This document shows, piece after piece, positions 1 to 64,000 of a DNA stretch of 64,000 nt. Each line of letters opens with the position of its first letter. Within the stretch, counting starts at the first letter, position 1. The stretch is from Fluviicola sp. Its GTDB lineage: Bacteria > Bacteroidota > Bacteroidia > Flavobacteriales_D > Crocinitomicaceae. Both the position numbers and the translations under genes were made by a program. The DNA is taken from assembly GCA_002734085.1 (NCBI GenBank), contig NVXV01000002.1, positions 62,001 to 126,000 on the forward strand, given 5' to 3'. Under the pieces are notes generated by a model. The model was not told the DNA's origin, ran no database searches, and worked only from the letters and a program-made list of their open reading frames with translations.

Positions 1-196
1 ATCGTTGTACTCTTACTCATTGTTAAAACAAAAGAAGCTGTTGTTCTTTGTGGCCGCTACTATGTCACTATTGTACGCCTACATATATGTGATTATTCAA
101 ATGGAAAACTATGCTCTGCTCTCAGGAAGTGTTGGATTGTTCATTATTCTTTCAATTATAATGTATTTCTCACGGAAGATTGATTGGCAGAAATAA
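1..196 (+). CDS. creD: CreD family inner-membrane protein, C-terminal fragment
   Basis: Only the last 64 codons are in the window; the frame is open at the left edge, so the gene begins upstream. Two hydrophobic segments are visible, the second followed by the tail YFSRKIDW. The order 'YALLSGS - hydrophobic helix - SRKIDW' matches the C-terminus of CreD, an inner-membrane protein of the CreBC regulon in enterobacteria that is widespread in Bacteroidota and whose biochemical role is not settled. The assignment rests on this short C-terminal signature. A strong hairpin terminator follows, shared with the convergent E1 gene. Confidence 0.7.
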   Translation, partial: SLYSYSLLKQKKLLFFVAATMSLLYAYIYVIIQMENYALLSGSVGLFIILSIIMYFSRKIDWQK

Positions 197-215
197 TTGA
201 CCTAACCATCAAAAA

Positions 216-247
216 AAGAGCGCTAAAACTTATGTCTTAGCGCTCTT
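216..247. terminator. Bidirectional intrinsic terminator between creD and E1
   Basis: A perfect 11-bp inverted repeat (left arm 216-226, AAGAGCGCTAA; right arm 237-247) with a 10-base loop sits between two convergent genes. A run of A lies on the left and a T-rich stretch on the right, so it can work as a rho-independent terminator in both directions. Confidence 0.85.
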
Positions 248-270
248 CTATTAAATTACAGTTTTGTGTA

Positions 271-2364
271 TCAATACTTCAACAACTCATCAATCACAAC
301 CTCAACTTTCTCTGCGTTTGGTAAAAGTGCAGCTTCTAAAGTACTGTGAAGTGGAATTGCTGGAGTATCTACAGATCCAACTATTTTAACTGGAGCATCC
401 AGATATTCAAAACAGTCACGTTGAATCTTTCCAGCTAAACCTGTTGTAAAGGAAGCTTCAATTGACTCTTCCGTAACCAGCATAATTTTATTGTGTCTTT
501 TTGCCGCATCGTAAATGATTTCATGGTCTACTGGACTTAAAGAACGCAAATCAATAATTTCAACTTTTCCCTTATGCTTTTCTGACGCTTCTTTTGTCCA
601 ATAAACACCTCTACCGTAGGTGACAACCGCACAACTTTCTCCATTATCAATAAATGACTGTTCTGCTTCTTGAACCACGCGACCTTTACCAATAGGCACA
701 ACATAATCTTCATCTGGTTCAACGCTCATAGCGCCTTCTGTTCCTTTGATTTTTGACCAATACAGTCCTTTATGTTCCAATATAACTACTGGATTTGGGT
801 CATAAAATGCAGCTTTCATTAATCCTTTCAAGTCAGCTCCTGTTGATGGATAGACAACTTTAATTCCGCGAATATTTGTTACGATAGACTCAACACTCGA
901 GGAGTGATATGGCCCACCTGATCCGTAAGCTCCAATTGGTACTCTGATTATTGAACTAACTGGCCATTTTCCATTTGATAAGTAATAACTACGACTTAAC
1001 TCAGTGAATAATTGATTTAGTCCAGGCCAGATATAATCTGCAAACTGAACCTCAACAATTGGTTTTAATCCAACAGCAGACATACCGACTGTACTTCCAA
1101 TTATATAAGCTTCTTGTATAGGAGTATTAAAAACACGATTGTCACCAAATGTTTTTGCCAATGTAGCTGCTTCTCTAAAAACCCCACCTAATCGTCCACC
1201 AACATCTTGCCCGTAGAGCAAAGCTTCTGGATGTTTAGTCATTAACTCTCTAACCGCAAAAAGCGCACAATCCACCATTACGGTTTTTTGTTTTCCTTTT
1301 GGTTCTCGAACTCCTTTTTCCTCTGTTATAGGCGTTGGAGCAAAATAATAATCCGTTATTGATTCTGGAGTAGGGTCATCTGCTGCCTCAGCTTTTGTAT
1401 AAACTTCATCTATTTCAGCTTTTATTTCCGCTTCGAAATTCACCAAATCTGCTTCGTCAATTCCAGCCTGTCTTGCTAAGTCTTTAATTTTTGGATAAGG
1501 GTCGCGTTTTGCGTGATCGTCTAAATCATCTCTGTACCATTCTTTGCGAACTCCAGATGTATGGTGTCCTAAAAGTGGAACTTTAGCGTGAATTAAAAAT
1601 GGTCTACGTTCTTTTCTTATGGTTGCGATTGTGTCTTCAATTGCTTTGTAAGAAGCTTCGAAATCACTTCCATCAATTGTTAAAACCTCAATTCCCTTAA
1701 ATCCTTTGGCATAATGCGTAATATCTTGAGCTCTCGTTTCTTCGGCGTTTGCTGAAATATCCCAACCATTATCTTGTACTAAATATAGAATTGGATATTG
1801 TTTTAAAGCAGCCATTTGAAGTGCTTCCGAAAACTCCCCTTCTGTACAAGCAGCGTCTCCTATAGAACAAACAACAACTGGATTTTCTCCGTCAAAATCT
1901 TGAGCAATTCCTTCTTTTTCTGTGTACTGAATGCCCATAGCAACTCCTGTTGTAGGAATAGCCTGCATACCAGTTGCAGAAGATTGATGTGGGATTTTCG
2001 CCATGTCATCTCTTCGTAATGAAGGATGCGAATAGTAGGTTCTACCTCCAGAAAAAGGCTCGTCTTTTTTAGCAAAAATGTGCAACATTAACTCGTATGG
2101 TGTAATCCCCATTCCGAGTAAAATACTGTCATCTCTATAATAAGGAGCAACCCAATCTTGAGGTTTAAGTTGCATACCTAAAGCTAGTTGAATTGCTTCG
2201 TGACCTCTTGAAGTAGCGTGGACATATTTGCTTGTTACCTCCTTATGTGCCTCATATTTTTCAGCGAGTGTTTTCGCTGTACACATAAGTTCAAATCCTC
2301 TTTTTATAATAGATTGCTCAATTTTTGGAGCTTTTGTATTCGATTTCGTTGCTGCTTTAGCCAT
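271..2364 (-). CDS. Fused 2-oxoacid dehydrogenase E1, alpha plus beta
   Basis: Thiamine-diphosphate E1 component with both subunits in one 697-residue chain. Residues about 15-330 are the alpha part: the TPP motif begins with GD at 169-170 and ends at Asn199, and a phosphorylation-loop-like HHTSG follows. Residues about 360-697 are the transketolase-like beta part, with the C-terminal transketolase domain at the end. Such fusions in Bacteroidota are usually annotated as branched-chain 2-oxoisovalerate dehydrogenase E1; decarboxylation of branched-chain or related 2-oxoacids and transfer to the lipoyl group of E2 is the likely reaction. No E2 or E3 gene lies next to it, so the substrate is inferred. 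A separate E1 beta gene at 14.2 kb shows that the genome has a second complex of this type. Confidence 0.9.
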   Translation of the reverse strand: MAKAATKSNTKAPKIEQSIIKRGFELMCTAKTLAEKYEAHKEVTSKYVHATSRGHEAIQLALGMQLKPQDWVAPYYRDDSILLGMGITPYELMLHIFAKKDEPFSGGRTYYSHPSLRRDDMAKIPHQSSATGMQAIPTTGVAMGIQYTEKEGIAQDFDGENPVVVCSIGDAACTEGEFSEALQMAALKQYPILYLVQDNGWDISANAEETRAQDITHYAKGFKGIEVLTIDGSDFEASYKAIEDTIATIRKERRPFLIHAKVPLLGHHTSGVRKEWYRDDLDDHAKRDPYPKIKDLARQAGIDEADLVNFEAEIKAEIDEVYTKAEAADDPTPESITDYYFAPTPITEEKGVREPKGKQKTVMVDCALFAVRELMTKHPEALLYGQDVGGRLGGVFREAATLAKTFGDNRVFNTPIQEAYIIGSTVGMSAVGLKPIVEVQFADYIWPGLNQLFTELSRSYYLSNGKWPVSSIIRVPIGAYGSGGPYHSSSVESIVTNIRGIKVVYPSTGADLKGLMKAAFYDPNPVVILEHKGLYWSKIKGTEGAMSVEPDEDYVVPIGKGRVVQEAEQSFIDNGESCAVVTYGRGVYWTKEASEKHKGKVEIIDLRSLSPVDHEIIYDAAKRHNKIMLVTEESIEASFTTGLAGKIQRDCFEYLDAPVKIVGSVDTPAIPLHSTLEAALLPNAEKVEVVIDELLKY

Positions 2365-2485
2365 AAAATATCCACTTTTTTGGGAACGCTAATGTACGAA
2401 ATATATTGATTTTTTTAGAACATGTACTTGACAAATACACGTTTGATTCAATACGAATCTGTTAAAAAATGTGATTCTTTGAGTT

Positions 2486-2833
2486 TTAGACAACCAACTT
2501 TATGATATAAGGAAGAAAAATTATACACCCAACAATCGCAGTGCCTAAAGCCGAAATCAAAACAGATGCAGCGCTAACATCTTTAATCCACTTGATTTTT
2601 GGGTTTTGCTCTAATGAAACTTCATCGGCGAGTTTTTCCACTGAAGAATTGAGTGCTTCAAGGCTTAATACAATGATTGAAGAGAAAATGACAAAAATCC
2701 ATTCAGTGGTGGTTATTTGAAAGAAAAATCCTAGGAGGATGACAAGAAATAGAACAAGAAGTTGAATCTTAAAGTTGCGTTCAGTTTTGACTAAGTTAAA
2801 AAGCCCTCGAAACGCATGATGAAATCCAAGCAT
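2486..2833 (-). CDS. DgkA-type diacylglycerol/undecaprenol kinase family membrane protein
   Basis: 115 residues with three hydrophobic helices, the usual size of the small integral-membrane lipid kinases. The signature EALNSSVEKLADEV (helix 2 and the loop after it) and KDVSAASVL (start of helix 3) are the conserved catalytic segments of the DgkA family. In bacteria outside the enterics these enzymes often phosphorylate undecaprenol rather than diacylglycerol, which would feed the envelope lipid carrier pool; which lipid is used here cannot be told from sequence. It is the third gene of a minus-strand run after mrp and the NifU-domain gene, 25 bases downstream of the latter. Confidence 0.88.
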   Translation of the reverse strand: MLGFHHAFRGLFNLVKTERNFKIQLLVLFLVILLGFFFQITTTEWIFVIFSSIIVLSLEALNSSVEKLADEVSLEQNPKIKWIKDVSAASVLISALGTAIVGCIIFLPYIIKLVV

Positions 2834-2858
2834 AGCAATCCGTTATGTTTTCTGAAGT

Positions 2859-3122
2859 TTAGTTGACTACTTCAAGATGATCAACTGCTTCAACGCGTTG
2901 AACTTCAGGAGCTACTTTTTTAACAGCTTCTTCTAAACCTGCTTTCATAGTCATCACACTCATAGAGCAATCTTTACAAGCCCCCATTAATTTAACGCGA
3001 ACAACAGCATCGTCAGTAATTTCAACTAACTCCATGTCTCCACCATCGGCTTCTAGAAAAGGTCTAAGCTGCTTTAGTGCAACGTTTACTTTTTCGGAAA
3101 TTGCATCTTTGTCAATAGCCAT
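2859..3122 (-). CDS. NifU C-terminal-domain (Nfu-type) Fe-S protein
   Basis: An 87-residue protein that consists of little more than the NifU C-terminal domain. The motif GACKDCSMS supplies the CxxC pair that carries a bridging 4Fe-4S cluster in Nfu proteins. It starts 2 bases after the mrp stop codon, so the two are almost certainly translated from one message. The pairing suggests that this protein works with Mrp in Fe-S cluster delivery. A second, longer Nfu protein is encoded at 47.9-48.5 kb. Confidence 0.9.
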   Translation of the reverse strand: MAIDKDAISEKVNVALKQLRPFLEADGGDMELVEITDDAVVRVKLMGACKDCSMSVMTMKAGLEEAVKKVAPEVQRVEAVDHLEVVN

Positions 3123-3124
3123 AT

Positions 3125-4186
3125 TTACTTTTCCTTATTCGTTTCTTCAACAAATTTACGAACTAATTCATCAAAAGCCTTAGAAATTGGTGTGTTTTCT
3201 TGGTAAACAGCGGGACGTCCAATATCCCCAGACTCTCTTACGCTTTGCACCAAAGGAATATGCCCTAAAAATGTTTCATTCATCCCTTCAGCCAAATTTT
3301 TTACACCATCTCTTCCAAAAATGTAATATTTATTGTCTGGAAGTTCTGCTGGGGTGAACCAAGCCATGTTTTCAATTAACCCAAGAACAGGAACTTTGAT
3401 ATTATCTAGACGGAACATACTAACCCCTTTTCTTGCGTCTGATAACGCTACTTCTTGCGGTGTTGAAACAATCACAGCTCCATCTAAAGGTACTGTTTGA
3501 ACCAATGATAGATGAATATCACCTGTTCCAGGAGGTAAGTCAACCAATAAATAATCAAGTGCACCCCAATGTGTATCGGTAAACATTTGAGTTAATGCTT
3601 TTGAAGCCATAGGTCCTCTCCAAACAACGGCATCATCAGGCGCGGTAAAAAATCCGATAGACATAATTTGAATTCCATAAGAAATAACCGGAGTCATTTT
3701 TTGCTCTCCATCAACGTCAATTGATGAAGGTCGCTCACCAACAACGTCAAACATGGTTGGCATAGATGGTCCGTAAATATCTGCATCTACAATCCCTACT
3801 TTATAACCAGCTTTTGCTAATCCACCAGCCAAATTTGCTACAACAGTTGATTTTCCAACACCACCTTTCCCTGATGCGATAGCAATAATGTTTTTTACGT
3901 CTGGTAAAATCTTTCTACGTGATTCAGTCGCTTCTTTTGGCATTCCTTTAACAACAGCTATAACATCAATGTCATCACCAAGTACTCTATTTAAGGCAAA
4001 TTTTACCGCTTCCTGCATTCTTTTACGTGCATGCATTGCCGGATTAACCACATTAACCACAAGTGAAATTGTTTGATCATTGATTTCAATGTCTTCCACT
4101 AAGTTTTGAGAAACGATGTCTTTTTTTAAGTCGGGTTCGATTACGTTTCCTAATGCTTCTAATACTTTATCTCTTGTAATTTCCAT
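3125..4186 (-). CDS. mrp: Mrp/NBP35/ApbC-family Fe-S carrier ATPase
   Basis: 353 residues. Residues 1-80 form a MIP18-like (DUF59) domain and the rest is a ParA/MinD-type P-loop ATPase with the deviant Walker A GKGGVGKST at 106-114 and the DLPPGTGD motif. The family binds and transfers Fe-S clusters. The start is set at the ATG at 4184-4186: a TTG 21 bases upstream is also in frame, but a TACTTTTG promoter box overlaps it. Notably, the protein contains no cysteine, so the CxxC that bridges a cluster between subunits in most relatives is missing; the segment after IENMAWFTP, where it should lie, has none. It is the first gene of a run with the NifU-domain gene. Confidence 0.9.
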   Translation of the reverse strand: MEITRDKVLEALGNVIEPDLKKDIVSQNLVEDIEINDQTISLVVNVVNPAMHARKRMQEAVKFALNRVLGDDIDVIAVVKGMPKEATESRRKILPDVKNIIAIASGKGGVGKSTVVANLAGGLAKAGYKVGIVDADIYGPSMPTMFDVVGERPSSIDVDGEQKMTPVISYGIQIMSIGFFTAPDDAVVWRGPMASKALTQMFTDTHWGALDYLLVDLPPGTGDIHLSLVQTVPLDGAVIVSTPQEVALSDARKGVSMFRLDNIKVPVLGLIENMAWFTPAELPDNKYYIFGRDGVKNLAEGMNETFLGHIPLVQSVRESGDIGRPAVYQENTPISKAFDELVRKFVEETNKEK

Positions 4187-4204
4187 GTCTATTTTTTGCG
4201 ACTT

Positions 4205-4212
4205 CAAAAGTA
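4205..4212 (-). promoter_or_regulatory. -7 box (TACTTTTG) of mrp
   Basis: A full match to the Bacteroidota -7 consensus TAnnTTTG on the minus strand, 18 bases upstream of the mrp ATG. No clear -33 TTG is present. It overlaps the alternative upstream start codon and so supports the shorter protein. Confidence 0.5.
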
Positions 4213-4401
4213 ATGAATTCTTAGAGGAAGTAACAGGTTTTAGATAATCGAAATTGTTAATCTGCTACTTACAACTCTTTTTGACAAAAAAATCGTTCAT
4301 TCTATTTGACTTTGAACCAATTATTTCATTAGCTGTACAAGAAATTCAATTAACTTTATGGAATGATGCAACGATTTGCATCTAATTAAAAATAGCTATT
4401 T

Positions 4402-7400
4402 ATGTGGTTTAGATTAGTACTTTTTATACTGGTTGGGAGCTTTGTTGCTTTAGGATCAACCTATTCATTCAATAACAGTTCAGAAGCATTTGTGCCAAGG
4501 ATCAACCTTGAGAAATCTGATTATTGGGATGTTTATGATTCTTTGATAAACATAAATCAACCGAATTCAGCTCGTAAACAATTAAGAGCAATTTTAAACA
4601 GCGGAATTAAGAATGATAATCATTATGATATTTCGCGCGCAGTAAAAAGTTTTATTCAAACCCTCTCTCCTTTAGAACCAGATGAACGAAAATCTTTATT
4701 TGTTGAGTTAGATAGTACTGTACAAACCCTGAATGAACCATCAAAAAGTCTCTCGAAAACTTTTTTGGTTAGTCAAATGATGAATATGCAGTACAGCTGG
4801 ATGCCATATGGAGTAAATGTAGATAAAGTTAAATTTGGCGATGACACACTTTCTTTGTCAGACCCTTATGATAAAGCGAAGTATATCTTTTTAAGAACAG
4901 AGGAAATTAGTAGTGACTTAAAACACCTTCAAAACCATAAACTCAAGAAGTATTCGGACTTTCTTTACTTAGACAAAGATCACGAGTTGTTGCTTCCTAC
5001 CGTATTTGATTACGTTTCAGTAAATTTAATTCAGTTTTATCAAAACTATGATTTTCAGCGTTACCATGATTGGAAATACGTTGGTGAACCAAACGAAACA
5101 TGGTTTTACACACCTGACAAATTCTCAAAAGTAAGCTTCAATAAAGAATCACTTAGGCACAAGATCTTAAATGTCTACAAAAATCTAGAAGGATTTCATT
5201 TGGAGGACACAAAATTATTGAGTTCAATCTATTATCAACGCTTGAAATATATTTTTAATGAAGTTTCAGTAGTAGAAACCGAACCAAAATGGAGATCAGC
5301 GTTTAATTATTTTAAAGATAATTCGAGTCGTTCAAAGTTTTTATACGAGCTAGCGCTATTGAAATACCAAAGTGGTAAAAGCTATAACTTTAAGACAAAT
5401 ACATCTGTTAAAGGAGATTTGTTAGAGGCAAAGAAAATGTTGAAGGATGAATTAAATGAATTTCCTGATAGTGACTTTACAAATCAGATTTCACAATTAA
5501 TAGAATTAATCGAACAACCACGTGTTGACTTCAGTGCTCAGTCTACGGCTTATCCTGGGGATATGATCCCTTTAAAGATAGAGCACCAAAACGTTGATAG
5601 TTTGGTCTTGTATATTTTTAAATCTCCAAAAGACTATCCTGAAAATACAGGGCTAAGGGAGCTTATAAAAGGGAACTATTACAAGCAGATAAGAAAACTT
5701 GATTTATTTGTAAAAGACCAAGATGATCATCAAAAAAGGTCAACTGAGTATCTTCTTGATGCAATTGAAAAGGCAGGAGATTATTTAATAATTACTACGA
5801 ATACAGAGGCTGATTTCAACAAAGCATTGAAATCTGATTCGTTGTGGCGAATTCTTCCAAAAGCTCAGCATACTGTACTGGTTTCTGAAATAATGGTTAC
5901 AACTGAGAAAAATGACGACGGAATGCAGTTTTATGTAACTAATTATAAATCTGGTAAACCTATTGAGGGTGCTAAAGTATCTGTCTATTTCAACCGTAAT
6001 TTTCAAATATTGCCAGAGACCCCAAATCGAATTGGAAAAACAGATGAATTAGGTCGATACTTTGCTAAAATTGACCAAGAAAACATTTATTATACGGTTA
6101 GTTATAGAGAATCTGAGGTTTCTTCAAGAGATTATATTTACAATTATTCTTACGATGAGTCAAAGTTCAATGTTAAGGTACTTACTGATCGAGCCATTTA
6201 CCGCCCTGGACAAACGGTTCATTACAAAATAATAGCATATAAAGGAACTGATAATGACTTTGAAGTTGCATCAAATGAATCTATTCAACTTATCATTAAT
6301 GACAACTCATGGACTAAAATTCTTGACAAGGAGTTACAAACAAACGAATATGGTTCGGCAAGCGGATCATATACTTTGCCTTTAGGAGGACCTCTTGGTA
6401 GATTTTCTATGAGTGTTGATTTTAACTCTCATGGTGGAAATAACGCTTCAACATCTCACTCGTTCAGAGTGGAAGAATATAAGCGTCCTACATTTGAAGC
6501 AAAAATAGAGCAACCCAAGTCTGAAGCTAAGTTGGATGATTCAGTATCAGTTACTGGTTTAGCAAAAGCTTTTGCAGGATTTCCAATTACTGGTGCACAA
6601 GTGAATTACAAAATTTACCGAAATTGGAATACGTACTGGCGCTATTATGGAGATAACAACCAAGGTCGAGACTTACTAATGGATAGCGTTTTGACTACAG
6701 ATGAAAATGGTGAATTTATAATTGACTTTTTTGCCAAAACAGATCCAAATGCGCCAGAAAACGCCAATTACTCTTTTGAGATTATTGCCGATGTGGTGGA
6801 TGTTTCTGGGGAAACACATGAGGCAACAACAAGTTTGCGTTTGAGTAAAGTAGGACTCACATTACGATACAATGGCCCTCAAGAATTAAGGACAGACCAA
6901 GAAGGTTTTGCTGTATACAACGTAATGAATTTAGCTGGAGAACCTCAGAGTGGCTTCAAAGGAAAAGTTGAGGTTTTCAGAATTGAAGAGTCCAATCGAT
7001 TTTTATCTAGAATTTGGTCAGAAGCTCAATACCAGAAGTTTGAACAAGACGACTGGAAAAATCTTTTCCCTTATGCTTCGATTGATGGTGATTTAGAGAA
7101 AGAATCTAAAGAGACCCTGCTGAAAACAATTGATTTCAAGGTAGGTGATTCGCTCAAAATAAATGACGTGATCGGAAACAAACAAGGTAAATATCGATTC
7201 AGTGCATATACAATTACTAAAAAAGGAGATACTTTACGTAACAGTCAGTCGTTAAAAATGATAGATCTAGAGTCAAAAGAAGTTCCAGAGAAAACTGAAT
7301 TATGGTCGTACCTATCTCATCAATCAATTGAAGTTGGAGAATCTGTAAATTTTCAGTTGGGATCTTCATTTAAAAATGCACATGCTTTTGTACAGCTACG

Positions 7401-10400
7401 AAGAGGAAAGGAAATAATTAGAGAAGAATGGCTTGATTTGAATACTCGACGAGTACTATCTTACACTGCAAAAGAAGAGGATCGAGGTGGAATTAGTTAT
7501 CATATTTCTATGGTGTATGATGGTAAACATTATAATAAATCACATAACATCAATGTTCCCCGAACAAATAAAATATTAACGATTAAAGCAGAAACTTTCA
7601 GAGATAAATTACTTCCTGGGCAAAAAGAAGAGTGGCGCTTTACGATTTCAGGAGAAGGGGCAGATCAAATTGCTGCAGAGGTTTGCGCAGGAATGTATGA
7701 CGCTTCATTAGATCAGTTTGCGGGTAATTACTGGGGTTTTTGGCCGTACAGAGGGAATTACTATTATCCTTCTTGGCGTTCTGCGACTAATCGTTCAACC
7801 AGTTGGAGCAGTGGTCAGGGAGCATGGCGTGACCAAAGCTATTTGATGAACAGCAGAGATTATCAATGGAAAGCTAATGTTTTTGGAGGAATGACAAACG
7901 GATACTATAGAAGAGGTGATAGAGCTATGTTTGCTTCTTCTAGAAATACATATTCAGTCGATACCGACGGAGTTGCTGAATTGGAAGAAGTTCAATTGGT
8001 TGCTGATGAAAGTGGTTCGGATATGGCTAAAAAAGCAGAACGAACGGAACAAGTATCTGCAAATGTACCAGTGCCAACTGAAGAAGATCAAAAAAATTCA
8101 GGTAAAAAAGACAAGCAGAGTCAAGCGCCTCAAATCAGAGAGAACTTCAATGAAACCGCATTTTTCTATCCTGATTTAAAAACGAATGAAAAGAATGAAT
8201 TTGTTGTTAGTTTCACACTTCCTGAATCCTTAACGGAGTGGAAATTTATGGCTCTGGCGCATACTAAGGACTTAAAATCTGGAAACATCGAATTAAAAAC
8301 CGTTGCTCAAAAGCCACTTATGGTGACATCAAACGCACCTCGTTTTTTCCGTTCGGGAGATCAATTTGATTTTGCTTCGAAAGTGGTGAATTTGACAGAG
8401 AAAGAACAAACGGTAGATGTTAACCTGAGTTTTTTCAAACCAACAAACGATGAGGTAGTTAATTTAATCGGACGCCAGCCTCAATCAAAACAAGTAACAA
8501 TCCCCGCTGGTGGTTCCAAAGAAGTTGTTTGGAATTTGGATTTAACAAATCAAGAAGGACTTATTGCTTATAAAATTGTTGCTTCAAATGAAGAGTTTAG
8601 TGATGGTGAACAGAAGCCAGTACCAGTGCTTTCAAATAGGCAATATGTTACGGAGTCTATGCCTTTTGTCGTTGCTAAAGCAGGTGTTTCTAAGTTTAGT
8701 TTTGATAAGCTGAAAAATACGTCATCGTCAAGTTTAAAACATGAACGTGTTACATTTGAATATACAGCAAATCCTGCATGGAATGCTGTTTTGGCGTTAC
8801 CTTATTTGGCAGAGTATCCATACGAATGTGCTGAACAACTTTTCTCGAGATATTATGCAAATAAATTGGCAAGTGATGTTATTGAGAAAAAACCTAAGAT
8901 CAAAGCAATGTTTGAGGAGTGGCGAAATTTTTCTCCTGAAGTGTTCATGAGTGCCCTTAGTAAGAATGAAGAACTCAAAAATATTCTACTTGAGGAAACG
9001 CCGTGGATTTTAGATGCCCAAGATGAGTCTGAACGTAAAAGACGTATTGCTGAACTTTTTGAAGTGAATCAATTGGCAAGGAGTCAGGAAAAAGCACTGC
9101 ATTTACTTAGTAAGAAACAAAACAGTGATGGTGGTTTTGGTTGGTTCGGTGGTAATCGTTCAAATATCTATATCACTCAACATATCGTTGCGGGATTTGG
9201 TCATCTTGAGAAATTAGGAATAGATGTTCCACAGAAAGCAAAAGATATGATTGACGATGCATTGAACTACATGGACAGTTATCATTTACATCAATATAAC
9301 AAACTAACGGAAAAGCAAAAAAAGGAAATTGGAGTTTCATCTATTACTCTACATTGGCTGTATGCTTCGTCTTATTTTTCATACCAGCCAAACCAAAAAA
9401 TCCAAAAAGTAAAAGATCATTATCACAGTGAGTTACAGTTGAGCTGGTCAGACTTTGGTTTGCAACAACAAGCTATGGCAGGGTTGTATTTTAAACGTGT
9501 AAATGACGAAAAGCACACTCAAATGATTTTAGCTTCATTGAGAGATCGATCTAAAAACATTTCTGATAAAGGAATGTACTTCCCCGAAAACCAAGGTGGA
9601 TATTATTGGAATCAAGCGAAAATTGAAACACAAGCATTGATTATCGAATTCTTTGTGGATGTCGAAGCAAAAACAGCTGAGATTGATGCATTGCGACTAT
9701 GGTTGATTTTACAAAAAAGAAGTAATTCCTGGGAAAACACTAAAGCAACTGCTTTGGCAACATACGCTTTGTTGTTGAATGGAACAGATTACCTTGCTGA
9801 TGGAGAAGACCCAATAATAAAAGTAGGGAAAGAAAAGATTGTGTTTTCTAAAAACCTCAAAGAAAATGAGCGATTTGTTAAAGTAACGCCTGGATTAGGT
9901 CATTTTAAAACGACATGGAGTGGAGAGGAAATTTATACGGACTTAGCAGACATTGAAATTGAAAAATCAACTTCAACTCCGAGTTACGGGGCTCTGTTTT
10001 GGGGGTATTTTGAAGACATGAGTAAAATTGAGGCTTCTACAAACGACGATATTTCGATTAAAAAGACGTATAGAAAAGTGAAAGCTGGAGCGAAAGGAGA
10101 CGAGTATGTCGAAACAAATACTTTTGAAGTTGGCGATCGTGTTAATATTGAATTGGTGGTAACTGTGGGACAAGATATGGAGTATGTCCACATTAAGGAC
10201 CTCAGACCTGCCGGATTCGAACCAAAGATGGCTGTAAGTCGACACAATTGGGATAAAGGATTATGGTATTATCAATCTCCTAGAGACGTATCTATGAACT
10301 ACTTCATTGATCGTTTACCAAAAGGAACACATGTGTTCAATTATGATGTGTTTGTTACAAGTTCGGGTCAATTAGAAGCGGGTAATGCCACTGTTCAGTG

Positions 10401-10461
10401 CATGTATGCACCAGAGTTTGTGGCTCATAGTGGAGGGGAGAAGGTGAGTGTGAAGAGATAG
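4402..10461 (+). CDS. Alpha-2-macroglobulin family protein (MG2 domain, thioester)
   Basis: A 2019-residue secreted protein. An N-terminal signal peptide (about residues 1-20) lacks a lipobox cysteine. A long N-terminal region is followed by macroglobulin beta-sandwich domains (MG2-like around 'TDRAIYRPGQTVHYK'), a Gly/Tyr-rich low-complexity stretch near 1110-1180, the A2M domain ('LTEWKFMALAHT') and an alpha-helical thioester domain with CAEQ at 1476-1479, the CxEQ signature of an intact internal thioester. Bacterial relatives are thought to trap proteases at the cell surface or periplasm. They are often paired with penicillin-binding protein 1C, but none lies next to this gene: mrp is divergent upstream and a small membrane protein is convergent downstream. 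The length is at the upper end for the family. Confidence 0.92.
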   Translation: MWFRLVLFILVGSFVALGSTYSFNNSSEAFVPRINLEKSDYWDVYDSLININQPNSARKQLRAILNSGIKNDNHYDISRAVKSFIQTLSPLEPDERKSLFVELDSTVQTLNEPSKSLSKTFLVSQMMNMQYSWMPYGVNVDKVKFGDDTLSLSDPYDKAKYIFLRTEEISSDLKHLQNHKLKKYSDFLYLDKDHELLLPTVFDYVSVNLIQFYQNYDFQRYHDWKYVGEPNETWFYTPDKFSKVSFNKESLRHKILNVYKNLEGFHLEDTKLLSSIYYQRLKYIFNEVSVVETEPKWRSAFNYFKDNSSRSKFLYELALLKYQSGKSYNFKTNTSVKGDLLEAKKMLKDELNEFPDSDFTNQISQLIELIEQPRVDFSAQSTAYPGDMIPLKIEHQNVDSLVLYIFKSPKDYPENTGLRELIKGNYYKQIRKLDLFVKDQDDHQKRSTEYLLDAIEKAGDYLIITTNTEADFNKALKSDSLWRILPKAQHTVLVSEIMVTTEKNDDGMQFYVTNYKSGKPIEGAKVSVYFNRNFQILPETPNRIGKTDELGRYFAKIDQENIYYTVSYRESEVSSRDYIYNYSYDESKFNVKVLTDRAIYRPGQTVHYKIIAYKGTDNDFEVASNESIQLIINDNSWTKILDKELQTNEYGSASGSYTLPLGGPLGRFSMSVDFNSHGGNNASTSHSFRVEEYKRPTFEAKIEQPKSEAKLDDSVSVTGLAKAFAGFPITGAQVNYKIYRNWNTYWRYYGDNNQGRDLLMDSVLTTDENGEFIIDFFAKTDPNAPENANYSFEIIADVVDVSGETHEATTSLRLSKVGLTLRYNGPQELRTDQEGFAVYNVMNLAGEPQSGFKGKVEVFRIEESNRFLSRIWSEAQYQKFEQDDWKNLFPYASIDGDLEKESKETLLKTIDFKVGDSLKINDVIGNKQGKYRFSAYTITKKGDTLRNSQSLKMIDLESKEVPEKTELWSYLSHQSIEVGESVNFQLGSSFKNAHAFVQLRRGKEIIREEWLDLNTRRVLSYTAKEEDRGGISYHISMVYDGKHYNKSHNINVPRTNKILTIKAETFRDKLLPGQKEEWRFTISGEGADQIAAEVCAGMYDASLDQFAGNYWGFWPYRGNYYYPSWRSATNRSTSWSSGQGAWRDQSYLMNSRDYQWKANVFGGMTNGYYRRGDRAMFASSRNTYSVDTDGVAELEEVQLVADESGSDMAKKAERTEQVSANVPVPTEEDQKNSGKKDKQSQAPQIRENFNETAFFYPDLKTNEKNEFVVSFTLPESLTEWKFMALAHTKDLKSGNIELKTVAQKPLMVTSNAPRFFRSGDQFDFASKVVNLTEKEQTVDVNLSFFKPTNDEVVNLIGRQPQSKQVTIPAGGSKEVVWNLDLTNQEGLIAYKIVASNEEFSDGEQKPVPVLSNRQYVTESMPFVVAKAGVSKFSFDKLKNTSSSSLKHERVTFEYTANPAWNAVLALPYLAEYPYECAEQLFSRYYANKLASDVIEKKPKIKAMFEEWRNFSPEVFMSALSKNEELKNILLEETPWILDAQDESERKRRIAELFEVNQLARSQEKALHLLSKKQNSDGGFGWFGGNRSNIYITQHIVAGFGHLEKLGIDVPQKAKDMIDDALNYMDSYHLHQYNKLTEKQKKEIGVSSITLHWLYASSYFSYQPNQKIQKVKDHYHSELQLSWSDFGLQQQAMAGLYFKRVNDEKHTQMILASLRDRSKNISDKGMYFPENQGGYYWNQAKIETQALIIEFFVDVEAKTAEIDALRLWLILQKRSNSWENTKATALATYALLLNGTDYLADGEDPIIKVGKEKIVFSKNLKENERFVKVTPGLGHFKTTWSGEEIYTDLADIEIEKSTSTPSYGALFWGYFEDMSKIEASTNDDISIKKTYRKVKAGAKGDEYVETNTFEVGDRVNIELVVTVGQDMEYVHIKDLRPAGFEPKMAVSRHNWDKGLWYYQSPRDVSMNYFIDRLPKGTHVFNYDVFVTSSGQLEAGNATVQCMYAPEFVAHSGGEKVSVKR

Positions 10462-10554
10462 GTTTTTTTGAATCGTAGAATATTGAATGCGGATTTAAGA
10501 ATGTAGAAGTTATTGCGTCTAAAATATATATCCAGCTTTCAATTTTAGGTGAGT

Positions 10555-11301
10555 TTAATCTAATTTTCTCAAAAACGCTTTAGCTTCTTCCGAATTGCCA
10601 AGCTTTTCGTGAGCCTCAGCAATTTTCCGAATGACTTTTTCTGAAGTTTCTTTCTCGTACGCCATTTCGTAGGCCATTAGCGCACCTCCAAAATTTTCAT
10701 TTTTAAAATGTTCATCTCCTTGCGAGAGGCACTTTTCTGCAAATTGAGACTCAAAACTTGAGGTGTTGGTGTGAGTTATATCTTCTTTCAACAAATCATT
10801 GAAATGGTTTGGATCAGGAAACATATCACCTTTTTCATTGTAGTAGATAGGAACAACTTTATTTTCTGTCAAGTGAGGAACGAGTCCGTAATCAAACGCT
10901 TTAAAAGTGAATATTTGTCCAGATTTAATTTTAAACTTTATTATTCTCCTTGGGACATTATTTGTTGTAACAGAGAAGTCCTGAATACTAGATATAATGG
11001 ACGCCTCAGCTCTTTTCCCTTTTTTTAAAAGTGTATTTATCGCTTTTTGTTTTTTGAAATGAAAAAGGAGAACAATTAATCCGATAAACAAAAAAGCTCC
11101 AACCATTAAACTTGGAATAAAGTACGGAAGAACCTCAAAGTGAAGAGGATTATTAAAGACCTTGCTCACATCAAAATTATTTACTGAAGCAACTATTGAT
11201 AAAGTTGTGATGCCAATAACTCCTAGAGTTAATAATATGATAGCTCCAAGTGAACGACTCGAATATCGATGGTCTAAGGATGCGATGATTCTTTTATTCA
11301 T
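10555..11301 (-). CDS. Membrane protein with DUF3592-like domain and TPR-like tail
   Basis: 248 residues. Two hydrophobic helices (about 18-40 and 60-85) are followed by a beta-rich region that reads like a DUF3592 domain: a short basic segment, 'RAEASIIS', then 'VPIYYNEKGDMFPDPNHF'. The last 60 residues look like one or two TPR units ('FKNENFGGALMAYEMAYE', 'AHEKLGNSEEAKAFL'). I cannot assign a function. It is convergent with the macroglobulin gene; the 93 bases between them show no clear hairpin. Confidence 0.6.
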   Translation of the reverse strand: MNKRIIASLDHRYSSRSLGAIILLTLGVIGITTLSIVASVNNFDVSKVFNNPLHFEVLPYFIPSLMVGAFLFIGLIVLLFHFKKQKAINTLLKKGKRAEASIISSIQDFSVTTNNVPRRIIKFKIKSGQIFTFKAFDYGLVPHLTENKVVPIYYNEKGDMFPDPNHFNDLLKEDITHTNTSSFESQFAEKCLSQGDEHFKNENFGGALMAYEMAYEKETSEKVIRKIAEAHEKLGNSEEAKAFLRKLD

Positions 11302-11407
11302 TGTAGTATTTTTTCTCTAATTTAAAAATAAGTTTATTAAACTTTCTTTTAATTAAGAAACGAAAAACTATAGATGTTCTAGGCAATCCAAGAAATGATG
11401 GAAATCT

Positions 11408-12916
11408 TTAGTTCTGATAAACTTGTTTTACATGACCATCATTGTAATATTCAAAGACAATGCCTTTGTAATCCTCATCCACTTCTTGCCCCATAGCATT
11501 TATACGCTTGAGCAACTTTCTGTTTTGAGAATTGTCAATGGAAATAATATTATGTGTATTAATTGCACCATCAAAATCAACTTGCTTTAAGCGATAATAG
11601 TTGATTCCGTTTGCAAAATCACGGTGTGTAGTGAAGTAAGTGTTTTCAACATTACTACTTCCAGCACCTGATATTTTTTCTATTTCATTCCATGTTTCAC
11701 CATCTGATGAATACTCCAGAATAAAATAATCGTTATTTGTTTCTGAAGCTGTTGTCCAGTAGAGTTGATTGAGGTTGTTCTTTTTGTTTCCAGTGAATGA
11801 AACTAAATCTACTGGAAGTGGAATCGTTGTACAATCCAAACTAGCTGTCCCACCCCAGTTAAGATCAAAGGGATTATTACTTCCTGAATAGTTGTCAATT
11901 ACAAGAATATATACTTCTCCTGACTGTACATTTAACGGTGCTACCCAACTGTTTCCAAAAGCACCTTCTGAATTGTCTGAGGCTCCATTACCGAGACCTG
12001 TTGCTCCCGTTCCAGCAGCCCATGAACATCTTACGGGATTCTGTATTGGGGGACAGTTTGCATTAGCTGTACTTGCATTGTAATCTCCCCAAACTGCAAA
12101 ATCATAATCATCAGCGGCAACAGGATTAATCGACATTTCTAATGTTCCATTTGAACCTACAAAAATATAATACCATGAAGATTGATTTTCACCATCTAAA
12201 CAACCTTCATTACTTGCATTTAAATCATTATAATTTCCTGAACCACTTGAGTTACCTGAAAAAGAACTGTTACTACATACCATTTGGGCACCTTCACAAT
12301 CCTGAGGAGTTGGAGTAGGTCCTGAACAAGCAGTCGTTGAAGTATAAACAAGTCCTGTCTGAGGCGAAGGTCCATCAGAAAAAAGTGTTGCTGATGGATT
12401 GGATATCGTATAGGTATTTTCACCTTCAAAACTCCCAGATGTATAGTCTAGTTCTAAGGTTTGACCATCACAATAGGCTATATTTACTGTAGTTCCAGTA
12501 CCACTTGCTGAATAGTTGGTTGCGCTACCATCAATTGTAACTGTTAAAAAACCACCATTCCAACCATCTCCCCAGCTATCAAACATTTCTAATGTTAAAT
12601 TACAACACGCTTTTGTAATGTAATTTTCAGAACCCTTGTTACCATCGGCTTCAGATTTTTCAAAAAAAGTAAGGTTTTCACCAAGGGAAGAAACAATATC
12701 TTCAAAATATTGCTCGTCATGATTTTCATGAGATTCAATTATAAGAAAAGAATTATTGTCTATTTTACGACTGATGAAATTTATATTTTCAGTAATTTGT
12801 GATAAAATTTCCTTAGGTTGTTCCTTAGGGGAAATGTCTATTTTATAGGTGAAAATATCCTGTGTATATCCAAAATTCACAAAACAAAATAATAGCAGTA
12901 TAGATAAAAATCGCAT
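11408..12916 (-). CDS. Secreted protein with T9SS type A-like C-terminal signal
   Basis: 502 residues. Signal peptide 1-19. Residues 20-90 form a small alpha/beta module of unknown type. Residues 103-200 hold a domain with the motif DSWGDGWNGG. Residues 207-360 hold a Cys/Trp/Gly-rich domain ('YDFAVWGDY', 'CSWAAGTG', 'DNYSGSN'). Residues 366-455 are the beta-sandwich often found before T9SS signals ('PVDLVSFTG', 'NYYRLKQVDFDG'). The tail 466-502 (LLKRINAMGQEVDEDYKGI and on) resembles the sorting domain of this group. It is probably exported by T9SS to the surface. Residues 207-360 are similar to residues 28-200 of the protein at 21236-23902. Function unknown. Confidence 0.75.
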   Translation of the reverse strand: MRFLSILLLFCFVNFGYTQDIFTYKIDISPKEQPKEILSQITENINFISRKIDNNSFLIIESHENHDEQYFEDIVSSLGENLTFFEKSEADGNKGSENYITKACCNLTLEMFDSWGDGWNGGFLTVTIDGSATNYSASGTGTTVNIAYCDGQTLELDYTSGSFEGENTYTISNPSATLFSDGPSPQTGLVYTSTTACSGPTPTPQDCEGAQMVCSNSSFSGNSSGSGNYNDLNASNEGCLDGENQSSWYYIFVGSNGTLEMSINPVAADDYDFAVWGDYNASTANANCPPIQNPVRCSWAAGTGATGLGNGASDNSEGAFGNSWVAPLNVQSGEVYILVIDNYSGSNNPFDLNWGGTASLDCTTIPLPVDLVSFTGNKKNNLNQLYWTTASETNNDYFILEYSSDGETWNEIEKISGAGSSNVENTYFTTHRDFANGINYYRLKQVDFDGAINTHNIISIDNSQNRKLLKRINAMGQEVDEDYKGIVFEYYNDGHVKQVYQN

Positions 12917-13063
12917 AATTCTAGCTTAAAATGGTTTTACTCCGTTAAAAGTATGACGTACACTAAATTTAAAAGGTTGCTATTTTCGTAGTTAAAAATG
13001 TAGCAATTGGCAGTCATGCTGTCTTTAATTACATTCAAAGATAGCTCAAAAATAATAAAATAA

Positions 13064-14038
13064 CTATTTAGAAGTTAACAATTTTTCCAAAATCTCTTCC
13101 TTTCTCAAATTGGGATGAGCATCTTTTTCAATGGCATCTTTGATGGGTGTAAGTATTAATTCATCTGCTTTTATTCCCACCATGACATCTCTTTTGCCTT
13201 CTTTTAGTAATTCGACAGCATAAATACCAGATCGAGTAGCGAGTGCACGGTCGTAATAAGAGGGAGCACCACCTCTTTGTGTATGACCAAGAATTGTAGT
13301 TCGAAAATCAAATTCTGGCAATAGAGGTTTTACTTTTCGCATAATATCCATCGCTCCACCAGCATCATCACCTTCTGCAACTATAATAATTGAACTTCGT
13401 TTACCTTTGTTTTGTGTTTTAATTTGAATCGCTAGTTCCTCAATGTTTGTAACCGTTTCTGGGATCAAAACAGATTCTGCTCCTGAAGCAATGGCAGAAT
13501 TTAATGCCAGAAAACCTGAATTCCTCCCCATTACTTCAACAAAAAATATACGGTGATGAGAAGAAGCGGTATCTCTAATTTGATCTACAGCTCTAACAAT
13601 AGTGTTGAGTGCTGTATCATAACCAATAGTCGACTCCGTTCCGAAAAGATCATTATCAATTGTTCCCGGTATTCCAATCATGGGAATATCTTTTTCTTGA
13701 GACAAAATATGAGCACCAGTAAAGGAACCATCACCGCCAATAACTATTAATCCTTCAATTTCTTTTTTATTTAGATTTATGATAGCCTGTTCTCTACCTT
13801 CTTTTGTTCGAAATCTCTCGCTTCTAGCAGAACCAAGAATGGTCCCCCCGTATTGAATTATATTATCAACATCATCATAGCTCAGTTCTACAAAATCTTC
13901 ATTGATCATTCCTTCAAATCCATCCTTAATTCCAACGGGTTTAATTCCGTAATGAATACAAGTCTTGACTATAGCACGAACAGCTGCATTCATTCCAGGA
14001 GCATCACCACCCGATGTAAATAGACCAATTTTTTTCAT
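13064..14038 (-). CDS. pfkA: ATP-dependent 6-phosphofructokinase
   Basis: 324 residues, the normal length of a bacterial type A phosphofructokinase. The nucleotide-binding start SGGDAPGMNAA, the GGDGSFTGA loop, the catalytic segment GTIDND, the fructose-6-phosphate segments MGRNSGF and GHTQRGG, and EGDD are all present. It catalyses the committed step of glycolysis. A Gly at the 'GGDGS' position is usual for ATP-dependent forms, so ATP rather than pyrophosphate is the probable donor. It is transcribed toward the secreted-protein gene, 147 bases away. Confidence 0.95.
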   Translation of the reverse strand: MKKIGLFTSGGDAPGMNAAVRAIVKTCIHYGIKPVGIKDGFEGMINEDFVELSYDDVDNIIQYGGTILGSARSERFRTKEGREQAIINLNKKEIEGLIVIGGDGSFTGAHILSQEKDIPMIGIPGTIDNDLFGTESTIGYDTALNTIVRAVDQIRDTASSHHRIFFVEVMGRNSGFLALNSAIASGAESVLIPETVTNIEELAIQIKTQNKGKRSSIIIVAEGDDAGGAMDIMRKVKPLLPEFDFRTTILGHTQRGGAPSYYDRALATRSGIYAVELLKEGKRDVMVGIKADELILTPIKDAIEKDAHPNLRKEEILEKLLTSK

Positions 14039-14152
14039 TTCTAGCTTCGTTTTATTAAAGAATCGAAGATACTTAAATCTATCAAATAAGAATTATTTAT
14101 TCTAATGATTGTAAATAATTTTAAAAAAAATGAAAAAAGAAAGGCTTTCTAT

Positions 14153-14181
14153 TTGGTTCAAATCAAAATTTCTTAGTTTTA
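14153..14181 (+). promoter_or_regulatory. Probable promoter of the E1 beta gene
   Basis: TTG at 14153-14155, an 18-base spacer, and TAGTTTTA at 14174-14181. The last box has one mismatch to TAnnTTTG. It lies inside the upstream extension of the open frame and so favours the ATG at 14229 as the true start. Confidence 0.4.
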
Positions 14182-14228
14182 CCGCTGTAAAAGGAATTGG
14201 TTCCTATTCAATAATTAAGAAGTTAAGA

Positions 14229-15209
14229 ATGAAGACAGTTCAATTTAGAGAAGCATTAAGAGAGGCCATGAATGAAGAAATGCGTCGCGATGAGAATGTA
14301 TTTTTGATGGGAGAGGAAGTTGCCGAGTATAACGGTGCTTACAAGGTTTCTCAAGGAATGTTGGATGAGTTTGGTGAGAAAAGAGTAATAGATACTCCGA
14401 TTGCAGAGCTTGGTTTCACTGGGATCGGCGTTGGAGCGTCAATGAATGGATTGAGACCTATTGTTGAGTTTATGACATGGAACTTTGCCATTCTAGCAGC
14501 TGATCAAATTATAAACTCTGCAGCTAAAATGTTACAAATGTCAGGTGGTCAATTTCATTGCCCTATAGTATTTAGAGGAGGTAATGGTCAGGCTGGACAG
14601 TTAGGGGCTACTCACTCTCAAGCGTTTGAGCCAATATATGCGCATATTCCAGGTTTAAAAGTTGTAACACCTTCAACACCGGCAGACGCGAAAGGTCTTT
14701 TAAAGTCAGCAATCCGAGATGAAGATCCAATTGTCTTTTTGGAGTCCGAAAAAATGTACGGTGATAAAGGAGAAATTCCTGAAGGAGAATATTTAACTCC
14801 AATCGGCGTAGCAGATATCAAACGTAAAGGTACAGACGTAACAATTGTTTCTTTTGGGAAAATTATGAAAGTGGCACATAAAGCAGCAGAAGAGTTAGCA
14901 AAAGATAATATTTCATGTGAAATCATTGACTTAAGAACAGTTCGACCAATTGATTATGCAACAGTTGTAGAGTCAATAAAGAAAACAAACAGATGTGTTG
15001 TGGTTGAGGAGTCTTGGCCTTTAGCATCAATATCTTCTGAGATGGCTTACCACTTGCAGCGCTATGCATTTGATTATTTGGATGCACCTGTAATGAGAGT
15101 AACGCAAACAGATACTCCATTTCCTTTTTCTCCATCTTTAATCGATGAAGCGCTTCCAAATGTAGATCGAATAATTAAAGCGGTTAAGGCGTCACTTTAT
15201 AGAAATTAA
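14229..15209 (+). CDS. pdhB: Pyruvate dehydrogenase E1 component, beta subunit
   Basis: 326 residues from the ATG at 14229; the frame extends to 14130, but those 33 codons contain a promoter-like sequence and do not resemble the family. The start MKTVQFREALREAMNEEM, the segment MGEEVAEYNGAYKVSQG and the terminal 'DTPFPFSPSLIDEALPNVDRI' are typical of the pyruvate dehydrogenase E1 beta chain. It forms an alpha2beta2 E1 that decarboxylates pyruvate with TPP. The alpha and E2 genes are not in this window, so the alpha chain must be encoded elsewhere. Confidence 0.92.
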   Translation: MKTVQFREALREAMNEEMRRDENVFLMGEEVAEYNGAYKVSQGMLDEFGEKRVIDTPIAELGFTGIGVGASMNGLRPIVEFMTWNFAILAADQIINSAAKMLQMSGGQFHCPIVFRGGNGQAGQLGATHSQAFEPIYAHIPGLKVVTPSTPADAKGLLKSAIRDEDPIVFLESEKMYGDKGEIPEGEYLTPIGVADIKRKGTDVTIVSFGKIMKVAHKAAEELAKDNISCEIIDLRTVRPIDYATVVESIKKTNRCVVVEESWPLASISSEMAYHLQRYAFDYLDAPVMRVTQTDTPFPFSPSLIDEALPNVDRIIKAVKASLYRN

Positions 15210-15229
15210 TTTAGAATTTAAATATAGCG

Positions 15230-15257
15230 AAGCCATTCCAGATTTTTGGGATGGCTT
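15230..15257 (+). terminator. Intrinsic terminator after pdhB
   Basis: Arms 15230-15240 and 15247-15257 pair over 11 positions with one G-T wobble; the loop is 6 bases and a run of T follows. Confidence 0.8.
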
Positions 15258-15340
15258 TTTTGTTAAATAGCGTTTTTTTGATGGGCGTAGCTTTACAAGA
15301 ATTAACCTTTTTATATCTCAAACAATCTAAACTCTTTTTA

Positions 15341-15348
15341 TAACTTTG
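15341..15348 (+). promoter_or_regulatory. -7 box (TAACTTTG) directly before the DsbD-like gene
   Basis: A full TAnnTTTG match only 4 bases before the ATG at 15353. If transcription starts about 5 bases after the box, as described for Bacteroidota promoters, the message is leaderless. No -33 TTG is evident. Confidence 0.5.
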
Positions 15349-15352
15349 GAAC

Positions 15353-15775
15353 ATGAAGGTTTTACTTATCATAATTTGTCTTATCAGTTCTTATGGCATG
15401 TCTCAAAATGAGATAAGCTGGGCTGTTGATTACGATAACACGGGTAATGAATTGAAATTCACTGCAGAGTTAGCAGAAGGATGGCATATTTACAGTCAAT
15501 TTATGGATGAAAATGCAGGTCCTATACCTACTAGTTTTGAAATTATTGGAGAGGATATTGAAATACTAGGTAATGTTGAAGAGCCTGAGCCAACAGAAGT
15601 ATACGATGAAAACTTTGGTTCAGATATAGCATATTTTTCAGATGAGGCTGTTTTTACCCAAAAATTAAAGTCAGGCTCAACAGGTGTTGTAAATATTGAG
15701 ATTGTTTATATGTTATGCAATGATGAGGGGTGTTTACCGCCAACAGTGAGTGAGTTTGAAATAGAAATTCAATAA
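15353..15775 (+). CDS. Stand-alone periplasmic DsbD N-terminal-like domain protein
   Basis: 140 residues: a signal peptide of about 17 residues, then one immunoglobulin-like domain of the DsbD alpha type. The motif 'EGWHIYSQ' near the start and the pair Cys122/Cys127 in YMLCNDEGCLPPT match the redox-active cysteine loop of the DsbD N-terminal domain, although the spacing is C-x4-C and not the C-x5-C of E. coli DsbD. It is 17 bases upstream of a complete DsbD gene and surely co-transcribed. It probably takes electrons from DsbD and passes them to periplasmic thiol partners. Confidence 0.85.
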   Translation: MKVLLIIICLISSYGMSQNEISWAVDYDNTGNELKFTAELAEGWHIYSQFMDENAGPIPTSFEIIGEDIEILGNVEEPEPTEVYDENFGSDIAYFSDEAVFTQKLKSGSTGVVNIEIVYMLCNDEGCLPPTVSEFEIEIQ

Positions 15776-15792
15776 ATTTAATAGTTAGGAGA

Positions 15793-18207
15793 ATGAAGTA
15801 TATTTTTTCTTTAGTAGTAGTCTTTATTACTACTTTTCTTTTTAGTCAGCAATCGGCAAATGATGTTACGAAGTGGAAAACTAGTGTAGAGCAAGAGAAA
15901 GGCGCTGAAGAAGCAACCCTGTGTATAGAAGCAGTTTTAGATGACGGTTGGTATGGATACTCGATTAAGGAAACACCCAACGGTCCTTTACCAACAGATT
16001 TTACTTTTGATGAAAGCGAGGATTATGAGTTAATTGGAGAAATGTCAGAAAAAGGCATGAAAAAAGGGTATGACAAAGTTTTTGAAGCTGATGTTAGAAA
16101 ATTTTATCCTTCTGGAACATTTAAACAAAAAATTAAAGTAAAGTCGAAAAGTGACTTTATATTAACGGCCTCCATTTTTTATCAAGTTTGTACAGACGGT
16201 ACATGTATTATTGGAGATAAAAATATCGACTTTTCGATTAGTGGAGTTAAGTCAAATGCTAAAGAGCAAGAGGTTGATCCTTTAAAAGAGCAAGGAAGTG
16301 ATGAAAACATAGAAAAAGTTGTAGATTCAATTCCACTGACTAATTCAGACCTGGTGGAATGGTCTTACGAGTTGAAAGAGGTGGATAAAAATGGAAGGTT
16401 TAACTTGTCTCTAGAAGCCGATATTGCAGATGGCTATAGTATGTCAAAAGTTAAAAACCTTCAAGGATTATTTAAAGTCCCTGATGGAAAAACTTCTTTT
16501 TCAACATTCATGTTGGCAGACGGAGTAAATATAGAGGATGGATTTTATGCTTCTCCAATACTATTTAGATCCACAATTGTTAGGTCGGATGACGCAAAGA
16601 AAGCAACGAAAATAACTGCAACGCTCGAATTGGAAAAAGACGGCGAGACTGTTGAGGTTGAGAAGGATATTGTGTTGAATTTTGCAAATGCAGAATTGCT
16701 GGTTTCTGGAGAATGTGAGCCACTTCGTTTTGAGGGAGCTGAAGATGAAGAAGAGTTTTCTTATTGGGAATTAATGATTGAAGCTTTTTTATGGGGAATT
16801 GCCTCATTGCTCACGCCATGTGTGTTTCCTATGATTCCAATGACAGTAACGTTTTTCTTAAAAGGAGCGAAAGAAAAAACAAGGGCAGCGGGTATTCGTA
16901 AAGCGACGGGATATGGATTGTCAATTATAGGTATCTATACCTTTATTGGGACAATTGTAGCAGTTACATTAGGTGCTGCATTTGCGAATTGGTTAGCTAC
17001 TCACTGGATTCCAAACGTACTATTTTTCTTGATTTTTATGTTTTTTGCCGCATCTTTCCTTGGGATGTTTGAAATAAGAATGCCATCATCACTGATAAAT
17101 AAATCGGATGCTAAAGCGGATAAAGGTGGTTTTATCGGAACATTCTTTATGGCGTTGACGCTAGTGCTGGTTTCGTTTTCATGTACAGGGCCAATTATTG
17201 GTATTATTTTAATTAAAGCTTCACAAGGGGCTATTTTGGAACCAATGCTGGGGATGTTTGCTTTTTCACTAGCATTTGCTTTGCCATTTACATTGTTCGC
17301 GATATTCCCTTCATGGTTAAGTAAACTTCCAAAATCTGGAGGTTGGTTAAATACGGTTAAAGTAGTACTTGGTTTTTTAGAAATTGCTCTTGGTTTAAAA
17401 TTCTTGAGTGTAGCAGATCAAACTTATCATTGGGGAATATTAGATAGAGAAGTATATATAGGCCTATGGATTGTTATCTTTACAATGTTGGCTTTATACT
17501 TACTAGGTAAAATTAAGTTAGCTCATGATTCTGATATGCCATATTTAAAAGTTCCGCGACTCTTTTTTGCGATGAGTGTTTTGGCATTTGTAGTTTATCT
17601 GACTCCTGGACTTTTTGGGCACCCTTTAAAGGCTCTTTCTGGTTATTTGCCACCAATGTCAACGCATGACTTTAATTTGTTAGGAGAAATAAGAGGGGAG
17701 GATGAAAATCAATGTGGTGACGACCCTAAATACAGTGATTTTTTACATTTACCTCATGGTATAGCTGGTTATTTTGATTATGAAGAAGCAATGGCGTGTG
17801 CAAAAGCACAGGAAAAACCTTTGTTTATTGATTTTACAGGGCATGGTTGTGTAAATTGTAGAGAGATGGAAGCGCAAGTTTGGTCTGACCCAGCAATCCT
17901 AAAAATGTTAAAAGAAGAGTTTATAGTTGTTGCTATTTATGTGGATGACAAAACACCACTTCCTGAATCTGAATGGGTAGAATCTAAGGTGGACGGAAAG
18001 ATGAAAACAACAATTGGAGATAAAAATTTAGATTTTCAAATTTGTAAATTTGATGAAAGTGCTCAACCACTTTATGCGACTATGGATGGAAATGAACAGC
18101 TTTTGGCAAAACCTGTTGGCTATGTATCTGTCAAAAAGTTTAAGCAGTTTTTAGAGCAATCTATAGTTGAATTCAAAAAGAAATCTAAAGGAAAATCTCC
18201 TATATAA
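15793..18207 (+). CDS. dsbD: Thiol:disulfide interchange protein DsbD
   Basis: 804 residues. Signal peptide 1-19; a first N-terminal domain (about 20-150) with the redox pair Cys133/Cys138; a second, similar domain (about 180-310) that lacks the pair; a membrane domain (about 325-610) with the two conserved cysteines Cys343 (LLTPCVFP) and Cys464 (SFSCTGP); and a C-terminal thioredoxin-like domain with Cys686-Val-Asn-Cys689. This is the complete relay that moves electrons from cytoplasmic thioredoxin to the periplasm, for disulfide isomerisation and cytochrome c maturation. The duplicated N-terminal domain makes it longer than E. coli DsbD (about 565 residues). Confidence 0.93.
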   Translation: MKYIFSLVVVFITTFLFSQQSANDVTKWKTSVEQEKGAEEATLCIEAVLDDGWYGYSIKETPNGPLPTDFTFDESEDYELIGEMSEKGMKKGYDKVFEADVRKFYPSGTFKQKIKVKSKSDFILTASIFYQVCTDGTCIIGDKNIDFSISGVKSNAKEQEVDPLKEQGSDENIEKVVDSIPLTNSDLVEWSYELKEVDKNGRFNLSLEADIADGYSMSKVKNLQGLFKVPDGKTSFSTFMLADGVNIEDGFYASPILFRSTIVRSDDAKKATKITATLELEKDGETVEVEKDIVLNFANAELLVSGECEPLRFEGAEDEEEFSYWELMIEAFLWGIASLLTPCVFPMIPMTVTFFLKGAKEKTRAAGIRKATGYGLSIIGIYTFIGTIVAVTLGAAFANWLATHWIPNVLFFLIFMFFAASFLGMFEIRMPSSLINKSDAKADKGGFIGTFFMALTLVLVSFSCTGPIIGIILIKASQGAILEPMLGMFAFSLAFALPFTLFAIFPSWLSKLPKSGGWLNTVKVVLGFLEIALGLKFLSVADQTYHWGILDREVYIGLWIVIFTMLALYLLGKIKLAHDSDMPYLKVPRLFFAMSVLAFVVYLTPGLFGHPLKALSGYLPPMSTHDFNLLGEIRGEDENQCGDDPKYSDFLHLPHGIAGYFDYEEAMACAKAQEKPLFIDFTGHGCVNCREMEAQVWSDPAILKMLKEEFIVVAIYVDDKTPLPESEWVESKVDGKMKTTIGDKNLDFQICKFDESAQPLYATMDGNEQLLAKPVGYVSVKKFKQFLEQSIVEFKKKSKGKSPI

Positions 18208-18263
18208 TTTCACTTTCAACATAATGTTGAAAAAGCTTAAATAACTTTTTGACTTATTCAATA

Positions 18264-18291
18264 TTGAGTCACAACTAAAGTGTTATTTTTG
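18264..18291 (+). promoter_or_regulatory. Promoter of carA
   Basis: TTG at 18264-18266, a 17-base spacer and TATTTTTG at 18284-18291: a perfect match to the Bacteroidota pattern TTG-N17-TAnnTTTG. The start codon lies 16 bases after the box. Confidence 0.75.
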
Positions 18292-18307
18292 TCCAAACTT
18301 ATAAGAA

Positions 18308-19420
18308 ATGACTGAAAGATCTCCCGCAGTTTTAGTATTGGAAGACGGCACCGTTTTTCACGGAAAATCAATTGGACAAAAAGGTAGAACTTCTGGCGAA
18401 ATCGCTTTTAATACTGGTATGACTGGCTACCAAGAAGTGTTTACAGATCCATCCTATTTAGAGCAACTCTTAATCATGAATACCGCGCATATCGGTAATT
18501 ATGGTACGCATAAAGATGAAGTTGAGTCTGATAGAATGCAAGTAGCAGGTATTATCATTAAAAAATTCTCAGAAGTCTATTCTCGAGAAAGTGCTGATCA
18601 ATCTTTAGAAGACTTCATGTTGAAAGATGAAAAAGTAGGTATTGCTGATGTTGATACACGTGCTTTAGTTCGATATATCCGATCAAAAGGAGCAATGAAT
18701 GCTATCATTTGTTCAGAAGAAAATGCCGATATTGATCAACTGAGAAAAGACGTTAAAGAGGTTCCTTCAATGGAAGGATTGGAGTTGTCAAGTAAGGTTT
18801 CTACAAAAGAACCTTTTATTTCTGGTTCAACTTCAGGAGAGTCAAACTTTAAAGTAGCTCTTTTAGATTTAGGAGTAAAAAGAAATATTATTCGTTGTTT
18901 GAACGAAAGAGGTTGTGAAGTTAAGGTCTTTCCAATGACGGCAACGCTAAATGAAATGTTGTCGTATCAACCGGATGGCTTTATGTTGTCAAATGGCCCT
19001 GGAGACCCGGGTGTTATGAAAGACACTCACAAGTTAGTAAATGAAATCATTGCAACTAAAATTCCAGTTTTTGGAATTTGTATGGGACACCAGATAATTG
19101 CTTTAAGTCAAGGCTTGAAAACAGTAAAAATGCACCATGGACACCGAGGTTTAAATCACCCTGTGATGAATCACCTTACTGGAAAAGGCGAAATAACTAG
19201 TCAAAATCATGGTTTTGTTGTTTCTCGAGAAAGTGCTGAGAATAATTCAAATATTGAGATTACACATTCGCACTTGAACGATAACTCTGTTGCAGGTATA
19301 GCATTGAAAGGAATGTCAGTATTTTCAGTGCAATACCATCCAGAATCTTCAGCAGGTCCACATGATTCTCGTTACTTGTTTGATCAGTTCGTAGAAAACA
19401 TGAAAACATATAAGAAATAG
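18308..19420 (+). CDS. carA: Carbamoyl-phosphate synthase, small (glutaminase) subunit
   Basis: 370 residues. The N-terminal CarA-specific domain contains FNTGMTGYQE. The C-terminal class I glutamine amidotransferase has its nucleophile Cys in FGICMGHQ and the His/Glu pair in QYHPES. It hydrolyses glutamine and channels ammonia to the large subunit, for arginine and pyrimidine synthesis. No carB is adjacent; eno follows after 28 bases and may share the transcript. Confidence 0.96.
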   Translation: MTERSPAVLVLEDGTVFHGKSIGQKGRTSGEIAFNTGMTGYQEVFTDPSYLEQLLIMNTAHIGNYGTHKDEVESDRMQVAGIIIKKFSEVYSRESADQSLEDFMLKDEKVGIADVDTRALVRYIRSKGAMNAIICSEENADIDQLRKDVKEVPSMEGLELSSKVSTKEPFISGSTSGESNFKVALLDLGVKRNIIRCLNERGCEVKVFPMTATLNEMLSYQPDGFMLSNGPGDPGVMKDTHKLVNEIIATKIPVFGICMGHQIIALSQGLKTVKMHHGHRGLNHPVMNHLTGKGEITSQNHGFVVSRESAENNSNIEITHSHLNDNSVAGIALKGMSVFSVQYHPESSAGPHDSRYLFDQFVENMKTYKK

Positions 19421-19424
19421 ATAA

Positions 19425-20735
<1,311 letters not shown>

Positions 20736-20814
20736 ACAGCTGATTTGTTATAAATTAAACACGCTTTAAGGAATTAGTACTTAAGTGTTACTTTTTCAGA
20801 AAATTAAAGCAACC

Positions 20815-20857
20815 TTTCCTTAATCAAAACGTTTGTGAGTTGAATAGTTAAGGGAAA
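20815..20857 (+). promoter_or_regulatory. Inverted repeat in the leader of the 121-residue gene
   Basis: TTTCCTTAA (20815-20823) pairs with TTAAGGGAAA (20848-20857), leaving one bulged base and a 24-base loop. The right arm ends 4 bases before the ATG and covers the only purine-rich stretch available for ribosome binding. It could control translation, or it could be coincidental. Confidence 0.3.
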
Positions 20858-20861
20858 TTTT

Positions 20862-21227
20862 ATGAAATACATTGTTTTATTAGCTTTATTATCACTAACA
20901 TCAGTTGGTATAGCGCAATCTGTTAACAATAACGTTGATGGAGTTCAGTTTTTTTCTCAAGTAATAATGGCAGATGATATAAGTTCATCCGAATTAGGAG
21001 ATATCCAACAAGACTTGAACCAAAACCCGAATGTTCAAATGGCTAGAGTAGATCAAATGAACAAAACAATTTTTGTAGTAACGCAACCACTTGATAGCTT
21101 TGAAAGAGAATCTTTCGAAAGCTGGATTGGAGCAAATGCCAGTTTGGTAAATTGTTATCGTCAGGGCGTACAAGGTGTTGATGATTTTATCCCTTTTGAT
21201 GATAATTTTTGCACAAACTCAGAATAA
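20862..21227 (+). CDS. Small secreted protein of unknown function
   Basis: 121 residues with a clear signal peptide (MKYIVLLALLSLTSVGIAQ, 1-19). The rest is a single small domain with alternating predicted helix and strand ('SSELGDIQQDLNQNPNVQMA', then 'KTIFVVTQPLDSF'), a ferredoxin-like pattern resembling residues 30-90 of the secreted protein at 11408-12916. Two cysteines lie near the end. The next gene begins 8 bases after the stop, so the two are probably made together. I do not recognise a named family. Confidence 0.65.
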   Translation: MKYIVLLALLSLTSVGIAQSVNNNVDGVQFFSQVIMADDISSSELGDIQQDLNQNPNVQMARVDQMNKTIFVVTQPLDSFERESFESWIGANASLVNCYRQGVQGVDDFIPFDDNFCTNSE

Positions 21228-21235
21228 TTACTGTT

Positions 21236-23902
21236 ATGAGAAATATATTATTGATTTTAACGATTAGTTTACTTAGCACAATAGTTGTCGCTCAACAAGG
21301 TGGTGACATGTTGGATTGTGAAACAGCTGGTTATGGTTGTACACTTGATGATTTTGAGGCGAGTACCTTAGGTGGAGGAAATGTTAATGACCTTCCATCT
21401 GGTAATAATGTTTCTAACCCAAGTACAAATCCTGGTTCGGCTGGTAACTCTGGTTGCTTATTTAGTAATGAGTTAAATCCAACGTGGATTATATTTACTA
21501 TTTCATCTGCTGGATATTTCGAATTTACATTGGGTGAATCGGGAAGTAATGGTTTTTATGACTGGGCAATGTGGCCTTATTATGACGCTGGTTCACCAGA
21601 AAGTATTAATGGTGGTGATGCTTGTTCAGAAATTCAAGGAAATTTATTACCTCCAGCAGCTTGTAACTGGAATGCATCTAGTGCGGGGTATACTGGAATG
21701 GTCGAACAGGGTAATTTACCTCCAGGAGCCAATCAAGGTAATTTTGAAAATTCGTTTTGGGCAGAACCTGGTGATCAATTTGTTTTGATGTTCTCAAACT
21801 ATTCGGGTCTACAAAATCAAAATGTTCCGGTTTATACTGGTGCAGACATCCCTGGTAACACAAGTAATCAAACCGCTGATGTAACATGTGATCCAACATC
21901 TGTTGGAAACACTATATGTTTAGGTGATGTTGCTGATGTAACAATAAATCCAGGAGGTTTGACAAATCCAACTTATGAATTTTTAAATAATGCAGGTGAT
22001 CTTGTCGATCCAAATGCTCCAGGCCCAACTTTTCAACTAACCCCGACTGATACAACGATTTATGAGGTTGAAATTACAGATGGTACAGGTATGTTTATAG
22101 ATACAGTTGAAGTAACAGTTAACGTTGTTTTTCCTCCAGAACCTAATGCTGGTGCAGACTTTGTGGTTTGTAGTGGAGCTACTGGTACTTTAGACGGTAG
22201 TGTATTAAATCCAAATGATGTTACAGAGTGGACATTTAGTGGGCCTGCTGGTGGAGTAATTAGTTTTGCCCCAGATGCGAATACCTTAGACGCTGATATA
22301 ACCTCTAACATGGATGGTACTTATATTCTGACCTTAACAGCATCTAACGGTGTCTGTCCAGATGAAACTGACGATGTTGAAGTTATTTTTGAAAACCCTG
22401 AATTAACTCCTTCATCTCTTGCGCCAGATTGCTTTGAAGGCGATAATGGTGAGATTTATATTGATGCTCCAATTGCTACATCATATAGTTTTGATGGGGG
22501 TGTAACCTGGCAAGTAGATTCGTTTGCGACTGGTTTTTCGGCAGGTGCTTATCTAGTATGTGTGGAAAGTCAAAATGGATGTCAAAACTGTGAGAATATA
22601 GTGGTAGATGAAGGAGTGGAAGTTACAATTGAAGTTTCGGATGATACAACGATTTGTGAAAATGGAACTGCTACACTTGTTGCTGATGCTACTGGCGGTA
22701 CTACTTTTGATTATCATTGGAGTCATATAGCAGATCTCCAATCAACGCAAACAGTTCAGCCTTTGAATTCATCGGATTATACAGTATATGCAGAGAATGA
22801 AAATGGATGTCTTTCAGAAGAGAAAACAATTAGTGTTGATGTATTACCTCCTTTAACTGGTAATTCATCACCTTCTCAAAGTATCTGTCCTGGTTATTCA
22901 ACTTTTGTAACTGCTGAAGGTTTTGATGGAAATGGAGGTCCTTATAGTTATGTTTGGACTGATCCAGCAGGGAATGTAGTTGCAAATACGGCAACATTTG
23001 AGGCGTCCCCAATGTCAACGATTACTTATACAGTTACAATAACTGATGATTGTGAGTCGACACCATTGATTTTAACTTCTGAAGTTGTTGTAGCTCCTTT
23101 ACCAGATGTTCAATTCTCAGTTGACCTGGATAATAAATGTGTTCCTGCAACATTTGAAATTACAAATGATACAGACCCAAATTTAGTGTCCGAGTCTTAT
23201 TGGTATTTTTCTGATGGACAAACGATAATTAATATGGATAATTTTGAAGTAACAATGGATCAAGCGGGTATGTATGACTTAAATTTAGTGATTGTAACTC
23301 CTGATGGTTGTGTTGATTCTGCTCGAGTGAATAATTTTTTAATAGTACATCCAAAACCAAAAGCAAAATTCAATTTTGTGCCAGATCCTGTAACAATGTT
23401 AAATACAGAAGTGTTATTCCAAAACTATTCTATAGGAGCAGATACTTACCAATGGTATTTTGAAGAAGGAAATCCTAATTTCTCGACATTAAAAGATCCA
23501 GTATCTACTTTCCCTGAGGGGGTAGTTGATAATTATGAAGTTGAATTAATAGCAACCTCTATTCATAACTGTAAGGATACAGCTCGTGCAATAATTCAAG
23601 TTGAATCTGAAGTAATTATGTATGCGCCAAATACATTTACACCTGATGGTGATGAGCATAATCCAACATGGAGGGTTTATATTGAAGGAATAGACCTTCA
23701 AATGTTCGACCTTGAAATCTACAATCGTTGGGGAGAACTAATTTGGGAATCTCATAATCCTGAAGTTGGTTGGGATGGAACTTACGGTGGACAAGGAGGT
23801 GAGAAAGTTAAAGAAGGTACCTACGTTTGGAAAGTTCGTACAAGAGATTATATTAACGATAAAAAATATGAGTGGCAAGGACATGTCAACATCATTTATT
23901 AA
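21236..23902 (+). CDS. Large T9SS type B secreted protein with PKD/Ig-like repeats
   Basis: 888 residues from the ATG at 21236, which places the signal peptide (1-19) at the very start; the frame is open to 21209, inside the preceding gene. Residues 28-200 form a Cys/Trp/Gly-rich domain shared with the protein at 11408-12916 ('YDWAMWPYYD', 'ACNW', 'SNYSG'). Several immunoglobulin-like repeats and two PKD-like domains ('YWYFSDGQ', 'YQWYFEEG') follow. The end is the gliding-motility-associated (CHU_C) sorting domain, 'YAPNTFTPDGDEHN' to 'EIYNRWGELIWES' to 'GTYVWKV'. It is expected to cross the outer membrane by T9SS; its role at the surface (adhesin or structural) is inferred. Confidence 0.88.
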   Translation: MRNILLILTISLLSTIVVAQQGGDMLDCETAGYGCTLDDFEASTLGGGNVNDLPSGNNVSNPSTNPGSAGNSGCLFSNELNPTWIIFTISSAGYFEFTLGESGSNGFYDWAMWPYYDAGSPESINGGDACSEIQGNLLPPAACNWNASSAGYTGMVEQGNLPPGANQGNFENSFWAEPGDQFVLMFSNYSGLQNQNVPVYTGADIPGNTSNQTADVTCDPTSVGNTICLGDVADVTINPGGLTNPTYEFLNNAGDLVDPNAPGPTFQLTPTDTTIYEVEITDGTGMFIDTVEVTVNVVFPPEPNAGADFVVCSGATGTLDGSVLNPNDVTEWTFSGPAGGVISFAPDANTLDADITSNMDGTYILTLTASNGVCPDETDDVEVIFENPELTPSSLAPDCFEGDNGEIYIDAPIATSYSFDGGVTWQVDSFATGFSAGAYLVCVESQNGCQNCENIVVDEGVEVTIEVSDDTTICENGTATLVADATGGTTFDYHWSHIADLQSTQTVQPLNSSDYTVYAENENGCLSEEKTISVDVLPPLTGNSSPSQSICPGYSTFVTAEGFDGNGGPYSYVWTDPAGNVVANTATFEASPMSTITYTVTITDDCESTPLILTSEVVVAPLPDVQFSVDLDNKCVPATFEITNDTDPNLVSESYWYFSDGQTIINMDNFEVTMDQAGMYDLNLVIVTPDGCVDSARVNNFLIVHPKPKAKFNFVPDPVTMLNTEVLFQNYSIGADTYQWYFEEGNPNFSTLKDPVSTFPEGVVDNYEVELIATSIHNCKDTARAIIQVESEVIMYAPNTFTPDGDEHNPTWRVYIEGIDLQMFDLEIYNRWGELIWESHNPEVGWDGTYGGQGGEKVKEGTYVWKVRTRDYINDKKYEWQGHVNIIY

Positions 23903-23916
23903 TTAGAAGAGTTTTT

Positions 23917-23958
23917 AAAAAAAGCCAGAAGTGACGCTATTCATTTCTGGCTTTTTTT
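23917..23958. terminator. Bidirectional intrinsic terminator
   Basis: A perfect 14-bp inverted repeat (23917-23930 with 23945-23958) around a 14-base loop. The arms begin and end with seven A and seven T, so it serves both the secreted-protein gene and the convergent pgk. Confidence 0.9.
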
Positions 23959-23968
23959 ATCTTAATGT

Positions 23969-25159
23969 TTATGACTTAATAGCAGCTATTCCAGGAAGAT
24001 CTTTTCCTTCTAAGTATTCAAGCATCGCACCTCCTCCAGTAGAGACGTAACTTACTTTGTCAGCTAAATGAAATTTGTTTATTGCTGAGACAGAATCACC
24101 CCCTCCTATAAGCGAAAAAGCACCATTCTCTGTTGCTCTTGCTATCGCTTTAGCAATAGAAACTGTTCCGTTTTGAAAGGCTTTCATTTCAAATACACCC
24201 ATAGGACCATTCCAAAGAATTGTCTTTGATTCTTCAATAACTTTTGAGAACTTCTCTACTGATTTCCCTCCAATATCAAGACCTAACCAGCCTTTACCAA
24301 TATTATTTGTTTTGCATGTTTTAACGTTGGCGTCATCTGCAAACTTATCTGCCGCTATTGTATCAATAGGAAGGTGGATTTTCACACCTTTGTTTTCAGC
24401 TTGATCTAATAGCTTCATAGCCAGCTCCAGATAATCATCTTCCACTAGAGAGTCACCAATGTTTCCGCCTTGCGCTTTTACAAAAGTATAAGCCATTCCC
24501 CCACCTATGATTAGGTGATCAACAGCTGAAAGTAATTTTTCAATAATTGTTATTTTAGAACTAACCTTAGCACCTCCTATTATAGCAGTAGTCGGACTAG
24601 TAGGGTTATGGAGCACTTTGTCAATACTTTTGATTTCATTTTCAACTAAAAATCCGAACATTTTATCATCTGGAAAGTAATCTGCAATGATTGCAGTACT
24701 TGCGTGAGCTCTATGAGCTGTGCCAAAGGCTTCGTTTATGTACACATCACCATGTTTTGACAAGTTTTTAGCGAATGTTTTGTCACCTTTTTTTTCCTCT
24801 GGATGAAACCTTAAGTTTTCAAGTAATATTACATCTCCAGGCTTGAAATTCTTGGTGGCAGCTTCAGCCTCTGAACCAATGCAGTCTTTAACAAAATCAA
24901 CTTGCGTTTGCAACAGATTACTCAAATGATTCACCACATGTTTAAGAGAATAGCGTTCTTCAAAACCTTTTTCAGGGCGACCTAAGTGCGACATTAGAAC
25001 AACGCTTCCTCCTTCTTTCAATACGTGTTTAATGGTAGGTATTGCAGCCTTCAGCCTAGTGTCATCAGTAATTTCTCGCTCATTATTTAGAGGAACATTA
25101 AAATCAACACGAATTAAAGCACGTTTTTTTTTAAAATTATAAGATGAAATATTTTTCAT
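23969..25159 (-). CDS. pgk: Phosphoglycerate kinase
   Basis: 396 residues from the ATG at 25157-25159; the frame extends 10 codons further, but a promoter box lies there. The substrate-binding segments RVDFNVPL and SHLGRP and the nucleotide loop GGGDSV are intact. It transfers the phosphate of 1,3-bisphosphoglycerate to ADP in glycolysis. It stands alone, convergent with the T9SS protein and divergent from the desaturase. Confidence 0.97.
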   Translation of the reverse strand: MKNISSYNFKKKRALIRVDFNVPLNNEREITDDTRLKAAIPTIKHVLKEGGSVVLMSHLGRPEKGFEERYSLKHVVNHLSNLLQTQVDFVKDCIGSEAEAATKNFKPGDVILLENLRFHPEEKKGDKTFAKNLSKHGDVYINEAFGTAHRAHASTAIIADYFPDDKMFGFLVENEIKSIDKVLHNPTSPTTAIIGGAKVSSKITIIEKLLSAVDHLIIGGGMAYTFVKAQGGNIGDSLVEDDYLELAMKLLDQAENKGVKIHLPIDTIAADKFADDANVKTCKTNNIGKGWLGLDIGGKSVEKFSKVIEESKTILWNGPMGVFEMKAFQNGTVSIAKAIARATENGAFSLIGGGDSVSAINKFHLADKVSYVSTGGGAMLEYLEGKDLPGIAAIKS

Positions 25160-25172
25160 TCGTTTTTTTTTA

Positions 25173-25180
25173 CAAAAATA
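25173..25180 (-). promoter_or_regulatory. -7 box (TATTTTTG) of pgk
   Basis: A full TAnnTTTG match on the minus strand, 13 bases upstream of the chosen pgk start. The A/T-rich surroundings make chance matches likely, and no good -33 is seen. Confidence 0.4.
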
Positions 25181-25276
25181 TAAAAACAAGGGAGTTTAAC
25201 TCAGGTTTATGATTCATTTTAATCCCCGAAAATTGTAAAAAAGCGTGTTAATAATAGCCAAAATGACACCCTAATT

Positions 25277-25307
25277 TTGATTCAAATTAATTTAATGCTT
25301 ATATTTG
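25277..25307 (+). promoter_or_regulatory. Promoter of the desaturase gene
   Basis: TTG at 25277-25279, a 20-base spacer and TATATTTG at 25300-25307. This matches the Bacteroidota consensus and lies within the upstream extension of the open frame, which supports the ATG at 25352. Confidence 0.65.
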
Positions 25308-25351
25308 TTTGTCCATTGGAATTGAAGTGGACAAAAATTAAATTTACAAGT

Positions 25352-26446
25352 ATGCAATATACAAACATTAAATTTGACAGATCAAAGAACGTCGAATTTT
25401 ATAAGACGCTTCAGAAGAGAGTGAGAAGTTATTTTAAAGAGAATAACATCTCGAGGTATGGTAATGCCGCAATGGTATTTAAGACGGTTTTTATGGTTGC
25501 TCTATATGTTGTGCCTTTTATTCTTTTGCTAACTATAGTTAACTCTGTTGGGTTGTCTTTCTTGATGTGGGGACTAATGGGTCTTGGAGTAGGCGGTATT
25601 GGTCTTTCAATTATGCATGATGCAAATCACGGGGCATATTCAAAAAATAAAAATGTAAATAAATTTTTAGGTGGATTAATCGGTATGGCAGGAGGAAGTG
25701 ATGCTATGTGGAGAATTCAACACAACGTATTACATCACACTTATACCAATGTAACAGGAATGGATGAAGATATTGATCCAGGAAAGGTAATGCGTTTTAG
25801 TCCGCATGAAGAAAGATTCAAGTATCATAAATACCAGCATATTTACGCTTGGTTTTTGTATGGACTCATGACCTTGATGTGGATTACAGTGAAAGATTTT
25901 AAACAAATCGCGAAGTTTAAGGGTATGGGACTTACTCAAACTCAAACTAACTCTGTGAACAAATTATTGGTTAGAATAATATTAAATAAATTGGTTTATT
26001 ACGGAATTGTCTTGGTTCTACCTTTGATATTCGTTCCAATCCCCTGGTATTTAACAGTGTTAGGATTCCTTTCAATGCATTATATTACTGGATTTATTTT
26101 AGGAATTATATTCCAGCCTGCACACGTTGTGCCTTCAGCGGATTATCCTATGCCAGATGAGTCTGGGAATATTAAAGCAGATTGGGCAGTAAGTCAGTTG
26201 ATTAATACAGCTAATTTCGCTCCAAAAAGTAAACTGTTCTCATGGTATGTTGGAGGATTGAACTTCCAGATTGAACATCATTTATTTCCAAATATTTGTC
26301 ATGTTCACTATAAGAAAATCTCTAAAATAGTTAAGGAAACGGCTGAAGAGTTCAACTTGCCTTATAACTCAGAGAAGACTTTTGCAGGCGCCTTGAAAAG
26401 TCATGGCCAAATGCTTCGTAAGTTAGGAACTCAAGATAAGCTATAG
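25352..26446 (+). CDS. Membrane fatty acid (acyl-lipid/acyl-CoA) desaturase
   Basis: 364 residues. The three di-iron histidine boxes are present: HDANHG (89-94), HNVLHH (124-129) and QIEHHLFP (306-313). The Gln of the third box is typical of front-end (delta-5/6-type) desaturases, but no cytochrome b5 domain is fused. Four hydrophobic segments anchor it in the inner membrane. It probably introduces a double bond into membrane fatty acids and so adjusts fluidity at low temperature; the regiospecificity cannot be read from sequence. The YjbR gene follows after 6 bases. Confidence 0.9.
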   Translation: MQYTNIKFDRSKNVEFYKTLQKRVRSYFKENNISRYGNAAMVFKTVFMVALYVVPFILLLTIVNSVGLSFLMWGLMGLGVGGIGLSIMHDANHGAYSKNKNVNKFLGGLIGMAGGSDAMWRIQHNVLHHTYTNVTGMDEDIDPGKVMRFSPHEERFKYHKYQHIYAWFLYGLMTLMWITVKDFKQIAKFKGMGLTQTQTNSVNKLLVRIILNKLVYYGIVLVLPLIFVPIPWYLTVLGFLSMHYITGFILGIIFQPAHVVPSADYPMPDESGNIKADWAVSQLINTANFAPKSKLFSWYVGGLNFQIEHHLFPNICHVHYKKISKIVKETAEEFNLPYNSEKTFAGALKSHGQMLRKLGTQDKL

Positions 26447-26452
26447 AAATTT

Positions 26453-26809
26453 ATGGATGTTGTTGCGTTTAGAGAATACTGTTTATCTAAACCAAACGTT
26501 ACAGAATCATTGCCGTTTGACGAAAACACACTTGTTTTCAAGTTAAACAATAAAATGTTCGCGCTCATAGACATCGAACCTGGTGAAAGCTGTAATTTAA
26601 AATGTGATCCTGAGCGTTCTTTAGAACTTAGATCGCAATACCAAGCTGTGCATCCTGGATATCATATGAATAAAAAACATTGGAATACAATTATGCTCCA
26701 AAGTGACGTTGATGATCGATTGATGAAGGAATTGATTGATCACTCGTATCAGTTAGTGTTTAATAATTTTTCTAAAAAAATTCAAAAAGAGCTTTTGGAT
26801 GGGCATTAG
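26453..26809 (+). CDS. MmcQ/YjbR family protein
   Basis: 118 residues, the full length of the YjbR (DUF419) fold. The features 'YCLSKPNVTESLPF', 'FALIDIEPG', 'LKCDPERS' and 'PGYHMNKKHWNTI' are characteristic. Members have a double-wing DNA-binding-like fold, but no firm function is known. Its end overlaps the start of the S4 gene by 11 bases, so the two are translationally coupled. Confidence 0.88.
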   Translation: MDVVAFREYCLSKPNVTESLPFDENTLVFKLNNKMFALIDIEPGESCNLKCDPERSLELRSQYQAVHPGYHMNKKHWNTIMLQSDVDDRLMKELIDHSYQLVFNNFSKKIQKELLDGH

Positions 26810-27179
26810 AATCGACAAATATTTGTGGTGTGTTCGTCTCAGTAAGACAAGGTCAAAAGCTACGGAGCTTGTTAAGAAAGGAAAAGTTAAATTGAATGAT
26901 GAAGCCATTAAACCTGCTCGTGAAGTCAATATTGGTGATACTGTTTCAATAATCAAACATACAACTACCTTCTCCTACAAAGTAAAAGATTTACTAAAAA
27001 ACAGAGTGGGAGCTAAGCTAGTTGATGACTACATTATAGACATTACTCCTCAGTCGGAGATTGATAACTATAAAACCTATCAAGCAGCTCAAGCGAGTTA
27101 TCGTAATCACGGAACAGGTAAACCCTCAAAAAAGGAAAGAAGAGCCTTGGAATCATTTAAAAAGTGGAAAGACAGTTAG
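26799..27179 (+). CDS. S4-domain RNA-binding protein (Hsp15-like)
   Basis: 126 residues. Residues 1-60 form an S4 RNA-binding domain (RIDKYLWCVRLSKTRSKA, then VKKGKVKLND). The rest is basic with a lysine-rich C-terminus, as in Hsp15 (HslR), which binds stalled 50S subunits carrying nascent chains. The start overlaps the end of the YjbR gene. The ribosome-rescue role is inferred from the family. Confidence 0.88.
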   Translation: MGIRIDKYLWCVRLSKTRSKATELVKKGKVKLNDEAIKPAREVNIGDTVSIIKHTTTFSYKVKDLLKNRVGAKLVDDYIIDITPQSEIDNYKTYQAAQASYRNHGTGKPSKKERRALESFKKWKDS

Positions 27180-27191
27180 CCTCAATCAGGT

Positions 27192-28628
27192 CTAGTTATA
27201 TCTAAACGCAGCAAGTCGAATTTCTTGCTTTAAATGGTTTTGAGCATCTGCCAGTTTTTCGATAAGAATAAATCTTCCCTCACCTAATTCGGCAGCTTCT
27301 CGCATACTCTCTTCAGATCTTTCATTGCTTTTGATGCCTACAACACTTAGTGTAATGTCTTTACGTAGAAATCGCTTGATATACCTTTTGTAATCATCAG
27401 AATTTCTATTAAATGCACCGTCAGTAACAATAATTACTTGGTTTTTACCATCCTTGATAAAATTTCTTTTTGCCTGTTTATAGCCTAATTTAATACCTGC
27501 TCCTCCTGCAGTTAGTCCTTTCGCTTTTAAATCTTGGACAATTTCAGTAATTTCTTCCTTGTTCGCACCTGAAGTAGGTTTTAAAAGAACTTCTGCATTT
27601 GTGGCGTAAGAAACTAATCCAATTTTATCTTGTGGTCGCAACATTTCCACTAATTGATTGATTGCATACTTCAATAGCTCTAATCGATCAGCTTGACGCA
27701 TTGAAGATGAAACATCTACAACAAAAACTACGTTTACAGGTTTGAATAATGATGGATCAAAATTGTTTTTATCTAATTCGCTAAAACTTGGAGGGATTTC
27801 ACTTATTGTATCTATACTTTCAGAATCGTCCTCTACAATTAGTTCTTCTAAGTTTACCTCTTCAGGCTCACTTATTTCAATTGTTTTGTCATCATCAGCT
27901 TCCTCCTCTGTAACTTTAGGTTCCGTGGCTTCAATATTCTCTGTAATTTCTTCTTCAGACCTAGTCAATTCCAAAGTGATTTTATTTCTTTTGAAATTAA
28001 CATATTCGCCTAATTCAGCAGGGTTATAGCCTGTGTGGGTTGCATAGAAATAGGTAATTCCTAGTGGGATTTTTGTCGTAAATCTACCGTTCATCTGTGT
28101 TTTCCACTTACCTAAAGGAATACCGTTTTGGATAATTGCGACTGTTGACTTCCCTAGTTTCTCTCTGGTTTCTTTGTCTATAGTTTCAACGATTAATTTA
28201 AAGTCTAACGGATTTTCATCTGCTGGTGATTGCCCAAAATCTGGACATGCAGTAAAGTTATTTTGATTATTCGGTAGTTCTCTGATTACTCCTTTCAAAG
28301 AGATTAATGTTGGTTCATCTTTATCACTTGTGAAAACTGGTATTTTATAATGAAATCGCCCTTTGCTTCTTGTGTTAATTTGGAAACGAATCACTGTGGA
28401 ACTGTCAGGATCCATCATAGCTCCTTTTTGGATATAGACCACCTCCATTGGTTTGTCGACACTCAAGATAAATGCAACTTTGTCAGAATTATTTTTTAAA
28501 TACACATCAACAAAACGTTGGTCTCCCGAATATAAATCCCCAAAATCATGTTCTGTTTTGTCAAAAGAAATCTGTCCGAAACTATATCCATGGAGCAGAA
28601 GAGTGAATATAAAAATGATTCTAAACAT
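27192..28628 (-). CDS. Secreted DUF1573 plus von Willebrand A domain protein
   Basis: 478 residues. Signal peptide about 1-18. Residues 20-115 are a DUF1573-like immunoglobulin domain ('FDKTEHDFGDLYSGDQ'). A carboxypeptidase-regulatory-like beta domain follows (about 140-225), then an acidic linker (about 228-290, rich in Glu/Asp/Ser/Thr), then a VWA domain with a complete metal-ion-dependent adhesion site: Asp305, Ser307, Ser309, Thr373, Asp403. It probably binds another protein through a divalent metal in the periplasm or at the cell surface. Its partner is unknown. It lies downstream of ppa, but a terminator separates them. Confidence 0.8.
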   Translation of the reverse strand: MFRIIFIFTLLLHGYSFGQISFDKTEHDFGDLYSGDQRFVDVYLKNNSDKVAFILSVDKPMEVVYIQKGAMMDPDSSTVIRFQINTRSKGRFHYKIPVFTSDKDEPTLISLKGVIRELPNNQNNFTACPDFGQSPADENPLDFKLIVETIDKETREKLGKSTVAIIQNGIPLGKWKTQMNGRFTTKIPLGITYFYATHTGYNPAELGEYVNFKRNKITLELTRSEEEITENIEATEPKVTEEEADDDKTIEISEPEEVNLEELIVEDDSESIDTISEIPPSFSELDKNNFDPSLFKPVNVVFVVDVSSSMRQADRLELLKYAINQLVEMLRPQDKIGLVSYATNAEVLLKPTSGANKEEITEIVQDLKAKGLTAGGAGIKLGYKQAKRNFIKDGKNQVIIVTDGAFNRNSDDYKRYIKRFLRKDITLSVVGIKSNERSEESMREAAELGEGRFILIEKLADAQNHLKQEIRLAAFRYN

Positions 28629-28654
28629 ATTTTACTTTGATCAAAATTTGAACC

Positions 28655-28685
28655 AAAAAAAGGTCGCAATTAGATAATTACGACC
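28655..28685 (-). terminator. Intrinsic terminator of ppa
   Basis: On the minus strand the arms 28676-28685 and 28662-28671 pair over 10 positions with one T-G wobble and a 4-base loop, followed by seven T (28655-28661). It separates ppa from the VWA gene. Confidence 0.8.
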
Positions 28686-28711
28686 AATATAATAGATATT
28701 TAGTGTCTTTG

Positions 28712-29407
28712 TTACACTTTTTCTTTGAAAACAGCAGAAAGTACATTTAGTAAATTCTCGTCTGCATCTCCAAAATTATCTTGGTAATCTTTGTAACTTC
28801 TTTTTATGACCTCTTTTGCTTCATCAACGCCATATACGTGAGTAATCTCTACATTTTTAGAGTTTCCTTCCAAATCTTTATAAGTAAGAAAGAAATGCTT
28901 TACGCGATCAACAACCATTTGAGGTAAATCGTCAATAGATTTAATATTACCATAGGCTTGGTCTCCTTTCAAAACAGCAATAATTTTATCATCCGCTTCA
29001 CCACCATCTATCATTCTAAAACCTCCAACTGGAATAGCTTCAGCTAAAATGTTTCCCCGATTTACTTCTCTTTCTGTAATCACACAAATATCGAGTGGAT
29101 CTCCATCTCCAACAATGTCTTTTTTGCCTGTTTTAGAAGCGCAAAACTCAGCTACTTCTTTATCACAATATGTCTGAGGTACAAAACCATACATGCATGG
29201 CATATGATTAGAAAATTTTTGTGGACGATCAACCATGATATAGCCACTATCCTTATCTACTTCATACTTTATAGCATCGGAAGGAATAATTTCAATAAAT
29301 GCATTAATAATATCGGGTTGTTTTTCTCCTATATTGATACCATGCCAAGGATGTGCAACAAATCGCTGCGACATTGCTTTAGCTAATTTTTCTATATCTG
29401 CTTTCAT
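28712..29407 (-). CDS. ppa: Inorganic pyrophosphatase, family I
   Basis: 231 residues. The metal-binding signature DGDPLD (preceded by VG) and the pattern 'YGFVPQTYC' mark a soluble family I pyrophosphatase. 'EIIPSDAIKYEVDKDSG' matches the substrate-side strand. It hydrolyses pyrophosphate to drive biosynthesis. It has its own terminator. The gene upstream on the same strand is the M23 peptidase, 117 bases away. Confidence 0.94.
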   Translation of the reverse strand: MKADIEKLAKAMSQRFVAHPWHGINIGEKQPDIINAFIEIIPSDAIKYEVDKDSGYIMVDRPQKFSNHMPCMYGFVPQTYCDKEVAEFCASKTGKKDIVGDGDPLDICVITEREVNRGNILAEAIPVGGFRMIDGGEADDKIIAVLKGDQAYGNIKSIDDLPQMVVDRVKHFFLTYKDLEGNSKNVEITHVYGVDEAKEVIKRSYKDYQDNFGDADENLLNVLSAVFKEKV

Positions 29408-29524
29408 ATAATAGTGTGTTTTAATGTTCGTACAGTAATGTAAATTAAAAAGGAGTGCAAAAATAATTGAAAAAATGCTAATAAGTGGCTAATTCACCTA
29501 CTAATTGTGTTTTTTGATTGTGAA

Positions 29525-30379
29525 TTATCTACCAAAAGAAAGGTAATCTAATGGATTTAACGCTCCAACGTTACTCCATAATTCAAAGTGTAAATGAGGG
29601 CCAGATGAGCGTTCTCCTGTATTTCCGACGACACCTATTGCGTCACCAGTTTTTACTGATTCACCGACTTGGGTTAAAACTTTTCCAATATGTTTGTATA
29701 CTGAGGTTAAATCATTTTGATGACTAATTATTATAGTATATCCATCTTTATCATCATATGAAGTATGAACTATAATTCCTTCTAAACATGATTTTACAGT
29801 CTCGTCTTTTTTAGCAATGATGTCCACGCCAGGGTGATTTTTTTTATTGAATTTTTGACTCAAAGTACCTTTAATCGGATCAAATAGAAAAATGTCATCA
29901 AGTAGGATGTTTTTTAAGTTATTTGGTTGTTCTCGTGAATCAATTATTTGTTGATTTAATTGTTGTTCTGCCTCTGAAATCAAAGTGTCTGAGGCTGATA
30001 TTTCATCGTTGTATTCAAAGTCTTGTTCGCTATAAGTTGAATCAACTGAAATATTTCCTAAAATTACATTTTGTAAATTACGAATAAACAAATCTTGCTG
30101 CTGAACTTTTCTTTCTAATTGATCGATTTGGCTCAGTGTATTTTCAATCTTTTCTTTGTTTCTGTTTTTAATGTTTTCTGGCAATAAAATTCCAGCTGGA
30201 GTGAATGAGAAAAGTAAATAAAATAGTATGAAAAAGACGAAAAGTATTAGACAAATTACACTAAGTAATTGAAGCTTATTAATGTTGAATCTCCAGTTTT
30301 CTTTGAATGTCACTGGGTTCATTCCAACAACTCTTGTGGTCTGCTTAAACCAACTTTTTTTCTTTTTCTTTTCTTTCAT
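29525..30379 (-). CDS. M23 family metallopeptidase (LytM domain), membrane-anchored
   Basis: 284 residues: a basic N-terminus, one transmembrane helix (about 37-62), a coiled-coil region (about 75-105), then a LytM/M23 domain. The zinc ligands are intact: His182 and Asp186 in HPGVD, and the HLH motif at 262-264. An active endopeptidase is therefore expected, cutting peptidoglycan cross-links, or a related role in cell division or elongation. A TAACTTTG box lies 7 bases before the start codon. Its topology places the catalytic domain in the periplasm. Confidence 0.9.
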   Translation of the reverse strand: MKEKKKKKSWFKQTTRVVGMNPVTFKENWRFNINKLQLLSVICLILFVFFILFYLLFSFTPAGILLPENIKNRNKEKIENTLSQIDQLERKVQQQDLFIRNLQNVILGNISVDSTYSEQDFEYNDEISASDTLISEAEQQLNQQIIDSREQPNNLKNILLDDIFLFDPIKGTLSQKFNKKNHPGVDIIAKKDETVKSCLEGIIVHTSYDDKDGYTIIISHQNDLTSVYKHIGKVLTQVGESVKTGDAIGVVGNTGERSSGPHLHFELWSNVGALNPLDYLSFGR

Positions 30380-30386
30380 TCAAAAG

Positions 30387-30394
30387 CAAAGTTA
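30387..30394 (-). promoter_or_regulatory. -7 box (TAACTTTG) of the M23 gene
   Basis: A full TAnnTTTG match on the minus strand, only 7 bases upstream of the ATG. It implies a very short leader. Confidence 0.45.
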
Positions 30395-30538
30395 TTATTA
30401 ATGATAGATAATTGAGTAGGTTTTGAAGTTAAAAAAAGACAAAATAAAATGGATAACTATATCATATACCGTATTTTTGGCTTATTATTTGTATATTGTA
30501 GAGCAACTTATTAATTATTTAAACGTCTTATTACTTGA

Positions 30539-32926
30539 ATGAGAATTTTAATATCAATATCTTTTATTTTTAATTTGTGCTTGCTAAATGCACAACTCCA
30601 AACTAATGGTGGGCAATCCCCAAACCAATTAGTCCAAAATGTACTTTTGGGGCCTGGAGTTGATGTCTCAAATGTCAATTTTTCTGGGGATAACGGTGCG
30701 ATAGGTTCTTTTAATGCAGTAAATACTACTTTGGGAATAGATGAAGGAGTTTTAATTACTACAGGTACAGTTGCTAATAATGCCGATGGACCACATGGAC
30801 CAAATGATCAAGCTAATGCTGGAGTAGATAATGGTGTTGGAGGGTATAATCCACTTACAAACCTTGTAGGTACAAATACTTTCAACGCAGCAGTTCTTGA
30901 ATTTGATTTTGTTCCTTTTTCTGATACGGTCAGATTTGAATATGTATTCGGATCTGAAGAATATCCTGAATTTGTGGGTACACAGTTTAATGATGTTTTT
31001 GCATTTTTTATCTCTGGTCCGGGGATTTCAGGCACAAAAAATATGGCGCTGATTCCGGGAACAACACAGGCTGTAGCCATTAATAATGTTAATAATGGCC
31101 CTTCCAATTCTGGTCCTTGCGCAAACTGTCCGTATTATAACAATAATGGTAACGGGAGTAATGCTCCATACAACGGTAGTTCTCAATATATACAATATGA
31201 CGGTTTTACAACTCCATTAACAGCTGTTTCTAAAGTTGAGTGTGGAGAAACATATCATTTAATTATTGCTGTAGCCGATGTAGGTGATGGAATTTATGAT
31301 TCTGGAATATTTTTAGCTGCAAATAGTTTAACAAGTGAACAACCGGTTACAATAGATTACGAACTTTCTAATGATCCATACGGTGATGGTGTAACAATGG
31401 CTCAAGGTTGTACAAGTGCTGAAGTGACAATTACAAGGTCGGGAGCTCAAATCAATCAGCCCTTAACAATACCAATTAACGTTTCTGGTTCGGCGGTAGA
31501 AGGGGTAGATTATTCTTCGATTCCGAACTCGGTTACATTTGCAGCTGGTCAAACTACTTTAAGCTTCACTATTGATGCGCTTGATAATTCTTCATTAATC
31601 GGAATTGAAAATCTGATAATGGAGTTCGAGATAGAAGACCCTTGTGGTCAAGATAATTTTGAAACCATAGAATTATTCATAAGTGAAGTTAGTGATGTAG
31701 AAGTAATTCTAGAAGATGTAGAAGTACTTTGTCCAGGTGAAGAAGTCGTTCTGTCTCCTGAAGTTACAGGTGGTGGAGGTGGATATGAATTCCTTTGGGA
31801 CACAGGAGAAACAACTGAAACGATTACAGTTAATCCAGCGAGTACACAAAATTACACGGTTTCTGTTACAGATAATTGTTTAAACCAAACGGAACAAGCA
31901 ACTGCTACTATTACGGTTCCCGTATATGACGATATTGTTTTAAATGAGTCTGATGATATCGTTGAACAATGTCCGTATGTTCCATTTACTTTGAATGTTG
32001 AGGTTTTAGGAGGAGCTGGAAACTATAGCTATTTATGGACAGGACCAGACGGTACGCCACTGAGTAATTTGAACACCTTGGATGTTGCTCCTAGTGAAAC
32101 AACGACTTATACCGTGGAAGTGACTGACCAATGTGGTGAATCTGAAACTGCTGAAGTTACAATTACAATTTTAAGTCCCCCATTGGTTTTAGATATCACA
32201 CCAAGTCAAGAAATTTGTCCTGGGGATTCAGCACTGATTGAGGTTACAGCATCTGGAGGATTTGGTGATTACTATTACGAATGGCCTCATTCTGGAGAGA
32301 CCACTTCATCAGTTTGGGTCAAGCCAGACCAAACATCATCTTATACCGTGATTGTCATGGACGATTGTCAAACATTTGACGTGCGTGCAACAACTGAAGT
32401 GGTTGTAGTTAAACCTGATGCTGACTTTAGGCCTGTAACAAACCCTATGTATATTGACCTGCCAATTACATTTCAAAATTTGACCCAGAATGGTCATACC
32501 TATGAATGGAGTTTTGGTGATGGAAATACGTCTACAATGGTACATCCAAATAATACTTATACGGAACCAGGCGATTACGAAATAATGCTTATCGCTACAG
32601 ATATTAAGGGCTGTATAGATACTGCTTATCGTACGATTACAATTCAAGATGAATTCTATTTATACGTTCCAAATGCATTTACACCAGATGGAAATAGATT
32701 TAATAATACCTTTAAAGTAAGTTCAATAAATGTCATTGAGTTTCAAATTCAAATTTTTAACCGATGGGGTGAGCTTTTGTTTGAATCAGAAGATAAAAAC
32801 TTCGAATGGGATGGAACCTATAATGGAGAATTAGTAAGAGATGGTACATATGTCTGGAAAATCTTTTATCGATCAATTAATGATGATGAAGAAACCATTA
32901 CTGGACACGTAACAGTACTCAGATAA
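30539..32926 (+). CDS. T9SS type B protein with choice-of-anchor L domain
   Basis: 795 residues. Signal peptide about 1-18. Residues 20-270 match the choice-of-anchor L domain ('FDFVPFSDTVRFEYVFGSEEYP', cut to its core FEYVFGSEEYPE, and 'FAFFISGPG'). A Calx-beta-like domain follows (about 270-385), then three similar Ig-like repeats, each starting near CPG/CPY and ending TYTVxVxDxC or a close variant, a PKD domain ('YEWSFGDGNTS'), and the CHU_C sorting domain ('VPNAFTPDGNRFN', 'IFNRWGELLFES', 'GTYVWKI'). It should be exported by T9SS and probably acts as a surface or matrix protein. Calx-beta and PKD domains suggest calcium-dependent adhesion, which is an inference. Confidence 0.9.
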   Translation: MRILISISFIFNLCLLNAQLQTNGGQSPNQLVQNVLLGPGVDVSNVNFSGDNGAIGSFNAVNTTLGIDEGVLITTGTVANNADGPHGPNDQANAGVDNGVGGYNPLTNLVGTNTFNAAVLEFDFVPFSDTVRFEYVFGSEEYPEFVGTQFNDVFAFFISGPGISGTKNMALIPGTTQAVAINNVNNGPSNSGPCANCPYYNNNGNGSNAPYNGSSQYIQYDGFTTPLTAVSKVECGETYHLIIAVADVGDGIYDSGIFLAANSLTSEQPVTIDYELSNDPYGDGVTMAQGCTSAEVTITRSGAQINQPLTIPINVSGSAVEGVDYSSIPNSVTFAAGQTTLSFTIDALDNSSLIGIENLIMEFEIEDPCGQDNFETIELFISEVSDVEVILEDVEVLCPGEEVVLSPEVTGGGGGYEFLWDTGETTETITVNPASTQNYTVSVTDNCLNQTEQATATITVPVYDDIVLNESDDIVEQCPYVPFTLNVEVLGGAGNYSYLWTGPDGTPLSNLNTLDVAPSETTTYTVEVTDQCGESETAEVTITILSPPLVLDITPSQEICPGDSALIEVTASGGFGDYYYEWPHSGETTSSVWVKPDQTSSYTVIVMDDCQTFDVRATTEVVVVKPDADFRPVTNPMYIDLPITFQNLTQNGHTYEWSFGDGNTSTMVHPNNTYTEPGDYEIMLIATDIKGCIDTAYRTITIQDEFYLYVPNAFTPDGNRFNNTFKVSSINVIEFQIQIFNRWGELLFESEDKNFEWDGTYNGELVRDGTYVWKIFYRSINDDEETITGHVTVLR

Positions 32927-32941
32927 TTATACTATTATTTA

Positions 32942-32974
32942 TTGACTGAGATTCCTTTTGCTATTGTATATTTG
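32942..32974 (+). promoter_or_regulatory. Promoter of lnt
   Basis: TTG at 32942-32944, a 22-base spacer and TATATTTG at 32967-32974. It overlaps the alternative start at 32958 and so supports the ATG at 32994. Confidence 0.6.
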
Positions 32975-32993
32975 CTGTATTAGAATCCACAGC

Positions 32994-34604
32994 ATGAATT
33001 TTTCTAGAAAACATCGTTATTTACTGAGCATTCTAAGCGGACTTTTAATGTCTGTGGCATTTCCATATACGGGGAGTTTATTTCCATTGGTCTTTATTGC
33101 GTGGGTGCCTCTACTCCTAGTTGAACATAATATTTATCGCGAGAAATATCGTTCAACAAAAGTTCTACTTCATGCTTACATCACATTTGTTATTTATAAT
33201 TTAGGTTCTACCTATTGGATTTTCTTTGCTAAAGGTGGAGAAACGGGTGCTATTATGGCATACTTGCTCAACGGATTATTAATGGCTATTGTTTTCTTGT
33301 TTTTTCATTGGACAAAAAGGTATGTGGGTCAGAAAGAAGGTTATATTGGGTTACTATTCTATTGGATTGGATTCGAATATTTTCATTATCACTGGGAACT
33401 AAGTTGGCCTTGGATAAACGTTGGAAACACATTTTCCATTATTCCAGAAATTGTTCAGTGGTATGCCTATACGGGTGTGTTAGGTGGAACATTATGGGTT
33501 CTATTAGTGAACCTTCTTTTCTTTAAAATAATTTCAAATGTCATTTTTGGAAGGGAAAGTTTTAAAATTCAAACTCCTCTAATTTATTTGAGTGTAGGAC
33601 TAATATTTGTACCCTCATTAATATCATGGTGGTCTTATTCCACGTTTGAAGAGAAAAAGAATCCTATTGAAATTGTGGTTACGCAACCCAATATTGATCC
33701 CTACAATGAAAAGTTTACTGGAGATGTAATAGCTCAGTTAGATAAATTTGTGTTAGAAGCTGAAAAGCATATCACGGAAAATACTTCTATTGTTGTAGCT
33801 CCAGAAACAGCTATTTCAACGCCCTTTGATGAAGACAAGTACGAAACAACAAAAGCGTATAATTATTTAAAATCAAAAGTAAAAGAGTGGGACGGACCAG
33901 ACCTTTATCTTGGTGCATCTACGTATAAAATATTTGATAGTGGAAGGAGTCGTGCATCAAAAGAGCTTTCCAGTGGAAGAGGCTTCTACGAATCCTATAA
34001 TTCGTCAATGATAATTTCAGAAAATCGACCTCCTTCATTTGTACATAAATCAAAATTAGTTTTGGGAGTTGAGAAAATACCTTACTCTCATATATTTCCA
34101 TTTTTAGAAGAACTCTCTATTGAAAATGGAGGTACTTCAGGGACGCTTGGTGTTGAGGATGAACCCAAAGTTTTAACTGCCAAAGGATTTACATTTGCAC
34201 CAATTGTTTGTTATGAATCGGTTTATGGAGGTTTCATTGCTGAACAATGTCGCAAAGGAGCTGAAGTAATATTTGTAGTTACTAATGATGGTTGGTGGGG
34301 AGATTCTCCAGGATATAAACAACATGCAAGCTTTTCAAGATTGAGAGCTGTAGAAACCGGTCGTTATGTGGTTAGGTCTGCTAATACTGGAACATCTTCT
34401 GTTATTAATCAAAAGGGAGAAGTCGTTCACGCAACAGATTACTGGGTGAGAGATGCGTTTAAAGCGACAATTCATTTAAATAACACCCCAACATTTTACG
34501 TTACCTATGGTGATGTGATTGGACGCTCTTTTGCGTTTGTATTTTTCCTTCTACTGGTTTTAACTGCCGTCAGATATTTAAGAACCTTTGGTAAATCTTT
34601 TTAA
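32994..34604 (+). CDS. lnt: Apolipoprotein N-acyltransferase
   Basis: 536 residues from the ATG at 32994; a start at 32958 would fall inside the promoter. About seven hydrophobic helices occupy the first 220 residues, followed by a periplasmic nitrilase domain with the catalytic triad Glu271 (APETA), Lys352 (HKSK) and Cys406 (IVCYES), and a last helix at the C-terminus. It adds the third acyl chain to lipoproteins in the inner membrane. Its TAA stop overlaps, on the opposite strand, the stop of the convergent ABC1 gene. Confidence 0.93.
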   Translation: MNFSRKHRYLLSILSGLLMSVAFPYTGSLFPLVFIAWVPLLLVEHNIYREKYRSTKVLLHAYITFVIYNLGSTYWIFFAKGGETGAIMAYLLNGLLMAIVFLFFHWTKRYVGQKEGYIGLLFYWIGFEYFHYHWELSWPWINVGNTFSIIPEIVQWYAYTGVLGGTLWVLLVNLLFFKIISNVIFGRESFKIQTPLIYLSVGLIFVPSLISWWSYSTFEEKKNPIEIVVTQPNIDPYNEKFTGDVIAQLDKFVLEAEKHITENTSIVVAPETAISTPFDEDKYETTKAYNYLKSKVKEWDGPDLYLGASTYKIFDSGRSRASKELSSGRGFYESYNSSMIISENRPPSFVHKSKLVLGVEKIPYSHIFPFLEELSIENGGTSGTLGVEDEPKVLTAKGFTFAPIVCYESVYGGFIAEQCRKGAEVIFVVTNDGWWGDSPGYKQHASFSRLRAVETGRYVVRSANTGTSSVINQKGEVVHATDYWVRDAFKATIHLNNTPTFYVTYGDVIGRSFAFVFFLLLVLTAVRYLRTFGKSF

Positions 34605-35923
34605 GAGGCTTTCTTTGCATATATCGGATAGTTCAATTGCACTTCAGCTTTTAATTGGTGCAAAAGGTTATAGAGTCCAAAAAAAGTACGCATCACATAA
34701 ATCGCGTCTCTGGAGCCTCTAGCATTATTCAATTTTCGAATGGATTTATCTTTTGAAATTTCTTCGCCCATTTTAAAAATAGATTCAAAAAAGGATTTAT
34801 CAGAAAAATCAAACTTGTCAGAATGAAATGGTCTTCCCAATAGTGAAATCATGTTTTCGTAGACTTTTTTGAGTTTAACTTTATCCGCTTCAGAATCCTC
34901 TGGTCTGAAAAAATCCATTTTCTTATAAATCTCTTGTAGTTCAGATTCATGTTGTAAGATATCTGGTCGGAGAAGTTGGTAATAGTAATGAGCAAAATCA
35001 TCAGGTATTTCCTTAACACAACCAAAATCAATTATGCACAACTGGTTGTCTTTCGTAATAATAAAATTGCCTGGATGAGGATCAGCATGGACGATTTGTA
35101 ACTCTCTCATCTGATATAAAAAAACATCCCACAGAGATTGACCTATTTTATTTCTCAATGCTTGATCAATATCCTGCTTGATAAAATCATTGAACATCGT
35201 ACCTTCAATCCAATCCATAGTCAAGATCCTTTTACTTGATAATGACCTATAATATTTTGGAAAAACTATATCTTTAAAATCGCCACATAAGTCACGGATT
35301 TTCTCACCATTTTCTAATTCATTCAAATAGTCGGTTTCCTCAATTAATTTAGACTCTACTTCTTCAAGGTACATATTTAAATCTGCAGACTTCATGTTAA
35401 ACAGTCTTGCAGCTAATGGTTTTACAAGTTTTAGGTCAGAGGAAATCGCATCAGCAACACCAGGATATTGTATCTTTACAGCTAGTTTATTCCCATCTTT
35501 TTCAGCTTTATGCACTTGTCCAATACTCGCTGCGTTTACTGCTTCCTTAGTAAATGAGTCATATGTTTCTTCTGGTGTTTGTCCCAAATATTGTTTAAAT
35601 GTTTTGGAAATTAATGGATAAGATAGAGCTGGCGCATTATATTGCGCCATAGCAAACTTTTGTTGGTAAGCAGTAGGTAAAACTTGCTCATCCATACTCA
35701 TCATCTGAGCCACTTTTAGGGCGCTTCCTTTTAACTCACTTAAAGTGTTGTAAATATCTTCAGCATTATCAGAGTTTAACTGATCACGAGTCAAATTTTT
35801 ATTGAAAGCTTTTTTCGAATAGTATTTGATATAATTCCCACTAACTTTTGCTCCTGTACCAACTATTTTCGCGGCTCTTTTCACCTTTGAAGTTGGAATA
35901 CTTTTTTGATCTTTATTTCCCAT
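34601..35923 (-). CDS. ABC1/AarF/UbiB-family atypical kinase
   Basis: 440 residues from the ATG at 35921-35923. The ABC1 kinase core has the lysine motif LAVKIQYPG, the catalytic HADPHPGNF and the metal-binding IIDFGCVKE. Family members include UbiB/COQ8, which supports quinone synthesis, and others with unknown roles. A plain UbiB assignment is not safe because no ubiquinone or menaquinone gene is near. It starts 1 base after the TetR gene ends, so the pair forms an operon. Confidence 0.88.
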   Translation of the reverse strand: MGNKDQKSIPTSKVKRAAKIVGTGAKVSGNYIKYYSKKAFNKNLTRDQLNSDNAEDIYNTLSELKGSALKVAQMMSMDEQVLPTAYQQKFAMAQYNAPALSYPLISKTFKQYLGQTPEETYDSFTKEAVNAASIGQVHKAEKDGNKLAVKIQYPGVADAISSDLKLVKPLAARLFNMKSADLNMYLEEVESKLIEETDYLNELENGEKIRDLCGDFKDIVFPKYYRSLSSKRILTMDWIEGTMFNDFIKQDIDQALRNKIGQSLWDVFLYQMRELQIVHADPHPGNFIITKDNQLCIIDFGCVKEIPDDFAHYYYQLLRPDILQHESELQEIYKKMDFFRPEDSEADKVKLKKVYENMISLLGRPFHSDKFDFSDKSFFESIFKMGEEISKDKSIRKLNNARGSRDAIYVMRTFFGLYNLLHQLKAEVQLNYPIYAKKAS

Positions 35924-35924
35924 T

Positions 35925-36560
35925 TTACACAACTTTAGTTTTCATGGCAAATTTTCCGAAATCGATCAGTGAATCTAGTGGACTGTGCCCTAAAAACTCA
36001 AATGCGAGATTTACACTTTTTTCAATGGCAGCATCCGTTGTTTCAAAGTTTTCAGACTCATCGTTTAACCAAACTCTAAAAACGTAGAGAAAAACGAGTT
36101 TAAAGCTTCTACCATAGTAGTTTCCAATATAGGGTCTATCTTTTACTTCTTGATTTTGTTTTGCTTCTTCGACTATTAGATTCATCCGTTCATCGAAATG
36201 AGTAAAAAATAAATCCCAATCCCCAGACAATTCTTTTAGGTCACTGATTTTGTCATATTTAGAGATTAGATAAGAACGGTCATCAAGAAAAGATTCGAAA
36301 GTCGTAAAGAATAATGCAAGGGCTTTTTCATTGGCATTAAATTCAGTGTAGTTTTTATCCTGATCTAATCTATCAAGAATCGTTGAGGAAATATCTCCTA
36401 AAACCTTCTTGCGGATTTGCTTTAAACTATTGAAATACTTATAAAAAGTGGGTTCTTTAATTTTGAAATGTTTGCAAAATTCAAATACCGAGTTTGGTGC
36501 TCTGCCCTCCAATAACTCAAATTCTACATACTGCTTGACAAGACTTTCTTCTTTTTTCAT
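35925..36560 (-). CDS. TetR/AcrR-family transcriptional regulator
   Basis: 211 residues. The N-terminal helix-turn-helix can be recognised in 'APNSVFEFCKHFKIKEPTFYK', here quoted for its core FKIKEPTFYKYF, followed by the helical ligand-binding domain of a TetR regulator. It is the first gene of a two-gene operon with the ABC1 kinase and probably controls that operon. Its ligand is unknown. Confidence 0.75.
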   Translation of the reverse strand: MKKEESLVKQYVEFELLEGRAPNSVFEFCKHFKIKEPTFYKYFNSLKQIRKKVLGDISSTILDRLDQDKNYTEFNANEKALALFFTTFESFLDDRSYLISKYDKISDLKELSGDWDLFFTHFDERMNLIVEEAKQNQEVKDRPYIGNYYGRSFKLVFLYVFRVWLNDESENFETTDAAIEKSVNLAFEFLGHSPLDSLIDFGKFAMKTKVV

Positions 36561-36657
36561 TACGCCTGTTTTTTTAATATAACAAACGGTTAGAAGTTTA
36601 TGTTTAGTCTTTAGAAATAATATTAATTCAGTTAAAAAAAGCTAAAAAACTCTAGAG

Positions 36658-37008
36658 TTATTTCTCTGGAAGCACATCCATCTTGTCCGCAAAATGATAG
36701 CAGTAATCACGTAAGTCTTCACTGATGTTTTTTTCTCCTGTAGCTTTTTCAAAAGTATCGGCCATTGTTAGTAAAGTTTGATGAAAAAACTGTTTCATTT
36801 CTTCAATTGATAAATCTTTCGTCCACAAATCAATTTTCATTGTGTTTTTGTCTTTTGGATCCCAAAGTGATAATAACACCGCAGCTGTTTCTGCTTTGTC
36901 TATATTTCCATCTTCTGCTGACCATAGCATTCGAACAGGAACGTTATTTTCATTCGTTCCAACATTTATTGAAATAGTTGATGTTTTTGTAATTTTATCT
37001 TCACTCAT
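36658..37008 (-). CDS. gldC: Gliding motility protein GldC
   Basis: 116 residues, the usual GldC length. The opening 'TSTISINVGTNENNVPVRMLW', the central 'EAETAAVLLSLWDPKD'-like segment (here KAETAAVLLSLWDPKD) and 'FFHQTLLTMADTF' are typical. GldC is a soluble protein that increases gliding efficiency in Flavobacterium johnsoniae. It follows gldB with a 3-base gap, the same order as in that species, which confirms the assignment. Confidence 0.9.
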   Translation of the reverse strand: MSEDKITKTSTISINVGTNENNVPVRMLWSAEDGNIDKAETAAVLLSLWDPKDKNTMKIDLWTKDLSIEEMKQFFHQTLLTMADTFEKATGEKNISEDLRDYCYHFADKMDVLPEK

Positions 37009-37011
37009 AAT

Positions 37012-38016
37012 TTAGTCAATCTCGTATGTTTGCAATATTTTATTGTAATCTGTTTCTATTAACTCAGGCAAAGATACATCTTTGTTTTTAGTCATATAAC
37101 CAAATACCATTTGAAATCCTAAAAATTGCCCCATTCGATCGGGAGAGCTTTCAGGAAGACCAATTGTCTGAGGACCTTCGTTAAGAAAGTTTGCCTTGTC
37201 TCGATCATTGTTTTCAAATAACAACTGCTCTTTTACCAAATAGTTCCATGTCATTTCTTCATTCTGTTCTGCCCATTTGAATTGCTTGTCGTTATACCTC
37301 AAAATATATTGTTTTTCAGCATTCGGAAGGGTGGCGTTTAATACATATAAAATCTTTCCAGCCTGAACAATATGTTCAGCGAGTTTACCATCCTTGGCTT
37401 CAAATAGATGTACCTGAATCCATTGCATTAAGAGATCGCGTTCCAAAAAATCAAAATTCATTCGTTGTTTTTGCCATTCATACAACTGATTATTCGGAAT
37501 TTCAACAATTAATTTTGAATCGGGTGAAAGGTACTGTTCCAAACCAACTGAAACACTTGTATCTGAACAGTGAATATTGCTGAATAGTTTGTTCATGTAT
37601 ATAATGAAATGTGGAGATTTGACTTTTGGGAAGTGGTGTTTTAAATATCTGAACCCTTTTTCAATTGTTACTTTTTTTGGATCAAGTTTAGAGTAAAGCT
37701 TCTTCTTTACTTTTTCAATCTCTGAAATGTATTCTGATTTGTAAAAGTCATGTATAGCCTTGTATGAGTTGCTATCTGGATTTTGTTGAATATTTTGGCT
37801 AATCTCATACAAATAAAGATCGTCTAGCAAATTCGTGAATCTTTCATGCGCTTTTTTAGTGTCATTTAACGTCGCTTTATAAAAGGCTGAATCTACATTT
37901 ATATGTTCGATTTCTACGGTTATATTTTGAATATCAACGTCAAACGAATCGTTGGTGCATGAAATCAATATTGAAAATAATGCTATTAAGGTTAAAAAAG
38001 TTTTTCTTTTCTTCAT
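37012..38016 (-). CDS. gldB: Gliding motility lipoprotein GldB
   Basis: 334 residues. The N-terminus is a lipoprotein signal with lipobox LISC at 17-20, so Cys20 would be acylated. The rest has the pattern of GldB ('FLGFQMVFGYM', 'PDRMGQFLG', which recalls DUF2268-type proteins). GldB is needed for gliding in F. johnsoniae. It is upstream of gldC in one operon and divergent from the beta-barrel and nadE genes. Confidence 0.9.
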   Translation of the reverse strand: MKKRKTFLTLIALFSILISCTNDSFDVDIQNITVEIEHINVDSAFYKATLNDTKKAHERFTNLLDDLYLYEISQNIQQNPDSNSYKAIHDFYKSEYISEIEKVKKKLYSKLDPKKVTIEKGFRYLKHHFPKVKSPHFIIYMNKLFSNIHCSDTSVSVGLEQYLSPDSKLIVEIPNNQLYEWQKQRMNFDFLERDLLMQWIQVHLFEAKDGKLAEHIVQAGKILYVLNATLPNAEKQYILRYNDKQFKWAEQNEEMTWNYLVKEQLLFENNDRDKANFLNEGPQTIGLPESSPDRMGQFLGFQMVFGYMTKNKDVSLPELIETDYNKILQTYEID

Positions 38017-38147
38017 GAAATATGATTATTATTGCAAAGTAGATATGAAAAAAGCCATTATATACATCCAAACCAACACGGATGAATATATTATGGCAAT
38101 TACATATGACATATAAAAAACAAATTATAGATATGAAACTCAAAAGT

Positions 38148-38972
38148 ATGAAAAAGTTACTAATAATGTTTGTTGCCACTTCGATGATGGCTGGAATAAA
38201 TGCACAAGAAGCAGCAGAAAAGAAACTTTTAGCTGGACTAACGTTAGGGACAGGTATGAATTTCAACAATCCTCAGACAACTAAAATTAATAGCAAAGTT
38301 GGTGTCGACTTTTTTGCAGGGATGTCTTTAGATTGGCATTTTGCTAAAAATATTGGCCTTTCTACTGGTATTGAATTTGATTTTAATCGATTTAGACATG
38401 AATTTAATGTTGCAGATCATCAAATTCCAATGTTTGAATATTCAGATAAAGAAATAGTACAAAGAGGTGATGAAATAGTACCGAATTCAGGTGAAAATAC
38501 ATTCCAATTAGTAGAAAGGAGGTATAGAAATATATATTTGACAATTCCTACAATGTTACGCTTCCAAACCAATTATATGGGGTACCTAAGATATTTTGGG
38601 AAATTTGGCGTTCGAAATAGTTTTTTATTAACTACAAGAGCTGATAACGAAGGGTTTGTTGTTGGTGAACCAGCTCAAACGGAATTGAACGATATGCAAA
38701 ATCCTGGTGACTTATCAATCTATAAGGGGTCAGCTGGATTATCAGTAGGAGCGGAATGGAATTTCTCCGGAAGCACATGTATTGTTGGTGAAATTGGTTA
38801 TTTCTACGGTTTTTCAGAAATACACAAACAAGATGCGACTTTTGGTAGTGAACAGTACGAAAAAGATAAGAATAAATCACTTTACACGCTAGATGGATCT
38901 GGAAATCGTGAATATTTCGCACCAAGCGCTAAGCAAGGTCAACTTATTTTGAAAATATCAGTATTATTTTAA
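38148..38972 (+). CDS. Outer-membrane beta-barrel protein (PorT-like family)
   Basis: 274 residues from the ATG at 38148; another in-frame ATG at 38133 would add five residues. A signal peptide ending near GINAQ is followed by alternating strands with aromatic ends ('GLTLGTGMNFN', 'AGMSLDWHFAKNIGLSTGIEF', quoted by its core GLSTGIEFDFNRF), and the chain ends in LILKISVLF, a typical barrel C-terminal strand. It resembles the outer_membrane_beta-barrel (PF13568/PorT) group. True PorT of T9SS usually sits near ubiE, so I do not name it porT. Its stop codon overlaps the nadE start by one base. Confidence 0.75.
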   Translation: MKKLLIMFVATSMMAGINAQEAAEKKLLAGLTLGTGMNFNNPQTTKINSKVGVDFFAGMSLDWHFAKNIGLSTGIEFDFNRFRHEFNVADHQIPMFEYSDKEIVQRGDEIVPNSGENTFQLVERRYRNIYLTIPTMLRFQTNYMGYLRYFGKFGVRNSFLLTTRADNEGFVVGEPAQTELNDMQNPGDLSIYKGSAGLSVGAEWNFSGSTCIVGEIGYFYGFSEIHKQDATFGSEQYEKDKNKSLYTLDGSGNREYFAPSAKQGQLILKISVLF

Positions 38973-39766
38973 TGACAGATTTAGATCTAAGTGGTGTCAA
39001 GGATTATATTGTTGATTGGTTGAATGATTATTTATCAAACACCCCATTAAAAGGATTCATTGTTGGTGTTTCAGGGGGAGTTGATTCTGCCCTGACTTCT
39101 ACACTATGCGCTTTAACTAATAAAGATGTAATCCTATTGAATATGCCTATTAGGCAAACGTCTGATGAATATCACAGAGCCAAAAAACAAATTGAAAACC
39201 TAGAATCAAAATTCGATAACGTTCGTGGATTAGAAATAGATTTATCAAATTCTTTTAAACAGTTGGAGAACGATTTGCCATCGGAATCCGTAAATGATCC
39301 CTTAGCAATGGCAAACACAAGGGCTCGACTTAGAATGCTGACGCTATACGCAGTAGGACAGTCAAATGGTTTGCTCGTTGCTGGTACAGGTAATAAAGTA
39401 GAAGATTTTGGTGTAGGTTTTTTTACCAAATATGGTGACGGTGGCGTAGACATTAGTCCGATTGCAGATTTAATGAAATCAGAAGTTTTTACACTTGCAA
39501 AACACGTTGGTGTAATCGACGAGATATTAGAAGCTCAACCAACAGATGGACTTTGGGAAGATTCTCGAAATGATGAAGATCAAATTGGCGCAACTTATGA
39601 TGAGTTAGAGTGGGCGATGACATTCGCTGGAGATGAAAACGAGCTGTCAGACAGACAAAAAGAAGTGATCGACATTTATAATTCCTTTCATAAAGCAAAC
39701 ATTCATAAAATGAAACCCATCCCAGTCTGCACCATCCCAGAGGAAATTAAATTGTCTAATGTCTAA
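38972..39766 (+). CDS. nadE: Ammonia-dependent NAD+ synthetase
   Basis: 264 residues, without the N-terminal glutaminase domain, so ammonia is the expected nitrogen donor. The ATP pyrophosphatase loop SGGVDS is at 34-39 and 'AGTGNKVEDFGVGFFTKYGDG' (core NKVEDFGVGFFTKYGDG) is the substrate region. It amidates deamido-NAD. The start overlaps the barrel stop (TAATG). The last four codons and the stop lie inside a heptamer tandem repeat, so the C-terminal LSNV comes from repeat DNA. Confidence 0.94.
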   Translation: MTDLDLSGVKDYIVDWLNDYLSNTPLKGFIVGVSGGVDSALTSTLCALTNKDVILLNMPIRQTSDEYHRAKKQIENLESKFDNVRGLEIDLSNSFKQLENDLPSESVNDPLAMANTRARLRMLTLYAVGQSNGLLVAGTGNKVEDFGVGFFTKYGDGGVDISPIADLMKSEVFTLAKHVGVIDEILEAQPTDGLWEDSRNDEDQIGATYDELEWAMTFAGDENELSDRQKEVIDIYNSFHKANIHKMKPIPVCTIPEEIKLSNV

Positions 39767-39787
39767 TGTCTAATGTCTAACATCTGA
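39753..39787 (+). repeat. Heptamer tandem repeat at the end of nadE
   Basis: Four exact copies of TGTCTAA (39753-39780) plus a degenerate fifth unit (CATCTGA, to 39787). It covers the nadE stop codon and ends 9 bases before the yifB stop on the other strand. Related arrays occur at 41422, 47828 and 49171. Confidence 0.9.
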
Positions 39788-39796
39788 CCTCCAAAT

Positions 39797-41335
39797 TCAC
39801 TTAGCCCAACCTTCTCGGTCTAAACTTCTAAACTGTATAGCCTCTGCAATATGTTGTGTCTCTATTTCTTTTGATTTTTCCAAATCGGCTACTGTGCGAG
39901 CTACTTTGATAATTCTGTCGTATGCTCTTGCCGATAAACCTAAGTTATCCATAGCTTGTTTTAAAATAGCATTTCCTGCTTCATTTACCTCACAATACTT
40001 CTGAAGTTCCTTACTACTCATTTGTGCGTTACAGTGTGTTTCAACGGATTCCTTGAAGCGCTCTTCTTGAATTAATCGTGCTTTAACAACTCTTTTTCGA
40101 ATATCAGCACTTCCTTCTGAAGGTTGATCATGGGCTAATTCGTCAAAGCCTACAGGTGTAACCTCTACATGCAAGTCGATTCGGTCGAGTAGTGGACCAC
40201 TGATCTTATTGAGATAATTCTGAACAATCCCAGGGGCACAAACACAATCTTTATCAGGATGGTTGTAATAACCACAAGGGCAAGGGTTCATAGCTGCAAC
40301 GAGCATAAAGCCTGCTGGATATTCAATTGTAAACTTAGCTCTAGAGATGGTGACTTGTCTGTCCTCCAAAGGTTGTCGCATAACTTCCAGTACAGATCGT
40401 TTGTATTCGGGCAATTCATCTAGGAATAATACACCATTATGAGCCAATGAGATTTCGCCAGGTTGCGGATATCCTCCACCACCGACAAGCGCAACATCCG
40501 AAATTGTGTGATGCGGTTTTCTAAATGGACGATGTGTTACCAATCCAGCACCTGCATCGACCTTTCCCGCAACAGAATGGATTTTAGTAGTTTCTAATGA
40601 TTCATTGATACTCATTGGCGGTAGAATAGTTGGAAGTCTCTTTGCCAACATAGACTTGCCTGCCCCTGGTGGGCCTATAAGAATTACATTGTGTCCACCA
40701 GAAGCTGAAATTTCAAAGGCGCGCTTGATATTCTGTTGTCCTTTCACATCTTTAAAGTCGACAGACAGATTATTAAGTTTTTTGTAAAATTCTTTTGAAA
40801 TATCAATCTCTGTCCGCTCCAAATTGGAATTCCCGTTGAAAAAATCAATGACTTCAATAATCTCTGAAGCTCCGTATATTTCAAGTCCATCAACAATAGC
40901 AGCTTCTTTTACATTCTCTTTAGGTAAAATGATTCCTTTGAACCCTTCTTGTTTTGCTTTTAAAGCAATAGGCAGAATTCCTTTCATGGGCTTCAGACTT
41001 CCATCAAGTGAAAGTTCTCCAAGCACAATAAATTTACTGAAAAGCTCAGTGTTGACTTGATCGCTAGCTCCTAGAATCCCTAGAGCGATGGGTAAATCAA
41101 ATGTTGACCCCTCTTTTCTGATGTCAGCTGGCGCCATATTGATGGTTATCTCTTTCATCGGATACTTGTAGCCATTATTAGTTAAAGCAGCCTTAATACG
41201 CTGCTGACTTTCTTTTACAGCACTATCTGGCAATCCAACTAAAATAAAGCTGACTCCTTTATCGATATTTACTTCGATTGTAATAGTGGTAGATTCTATG
41301 CCGAATACGGCACTTCCAAAGGTTTTTACTAACAT
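39797..41335 (-). CDS. YifB/ComM-family Mg-chelatase-like AAA ATPase
   Basis: 512 residues. An N-terminal Lon-protease-like domain (about 1-170) is followed by an AAA domain with Walker A GPPGAGKS at 221-228, the [11 protein letters not shown] motif and a C-terminal Mg-chelatase-like domain. Homologue ComM is a branch-migration helicase in natural transformation; many bacteria carry this gene without known competence, so the role here is open. Heptamer repeats lie just beyond each end of the gene. Confidence 0.93.
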
Positions 41336-41421
41336 TTTAATATAGGTTTTTAGGTTATTTCTTATTTAAGATAGTGAAAAATATGAAATGTAAAACCAAA
41401 AAATCAATTTATTTAAATCCA

Positions 41422-41447
41422 GTCTAATGTCTAACATCTAAAATCTT
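41422..41447 (+). repeat. Heptamer tandem repeat upstream of yifB
   Basis: Consecutive units (A)GTCTAA, TGTCTAA, CATCTAA and AATCTT form an array of the same NRTCTAA type as that at the end of nadE. It lies in the 175-base gap between yifB and the 86-residue gene. Confidence 0.8.
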
Positions 41448-41510
41448 CCCAAGAATTAACTATTCTCAATTATTTTCACTATATTAAAAGAAACCCATAA
41501 AACAATAAAC

Positions 41511-41771
41511 ATGACTTATTATAAAACAATCGATGGAGTTAAATATGATAGTAAACTAATAGAACTAGCTGATGAATTAATTGCTGGAGCTGGCGACGGA
41601 AGACTTTCTCAAGATGATGCTTCAAAAATATTAAAAGGAGTTAAAGATGGGAACGTGTATACTGATGTAGAGAAGGAAACACTTGCATATTTACGTGATA
41701 ATTATAACTGGACAGATGCAGCAGATGAATGGTTCAGAACCGAAATCAGGAAGTGGGCAGCTACTAAATAA
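41511..41771 (+). CDS. Conserved small soluble protein of unknown function
   Basis: 86 residues. The chain is acidic and looks fully helical, with no signal peptide or cysteine. The segments YKTIDGVKYDSKLIELAD, DGRLSQDDASKIL and DNYNWTDAADEWFRTEIR recall a small protein that I have seen in unrelated bacteria, but I know no function. The 'DGRLSQDDA' and 'DGNVYTDVE' loops look a little like EF-hand loops, a weak similarity. It stands alone between arrays and gmhA. Confidence 0.7.
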   Translation: MTYYKTIDGVKYDSKLIELADELIAGAGDGRLSQDDASKILKGVKDGNVYTDVEKETLAYLRDNYNWTDAADEWFRTEIRKWAATK

Positions 41772-41819
41772 AAATTGTATATTTCAAAGTATAGACTGTT
41801 TTAATCGGCAGTTTATACT

Positions 41820-42383
41820 TTATAAATTGCGTTCCACATAATCAATCAAACTGTGAATTACTTTGATATGAATTTCTTGAGCACGATCTGCATATTCCGA
41901 ATGAGGTGCTCTGATTTCAATATCGCATAACGCTGTCATTTTTCCGCCAGTTTTCCCAGTTAGCCCAATTACTTTGATGCCTTTTTCTTTCGCTACATTA
42001 ATTGCGTTAATAATGTTTTGTGAGTTTCCACTTGTAGATATAGCTAATAAAACATCGCCTTCACGACCAACGCCTTCTAAGTACCTTGAAAAAACATGCT
42101 CATATCCATAATCGTTCGATACACAAGATAAATGAGATGAGTCTGATATGGAAATAGCTCCAATTGCAGGTCGGTCATTTCTGTATCGACCCGTTAATTC
42201 CTCTGCAAAATGCATTGCATCGCACATTGATCCACCATTTCCACAACTAAGTACTTTTCCACCGTTCTTGAAGCTAGAAACAAGTATTTCACCAGCCTTT
42301 TCAATCTTTTTGAAATTACTCTCTGTGTTAAATATTTGTAAAACCGAAAGCGCCTCGTTAAAATGGTCTGCTATTTGTTTCAT
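41820..42383 (-). CDS. gmhA: Sedoheptulose-7-phosphate isomerase (SIS domain)
   Basis: 187 residues from the ATG at 42381-42383. The SIS-domain features are all present: '[22 protein letters not shown]' (core [17 protein letters not shown]), ISTSGNS, and the C-terminal '[16 protein letters not shown]'. The family GmhA converts sedoheptulose 7-phosphate to heptose 7-phosphate for lipopolysaccharide heptose. A related SIS role (DiaA) is possible but the [14 protein letters not shown] pattern favours GmhA. A TAATTTTG promoter box lies 17 bases upstream. Confidence 0.87.
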
Positions 42384-42400
42384 GATGATCAATTAAGAAT

Positions 42401-42408
42401 CAAAATTA
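42401..42408 (-). promoter_or_regulatory. -7 box (TAATTTTG) of gmhA
   Basis: A full TAnnTTTG match on the minus strand, 17 bases upstream of the gmhA ATG. No -33 TTG is evident. Confidence 0.4.
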
Positions 42409-42452
42409 AAAAAATAAAAATAGAAACCGCTGTATTTTTTATTCAAGTTTAC

Positions 42453-42460
42453 TATATTTG
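42453..42460 (+). promoter_or_regulatory. -7 box (TATATTTG) of the 144-residue gene
   Basis: A full TAnnTTTG match that includes part of an upstream in-frame start (42458), which shows that translation must begin further on, at 42488 or 42494. Confidence 0.5.
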
Positions 42461-42487
42461 GAAACTAGAGTTCGCTCTATAAACACA

Positions 42488-42922
42488 ATGAACATGAAAA
42501 AAATTGTATTATTAGCTTTTGCTACAGTTGTAAGTATTTCGAGTTTGTTTGCTCAAGATGAAAATTGCTACGAAAAATTAGAAAATGCCTTTTTAGAAAG
42601 AGGTGCGTATACCGTTTCTGATGATATTCACAGAAATGTAATTATTTCATTCTTCGAAGAGGATGAAGTATACTGCGTGAAAGCGAAAGTACGCGTTGAA
42701 AATGGTTTTATTACTTCTATTTTCTATTACTTTGACGATAACACTTCTGAATTATATGATAAGAAATTCTATAATGATAAAAAGCAACCCCCATCCATTG
42801 AAAATGGTATCTCCGAAATGATAACAAATGTAGATGGTGAGAGTTTTAAGGTGATTTTTATCGAAAAATTGAAACCAAAGAAAAAGAACTTAAAAAGAGT
42901 TGAAATTCCCGACGATTTGTAG
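42488..42922 (+). CDS. Small secreted protein of unknown function
   Basis: 144 residues from the ATG at 42488 (an ATG at 42494 is equally possible). Signal peptide about 1-22, ending SLFAQ. The mature part is a compact alpha/beta domain ('YEKLENAFLERGAYTVSDD', 'NVIISFFEEDEVYCVKAKVRVENG') with two cysteines; the repeated 'sits after a helix' pattern gives no known family. It is a single gene, with its own promoter box and a strong bidirectional terminator shared with rsmG. Confidence 0.65.
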   Translation: MNMKKIVLLAFATVVSISSLFAQDENCYEKLENAFLERGAYTVSDDIHRNVIISFFEEDEVYCVKAKVRVENGFITSIFYYFDDNTSELYDKKFYNDKKQPPSIENGISEMITNVDGESFKVIFIEKLKPKKKNLKRVEIPDDL

Positions 42923-42943
42923 TATTAAATATTAAGATATTTT

Positions 42944-42973
42944 AAAGCAGTCCCGAACTTTCGGGACTGCTTT
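42944..42973. terminator. Bidirectional intrinsic terminator
   Basis: A perfect 13-bp inverted repeat (42944-42956 with 42961-42973) with a 4-base loop. A run of T follows on the plus strand and the left arm begins with A. It serves the small secreted protein and rsmG. Confidence 0.92.
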
Positions 42974-42975
42974 TT

Positions 42976-43596
42976 TTATACCTGTACGTAAACAATTTTT
43001 TTCGTCTCAAAAAACGCTTCCTCAAAGTAATCAGGCAATTCAAAATATTCGTAAAACGTCTGTATAGGTTTCATTTCCTCTCTTAAATCTCCACCTTTCA
43101 AATAAAGAATTCCATTTGGTAAACCATTTTGATGTTTCTTCTTGATTCTTTTTCTAACCCAAGTAATAAATTTAGGCATTTGCGTTACTGCGCGACTTAC
43201 GACAAAATCAAATTGTTTCTTCACGTTTTCAGCTCTTTCATGTGAAGCTGTTACATTGTGAAGTCCCAAAGCATCAATTACTTCCTGTACAACTTTAATT
43301 TTTTTGCCGATAGAGTCTACTAAGTGAAAACGACAATTTGGGAATAGAATAGCTAAAGGAATTCCTGGAAATCCTCCTCCTGTACCGACATCTAAAATCT
43401 CAGTTCCATCTTTAAATGAGATAATCTTTGCAATTGCCAGCGAATGCAAAACATGACGTTCATAAAACTGGTCCATGTCTTTTCGACTGATTACATTAAT
43501 TTGCTCATTCCACTCATTGTATAGAACCTCAAGTTGTTCAAATTGACTGTATTGCTCTTCTGTTAATTTCGAAAAGTATTTTTTAATGATTTCCAT
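42976..43596 (-). CDS. rsmG: 16S rRNA (guanine-527 N7)-methyltransferase
   Basis: 206 residues. The SAM-binding motif LDVGTGGGFPG (68-78) and 'VVSRAVTQMPKFITWV' are specific for RsmG (GidB). It methylates G527 of 16S rRNA. The start follows a TAACTTTA box by 4 bases. The minus-strand gene upstream is the sigma factor, 58 bases away. Confidence 0.95.
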   Translation of the reverse strand: MEIIKKYFSKLTEEQYSQFEQLEVLYNEWNEQINVISRKDMDQFYERHVLHSLAIAKIISFKDGTEILDVGTGGGFPGIPLAILFPNCRFHLVDSIGKKIKVVQEVIDALGLHNVTASHERAENVKKQFDFVVSRAVTQMPKFITWVRKRIKKKHQNGLPNGILYLKGGDLREEMKPIQTFYEYFELPDYFEEAFFETKKIVYVQV

Positions 43597-43600
43597 GGTG

Positions 43601-43608
43601 TAAAGTTA
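43601..43608 (-). promoter_or_regulatory. -7-like box (TAACTTTA) before rsmG
   Basis: One mismatch to TAnnTTTG, 4 bases upstream of the rsmG ATG; it would produce a leaderless message. Weak on its own. Confidence 0.3.
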
Positions 43609-43654
43609 TAATAACTAGAGATTGGAACGGGAAAAGAATAAGGTTAAAAATGAT

Positions 43655-44260
43655 TTAAATACTGTCTTTTGTATTCTTCATCAAATTTGCCAGAAATTCT
43701 CGAGCTCGGAATAATTGAGCTTTAACAGTCCCAAGAGGAAGATCCATTTCAACGGCAATTTCTTCGTAAGACAGTTCTTGAAAATATCTTTTCTCGATTA
43801 AATCTCTATAACGTGGCTTTAATTTGCTAACCACTTTTCGCATCATCTTAACTTTCTGCTGCTTGATAATGGTTTCCTCAGGGTCCATTGTTCCAGAATC
43901 GACATCTATACGAACACTTTCGCCGCTTTCGTTTGCATAAGCGTGGTCCATAGAGGTGAGGTGAACCCTCTTTTTACGAATAAAATCAATGCAGTTATTA
44001 GAGGCAATCTTAAAGAGCCATGTACTAAAAGCATAACTTGGAGAGTATTGATTTAGTCGGTTAAAAGCTTTGCCGAATGCTTCGATTGTTAAATCTTCTG
44101 CATCATCAGTGTTTTTTATCATTTTCAGAAGCATATAGTAGACAGGTTCGCGATACCTGTCCATCAATTCTGCGTAGGCACCTTGATCACCTTTTTTAGC
44201 ACGTTCAACAATGCCTAAATCCTTTTTACCTTTTTCTGATAGGTTCTTGCCTATTTCCAT
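43655..44260 (-). CDS. ECF-type RNA polymerase sigma factor
   Basis: 201 residues from the ATG at 44258-44260; the frame runs further up into the glycosyltransferase gene. Region 2 ('YRE PVYYMLLKMIKNTDDAED' and 'STWLFKIASNNCIDFIRKKR' cores) and region 4 ('LSYEEIAVEMDLPLGTVKAQL', core EEIAVEMDLPLGTVKAQ) are clear. It belongs to the sigma-70 ECF group, but no anti-sigma gene is next to it. Its start overlaps the end of the glycosyltransferase gene by 10 bases, so the two are translated from one message. Confidence 0.88.
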   Translation of the reverse strand: MEIGKNLSEKGKKDLGIVERAKKGDQGAYAELMDRYREPVYYMLLKMIKNTDDAEDLTIEAFGKAFNRLNQYSPSYAFSTWLFKIASNNCIDFIRKKRVHLTSMDHAYANESGESVRIDVDSGTMDPEETIIKQQKVKMMRKVVSKLKPRYRDLIEKRYFQELSYEEIAVEMDLPLGTVKAQLFRAREFLANLMKNTKDSI

Positions 44261-45384
44261 TTCGCTTCTGTTGAATTCTCTGTAGTGTAGTAAATTATCG
44301 GTCCTAAAAATGCATAAAAGAGATCCCATAACGGGAATAACCATATAAATGTTCTTTCATTTAACTTTTTAAGCGCAATTCCGTGTGTTATCCATTTTAA
44401 GATGAATACTAACGCAATTACACCTACCGATATCCAACTCAACCAATTATTAACTAACAAAGTAATAAAAGAAGTGTATAGTAAAATGAGAGATAGTGGA
44501 TATATTCCTAACAATAGTTTTTTAATAACTCCATAACGACTAGTCGTGGTAAAGTGTCTGGACTTTTGTTTAATCCATTCTGACCAAGTCTTTTTAGGTT
44601 CTGAGTAACAGAAAGAGTTTTTGTCTAAACAAACTGTGTAATTTTTATTCTTTGCTGTTTCTTGAATAAATAAGTCGTCATCACCTGATTGAAGCGAATA
44701 ATGGGATTTGAATCCTTTATTTTCTAAAAATAATGATTTGGTGTACGCTAAGTTTCTACCAACACCCATGTATGGAACGCCTGCTTTTGCATAAGCGAAA
44801 TAATTAATCGCTATAAAAACGGTGTCTAATCGAATAATTTTATTTAAGAAACTTTTCTCTGATTTATACGGACCGTAACCTAATACGATTTTTTTCTTAT
44901 CTGAAAAATGCTTTGCCATCCCCCGTATCCAGTATTCTGAATTAGGTTTGCAGTCAGCATCTGTAAATAATAAATGTTCGTATTTAGCACCTTTAATCGC
45001 AATTGTTAAAGGAAGTTTTTTACCATTTGATAAATGCTGATTACTTGGTAAATCTATAACTTTTAAATGTTCATATTGTCTCTGAATAGCTTTTAAAATA
45101 TGCGTGGAATCATCTATGGATTGGTGATTTATAACAATTACTTCAAACTCGGGATACTGTTGTTCAAGAATGAAAGGTAGTAACTCAAACAAGTTGTCCT
45201 CCTCGTTTCTTGCGGCTATAATAACTGAAACTGGAGGTGTGGAGATTGTATCTGTAGTTTCTTTGTGGAAAGACACTCTCGAATAAAAAAAGATTACCCA
45301 AATCAATTGAATCAACGCAAAAAGGCCAAGTGCAACCGTAAAAGTAAATGGCATGATAGCATTTATATCTGGATAAATCTCCAT
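44251..45384 (-). CDS. Membrane-bound family 2 glycosyltransferase
   Basis: 377 residues. One N-terminal helix (10-34), a GT-A domain (about 50-270) with VSVIIAARNEE, the DxD-like TDADCKP and SGDDDLF, a QKSRHF segment in place of QxxRW, then two or three C-terminal helices. This is the layout of processive or lipid-linked family 2 transferases. The sugar and acceptor are unknown. It is cotranscribed with the downstream sigma factor and divergent from tgt. Confidence 0.85.
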   Translation of the reverse strand: MEIYPDINAIMPFTFTVALGLFALIQLIWVIFFYSRVSFHKETTDTISTPPVSVIIAARNEEDNLFELLPFILEQQYPEFEVIVINHQSIDDSTHILKAIQRQYEHLKVIDLPSNQHLSNGKKLPLTIAIKGAKYEHLLFTDADCKPNSEYWIRGMAKHFSDKKKIVLGYGPYKSEKSFLNKIIRLDTVFIAINYFAYAKAGVPYMGVGRNLAYTKSLFLENKGFKSHYSLQSGDDDLFIQETAKNKNYTVCLDKNSFCYSEPKKTWSEWIKQKSRHFTTTSRYGVIKKLLLGIYPLSLILLYTSFITLLVNNWLSWISVGVIALVFILKWITHGIALKKLNERTFIWLFPLWDLFYAFLGPIIYYTTENSTEAKWK

Positions 45385-45428
45385 TCGTATAGTTTTTTAC
45401 AAATATGGCACTCTTCACGAAATAGAAT

Positions 45429-45436
45429 TATCTTTG
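45429..45436 (+). promoter_or_regulatory. -7 box (TATCTTTG) of tgt
   Basis: A full TAnnTTTG match 24 bases before the tgt ATG at 45461; it overlaps the alternative upstream start (45434) and so supports the shorter form. Confidence 0.5.
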
Positions 45437-45460
45437 TACTCTTTATTTTTCAACATTTTT

Positions 45461-46591
45461 ATGCACTTCGAATTAATTAAAGCAGATCAAAAGTCAAAAG
45501 CACGCGCTGGAAAGTTCCATACAGACCACGGTGTTATTGAAACTCCCATTTTTATGCCCGTTGGAACTGTGGGTTCCGTTAAGGGTGTTCATCAATATGA
45601 AATTGAGAATGAAATTAATGCTCAAATTATTTTAGGGAATACCTATCATTTATTTTTGAGACCTGGACTAGATGTGCTCGAGTCAGCTGGAGGACTTCAT
45701 AAATTTATCAATTGGAACCTCCCAATCCTTACTGATAGTGGAGGCTATCAAGTGTATTCTTTGTCTGGGAGTCGGAAAATTACGGAAGAAGGAGTAAAGT
45801 TTCAGTCGCATGTAGATGGATCTTACCACTTTTTTACGCCAGAACGAGCAATCGATATTCAACGATCAATAGGTGCTGATATAATAATGGCGTTTGACGA
45901 GTGTACTCCATATCCATGTGACTACCAATACGCAAAACGCTCGATGCACATGACGCATCGTTGGTTGACGAGGTGTATGGATCAAATGAATAGTTCTAAT
46001 TCTAAATATGGTTATGACCAGGCTTTATTCCCAATAGTTCAGGGGAGTGTCTATAAAGACTTACGGCGAGAGTCAGCGAAAGCAATAACTGATGCAGATG
46101 CCATTGGTAATGCTATTGGTGGCTTATCTGTTGGAGAGCCAGCTGAAGAGCTTTATGAAATGACTGATATAGTTTGCGATATTCTACCTAAAGAAAAGCC
46201 GCGTTACCTCATGGGAGTAGGCACACCTATTAATTTGCTGGAATGTATCGCTTTGGGTATCGATATGTTTGACTGCGTGATGCCAACCAGAAATGCTCGT
46301 CACGGAATGATTTTTACGAGCGAAGGTGTTATCAATATAAAGAATAAGAAATGGGAAAAAGATTTCTCTCCTCTTGATTCAAACGGCACTTCAACTGTTG
46401 ATCATTATTACACAAAAGCATATTTGCGTCACTTAATAAGAACAAAAGAAAATTTAGGAATACAAATTGCCACAATTCATAATTTAGCGTTTTATCTTTC
46501 GTTAATCAAAGAAGCGAGAACTCGAATTATTGACGGTACGTTCACGGATTGGAAAAATGAAATGGTAATTAAAATGAGTCAACGGTTATAA
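45461..46591 (+). CDS. tgt: Queuine/preQ1 tRNA-guanine transglycosylase
   Basis: 376 residues from the ATG at 45461. The catalytic aspartates are in LTDSGGYQV and FDCVMPTRNARHG, and MAFDEC and the SIGADI region are conserved. It exchanges guanine 34 for a queuosine precursor in GUN tRNAs. An oddity: the CxCx2C zinc ligands that normally follow 'PLD' are replaced at 306-315 by Asp-Ser-Asn-Gly-Thr-Ser-Thr-Val-Asp-His; only the distal His in TIHNLAFY remains. It precedes the LptF/G gene by 3 bases. Confidence 0.93.
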   Translation: MHFELIKADQKSKARAGKFHTDHGVIETPIFMPVGTVGSVKGVHQYEIENEINAQIILGNTYHLFLRPGLDVLESAGGLHKFINWNLPILTDSGGYQVYSLSGSRKITEEGVKFQSHVDGSYHFFTPERAIDIQRSIGADIIMAFDECTPYPCDYQYAKRSMHMTHRWLTRCMDQMNSSNSKYGYDQALFPIVQGSVYKDLRRESAKAITDADAIGNAIGGLSVGEPAEELYEMTDIVCDILPKEKPRYLMGVGTPINLLECIALGIDMFDCVMPTRNARHGMIFTSEGVINIKNKKWEKDFSPLDSNGTSTVDHYYTKAYLRHLIRTKENLGIQIATIHNLAFYLSLIKEARTRIIDGTFTDWKNEMVIKMSQRL

Positions 46592-46594
46592 GTA

Positions 46595-47683
46595 ATGCTT
46601 AAAATATTAGATCGATATATCATTAAAAAATTCTTGGTTACCTTCTTCTTTATGTTGGGAGTGATAATGATTTTAGCAATGGTATTTGATCTTGCTGAAC
46701 GACTCGGTGATTTTATAGAAAAAGATGCTCCCGTATCGGCTATTCTAATTGATTATTACCTGAATTTCCTAATATACTTTGGGAATTTGTTCTCTCCTCT
46801 AATTGTGTTTGTCTCCGTTATTTGGTTTACAGCAAAAATGGCCCAAAATACCGAAATTATACCAATGCTTAATAGTGGAAGACCTTTTCGAAGAATACTC
46901 CGTCCATACATGATTGGGGCTACTATCTTAATGCTTATTTCATTATTTTTAAATCATTTCGTACTTCCAGAATCAAACAAAAGCCGGTTGAATTTCGAAG
47001 AGAATTATTATCGAAATATTCGAACTGTATCCAATTATTATGCGCAATTCCCTGGAAATAGAACAGTTTATTTTGACTCTTATCGATCTGATAAAAATAG
47101 AGCACTCGGTTTCGTTATGGAACAAAGAGATGAAAAAGGTGATGTGACTTCCATATTGAAAGCTAAAGAAGTTGTGAACGTCGACTCAACATATAATTGG
47201 AAGATTAAGGATTATTTTATTAGATATGTTGGTGATCCAAATGACAGTATTATAGTACCTCCTCAATATGGACATACTATTGACACTGTACTCCCATTTC
47301 AATTGTCTGAAATGGCTCAGAGAGAATCTGTAGTTATGACAATGGGCTATAATGAATTGAAGAAATTTATTAAGCAGGAAAAAGAGAAAGGTTCCCCAAA
47401 TATTGCTTCCTACGAAATTGAGTTGTACCAAAGAACTTCATTTCCGTTTGCCACTTATGTTTTAACGCTAATAGGATTAGCAGTGTCTTCTCGTAAATCA
47501 AGAGGAGGAATAGGTGCAAATATCGCAGTAGGACTCTTTCTATGCTTTATCTACATTTTCGCAATGAAAGTTTCAGCTGTTGCCGCTGAAAATGTTGGTT
47601 TCCCAAGTTATTTAGCCGTATGGCTCCCCAACATATTCTTCGGAATTCTTGGAATTATTCTATATAAAAGAGCGCCAAAGTAA
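46595..47683 (+). CDS. LptF/LptG family lipopolysaccharide export permease
   Basis: 362 residues. The start 'LKILDRYIIKKFLVTFFFML', three hydrophobic helices near the N-terminus, a periplasmic beta domain (about 130-270) and three helices at the C-terminus are the layout of the YjgP/YjgQ family. These proteins form the membrane part of the ABC transporter LptB2FG that extracts LPS. Which of F or G it is cannot be told. It follows tgt with a 3-base gap, a common Bacteroidota pairing. Confidence 0.92.
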   Translation: MLKILDRYIIKKFLVTFFFMLGVIMILAMVFDLAERLGDFIEKDAPVSAILIDYYLNFLIYFGNLFSPLIVFVSVIWFTAKMAQNTEIIPMLNSGRPFRRILRPYMIGATILMLISLFLNHFVLPESNKSRLNFEENYYRNIRTVSNYYAQFPGNRTVYFDSYRSDKNRALGFVMEQRDEKGDVTSILKAKEVVNVDSTYNWKIKDYFIRYVGDPNDSIIVPPQYGHTIDTVLPFQLSEMAQRESVVMTMGYNELKKFIKQEKEKGSPNIASYEIELYQRTSFPFATYVLTLIGLAVSSRKSRGGIGANIAVGLFLCFIYIFAMKVSAVAAENVGFPSYLAVWLPNIFFGILGIILYKRAPK

Positions 47684-47702
47684 GTATCACTATTTTATAA
47701 TT

Positions 47703-47783
47703 GGAGGGGGTAGCGCAGAGTTCCACAGGGTATTAAAGTACTCTTCTCCGAGGAACTCCGCGCTCCTCAGCGTTCTCTGCGCA
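47703..47783. repeat. G+C-rich palindromic intergenic element
   Basis: About 80 bases that are clearly richer in G+C than their surroundings. The ends carry GCGCAGAG (47713-47720) and its complement CTCTGCGC (47775-47782). Inside, AGTTCC (47719-47724) is opposed by GGAACT (47752-47757). On the minus strand it reads as repeated units of the form GCxGAG ('GCGCAGAG', 'GCTGAGGA', 'GCGCGGAG', 'CTCGGAG'). It resembles REP-like intergenic repeats in Bacteroidota. It lies between the convergent lptF/G and nfu genes. Confidence 0.7.
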
Positions 47784-47827
47784 ATCACTAATACGTTCAA
47801 TTGAATTTAACCTATGATCCTAATCAA

Positions 47828-47858
47828 AATCTAAAAAAGTCTAACATCTAACATCTAA
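47828..47858 (+). repeat. Heptamer tandem repeat next to the Nfu gene end
   Basis: AATCTAA, a short A run, then (A)GTCTAA, CATCTAA and CATCTAA, immediately beyond the Nfu stop codon. Same NRTCTAA family as at 39753, 41422 and 49171. Confidence 0.8.
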
Positions 47859-47859
47859 A

Positions 47860-48468
47860 TCACCCTTCCTCAGCAACCACCTCCTTAACTTCAGGAATAT
47901 GTTGCATTAAAAGCTGCTCAATACCACCTTTTAGCGTAGCAGTAGATGAAGGACATCCAGAACAAGCTCCCTTCAGTAAAACAGTAACAATTCCATCGTT
48001 GAAATGTCTGAATTCAATCGCTCCACCATCACCTTCTACAGCTGGTTTTACATATTCATCCAGTAATCCCTTAATAGCATCATCAAACTCAGAGGGAGTA
48101 AATGTTTTTGTGTCTACTGACTTTTCATTCTCGTCTTTAGCCTGTGGTTTCTCCTCCGGCATTCGAATAAGAATTTCTTTACCGTCAGCAATGTAGTTAC
48201 GGATAAAATCCCTCAGCTCTTGCGCTACAAAATCCCAAGACAATGCTTCATTTTTAGTAACAGAAACAAAGTTGGACGCAATAAACACACCTTTCACAAA
48301 TGGAAAACTAAATAACTCATCTGCAAGTGGGGAAAATCCTTTTGCATCTGCTTGAGAAGTAAATTCAACCGATGTTGAAGGATCAATTAAATAATTGTTC
48401 GCAACAAACTTCATCGTCGCCGGATTTGGCGTCATTTCCGCGTATACTGTAACTGGAATTTTTGACAT
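47860..48468 (-). CDS. Two-domain Nfu-type Fe-S scaffold/carrier protein
   Basis: 202 residues from the ATG at 48466-48468. Residues about 1-95 form the Nfu N-terminal domain ('AEMTPNPATMKFVAN' and 'LFSFPFVKGVF'); a charged linker is followed by the NifU C-terminal domain (about 120-200) with the CxxC in KGACSGCPSS. It probably carries a 4Fe-4S cluster to target proteins. It is the larger of two Nfu proteins in the window. A TACCTTTG box overlaps the upstream alternative start. Confidence 0.93.
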   Translation of the reverse strand: MSKIPVTVYAEMTPNPATMKFVANNYLIDPSTSVEFTSQADAKGFSPLADELFSFPFVKGVFIASNFVSVTKNEALSWDFVAQELRDFIRNYIADGKEILIRMPEEKPQAKDENEKSVDTKTFTPSEFDDAIKGLLDEYVKPAVEGDGGAIEFRHFNDGIVTVLLKGACSGCPSSTATLKGGIEQLLMQHIPEVKEVVAEEG

Positions 48469-48483
48469 AATCACTATTTTGTA

Positions 48484-48491
48484 CAAAGGTA
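48484..48491 (-). promoter_or_regulatory. -7 box (TACCTTTG) of the Nfu gene
   Basis: A full TAnnTTTG match on the minus strand, 15 bases before the ATG. It overlaps the first in-frame codons of the longer frame, which rejects that start. Confidence 0.5.
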
Positions 48492-48597
48492 CAAATGATT
48501 TGCTGAAATGTTTTATTTATTTAGAATGATTCTATTGATTCTCTTTAGTAAAAGATATATAAATTAAACGGCACTTTTTTTAAACTCCTCAAATTCG

Positions 48598-48605
48598 TAT
48601 ATTTG
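48598..48605 (+). promoter_or_regulatory. -7 box (TATATTTG) of the metal operon
   Basis: A full TAnnTTTG match 8 bases before the first ATG of the HYC_CC_PP gene. The leader would be only a few bases long. Confidence 0.5.
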
Positions 48606-48613
48606 TAGAGTAA

Positions 48614-49063
48614 ATGAAAAAGATTTTACTACATATCAGCGCAGTAGCACTCATGATTTATATGCTAATTAGCTCCATGGGAGTTTTGGTGTATGAACAT
48701 CATTGTAGTAAGGCGGGTACTTTTTATGGTATTTCTTCTGAATTTGACCACCATTGTGATAAAAAGAAGAAAGAAGCTTCTGTTGCATGTGAAAATTCAG
48801 AAAGGCAGTGTTGTAAAAAACCTTCAAGTAAAGAGCAAATTTTAGATAATTGCTGTACAACCGATATAAATTGGGTGCAGTTGGATACAGACTTGTCAGT
48901 AAATGATGTAGATTTCAAGTTTGAAAAGGACTCTAATATTTCATTTATAAGTGACTTTAAGCTATTTCAAGCGCAATCAAAAATCCAAACCAAAGAGTGT
49001 CGTGGTCCACCACCAAAGCTCTTAAAGCCTTCCCATTCTTTCTTACAGAGCTATTTAATTTGA
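48614..49063 (+). CDS. HYC_CC_PP family cysteine-rich protein
   Basis: 149 residues. A hydrophobic N-terminal helix (about 5-26) is followed by the signature that names the family: EHHC at 28-31 (H[YH]C), HHC at 46-48, CC at 66-67 and 80-81, and PPP at 132-134. The many Cys and His suggest metal binding, probably copper or zinc, outside the cytoplasm. The family typically precedes TonB-dependent receptors and HMA proteins in Bacteroidota, as here. The specific metal is not known. Confidence 0.82.
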   Translation: MKKILLHISAVALMIYMLISSMGVLVYEHHCSKAGTFYGISSEFDHHCDKKKKEASVACENSERQCCKKPSSKEQILDNCCTTDINWVQLDTDLSVNDVDFKFEKDSNISFISDFKLFQAQSKIQTKECRGPPPKLLKPSHSFLQSYLI

Positions 49064-49071
49064 TTTTGTTT

Positions 49072-49128
49072 AAAACTGATTCGCAATTCAGTCTAGTTTT
49101 TTGTTGGTAGTTCATTCTACCTAAACAA
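49072..49128 (+). promoter_or_regulatory. Two hairpins between the HYC_CC_PP and receptor genes
   Basis: First: ACTGA (49075-49079) pairs with TCAGT (49088-49092), followed by a run of six T, a possible weak terminator. Second: TTGTTGGTAG (49101-49110) with CTACC and AACAA (49117-49128), with a 2-base bulge and a 6-base loop. They may attenuate transcription between the two genes. The pairing is seen; the function is not. Confidence 0.35.
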
Positions 49129-49170
49129 TTTGTTGGAACTAGTATTTTTTAGAATTGATAGAGACGTAAA

Positions 49171-49191
49171 TGTCTAATATCTAATATCTCA
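49171..49191 (+). repeat. Heptamer tandem repeat before the TonB receptor
   Basis: TGTCTAA, TATCTAA and the degenerate TATCTCA, ending 23 bases before the receptor's start codon. Fourth member of the NRTCTAA arrays. Confidence 0.7.
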
Positions 49192-49214
49192 ACAAAATCA
49201 AAAAATAGTAAAAA

Positions 49215-51461
49215 ATGAAATCAATAATTTTAATTCTGGGGTTGTTTTTCACCCCGATATTGTTTGCCCAAAACACGATTCAAGGGCGAATTTTTGGCGA
49301 AATTGAAGATGGAGATAAAACGCCTATTTTTAATGCTACAATTTTCTTAAAAAAAGCATCGGTAGGAGATCAAACGGATGAGGAGGGAAACTTTAAATTT
49401 TCTGGTAAGTTTGATTTTCCAGATACTTTGTTTATTCGAGCGAGTGGATACTATGAAGATACGCTGGTTTTAGACAAAAAGGATAAAAACCTTAATCTAG
49501 AAATAACTCTTTATCCAGATCACGTATTGGAAGAGGTGGTTATCCGTGCTAAGCGAGATAATTCAAACATACTTCGGTTAGATCCAAGAAATACTGAGAA
49601 TTTGAATAGCGGCGAATTGCGGAAAGCAGCCTGTTGTAACTTATCAGAGTCTTTCGAGACCAATGCAACAGTTGACGTAAACATTGCGGACGGAGTGTCT
49701 GGTTCCAAACGAATTCAAATGATGGGACTAAGTGGACGTTATACGCAAATTCAATTTGAGAATATCCCAATTCTACAAAATGTAGATCAAGCTTTTGGTT
49801 TAACTTCCATTCCTGGAACATGGATAGAATCGATTCAGATTACAAAAGGTACAGGAACGGTTGCTAACGGCTATGAATCTATGGTTGGACTAATTAATCT
49901 GGAGTACAAAAAGCCAGATGATATTGAACGTTTATACGTCAATGCTTATGGAAATATTCAGGGTAGAGCTGAGTTAAATCTTCACGGTGGAAAAGAGCTT
50001 AGTAAAAAATGGAGCTCTGCTTGGTTCTTGCATGGATCTTCAATGATGGTTGAAAACGACCGTAACAAAGACGGTTTTAGAGATGTTCCGATTGGCGAAG
50101 AATTTACAGGACTCAATAGATGGAAGTACAAAAGCGAGCTGTTTAGAGCTCAATTTGGAGTGAAAGCCAGCTACGCAAATAAAAGCGGAGGTCAAATTGG
50201 GTTTGATCGTTATTCAGCTGAAAGTAATGATTTATACGGGGTAGGTCTTCGAAACCTCAATCTAGAAGCATTTGGTAAAACAGGTTTTCTGTTCGAGGAA
50301 GATCAGTTTAGCTCTGTTGGATTAGTATACTATGCGAAGTATCAAGAATTAAATACAGTTTTTGGTAAACGTACACTTGATGCAACTGAACAACGTGGAT
50401 ACATAAACTTGATGTACGAAACGATCCTCGGCTCTACATTACACACGTTAAAAAGTGGGGCGAGTTTCGTCTACGATGATTTGAGTCAACGTATGATTGA
50501 TGATTTTGATGTGGGAGCAACTTTCAGAGATTTGAATAGAACAGAGTTAGTGCCTGGAGTTTATAGTGAATATACCTATAAAGGATTACTCACTACCGCG
50601 GTTTTAGGAATGCGTTTGGATTATCATAATTTGTATGGAATGCAGTATTCTCCGCGAGCAAATTTAAAGTATCTTTTTACGGAGGATATGGATATCAGAC
50701 TTACAGCAGGTCGTGGGTTTAGGGTTTCTAACTATGCAGTTGACAACATGTCGCTGATGGCTACAAATACACCTTGGATGGTGAGTAGCGATATTCAGCC
50801 AGAGGTAGCCTGGAACTTTGGAGCCAGTTGGTTTTACGAATTTAAAATGTTCAATCGAAAAGCAACATGGAGCGTGGATTATTACTATACGTTCTTCGAA
50901 AATCAATTGATTGCAGACCGTGATGAAACTCCAAATGCTATCATCATGCGAAACTTAGGAGGTCAGTCATTTTCACACGCGTTACAAACAGACTTTAAGT
51001 TTGAACCCGCAAGAGATTTTGAAATTAAAATGGCGTATAAATATTTGGATGTCCGTGCAACAATGGGGGGAAACTTAGTTTCAAAAATAATGGTTCCTAA
51101 TCACCGTGGATTTATCAATTTCGGGTATCAAACACGAAATAAACGTTGGGAATATGACTTGACAGCCTCTGTTTTTGGTCCGAGAAGATTAGCTACTGTA
51201 CGATTGCCAAATGGTGAAGTGAGCACAAATAACACAAGTGAAACAGTTCCAATGTTATCAGCTCAGATTACTCATGTGTTTAAAAGGTTTGAAGTGTATG
51301 TAGGAGGTGAAAACCTATTAGATTACAGACTGAATGATCCAATAATAGATGTTGAGAATCCTTTTGGAAACACCTTCGATGCGACAAGAGTTTATGCACC
51401 GATCTATGGAATAAATATTTATGCAGGAATACGAATTAGTATCGAAAAATCCAAAAAATAA
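49215..51461 (+). CDS. TonB-dependent receptor, probable metal uptake/efflux-associated
   Basis: 748 residues. Signal peptide 1-18; carboxypeptidase-like regulatory domain (about 20-105); plug domain (about 115-235) with 'IQMMGLSGRYTQIQFENIP' (core MMGLSGRYTQIQ); then the 22-strand barrel, ending in an aromatic/basic tail. An adjacent cysteine pair (AACCNLSE) sits near the start of the plug, which is unusual. The neighbours (HYC_CC_PP, HMA lipoprotein, TerC) suggest a metal or metal-chelate as substrate. Confidence 0.88.
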   Translation: MKSIILILGLFFTPILFAQNTIQGRIFGEIEDGDKTPIFNATIFLKKASVGDQTDEEGNFKFSGKFDFPDTLFIRASGYYEDTLVLDKKDKNLNLEITLYPDHVLEEVVIRAKRDNSNILRLDPRNTENLNSGELRKAACCNLSESFETNATVDVNIADGVSGSKRIQMMGLSGRYTQIQFENIPILQNVDQAFGLTSIPGTWIESIQITKGTGTVANGYESMVGLINLEYKKPDDIERLYVNAYGNIQGRAELNLHGGKELSKKWSSAWFLHGSSMMVENDRNKDGFRDVPIGEEFTGLNRWKYKSELFRAQFGVKASYANKSGGQIGFDRYSAESNDLYGVGLRNLNLEAFGKTGFLFEEDQFSSVGLVYYAKYQELNTVFGKRTLDATEQRGYINLMYETILGSTLHTLKSGASFVYDDLSQRMIDDFDVGATFRDLNRTELVPGVYSEYTYKGLLTTAVLGMRLDYHNLYGMQYSPRANLKYLFTEDMDIRLTAGRGFRVSNYAVDNMSLMATNTPWMVSSDIQPEVAWNFGASWFYEFKMFNRKATWSVDYYYTFFENQLIADRDETPNAIIMRNLGGQSFSHALQTDFKFEPARDFEIKMAYKYLDVRATMGGNLVSKIMVPNHRGFINFGYQTRNKRWEYDLTASVFGPRRLATVRLPNGEVSTNNTSETVPMLSAQITHVFKRFEVYVGGENLLDYRLNDPIIDVENPFGNTFDATRVYAPIYGINIYAGIRISIEKSKK

Positions 51462-51492
51462 ATTTAGTTTTGACCCAAATAAACTTTAAAAA

Positions 51493-52302
51493 ATGATTGA
51501 TTTTTTACTATCTGGAGACGCTTTGCTTGCTTTGTTGACCTTGACATTTTTGGAGGTGGTACTTGGAATTGACAATATTGTGTTTATTTCAATTGCCGCA
51601 AGTAAACTTCCTAAGGAAAAGAGAGCGAAAGCTACAAATGTTGGACTTTTATTGGCATTAGTTCAACGTATCATTCTGTTGTTTTTCGTTTCGTTTTTAA
51701 CGCAGTTAGAAAAACCATTTCTTTTAGTTGAAGAAGGCTGGATTACATTTGCGCTTAGTTGGCAAAGTGTTATCTTAATTCTTGGTGGGATTTTTCTTTT
51801 ATATAAGAGTACCACTGAGATAATGGAAAAAGTGGATATTGGAGGGCATGATGAAATAGAGGAAAAAGTAAAGCCTACAATTTCATTGCAGAAAGTTTTA
51901 ATCCAGATCATATTAATCGATTTCATCTTTTCAATAGACTCGATTTTAACAGCGGTAGGGATGACAAATGGAATTTCTCCAAACCCAAATCATGCGTTAG
52001 TAATTATGATTATTGCTGTAGTCATTTCAATGATTATTATGATTGTATTTGCCAATAAGATTCGAGTGTTTATTGAGAAGAATCCTAGTATGCAGATTTT
52101 AGGCCTTTCTTTTTTAATGTTGATTGGATTTTTGCTTATCACGGAAGGAGCACATTTGTCAGACACGGTAGTATTCGGAAAATCAATAGGGGCAATTCCA
52201 AAGGGGTATTTATACTTTGCCATAGTGTTCTCACTTGGTATTGAGTTTATTAATATTAGAATGAGAAAAAAGAATAGAAAAGTTAAAAAAGAATTAAAAT
52301 AA
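51493..52302 (+). CDS. TerC family integral membrane protein
   Basis: 269 residues with seven or so hydrophobic helices. The family motifs 'FLEVVLGIDNIVFISIAASKLP' (core LEVVLGIDNIVFIS) and 'IDFIFSIDSILTAVGM' place conserved acidic residues inside the membrane. TerC proteins include tellurite-resistance proteins and manganese exporters (Alx, MeeF). It is 31 bases after the receptor and 6 before the HMA gene, so it belongs to the operon. Confidence 0.9.
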   Translation: MIDFLLSGDALLALLTLTFLEVVLGIDNIVFISIAASKLPKEKRAKATNVGLLLALVQRIILLFFVSFLTQLEKPFLLVEEGWITFALSWQSVILILGGIFLLYKSTTEIMEKVDIGGHDEIEEKVKPTISLQKVLIQIILIDFIFSIDSILTAVGMTNGISPNPNHALVIMIIAVVISMIIMIVFANKIRVFIEKNPSMQILGLSFLMLIGFLLITEGAHLSDTVVFGKSIGAIPKGYLYFAIVFSLGIEFINIRMRKKNRKVKKELK

Positions 52303-52308
52303 AAAAAT

Positions 52309-52653
52309 ATGAAAAGTTTAATGATGTTAAGTATAATCGCAATACTATCTTCTTGTGGGGTAGTGAATGGACAAAGTTCTAAGAAGACAATTTCAATCCA
52401 AACAAATGCCCAGTGTGGAGATTGTAAAGAAAGGATTGAAGAAGGTTTGAATTATACAAAAGGAATAGCTTATGCCGAATTGAATCTTGAGAATAAGGTA
52501 GTTGAAGTCAAGTATAATTCCAAAAAAATATCAGAACAGGAAATTAAGAAAATTATATCTGAGATCGGCTATGATGCTGATGAGGTGAAAGCAAATAAAA
52601 AGTCTCAAAGTGAACTCCCCGCATGTTGCCAACCAGGAGGAGGGCATGATTAA
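52309..52653 (+). CDS. Heavy-metal-associated (HMA) domain lipoprotein
   Basis: 114 residues. The lipobox LSSC puts the acylated cysteine at 16. The rest is an HMA fold with the metal motif CGDC at 36-39 and the typical 'AELNLENKVVEVKYNSKKIS' strand region (core LNLENKVVEVKYN). The last residues contain CCQPGGGHD, a further possible metal site. A surface- or periplasm-facing chaperone for copper-like ions is likely. It closes the operon, just before a terminator. Confidence 0.87.
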   Translation: MKSLMMLSIIAILSSCGVVNGQSSKKTISIQTNAQCGDCKERIEEGLNYTKGIAYAELNLENKVVEVKYNSKKISEQEIKKIISEIGYDADEVKANKKSQSELPACCQPGGGHD

Positions 52654-52659
52654 ATCTAA

Positions 52660-52692
52660 AAATAGGCTTTGTTTTTCCAACAAAGCCTATTT
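52660..52692. terminator. Bidirectional intrinsic terminator
   Basis: A perfect 14-bp inverted repeat (52660-52673 with 52679-52692) around a 5-base loop, between convergent genes. Confidence 0.9.
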
Positions 52693-52703
52693 AAAAAAAC
52701 TGT

Positions 52704-53039
52704 TTAAAACTTCATATAGACATCTCCTTCAATAGTCATAGAATAATATCCATTATCTGTAAGATATGGTTGAACATCGACTTTAAATGAATTGAGACCA
52801 ATTTTTAGTTTTTCTTCGTTGCTAGTTATCTTGGCTTTCCCTCTTTCTATAATATTCATTTCTTCTTGGTAAACCGTGTGTGAAGAAATACCTGAGTGGA
52901 TGTTAAATGATTTTTTCTCAATTCCATCTACAGTTTCCCAGTATCCAAAATAGTCTATATTAACTGTTTCTACTTTTTTAGCACATGAGGTTACGAAAAG
53001 TAAAAAGCTAATTAGTGTTAAGTAAATTATTCTTTTCAT
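52704..53039 (-). CDS. Small lipoprotein of unknown function
   Basis: 111 residues. Lipobox VTSC puts the acylated cysteine at 19. The mature part is rich in beta strands ('YFGYWETVDGIEKKSFNI', 'YYSMTIEGDVYMKF'), like a small lipocalin-type fold, but I recognise no family. It is alone, between the metal operon and atpD. Confidence 0.65.
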   Translation of the reverse strand: MKRIIYLTLISFLLFVTSCAKKVETVNIDYFGYWETVDGIEKKSFNIHSGISSHTVYQEEMNIIERGKAKITSNEEKLKIGLNSFKVDVQPYLTDNGYYSMTIEGDVYMKF

Positions 53040-53245
53040 AAATTATTTTAATTAGTTGATGTGATCAAGGTGTAAAAGTAAGATTAGTTTCGGTATTAGA
53101 AAAATAACCTTGGGTAAGAGTTAAAATAACTTAGGAGATAGTTAATTTTTCTCATCATTATAAGTAGTGATAAGTTATAAACAAGTGTTTATGTTTTTTG
53201 TGTAAAAAAAATATTAATCGGTACTTAATAAAGGAATAAATAACC

Positions 53246-53253
53246 TATATTTG
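53246..53253 (+). promoter_or_regulatory. -7 box (TATATTTG) of atpDC
   Basis: A full TAnnTTTG match followed by GCGCCC, a context common before highly expressed Bacteroidota genes. It is 30 bases before the atpD ATG. The -33 is not clear. The rest of the 244-base gap upstream shows nothing else I can support. Confidence 0.6.
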
Positions 53254-53265
53254 CGCCCAAATTGA

Positions 53266-54786
<1,521 letters not shown>

Positions 54787-54796
54787 ATTAATAGCT

Positions 54797-55087
54797 ATGA
54801 AGTTAGAAGTAATTACACCAGAAAAGAAAATGTTTGAAGGAGAAGTTGAAGCTGTTCGATTCCCTGGAATTGACGGTTCTTTTCAAGTGCTGAAAGGACA
54901 TGCTCCTATCATTTCTTCGCTTTCTGAAGGGAAAATTAAAGTGGATTTAATCAATAACGAACAAGATTATAAAGATGCTTCAGGACTAATTGAATCAGAT
55001 GCTACTAACTCAAAAGTAATTCGAATGAAAATTACTGGAGGAGTGATGGAAATGCAAAATGATAAAATAGTTGTTCTTGCAGATTAG
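54797..55087 (+). CDS. atpC: F1Fo ATP synthase subunit epsilon (short form)
   Basis: 96 residues. This is the N-terminal beta-sandwich of epsilon ('LEVITPEKKMFEGEVEAVRFPG', core KKMFEGEVEAVRFPGIDG, and FQVLKGHAPIIS). The C-terminal helical hairpin that inhibits ATP hydrolysis in E. coli (about 130-140 residues in total) is missing. It follows atpD by 10 bases, before a terminator. Confidence 0.93.
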   Translation: MKLEVITPEKKMFEGEVEAVRFPGIDGSFQVLKGHAPIISSLSEGKIKVDLINNEQDYKDASGLIESDATNSKVIRMKITGGVMEMQNDKIVVLAD

Positions 55088-55108
55088 TCTATATAAATAA
55101 TTGTATTT

Positions 55109-55140
55109 AAGGGGATTGTATATAACAATTCCCTTTTTTT
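55109..55140 (+). terminator. Intrinsic terminator of atpDC
   Basis: Arms 55109-55119 and 55125-55135 pair over 11 positions with one wobble, with a 5-base loop and a run of seven T. Confidence 0.85.
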
Positions 55141-55218
55141 GTTAAACTACGTTAAGGTTAATCCAATTTTTACCGATTATCTCCGTTAGATATTGTAATT
55201 TCGTCTTTCTGAAAATAA

Positions 55219-55962
55219 ATGAGTCTACTAAATAAAATAAAACTAGATAATTGTCCCCAGCATATTGCTATCATTATGGATGGTAATGGTCGTTGGGCAA
55301 AACAACATGGAGAGGTTCGCCTCTTTGGTCACTCTAGTGGAGTAGAAGCAGTAAGAGAAGTATTGAAAGGGTGTGTTGATTTGGGTGTTAAACACTTGAC
55401 GTTATACGCTTTTTCTACTGAAAACTGGAATCGACCTAAAGAGGAAGTAGACGGGTTGATGAATCTTATGGTTGAAACAATAGCTAATGAAGTAGATGAA
55501 TTAAACAGCAATAGCGTTCGGTTGAGAAGTATTGGTGATGAATCTAAACTTCCTGAAGCTTGTAGAAACGAGCTTAATGCTGCGAAAAAAGAGACTTTAA
55601 AAAATGATAAACTTGACCTCATTCTAGCATTAAACTATAGTGCACGCTGGGAAATTTTAAATGCAACACAAAATATTGCTAGAAAAGTAGAAAAAGACGA
55701 AATCAAGGCTTCTGATATAGATGAGAAATTGTTCGAGAGTGAATTGACATTGAGTGATGTTCCCGATCCAGAACTATTGATTCGTACATCTGGAGAATAT
55801 CGATTAAGTAACTTTTTACTTTGGCAAATAGCCTACGCTGAACTGTATTTTACAGATAAACTATGGCCTGATTTTGAAAGAGAGGATTTGTTTGAAGCGG
55901 TTTTAAATTATCAAAATAGAGAAAGAAGATTCGGATTGGTTTCTGAACAACTAGTGAAATAA
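55219..55962 (+). CDS. uppS: Isoprenyl transferase (undecaprenyl diphosphate synthase)
   Basis: 247 residues. The cis-prenyltransferase signature IIMDGNGRWAKQHG and 'TLYAFSTENWNRP', with the C-terminal 'LLIRTSGEYRLSNFLLWQ' core, are intact. It makes the C55 carrier for cell wall and surface polysaccharide synthesis. bamA starts 1 base after its stop, so the two are in one operon, a common Bacteroidota order (uppS, bamA, ompH). Confidence 0.96.
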   Translation: MSLLNKIKLDNCPQHIAIIMDGNGRWAKQHGEVRLFGHSSGVEAVREVLKGCVDLGVKHLTLYAFSTENWNRPKEEVDGLMNLMVETIANEVDELNSNSVRLRSIGDESKLPEACRNELNAAKKETLKNDKLDLILALNYSARWEILNATQNIARKVEKDEIKASDIDEKLFESELTLSDVPDPELLIRTSGEYRLSNFLLWQIAYAELYFTDKLWPDFEREDLFEAVLNYQNRERRFGLVSEQLVK

Positions 55963-55963
55963 T

Positions 55964-58474
55964 ATGAAATATCTAATTGTCCTAATTGTATCAATATTTT
56001 TGGCGCATGAATCTTTTGCCCAAGAATTGGATTACGAAAATCCTAAAGAATATGAAATTGGACCTATTCGCGTAAACGGTGCAGATAACTTCGACCACCA
56101 AGCTATAAAATTGATTGCAGGTTTTAGGCAAGGAGATAAAATTGTTATCCCTGGTGAGGAAATGACAAAGGCCATACGAAATTTATGGGAAGAAGGATTA
56201 TTTTCTAATGTCGAGATCAAATTAGTTAAAGTAGTTGGAAACATCGCTTATATATCAATCAACTTAACCCCAAGACCGAAACTTTCTCGATTTAAATTCG
56301 ATGGTGCAAGTAAAAAAGAAGCAGATAAGATTAGAGAACAAGTTAAATTGTTTTCAGGAAAGAATATCACGGAAAGTCTGATCTTTAACACGCGATCTAA
56401 AGTGGTAGGCTTCTACAGAGAAAAAGGTTATTACAATGTTGATGTGAACATTGAAAGAGTAAATGACTCGTTAATGAATAACTCTGAAATATTTATTATT
56501 CATATCGACAAAAAGAAGAAAGTAAAAATCGGTGAAATTAACTTTTATGGCGTTGAATCTGTAAAAGAAGGGAAGCTTCGTCGGAAAATGAAAGACACGA
56601 AAGAAAAAGCTTTCTGGAGATTTTTTAAACGATCTAAATTTTCTGAATCAGCATACAAACGAGATAAAGAGGCAATGATGATGGAATTCCAAGCTATTGG
56701 ATTGCGTGATGCTGAAATTGTACGTGATAGTGTTTATTTGATAGACGAAAAGAATTTAGGAATTGACATAATCATTGATGAAGGCGAAGAATACTATTTT
56801 GGAGATATTGAATGGGTTGGAAATGCTAAATACAGATCTGGTTATCTAGATACAGTTCTTGGAATTGATAAAGGAGATTTATACAACAAAGAAATGCTTG
56901 AAATGCGCCTTTTCCAAAGTATGGATGGACGAGACATTACTTCACTATATATGGATAGAGGGCATTTGTTTTTCCAGATCACCCCAGTTGAAACGAATGT
57001 TGAGAATAACTACATCGACTACGAAATGCGAATTATTGAAGGGAAAGAAGCAAGGGTGAAGAATATCATTATCAAAGGAAATCAAAAAACGAATGAGCAT
57101 GTTATTCGTCGCGAAATAAGAACGAAACCAGGTGATTTATTTAACAGGAATGACATTATACGAACGCAAAGAGAATTAGCTCAATTAGGTTATTTCGATG
57201 AACAATCTTTTCAGATTAATCCTATTCCAAATCCAGCAGACGGAACTGTTGATATTGAATATATCGTTCAGGAAAAATCGTCCGATCAAATCGAATTGTC
57301 TGGAGGTTATGGTGCAGGTCGATTAATTGGTACACTCGGTTTAACGTTTAATAACTTCTCAATACAAAATATGTTTAAGAAATCTGCTTGGCAGCCTTTA
57401 CCAGCTGGAGATGGACAAACATTGTCTTTGAGAGCTCAAACTAATGGAAGATTTTATCAGTCATATAATTTCTCTTTTACTGAGCCTTGGTTAGGAGGTA
57501 GAAAGCCAAATGCATTCTCTGTGTGGATGAACCATTCTCAATTCGGGAATAATTTCCGACGAAATGATCCTGATTACTCGGGAGTTTCAATTACAGGTGT
57601 AGGAGTTGGTTTACAAAGAAGAAAAAAGATACCTGATGACTTCTTTAGTGCTTATTACGAATTATCTTATAATTACTATGATGTGACTCGTTACGGTCAG
57701 GTGTTTGATTTTGATGATGGATACTCAAATAATATAGCTTTAAAGTATGTCCTATCAAGAAACTCTATTGATGCGCCTATATATCCTAGAAGTGGATCTA
57801 AAATTTCATTTACTGCGAAAGCAACTTTACCCTACTCATACTTCGATGGTGTATCAGATTATGATGCAGTGGACGAACAAATAAGAAATAAGTATGCAGA
57901 GTATTACAAATTGAAATTTACTGGTGAATGGTATCTTCCTTTAACTCCAGATAAAAAATTAGTATTGATGCCAAAAGTAGGTTTTGGTTTTATGGGAGCT
58001 TATTCTGCTGAAAAAGGAATTACTCCATTTGAGAGATATTATCTTGGAGGAAACGCACTGACGGGAGTTGCTCGATTAGACGGTAGAGAGTTGATATCAC
58101 TTCGAGGATATGAAGAACAAGAGGTTTCATCAAACCTTGGAGACCCAATTATTACAAGATATACTTTAGAGCTGAGGTATCCTATTTCACTAAATCCATC
58201 AGCAACATTTTTTGTTCTTGCTTTTGCGGAAGCAGGAAACACTTATACAAATTTTCAAACATTTAACCCTTTTAACGTTAAAAGAAGTTTAGGAGGCGGG
58301 GTTCGAGTATTCTTGCCTATGTTTGGAATGTTAGGATTTGATTATGGCTGGGGCTTTGATCCACTAGATCCACACAGTAAAGGCTTTGGTTCTGGAAATG
58401 ATGCTTCAAGAATAGGAGGGACTCCGGTAGGTGCTTTCCAATTCATAATTGGTGCTAATCTTGGAGATTTATAA
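55964..58474 (+). CDS. bamA: Outer-membrane protein assembly factor BamA
   Basis: 836 residues. Signal peptide 1-19. Several POTRA repeats (about 28-430) are followed by the 16-strand Omp85 barrel, in which 'SLRGYEEQE' near the end matches the VRGF/Y lid motif of the family and the chain ends in 'QFIIGANLGDL'. It inserts beta-barrel proteins into the outer membrane. It starts directly after uppS and is followed by two OmpH chaperone genes, so the operon collects outer-membrane biogenesis functions. Confidence 0.95.
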   Translation: MKYLIVLIVSIFLAHESFAQELDYENPKEYEIGPIRVNGADNFDHQAIKLIAGFRQGDKIVIPGEEMTKAIRNLWEEGLFSNVEIKLVKVVGNIAYISINLTPRPKLSRFKFDGASKKEADKIREQVKLFSGKNITESLIFNTRSKVVGFYREKGYYNVDVNIERVNDSLMNNSEIFIIHIDKKKKVKIGEINFYGVESVKEGKLRRKMKDTKEKAFWRFFKRSKFSESAYKRDKEAMMMEFQAIGLRDAEIVRDSVYLIDEKNLGIDIIIDEGEEYYFGDIEWVGNAKYRSGYLDTVLGIDKGDLYNKEMLEMRLFQSMDGRDITSLYMDRGHLFFQITPVETNVENNYIDYEMRIIEGKEARVKNIIIKGNQKTNEHVIRREIRTKPGDLFNRNDIIRTQRELAQLGYFDEQSFQINPIPNPADGTVDIEYIVQEKSSDQIELSGGYGAGRLIGTLGLTFNNFSIQNMFKKSAWQPLPAGDGQTLSLRAQTNGRFYQSYNFSFTEPWLGGRKPNAFSVWMNHSQFGNNFRRNDPDYSGVSITGVGVGLQRRKKIPDDFFSAYYELSYNYYDVTRYGQVFDFDDGYSNNIALKYVLSRNSIDAPIYPRSGSKISFTAKATLPYSYFDGVSDYDAVDEQIRNKYAEYYKLKFTGEWYLPLTPDKKLVLMPKVGFGFMGAYSAEKGITPFERYYLGGNALTGVARLDGRELISLRGYEEQEVSSNLGDPIITRYTLELRYPISLNPSATFFVLAFAEAGNTYTNFQTFNPFNVKRSLGGGVRVFLPMFGMLGFDYGWGFDPLDPHSKGFGSGNDASRIGGTPVGAFQFIIGANLGDL

Positions 58475-58501
58475 CCGATATATAGTTTTAATAAAAATGT
58501 T

Positions 58502-59020
58502 ATGAAACAGTTAATTTTATTACTCGCGCTATTTTGTGGTACAGCATTTGCTTCTCACAGTCAGAAGTACGCTTATATTGATTCTGATTATATTCTGGAT
58601 AATATGCCTGAATATCATGATGCGAAAGAACAGTTGGATAAATTCGCTGAACGTTGGCAAAAGGAGATTCAGGAAAGATACAAGCAAATTAAAGAGCGTA
58701 AAGATGAGTTTTTAAGAGTAGAAGCAATCCTTCCTGACGAGGAAAGAGAACAACGAAAAAAAGAGATTGAAAACATGGAAAGCGAAGCGCTGGAAATGCA
58801 GCAGCTTAGATTTGGAGTAAACGGTGATTTATTCGCAAAAAGAAAAGAATTAATCGAGCCAATTCAAGATAGAGTCTTTGAAGCACTTAAGAAAGTGGCA
58901 AGTAATAGAAATTTTGCCTTCGTTTTTGACAAAGCGAATCAATCAAATCTTATATTTGCCGATCCAAAGTACGATATTAGTAAAATGGTGATGAGAGAAT
59001 TAGGAATCACTGAACAGTAA
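58502..59020 (+). CDS. OmpH/Skp family periplasmic chaperone, first copy
   Basis: 172 residues. Signal peptide about 1-20, then the Skp pattern: a strand 'YAYIDSDYILDNMPEYHDAK' core, a long charged coiled coil (about 45-120), and 'FVFDKANQSNLIFADP' near the end. Skp trimers hold unfolded barrel proteins on their way to BamA. It comes 27 bases after bamA and is followed by a second, diverged copy. Confidence 0.92.
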   Translation: MKQLILLLALFCGTAFASHSQKYAYIDSDYILDNMPEYHDAKEQLDKFAERWQKEIQERYKQIKERKDEFLRVEAILPDEEREQRKKEIENMESEALEMQQLRFGVNGDLFAKRKELIEPIQDRVFEALKKVASNRNFAFVFDKANQSNLIFADPKYDISKMVMRELGITEQ

Positions 59021-59048
59021 ATTTAAATTAAAGTAGAAAAAGAAAGTT

Positions 59049-59579
59049 ATGAAAAAGTTTTTAGTAATATTATTAATCGCAGTCGTTTCTGTAGGAACGT
59101 CATTCAGTCAGAATTCTATTGCACATATAGATTCTCAAAAAATATTGGATACAATGCCTTCCAGAAAAGCAGCTATGAAAGAAGTTGAAAACTTTGAGAA
59201 AAGAGCGATTAAAGAATTGCAGGAGACACAGCAAAAACTGCAAGAGGAGTTTACGATTTTACAGCAAGACAAAACAATGAGTTCAACGGCTCGTAAATTT
59301 GAAGAGGATCGTTTAAATAAAAAAGCACAGGAATTCCAACAACGTCAACAAGAATTAGATCAGCAAATACAAATTTTAAGTCAGGAATTGAATAGACCAA
59401 TTCTTGCTAGATTACAGAAAGCTGTTGATATTGTTAGTAAAGCCGAAAAGCTAAACTATGTTTTAGACGCTTCATCTTTGTTATATAGCAATGGGAATGA
59501 CATTACTAATAAAGTTATAGTTGAAGTTCTTAAGTTAGAACAGGAAGCTGCCGCTTCCGCTAAAGTAGAAGAAGAATAA
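59049..59579 (+). CDS. OmpH/Skp family periplasmic chaperone, second copy
   Basis: 176 residues. Signal peptide about 1-20 ('SVGTSFSQ'), then 'SIAHIDSQKILDTMPSRKAA' core, a glutamine-rich coiled coil (about 50-125) and a C-terminal 'YVLDASSLLYSNGNDIT' core. Clearly related to the gene before it, but with a different coiled-coil composition. Tandem Skp-like genes behind bamA are common in Bacteroidota. Confidence 0.92.
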   Translation: MKKFLVILLIAVVSVGTSFSQNSIAHIDSQKILDTMPSRKAAMKEVENFEKRAIKELQETQQKLQEEFTILQQDKTMSSTARKFEEDRLNKKAQEFQQRQQELDQQIQILSQELNRPILARLQKAVDIVSKAEKLNYVLDASSLLYSNGNDITNKVIVEVLKLEQEAAASAKVEEE

Positions 59580-59598
59580 CAAAAAAATATTTTTTGTT

Positions 59599-59630
59599 AA
59601 AGCCGTCATGAAATATTTCGTGACGGCTTT
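59599..59630 (+). terminator. Intrinsic terminator of the uppS-bamA-ompH operon
   Basis: Arms 59599-59613 and 59616-59630 pair over 15 positions with one T-G wobble and a very short loop, followed by further T. It ends 17 bases before murI. Confidence 0.85.
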
Positions 59631-59636
59631 TTTCGT

Positions 59637-59644
59637 TACTTTTG
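59637..59644 (+). promoter_or_regulatory. -7 box (TACTTTTG) directly before murI
   Basis: A full TAnnTTTG match that ends 3 bases before the murI ATG. If it is used, the message is leaderless. Confidence 0.45.
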
Positions 59645-59647
59645 AGT

Positions 59648-60478
59648 ATGGCTAAAAAGGGACCTATTGGATTTTTTGATTCTGGTTATGGCGGATTAAC
59701 TGTTTTAGAAGAAGTTAAAAAGGTGCTACCTGAATATGATTATCTTTATCTAGGAGATAATGCTAGAGCTCCATACGGCACAAAATCATTTGATGTTGTC
59801 TATGAATATACTTGGCAATGCGTCAAGGAATTGTTTAATCGGGGCTGTGAACTTGTGATTCTTGCATGCAACACAGCATCAGCTAAAGCCCTGAGGAGTA
59901 TTCAGCAAAATGAGCTTATTAATTATCCAGGAAAAAGAGTGCTGGGTGTTATAAGGCCAAGCGCAGAAAATGTAGGAAAGTTATCTAAAACCAATGAAAT
60001 CGTTGTTCTGGCAACAGAGGGTACCGTAAACTCTTTGTCTTACGTACTTGAATTCGAAAAACACAGTCCAGGGACAGTAGTAAATCAACACGCATGCCCG
60101 TTTTGGGTTCCGCTAGTAGAGAATAATGAATTTAAAAATGAAGAAGGGGTACAGTTTATCAAAAAAGATATCAACAAAGTATTATTTGATTTTCCAAATA
60201 TTGATGTAATCGTATTGGGATGCACGCATTATCCTATTTTATTGCCAGTGTTGGAGAAGCTTGTCCCAAGTCACATTTCTATTATAAGTCAGGGTGAAAT
60301 AGTTGCTCATTCTTTAAGGCACTATTTAAAAAGACATACGTGGTTGGTTAAAAAACTATCAACGAACAAGACGTGCAAATTCCTTACAACAGAAAACTCA
60401 GCTGTTTTTGAATCGAGTGTGAAATCCATTTTAGGGTTAGATTTAAAAGCAAAGCAAATTGAAATAAAAACACATTGA
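59648..60478 (+). CDS. murI: Glutamate racemase
   Basis: 276 residues from the ATG at 59648 (the frame also contains a TTG at 59642 in the promoter box). The two catalytic cysteines are in ACNTASA and GCTHYP, and the start GFFDSGYGGLTVL is typical. It makes D-glutamate for peptidoglycan. The gamma carbonic anhydrase gene follows after 2 bases. Confidence 0.95.
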   Translation: MAKKGPIGFFDSGYGGLTVLEEVKKVLPEYDYLYLGDNARAPYGTKSFDVVYEYTWQCVKELFNRGCELVILACNTASAKALRSIQQNELINYPGKRVLGVIRPSAENVGKLSKTNEIVVLATEGTVNSLSYVLEFEKHSPGTVVNQHACPFWVPLVENNEFKNEEGVQFIKKDINKVLFDFPNIDVIVLGCTHYPILLPVLEKLVPSHISIISQGEIVAHSLRHYLKRHTWLVKKLSTNKTCKFLTTENSAVFESSVKSILGLDLKAKQIEIKTH

Positions 60479-60480
60479 AT

Positions 60481-60996
60481 ATGGCATTAATTAAGTCTTG
60501 TAGAAATAAATCACCAGAGATAGCTGAAGATGTATGGCTAGCTGATAACGCAACAATTATTGGAGATGTTACAATAGGTAAAGGATGTTCAATTTGGTTT
60601 TCTACCGTAGTGAGAGGTGATGTAAACAGCATAGAAATTGGAGAAAATGTAAATATTCAAGATGGCACTGTTATACATTGCACGTATGAAAAGACCAAAG
60701 TTAAAATTGGAGACAATGTTTCTATTGGACATAACGCACTTGTTCACGGCTGTACAATTGAAGAAAACGTTTTAATAGGTATGGGATCGATCATTATGGA
60801 TGATGTGCACATACATTCCAATGTTATTGTTGCAGCAGGAGCGGTAGTTTTAGAAAGTACTGTTATAGAGTCAAACAGTATATATGCGGGCATACCTGCG
60901 AAAAAAGTAAAAGACCTTTCTCCTGATATGTTTGAAAATGAAGTGAAAAGAATCGCTAATAATTATAAAATGTACTCATCTTGGTTTAAAGACTAA
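60481..60996 (+). CDS. Gamma carbonic anhydrase family protein
   Basis: 171 residues. A left-handed beta-helix of hexapeptide repeats ('ATIIGDVTIGKGCSIWFSTVV' core IGDVTIGKGCSIW). The metal histidines are placed as in gamma carbonic anhydrases: VIHC, and IGHNALVHGC. Active zinc or iron binding is therefore plausible, though many of these proteins are of unknown activity. It is cotranscribed with murI. Confidence 0.9.
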   Translation: MALIKSCRNKSPEIAEDVWLADNATIIGDVTIGKGCSIWFSTVVRGDVNSIEIGENVNIQDGTVIHCTYEKTKVKIGDNVSIGHNALVHGCTIEENVLIGMGSIIMDDVHIHSNVIVAAGAVVLESTVIESNSIYAGIPAKKVKDLSPDMFENEVKRIANNYKMYSSWFKD

Positions 60997-61075
60997 AACG
61001 AAATGAAAATTATAGACGTGTATATTTTATGAAAATCTTTCTAAAATTAACATTTATTTAGCTTTGGATTTCCAT

Positions 61076-61083
61076 TACATTTG
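61076..61083 (+). promoter_or_regulatory. Possible -7 box (TACATTTG) of the second TonB receptor
   Basis: A full TAnnTTTG match in the 202-base gap before the receptor, about 115 bases upstream of the ATG. An imperfect inverted repeat (61093-61114) follows it. The leader would be unusually long for this window. Confidence 0.3.
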
Positions 61084-61198
61084 TAAGTGGAGTTTTGTCA
61101 ATATGGACACAAAATTAAAATATGTTAAAATTTATAAATGATTTTTTCTATATTTACAATCTTCAAAAATATAAGTAAGAACAATTTAATATAAACTT

Positions 61199-64000
61199 AT
61201 GATACGCAAACTCTACTTTTTGTTATTAAGCATCATGTTTACAGCGGGTTATACCTTTGGCCAGGCTGGTAGTGGTGCCATAAAAGGTTCTGTAATTGAT
61301 AAAGATACCAAAGAACCAATCCCTTTTGCTAAAGTGGTATTATACCAAGGCGGTATAATAAAGGGTGGTACAGAAACAGATTTCGATGGAAAATTTGAGT
61401 TCCCATCAATTTCTTCTGGGTCTTATGACATCGAATTTCGTTCTCAAGAATATCAGCCTTTGAAATTGGAAGATGTGAGTGTATCATCTGAGCAAATTAC
61501 TTTCTTAGATAAAACAGAGTTAGGTAAGCCTAGTGATGTTCAAGATATCGAAGAGGTTCAAATTGTAGCGTATAAGAACCCACTTATTCGAAAAGATGGT
61601 GGGTCTCAAGGGCAAACAATCACTAGAGAAGATATTTCAAATCTACCAGTACGTTCTGCAGCAGGAGTTGCAGCAACCGTAGGAGGTGTTAATGAATCAG
61701 AAGGGTCAGGTGGTATTAGTGTACGTGGTTCTCGTGAGGATGCATCTTATTACTATATTGATGGTATTAAGGTTCGTGGTTCATCAAACCTACCAAAATC
61801 TGCACTTGAAGAGGTTACAGTAATTACAGGTGGATTACCTGCAAACTATGGTGATGCTACAGGTGGTATTATTTCTGTAACAACTCGAGGACCTTCAGCT
61901 AGATATTTTGGTAGTGCTGAGGTTGTATCTTCTGGCTTTTATATTAACGGATCGGATCCTTTAGGCTATGATGGTAAAGTTTACGGTTTAGACAACCAAG
62001 GGTATAATTTATTTGAAGGCATGTTGTCAGGACCTTTACTAATGAAAAAAGATTCTACAGGAGAAAAAACTGAACCTATTTTAGGTTTTTTAATTTCAGC
62101 TACCTTTAATGATACTTATGATCCACGACCATTTGCAGATGGTGCATGGAGGGTTAAAAAAGAAGTGCGTGAGGATTTATTAGAGAACCCACTTAGACCT
62201 TCAGCGGGAGGACAGGGTAACTTCTACAACGCTGAATTCTTAAATCAAGACAATTTTGAAAAAACGCCTTGGAGAACAAACTCAAGAAGAACGGTTGTTT
62301 CTGCAGCAGGTAAAATTGATGTAAATACGGGTCCAACAGTTAACTTAACGTTTGGTGGTTCTTTAAACTATAACGCTGGTAAAGCTTATAGCTACGCAAA
62401 CTCACTTTTTAATTTCAACAACTTCGGAAATCAAAATGTTTTAGATTGGAGGGTTTACGGTCGTTTAACACAACGTTTTAAAAATGATAGAGAAGGTTCA
62501 AGTTCAAAAGTGAAAAGTTTCTATTATAACTTGATGGTAGACTATTCTCAAAATACGAACCGTATATTTGATGAAAATCACGAGTTTAATATTTTTAATT
62601 ATGGTCACGTTGGTTATTTTGAAACAACTCGTAGACCAACATATTCTTTTAATAATGCTGGAGACAGTTTGATTCACGATGGTTTTCAAGACGTTGTAGT
62701 TGATTATACTCCTTCAGAACTTAATCCTTCATTAGCAGCTATTACTAGTCAGTATTACTCTATTTATGAAGATGAGCCAACTGGTAGATATGAAAACTTA
62801 ACTCAAATATTACAAGGTAATGCATTAAGAAATGGAGATGCTCCTGGAAGTATTTATGGATTGTGGGGTAATGTAGGTACTCCTTTTAACCAATTCTTTA
62901 AAAGTGAAGCTCAACAATTTAGAATCACAGGTTCTGCATCAATCGTTATTGGTGGACATAATATTTCTCTTGGTGTTGAGTATGAACAACGTCGTGATAG
63001 AGGATGGGGCTCTGGAAATAGAGGTCCTATCGGTATCTGGGAAGTTGCAAGACTTTATATGAACTCTCATATTAGTGAGTTGGATGTGAATAGTGCTGAG
63101 TTTGATTATTTCGGTACTTACCCAAGAGTTACTTATGATAGATTGAATGAAGGTTATGCAGCGAATGCTGGAAACGGTGAATATGGTGGAGTCGCTGAAG
63201 GTGATGAGCAATTCTTCTTTGATTATAATGTGAGAGAAGCTTTAGGATTGAACCCTGGAGGAAATGATTTTGTAGATATCGATATGTATGATCCAAACAT
63301 GTTCACATTAGACATGTTCTCACCAGATGAGTTGTTTAATCAAGGTAATAACTTCGTTGATTATTATGGATACGATCACACGGGTGAAAAAGTAAGAGGA
63401 AACACAGACATTAATTCTTACTTTAATGAATTAGATGAAAATGGAAACTATAGAAGATTCATTGGTGCTTTCCAACCAACTTATGTTGCGGGTTATATAA
63501 TGGACAAGTTCTCATTTGATGATATTGTATTTAACGTGGGTCTTCGTGTAGATGTTTTCGATGCGAATCAGCCTGTACTTAAAGATCAATATTTATTCTT
63601 TAACGCTAGAACAGCTGCTGAAGCTGAAGCTTCTGGTGAGAATTGGGTAGATATCCCTGAAAGTATTGGTGATGATTATATTGTTTATGTGAACGATGTG
63701 AATAATCCTACACAAATTAACGGATTTAGAAATGGTGACACTTGGTATAATGCTGAAGGTGATGTAACTCAAGATCCTTCTACAATTAGAGGTAGTGCTG
63801 GTATTGCTCCTTGGTTATTAAATCCAAATCAAGATACTCCAACAGCAGATGCATTTAAAGACTATGATGTTTCAATTAATGTAATGCCTAGAATTGCATT
63901 CTCTTTCCCAATCTCGGATGAGGCAAGTTTCTCTGCTAATTATGATGTTTTAACGAAAAGACCTACAACAGGTTTGAGGTTTACTCCATTGGACTATCAA
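61199..64000 (+). CDS. TonB-dependent receptor with carboxypeptidase-like domain, partial
   Basis: 934 codons are open from the ATG at 61199 to the window edge without a stop; the gene continues beyond. Signal peptide about 1-22 ('GYTFGQ'). Residues about 25-105 form a carboxypeptidase regulatory-like beta domain ('GSVIDKDTKEPIPFAKVVLY' core), followed by a plug domain with 'GGISVRGSREDASYYYIDG' core, and the first part of a large barrel. The long, loop-rich barrel and the absence of SusD nearby argue against a SusC-type pair, although a SusD could lie past the edge. The substrate is unknown. Confidence 0.87.
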   Translation, partial: MIRKLYFLLLSIMFTAGYTFGQAGSGAIKGSVIDKDTKEPIPFAKVVLYQGGIIKGGTETDFDGKFEFPSISSGSYDIEFRSQEYQPLKLEDVSVSSEQITFLDKTELGKPSDVQDIEEVQIVAYKNPLIRKDGGSQGQTITREDISNLPVRSAAGVAATVGGVNESEGSGGISVRGSREDASYYYIDGIKVRGSSNLPKSALEEVTVITGGLPANYGDATGGIISVTTRGPSARYFGSAEVVSSGFYINGSDPLGYDGKVYGLDNQGYNLFEGMLSGPLLMKKDSTGEKTEPILGFLISATFNDTYDPRPFADGAWRVKKEVREDLLENPLRPSAGGQGNFYNAEFLNQDNFEKTPWRTNSRRTVVSAAGKIDVNTGPTVNLTFGGSLNYNAGKAYSYANSLFNFNNFGNQNVLDWRVYGRLTQRFKNDREGSSSKVKSFYYNLMVDYSQNTNRIFDENHEFNIFNYGHVGYFETTRRPTYSFNNAGDSLIHDGFQDVVVDYTPSELNPSLAAITSQYYSIYEDEPTGRYENLTQILQGNALRNGDAPGSIYGLWGNVGTPFNQFFKSEAQQFRITGSASIVIGGHNISLGVEYEQRRDRGWGSGNRGPIGIWEVARLYMNSHISELDVNSAEFDYFGTYPRVTYDRLNEGYAANAGNGEYGGVAEGDEQFFFDYNVREALGLNPGGNDFVDIDMYDPNMFTLDMFSPDELFNQGNNFVDYYGYDHTGEKVRGNTDINSYFNELDENGNYRRFIGAFQPTYVAGYIMDKFSFDDIVFNVGLRVDVFDANQPVLKDQYLFFNARTAAEAEASGENWVDIPESIGDDYIVYVNDVNNPTQINGFRNGDTWYNAEGDVTQDPSTIRGSAGIAPWLLNPNQDTPTADAFKDYDVSINVMPRIAFSFPISDEASFSANYDVLTKRPTTGLRFTPLDYQ

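Follow-up and report, generated by a model that had tools for sequence, protein, structure and literature searches.

A small exported protein gene is paired with the core of a T9SS type B cargo protein in Bacteroidota

The gene of a small exported protein (P0001) precedes the gene of a large T9SS type B cargo protein (P0002) in the window, which is the whole analysed stretch of 64,000 nucleotides from Fluviicola sp. In related genomes this small gene pairs with the Ig/PKD array and CHU_C core of the large protein and not with its N-terminal module. Such a conserved pairing of a small exported protein and a large surface protein suggests a dedicated helper or subunit. We regard it as possible, though somewhat short of an even chance, that P0001 is a dedicated periplasmic partner which binds the core of P0002 and aids its transport or assembly. 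The genes and protein parts concerned are:

11408..12916, minus strand: P0003, exported protein of 502 aa with signal peptide, alpha/beta part, DGWNGG domain, predicted PPC-like module, C-terminal domain and short type A-like end
11831..12301, minus strand: residues 206-362 of P0003, module common to P0002, predicted to be PPC/collagen-binding-like
12308..12610, minus strand: residues ~103-203 of P0003, DSWGDGWNGG domain, which is matched alone in several proteins of relatives
12644..12859, minus strand: residues 20-91 of P0003, alpha/beta part
19449..20735, plus strand: enolase gene (named by eye), used as synteny marker
20862..21227, plus strand: P0001, exported small protein of 121 aa with a predicted HMA-like ferredoxin fold without CxxC
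21236..23902, plus strand: P0002, T9SS type B cargo of 888 aa, starting 8 bp past the P0001 stop codon
21314..21835, plus strand: residues 27-200 of P0002, predicted PPC-like N-module, in place of which some relatives carry a Gly-rich or GEVED domain
21851..23899, plus strand: residues 206-888 of P0002, Ig/PKD array and CHU_C, the core tracked by the small gene
23624..23887, plus strand: residues 797-884 of P0002, CHU_C type B T9SS sorting domain (Pfam/NCBIfam)

In P0002 the signal peptide is followed by the shared module, the Ig/PKD array and the CHU_C domain, and a phosphoglycerate kinase-like gene (named by eye) comes next on the opposite strand. The initial annotation had assigned a type B signal to P0002 and a type A-like signal to P0003. 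The former is borne out, as the C-terminal domain of P0002 exceeds the curated cut-offs of both CHU_C (3.7e-15, 56.3 bits, cut-off 27) and TIGR04131 (1.2e-10, 41.4 bits, cut-off 35). The latter fared less well, since the C-terminal end of P0003 matches neither of the curated type A models PF18962 and TIGR04183 (0 families at E 1 with Pfam and NCBIfam). Elsewhere in the window a 140-aa exported protein is encoded at 15353-15775 on the plus strand, 17 bp before a DsbD-like gene (15793-18207, plus strand, named by eye). The N-terminus of the DsbD-like protein resembles this neighbour by eye, which is perhaps a genuine case of a domain both split and fused in the window, and a similar small/large pair was seen in one further locus (L050).

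The small family was identified in 67 of the 299 genomes of the order, with 75 matches altogether. The surroundings of all 75 were read and tallied by hand, which gives a count free of query-alignment bias. In 61 of them the next gene downstream is a module gene, one of these pairs (G022) being a marginal match (E 8e-4). Six small genes are found near another T9SS cargo gene. The cargo is a CHU_C protein in G117, G013 and G184 (Gly-rich by Pfam in the first two and by eye in the third), a protein which is Gly-rich by eye and has its 3' end outside the stretch in G176, and a Por_Secre_tail protein in G028, while in G034 the small gene is followed by a family iii gene (described below) and then by the gene of a GEVED/CHU_C protein. 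Another six, all from genus g22, adjoin enolase without a neighbouring cargo gene; in five of the six a NUDIX-like gene follows (by eye). The remaining two stand at a contig end (G054) or are by appearance a true HMA protein (G082). The gap between small gene and module gene is -4 to +12 bp in 46 of 52 pairs (loci L127-L191).

Strong module genes (E 1e-30 or better) occur in 77 of the 299 genomes. Of these, 59 are among the 67 genomes that carry the small gene and 18 among the 232 that lack it; the corresponding Fisher value of 3e-37 is not to be taken as a probability because the genomes are related. The suggestion of the initial annotation that the small protein and the large one act together is thus supported for P0001 and P0002, by linkage and co-occurrence and for a reason other than the resemblance on which it was originally based. 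The culturable relative Lishizhenia tianjinensis (L051) is among the carriers of the pair. The pair, otherwise encountered in Bacteroidota, was also found on a complete chromosome titled Glaciecola amylolytica (CP034120.1, L119), a gammaproteobacterial name, and this record may be mislabelled.

The position next to enolase offers a different explanation for the linkage. The small protein might have its own envelope function and merely share an operon and the synteny block enolase - small gene - large gene with the cargo, which we consider quite unlikely. The persistence of the small gene in g22 without a large gene next door would agree with it. However, the pair also occurs away from enolase, whose signature was found in 30 of the 52 named stretches holding the small gene and was missing from the other 22, some of which are short. 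Moreover, seven genomes (G018, G134, G147, G161, G210, G217 and G227) have additional, divergent copies of the small gene, which again precede module genes.

The unlinked small genes of g22 are also what was found of a situation that the initial annotation had named as contrary to a joint action, namely the small gene in many genomes without the large one. Six g22 genomes keep the small gene beside enolase and without a large neighbour. Their module genes are located elsewhere, by eye beside an sdhB-like gene in all six and a fabF-like gene in five of the six. Against the P0002 core they score 143-177 bits, and in three of the six the match extends over nearly its full length (28-30%). These genomes have 34-52 CHU_C matches each, and four g22 CHU_C genes with another N-terminal domain match the P0002 core at 184-223 bits, as seen in 20 stretches chosen by size among the matches listed. 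Judged from these sequences, a partner in trans is possible for the unlinked g22 small gene. Seven g22 genomes (G074 and six more) contain a module gene without the small gene.

Which part of the large protein the small gene follows can be seen from the proteins encoded beside it. Of 47 large proteins linked to the small gene and complete at the 3' end, 34 match the P0002 core (residues 206-888) over nearly its full length with at least 384 bits. The core match of the other 13 is 28-190 bits, and these poorly matching cores, like the unlinked small genes of g22, speak against the reading as a partner. Three large proteins encoded next to the small gene (L170, L178, L180) and one encoded one gene away (L171) have an N-terminus which is not the module, and match the core at 321-439 bits with 33-39% over 660-707 columns. 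The replacing domains are an ALK_LTK_GRD Gly-rich domain in L170 (2.8e-6) and L178 (8.3e-12) and GEVED in L171 (1.3e-20) according to Pfam, and a Gly-rich domain by eye in L180. Conversely, 24 module proteins with another companion or none match the core at no more than 177 bits and mostly over a part of it.

The tree distances of the 47 pairs, to which the non-homologous cores among them add noise, correlate with r 0.84 for small protein and core, 0.45 for small protein and module and 0.28 for module and core. The partial correlations are 0.83 for small protein and core given the module and 0.41 for small protein and module given the core, and 0 of 2000 permutations reach either value. The small gene pairs with the Ig/PKD and CHU_C core and not with the N-module. 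This core-specific co-divergence is a further point against an independent envelope function of the small protein.

The N-module itself is shared with P0003, whose reading frame at 11408-12916 runs on the minus strand, the plus strand over the same interval being full of stops. The initial annotation had described a common pattern of Cys-Leu, Trp, a YD motif, C-x-W and NYSG in the two proteins, and this pattern is real. Residues 206-348 of P0003 and 27-194 of P0002 are homologous with 31% identity (53/173) and E 3e-12 for the single comparison, and GCL, W, YDFAVW/YDWAMW, CSW/CNW and NYSG stand in register. In a model of P0003 20-362, which has an overall pLDDT of 66.9 and values of 55-96 for ten-residue blocks of the module, the module is similar to the collagen-binding/PPC beta-sandwich (3jqw: Z 9.9, 2.6 A over 105 residues; 5sv5: Z 9.8, 2.9 A over 103 residues). 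The module would accordingly have the same fold as the PPC and collagen-binding domains of clostridial and Bacillus collagenases, from which it differs by being only 15-16% identical over the aligned part and by the lack of a match to the Pfam PPC model in P0002 or P0003 at E 1.

Module proteins carry many different neighbouring domains and endings. Because the module occurs in so many architectures, it does not tie the loci of P0003 and P0001-P0002 together. It is an exchangeable N-terminal domain which says little about a common function, and a shared N-terminal domain of this kind is a poor guide to which proteins act together.

Besides the module, P0003 has a C-terminal domain that is common in relatives. 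P0003 matches were found in 54 of 59 genomes (the relatives and its own), many of them covering the C-terminal domain only. By eye, its short type A-like end recurs in relatives and is like the last part of type A signals. This ending of about 35 aa, MGQEV..YKGIV.EYY.DG...K, stands at the position of a type A signal (11411-11506 on the minus strand, L019, L020-L027 and L038) and is perhaps a shortened type A signal. In G008 the P0003 ortholog is present twice in tandem (L019), the downstream copy lacking an ATG at the expected place.

The alpha/beta part of P0003 had been described as resembling P0001, and from this it had been concluded that the same parts are fused in P0003 and split in P0001 and P0002. 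This resemblance turned out to be weak. BLAST of P0003 against P0001 gives E 0.32. The alpha/beta part was found in four proteins (P0003, two copies in G008 and one in G018) and in one truncated protein in G009. With signal peptides removed, the four sequences score 17.9 against the small-family profile, compared with 17.6 for the best of 200 column shuffles, at an hhalign probability of 8%; an earlier alignment that included the signal peptides had given 66%. P0003 alone, also without signal peptide, scores 21.2 (best of 500 shuffles 18.4; probability 27.5% in this comparison and 27-30% overall), while the other three give probabilities of 0.3-10% when compared singly. Four other small companions from the Fluviicola genome score 9.7-16.5 against this profile, and one companion of 106 aa in that genome (L229), ferredoxin-like by eye, resembles neither the small family nor the alpha/beta part of P0003 in profile comparison.

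The order of helices and strands in P0003 20-91 is compatible with P0001; the two cysteines that are invariant in the small family are missing from it. AlphaFold models this part poorly (pLDDT blocks 46-71), P0003 20-362 having been folded with module rows only in the alignment. A common ancestry of the alpha/beta part and P0001 is possible, judged from the profile scores. The reading as fused and split parts was not established by BLAST, by profile comparison with shuffles or by structure prediction. That P0003 unites the parts of the small and large pair in one chain appears extremely improbable to us. The module homology and a profile score of P0003 20-91 that exceeds all shuffles would favour it. 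Yet the small gene tracks the P0002 core and P0003 contains no domain of that core (no PKD, Ig or CHU_C match with Pfam), the invariant Cys pair is missing, the hhalign probability is no higher than 8-30%, and the alpha/beta part is confined to the four proteins and the truncated one in G009. As the module is exchangeable, its presence in both loci does not make them versions of the same system.

For P0001, structure prediction had been proposed in the initial annotation, and for the small protein alone it yields a confident HMA-like ferredoxin fold. The mature chain of 102 residues is modelled with pLDDT 92.8 and pTM 0.83 in the order strand-helix-strand-strand-helix-strand, which is also at odds with an outer-membrane beta barrel of the PorP/SprF type. 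Structurally, this model comes closest to metallochaperones of the HMA type (Atx1, 3k7r: Z 8.6, 2.2 A over 70 residues). Ribosomal S6 permutants tie with them, which indicates that the ferredoxin-like fold is a common one, and a Foldseek search with the model revealed nothing at E 0.001 or better. While the predicted fold is the same as that of HMA or Atx1-type metallochaperones, the family lacks their characteristics, as none of 53 members has a CxxC beyond residue 20 or a Pfam HMA match at E 0.1. No convincing Pfam match was obtained for the 53 members at all, the best being DUF6888 in two of them (E 0.0011). The family profile weakly matches one protein (L189, E 7e-7) that has a VCEMC motif and is by eye a true HMA protein.

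R62, C98 and C117 are invariant in all 58 sequences of the small family. A signal peptide was predicted heuristically for 48 of 53 members and a lipobox-like motif for none of the 53, and no T9SS signal family was among the Pfam and NCBIfam matches of the small protein.

Both P0001 and P0002 start with export-type N-termini, and from this, the predicted fold and the pairing with the core we infer how a periplasmic partner might act. The two genes are probably on one transcript, P0001 being made just before its cargo. P0001 would be exported by Sec and, because it has no recognisable T9SS signal and no lipobox, would remain periplasmic unless taken out by its partner. There it would bind the core of Ig/PKD array and type B signal via its HMA-like fold. 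This fold can be a docking surface in other proteins, and HMA-effector complexes are listed among the structural matches. Binding might keep the core competent for outer-membrane transport and assembly or help it through these steps. The PPC-like N-module would be the exposed and replaceable business end, and not what P0001 recognises.

The strongest rival to this proposal is that the small protein belongs to the mature surface complex as a subunit, binding the large protein in the periplasm, leaving with it and staying surface-bound. We hold this to be unlikely, albeit worth serious consideration. In genomic terms a surface subunit would look just like a periplasmic partner, and the pairing evidence (61/75 linkage, core tracking, tree distances) suits both; the invariant pair C98/C117 (58/58) would be well placed in a stable protein outside the cytoplasm. 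The small protein carries no recognisable T9SS signal, however, and six genomes keep the small gene without a linked large gene.

Small exported proteins of other kinds occupy the same position before cargo genes. Among 80 named loci retrieved with the module, a sample that leans to the small family as the search alignment was built only from large proteins beside the small gene, the gene directly upstream belongs to the small family in 52 cases, to a thioredoxin-like group without CxxC in seven, to family iii in five and to a longer relative of family iii in three, and nothing comparable was found in 13 (two of which are cut short upstream). The thioredoxin-like protein L073 matches Thioredoxin_8 at 7.8e-4, below the cut-off. 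Family iii has 21 matches in 20 of the 198 genomes of the class, and 20 of the 21 (L285-L305) immediately precede a large gene whose start is of export type (by eye); at least three of these matches belong to the query alignment, and most 3' ends lie outside the stretches. Three members tested gave no convincing Pfam or NCBIfam match. In the 80 module loci a small exported gene precedes 6 of 349 non-module genes, and four of these six are type B cargo (L060 and L062 with CHU_C by Pfam, L061 and L066 by eye).

In the Fluviicola genome itself, where genes and signal peptides were called by simple heuristics, a small exported gene is located directly upstream of 7 of 34 type B (CHU_C) and 2 of 24 type A cargo genes. 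The 34 result from 43 CHU_C matches (41 over the cut-off), of which 40 starts were taken and six had no usable 5' end. Among the controls, a small exported gene precedes 2 of 165 further genes that encode at least 250 aa and 1 of 47 exported-looking ones (Fisher 7e-5 and 0.008 versus 7/34), which speaks for the reading as a partner. The difference between type B and type A is not significant (p 0.28), which speaks against it. The same genome has a PorP/SprF-like gene (L233, 343 aa, by eye) 26 bp upstream of a CHU_C gene, a neighbour of the kind expected for type B cargo.

These observations may point to a general class of small cargo-dedicated periplasmic companions in Bacteroidota, a tentative proposal which we would rate as rather more doubtful than probable. 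The class would comprise several unrelated families encoded directly upstream, each recognising the repeat or C-terminal core of its own cargo, with N-terminal domains shuffled freely. The candidate families are the HMA-like proteins without metal site, the thioredoxin-like proteins without CxxC and family iii. By analogy, type III effectors are served by dedicated chaperones. If the partner reading is true, a conserved and unannotated small partner of the cargo core, together with unrelated small genes that take its place before other cargo, adds a periplasmic step to type B transport. A gene of about 120 codons makes this step directly testable. Our literature search, which covered most papers by their listing and some by passages and lay largely outside the subscription journals, yielded nothing on either the pair or the broader companion pattern.

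The KLIKK proteases are T9SS cargo. The potempins of the Tannerella forsythia KLIKK proteases are, like P0001, small exported proteins with a gene directly before that of the secreted protein, according to the part of the source available (PMC7296668). By this analogy of gene order the small protein could be a blocker or inhibitor of the large protein, which we consider very unlikely. Potempins are described there as lipoproteins and protease inhibitors (PMC7296668), whereas a lipobox is present in 0 of 53 small proteins and P0002 has no Pfam protease domain. Neither P0002 nor L170 contains an enzyme domain, Pfam revealing Ig, PKD, Gly-rich and CHU_C domains only; a BNR match in P0002 is sub-threshold.

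The SprF family consists of outer-membrane barrels. No SprF-like gene could be recognised by eye beside P0002. The PorP/SprF shuttles, known from SprB/SprF of Flavobacterium johnsoniae, are likewise cargo-dedicated partners encoded beside a type B gene, as far as the available parts of the reports go (PMC9143113, PMC12618676). SprF is encoded downstream of its cargo (PMC12618676, in part), in contrast to P0001, which is encoded upstream, has 121 aa and is predicted to have a ferredoxin fold. In the available passages of a 2023 review the transport of type B cargo is called "still not understood"; the cargo-specific partners named are SprF-like, are needed by type B cargo and are usually encoded next door, and PorV-like barrels are spoken of as well (PMC10202324). 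One set of GFP fusions suggested, according to the same passages, that the type B CTD alone is insufficient and that more than 200 residues are required (PMC10202324). Another report describes secretion of sfGFP carrying a type B CTD once its cognate shuttle was provided (PMC12618676). The Skp-like protein SkpA is described as part of the translocon in the portion of a further source that was available (PMC10994853). The proposed escort role of P0001 would be in keeping with this published work.
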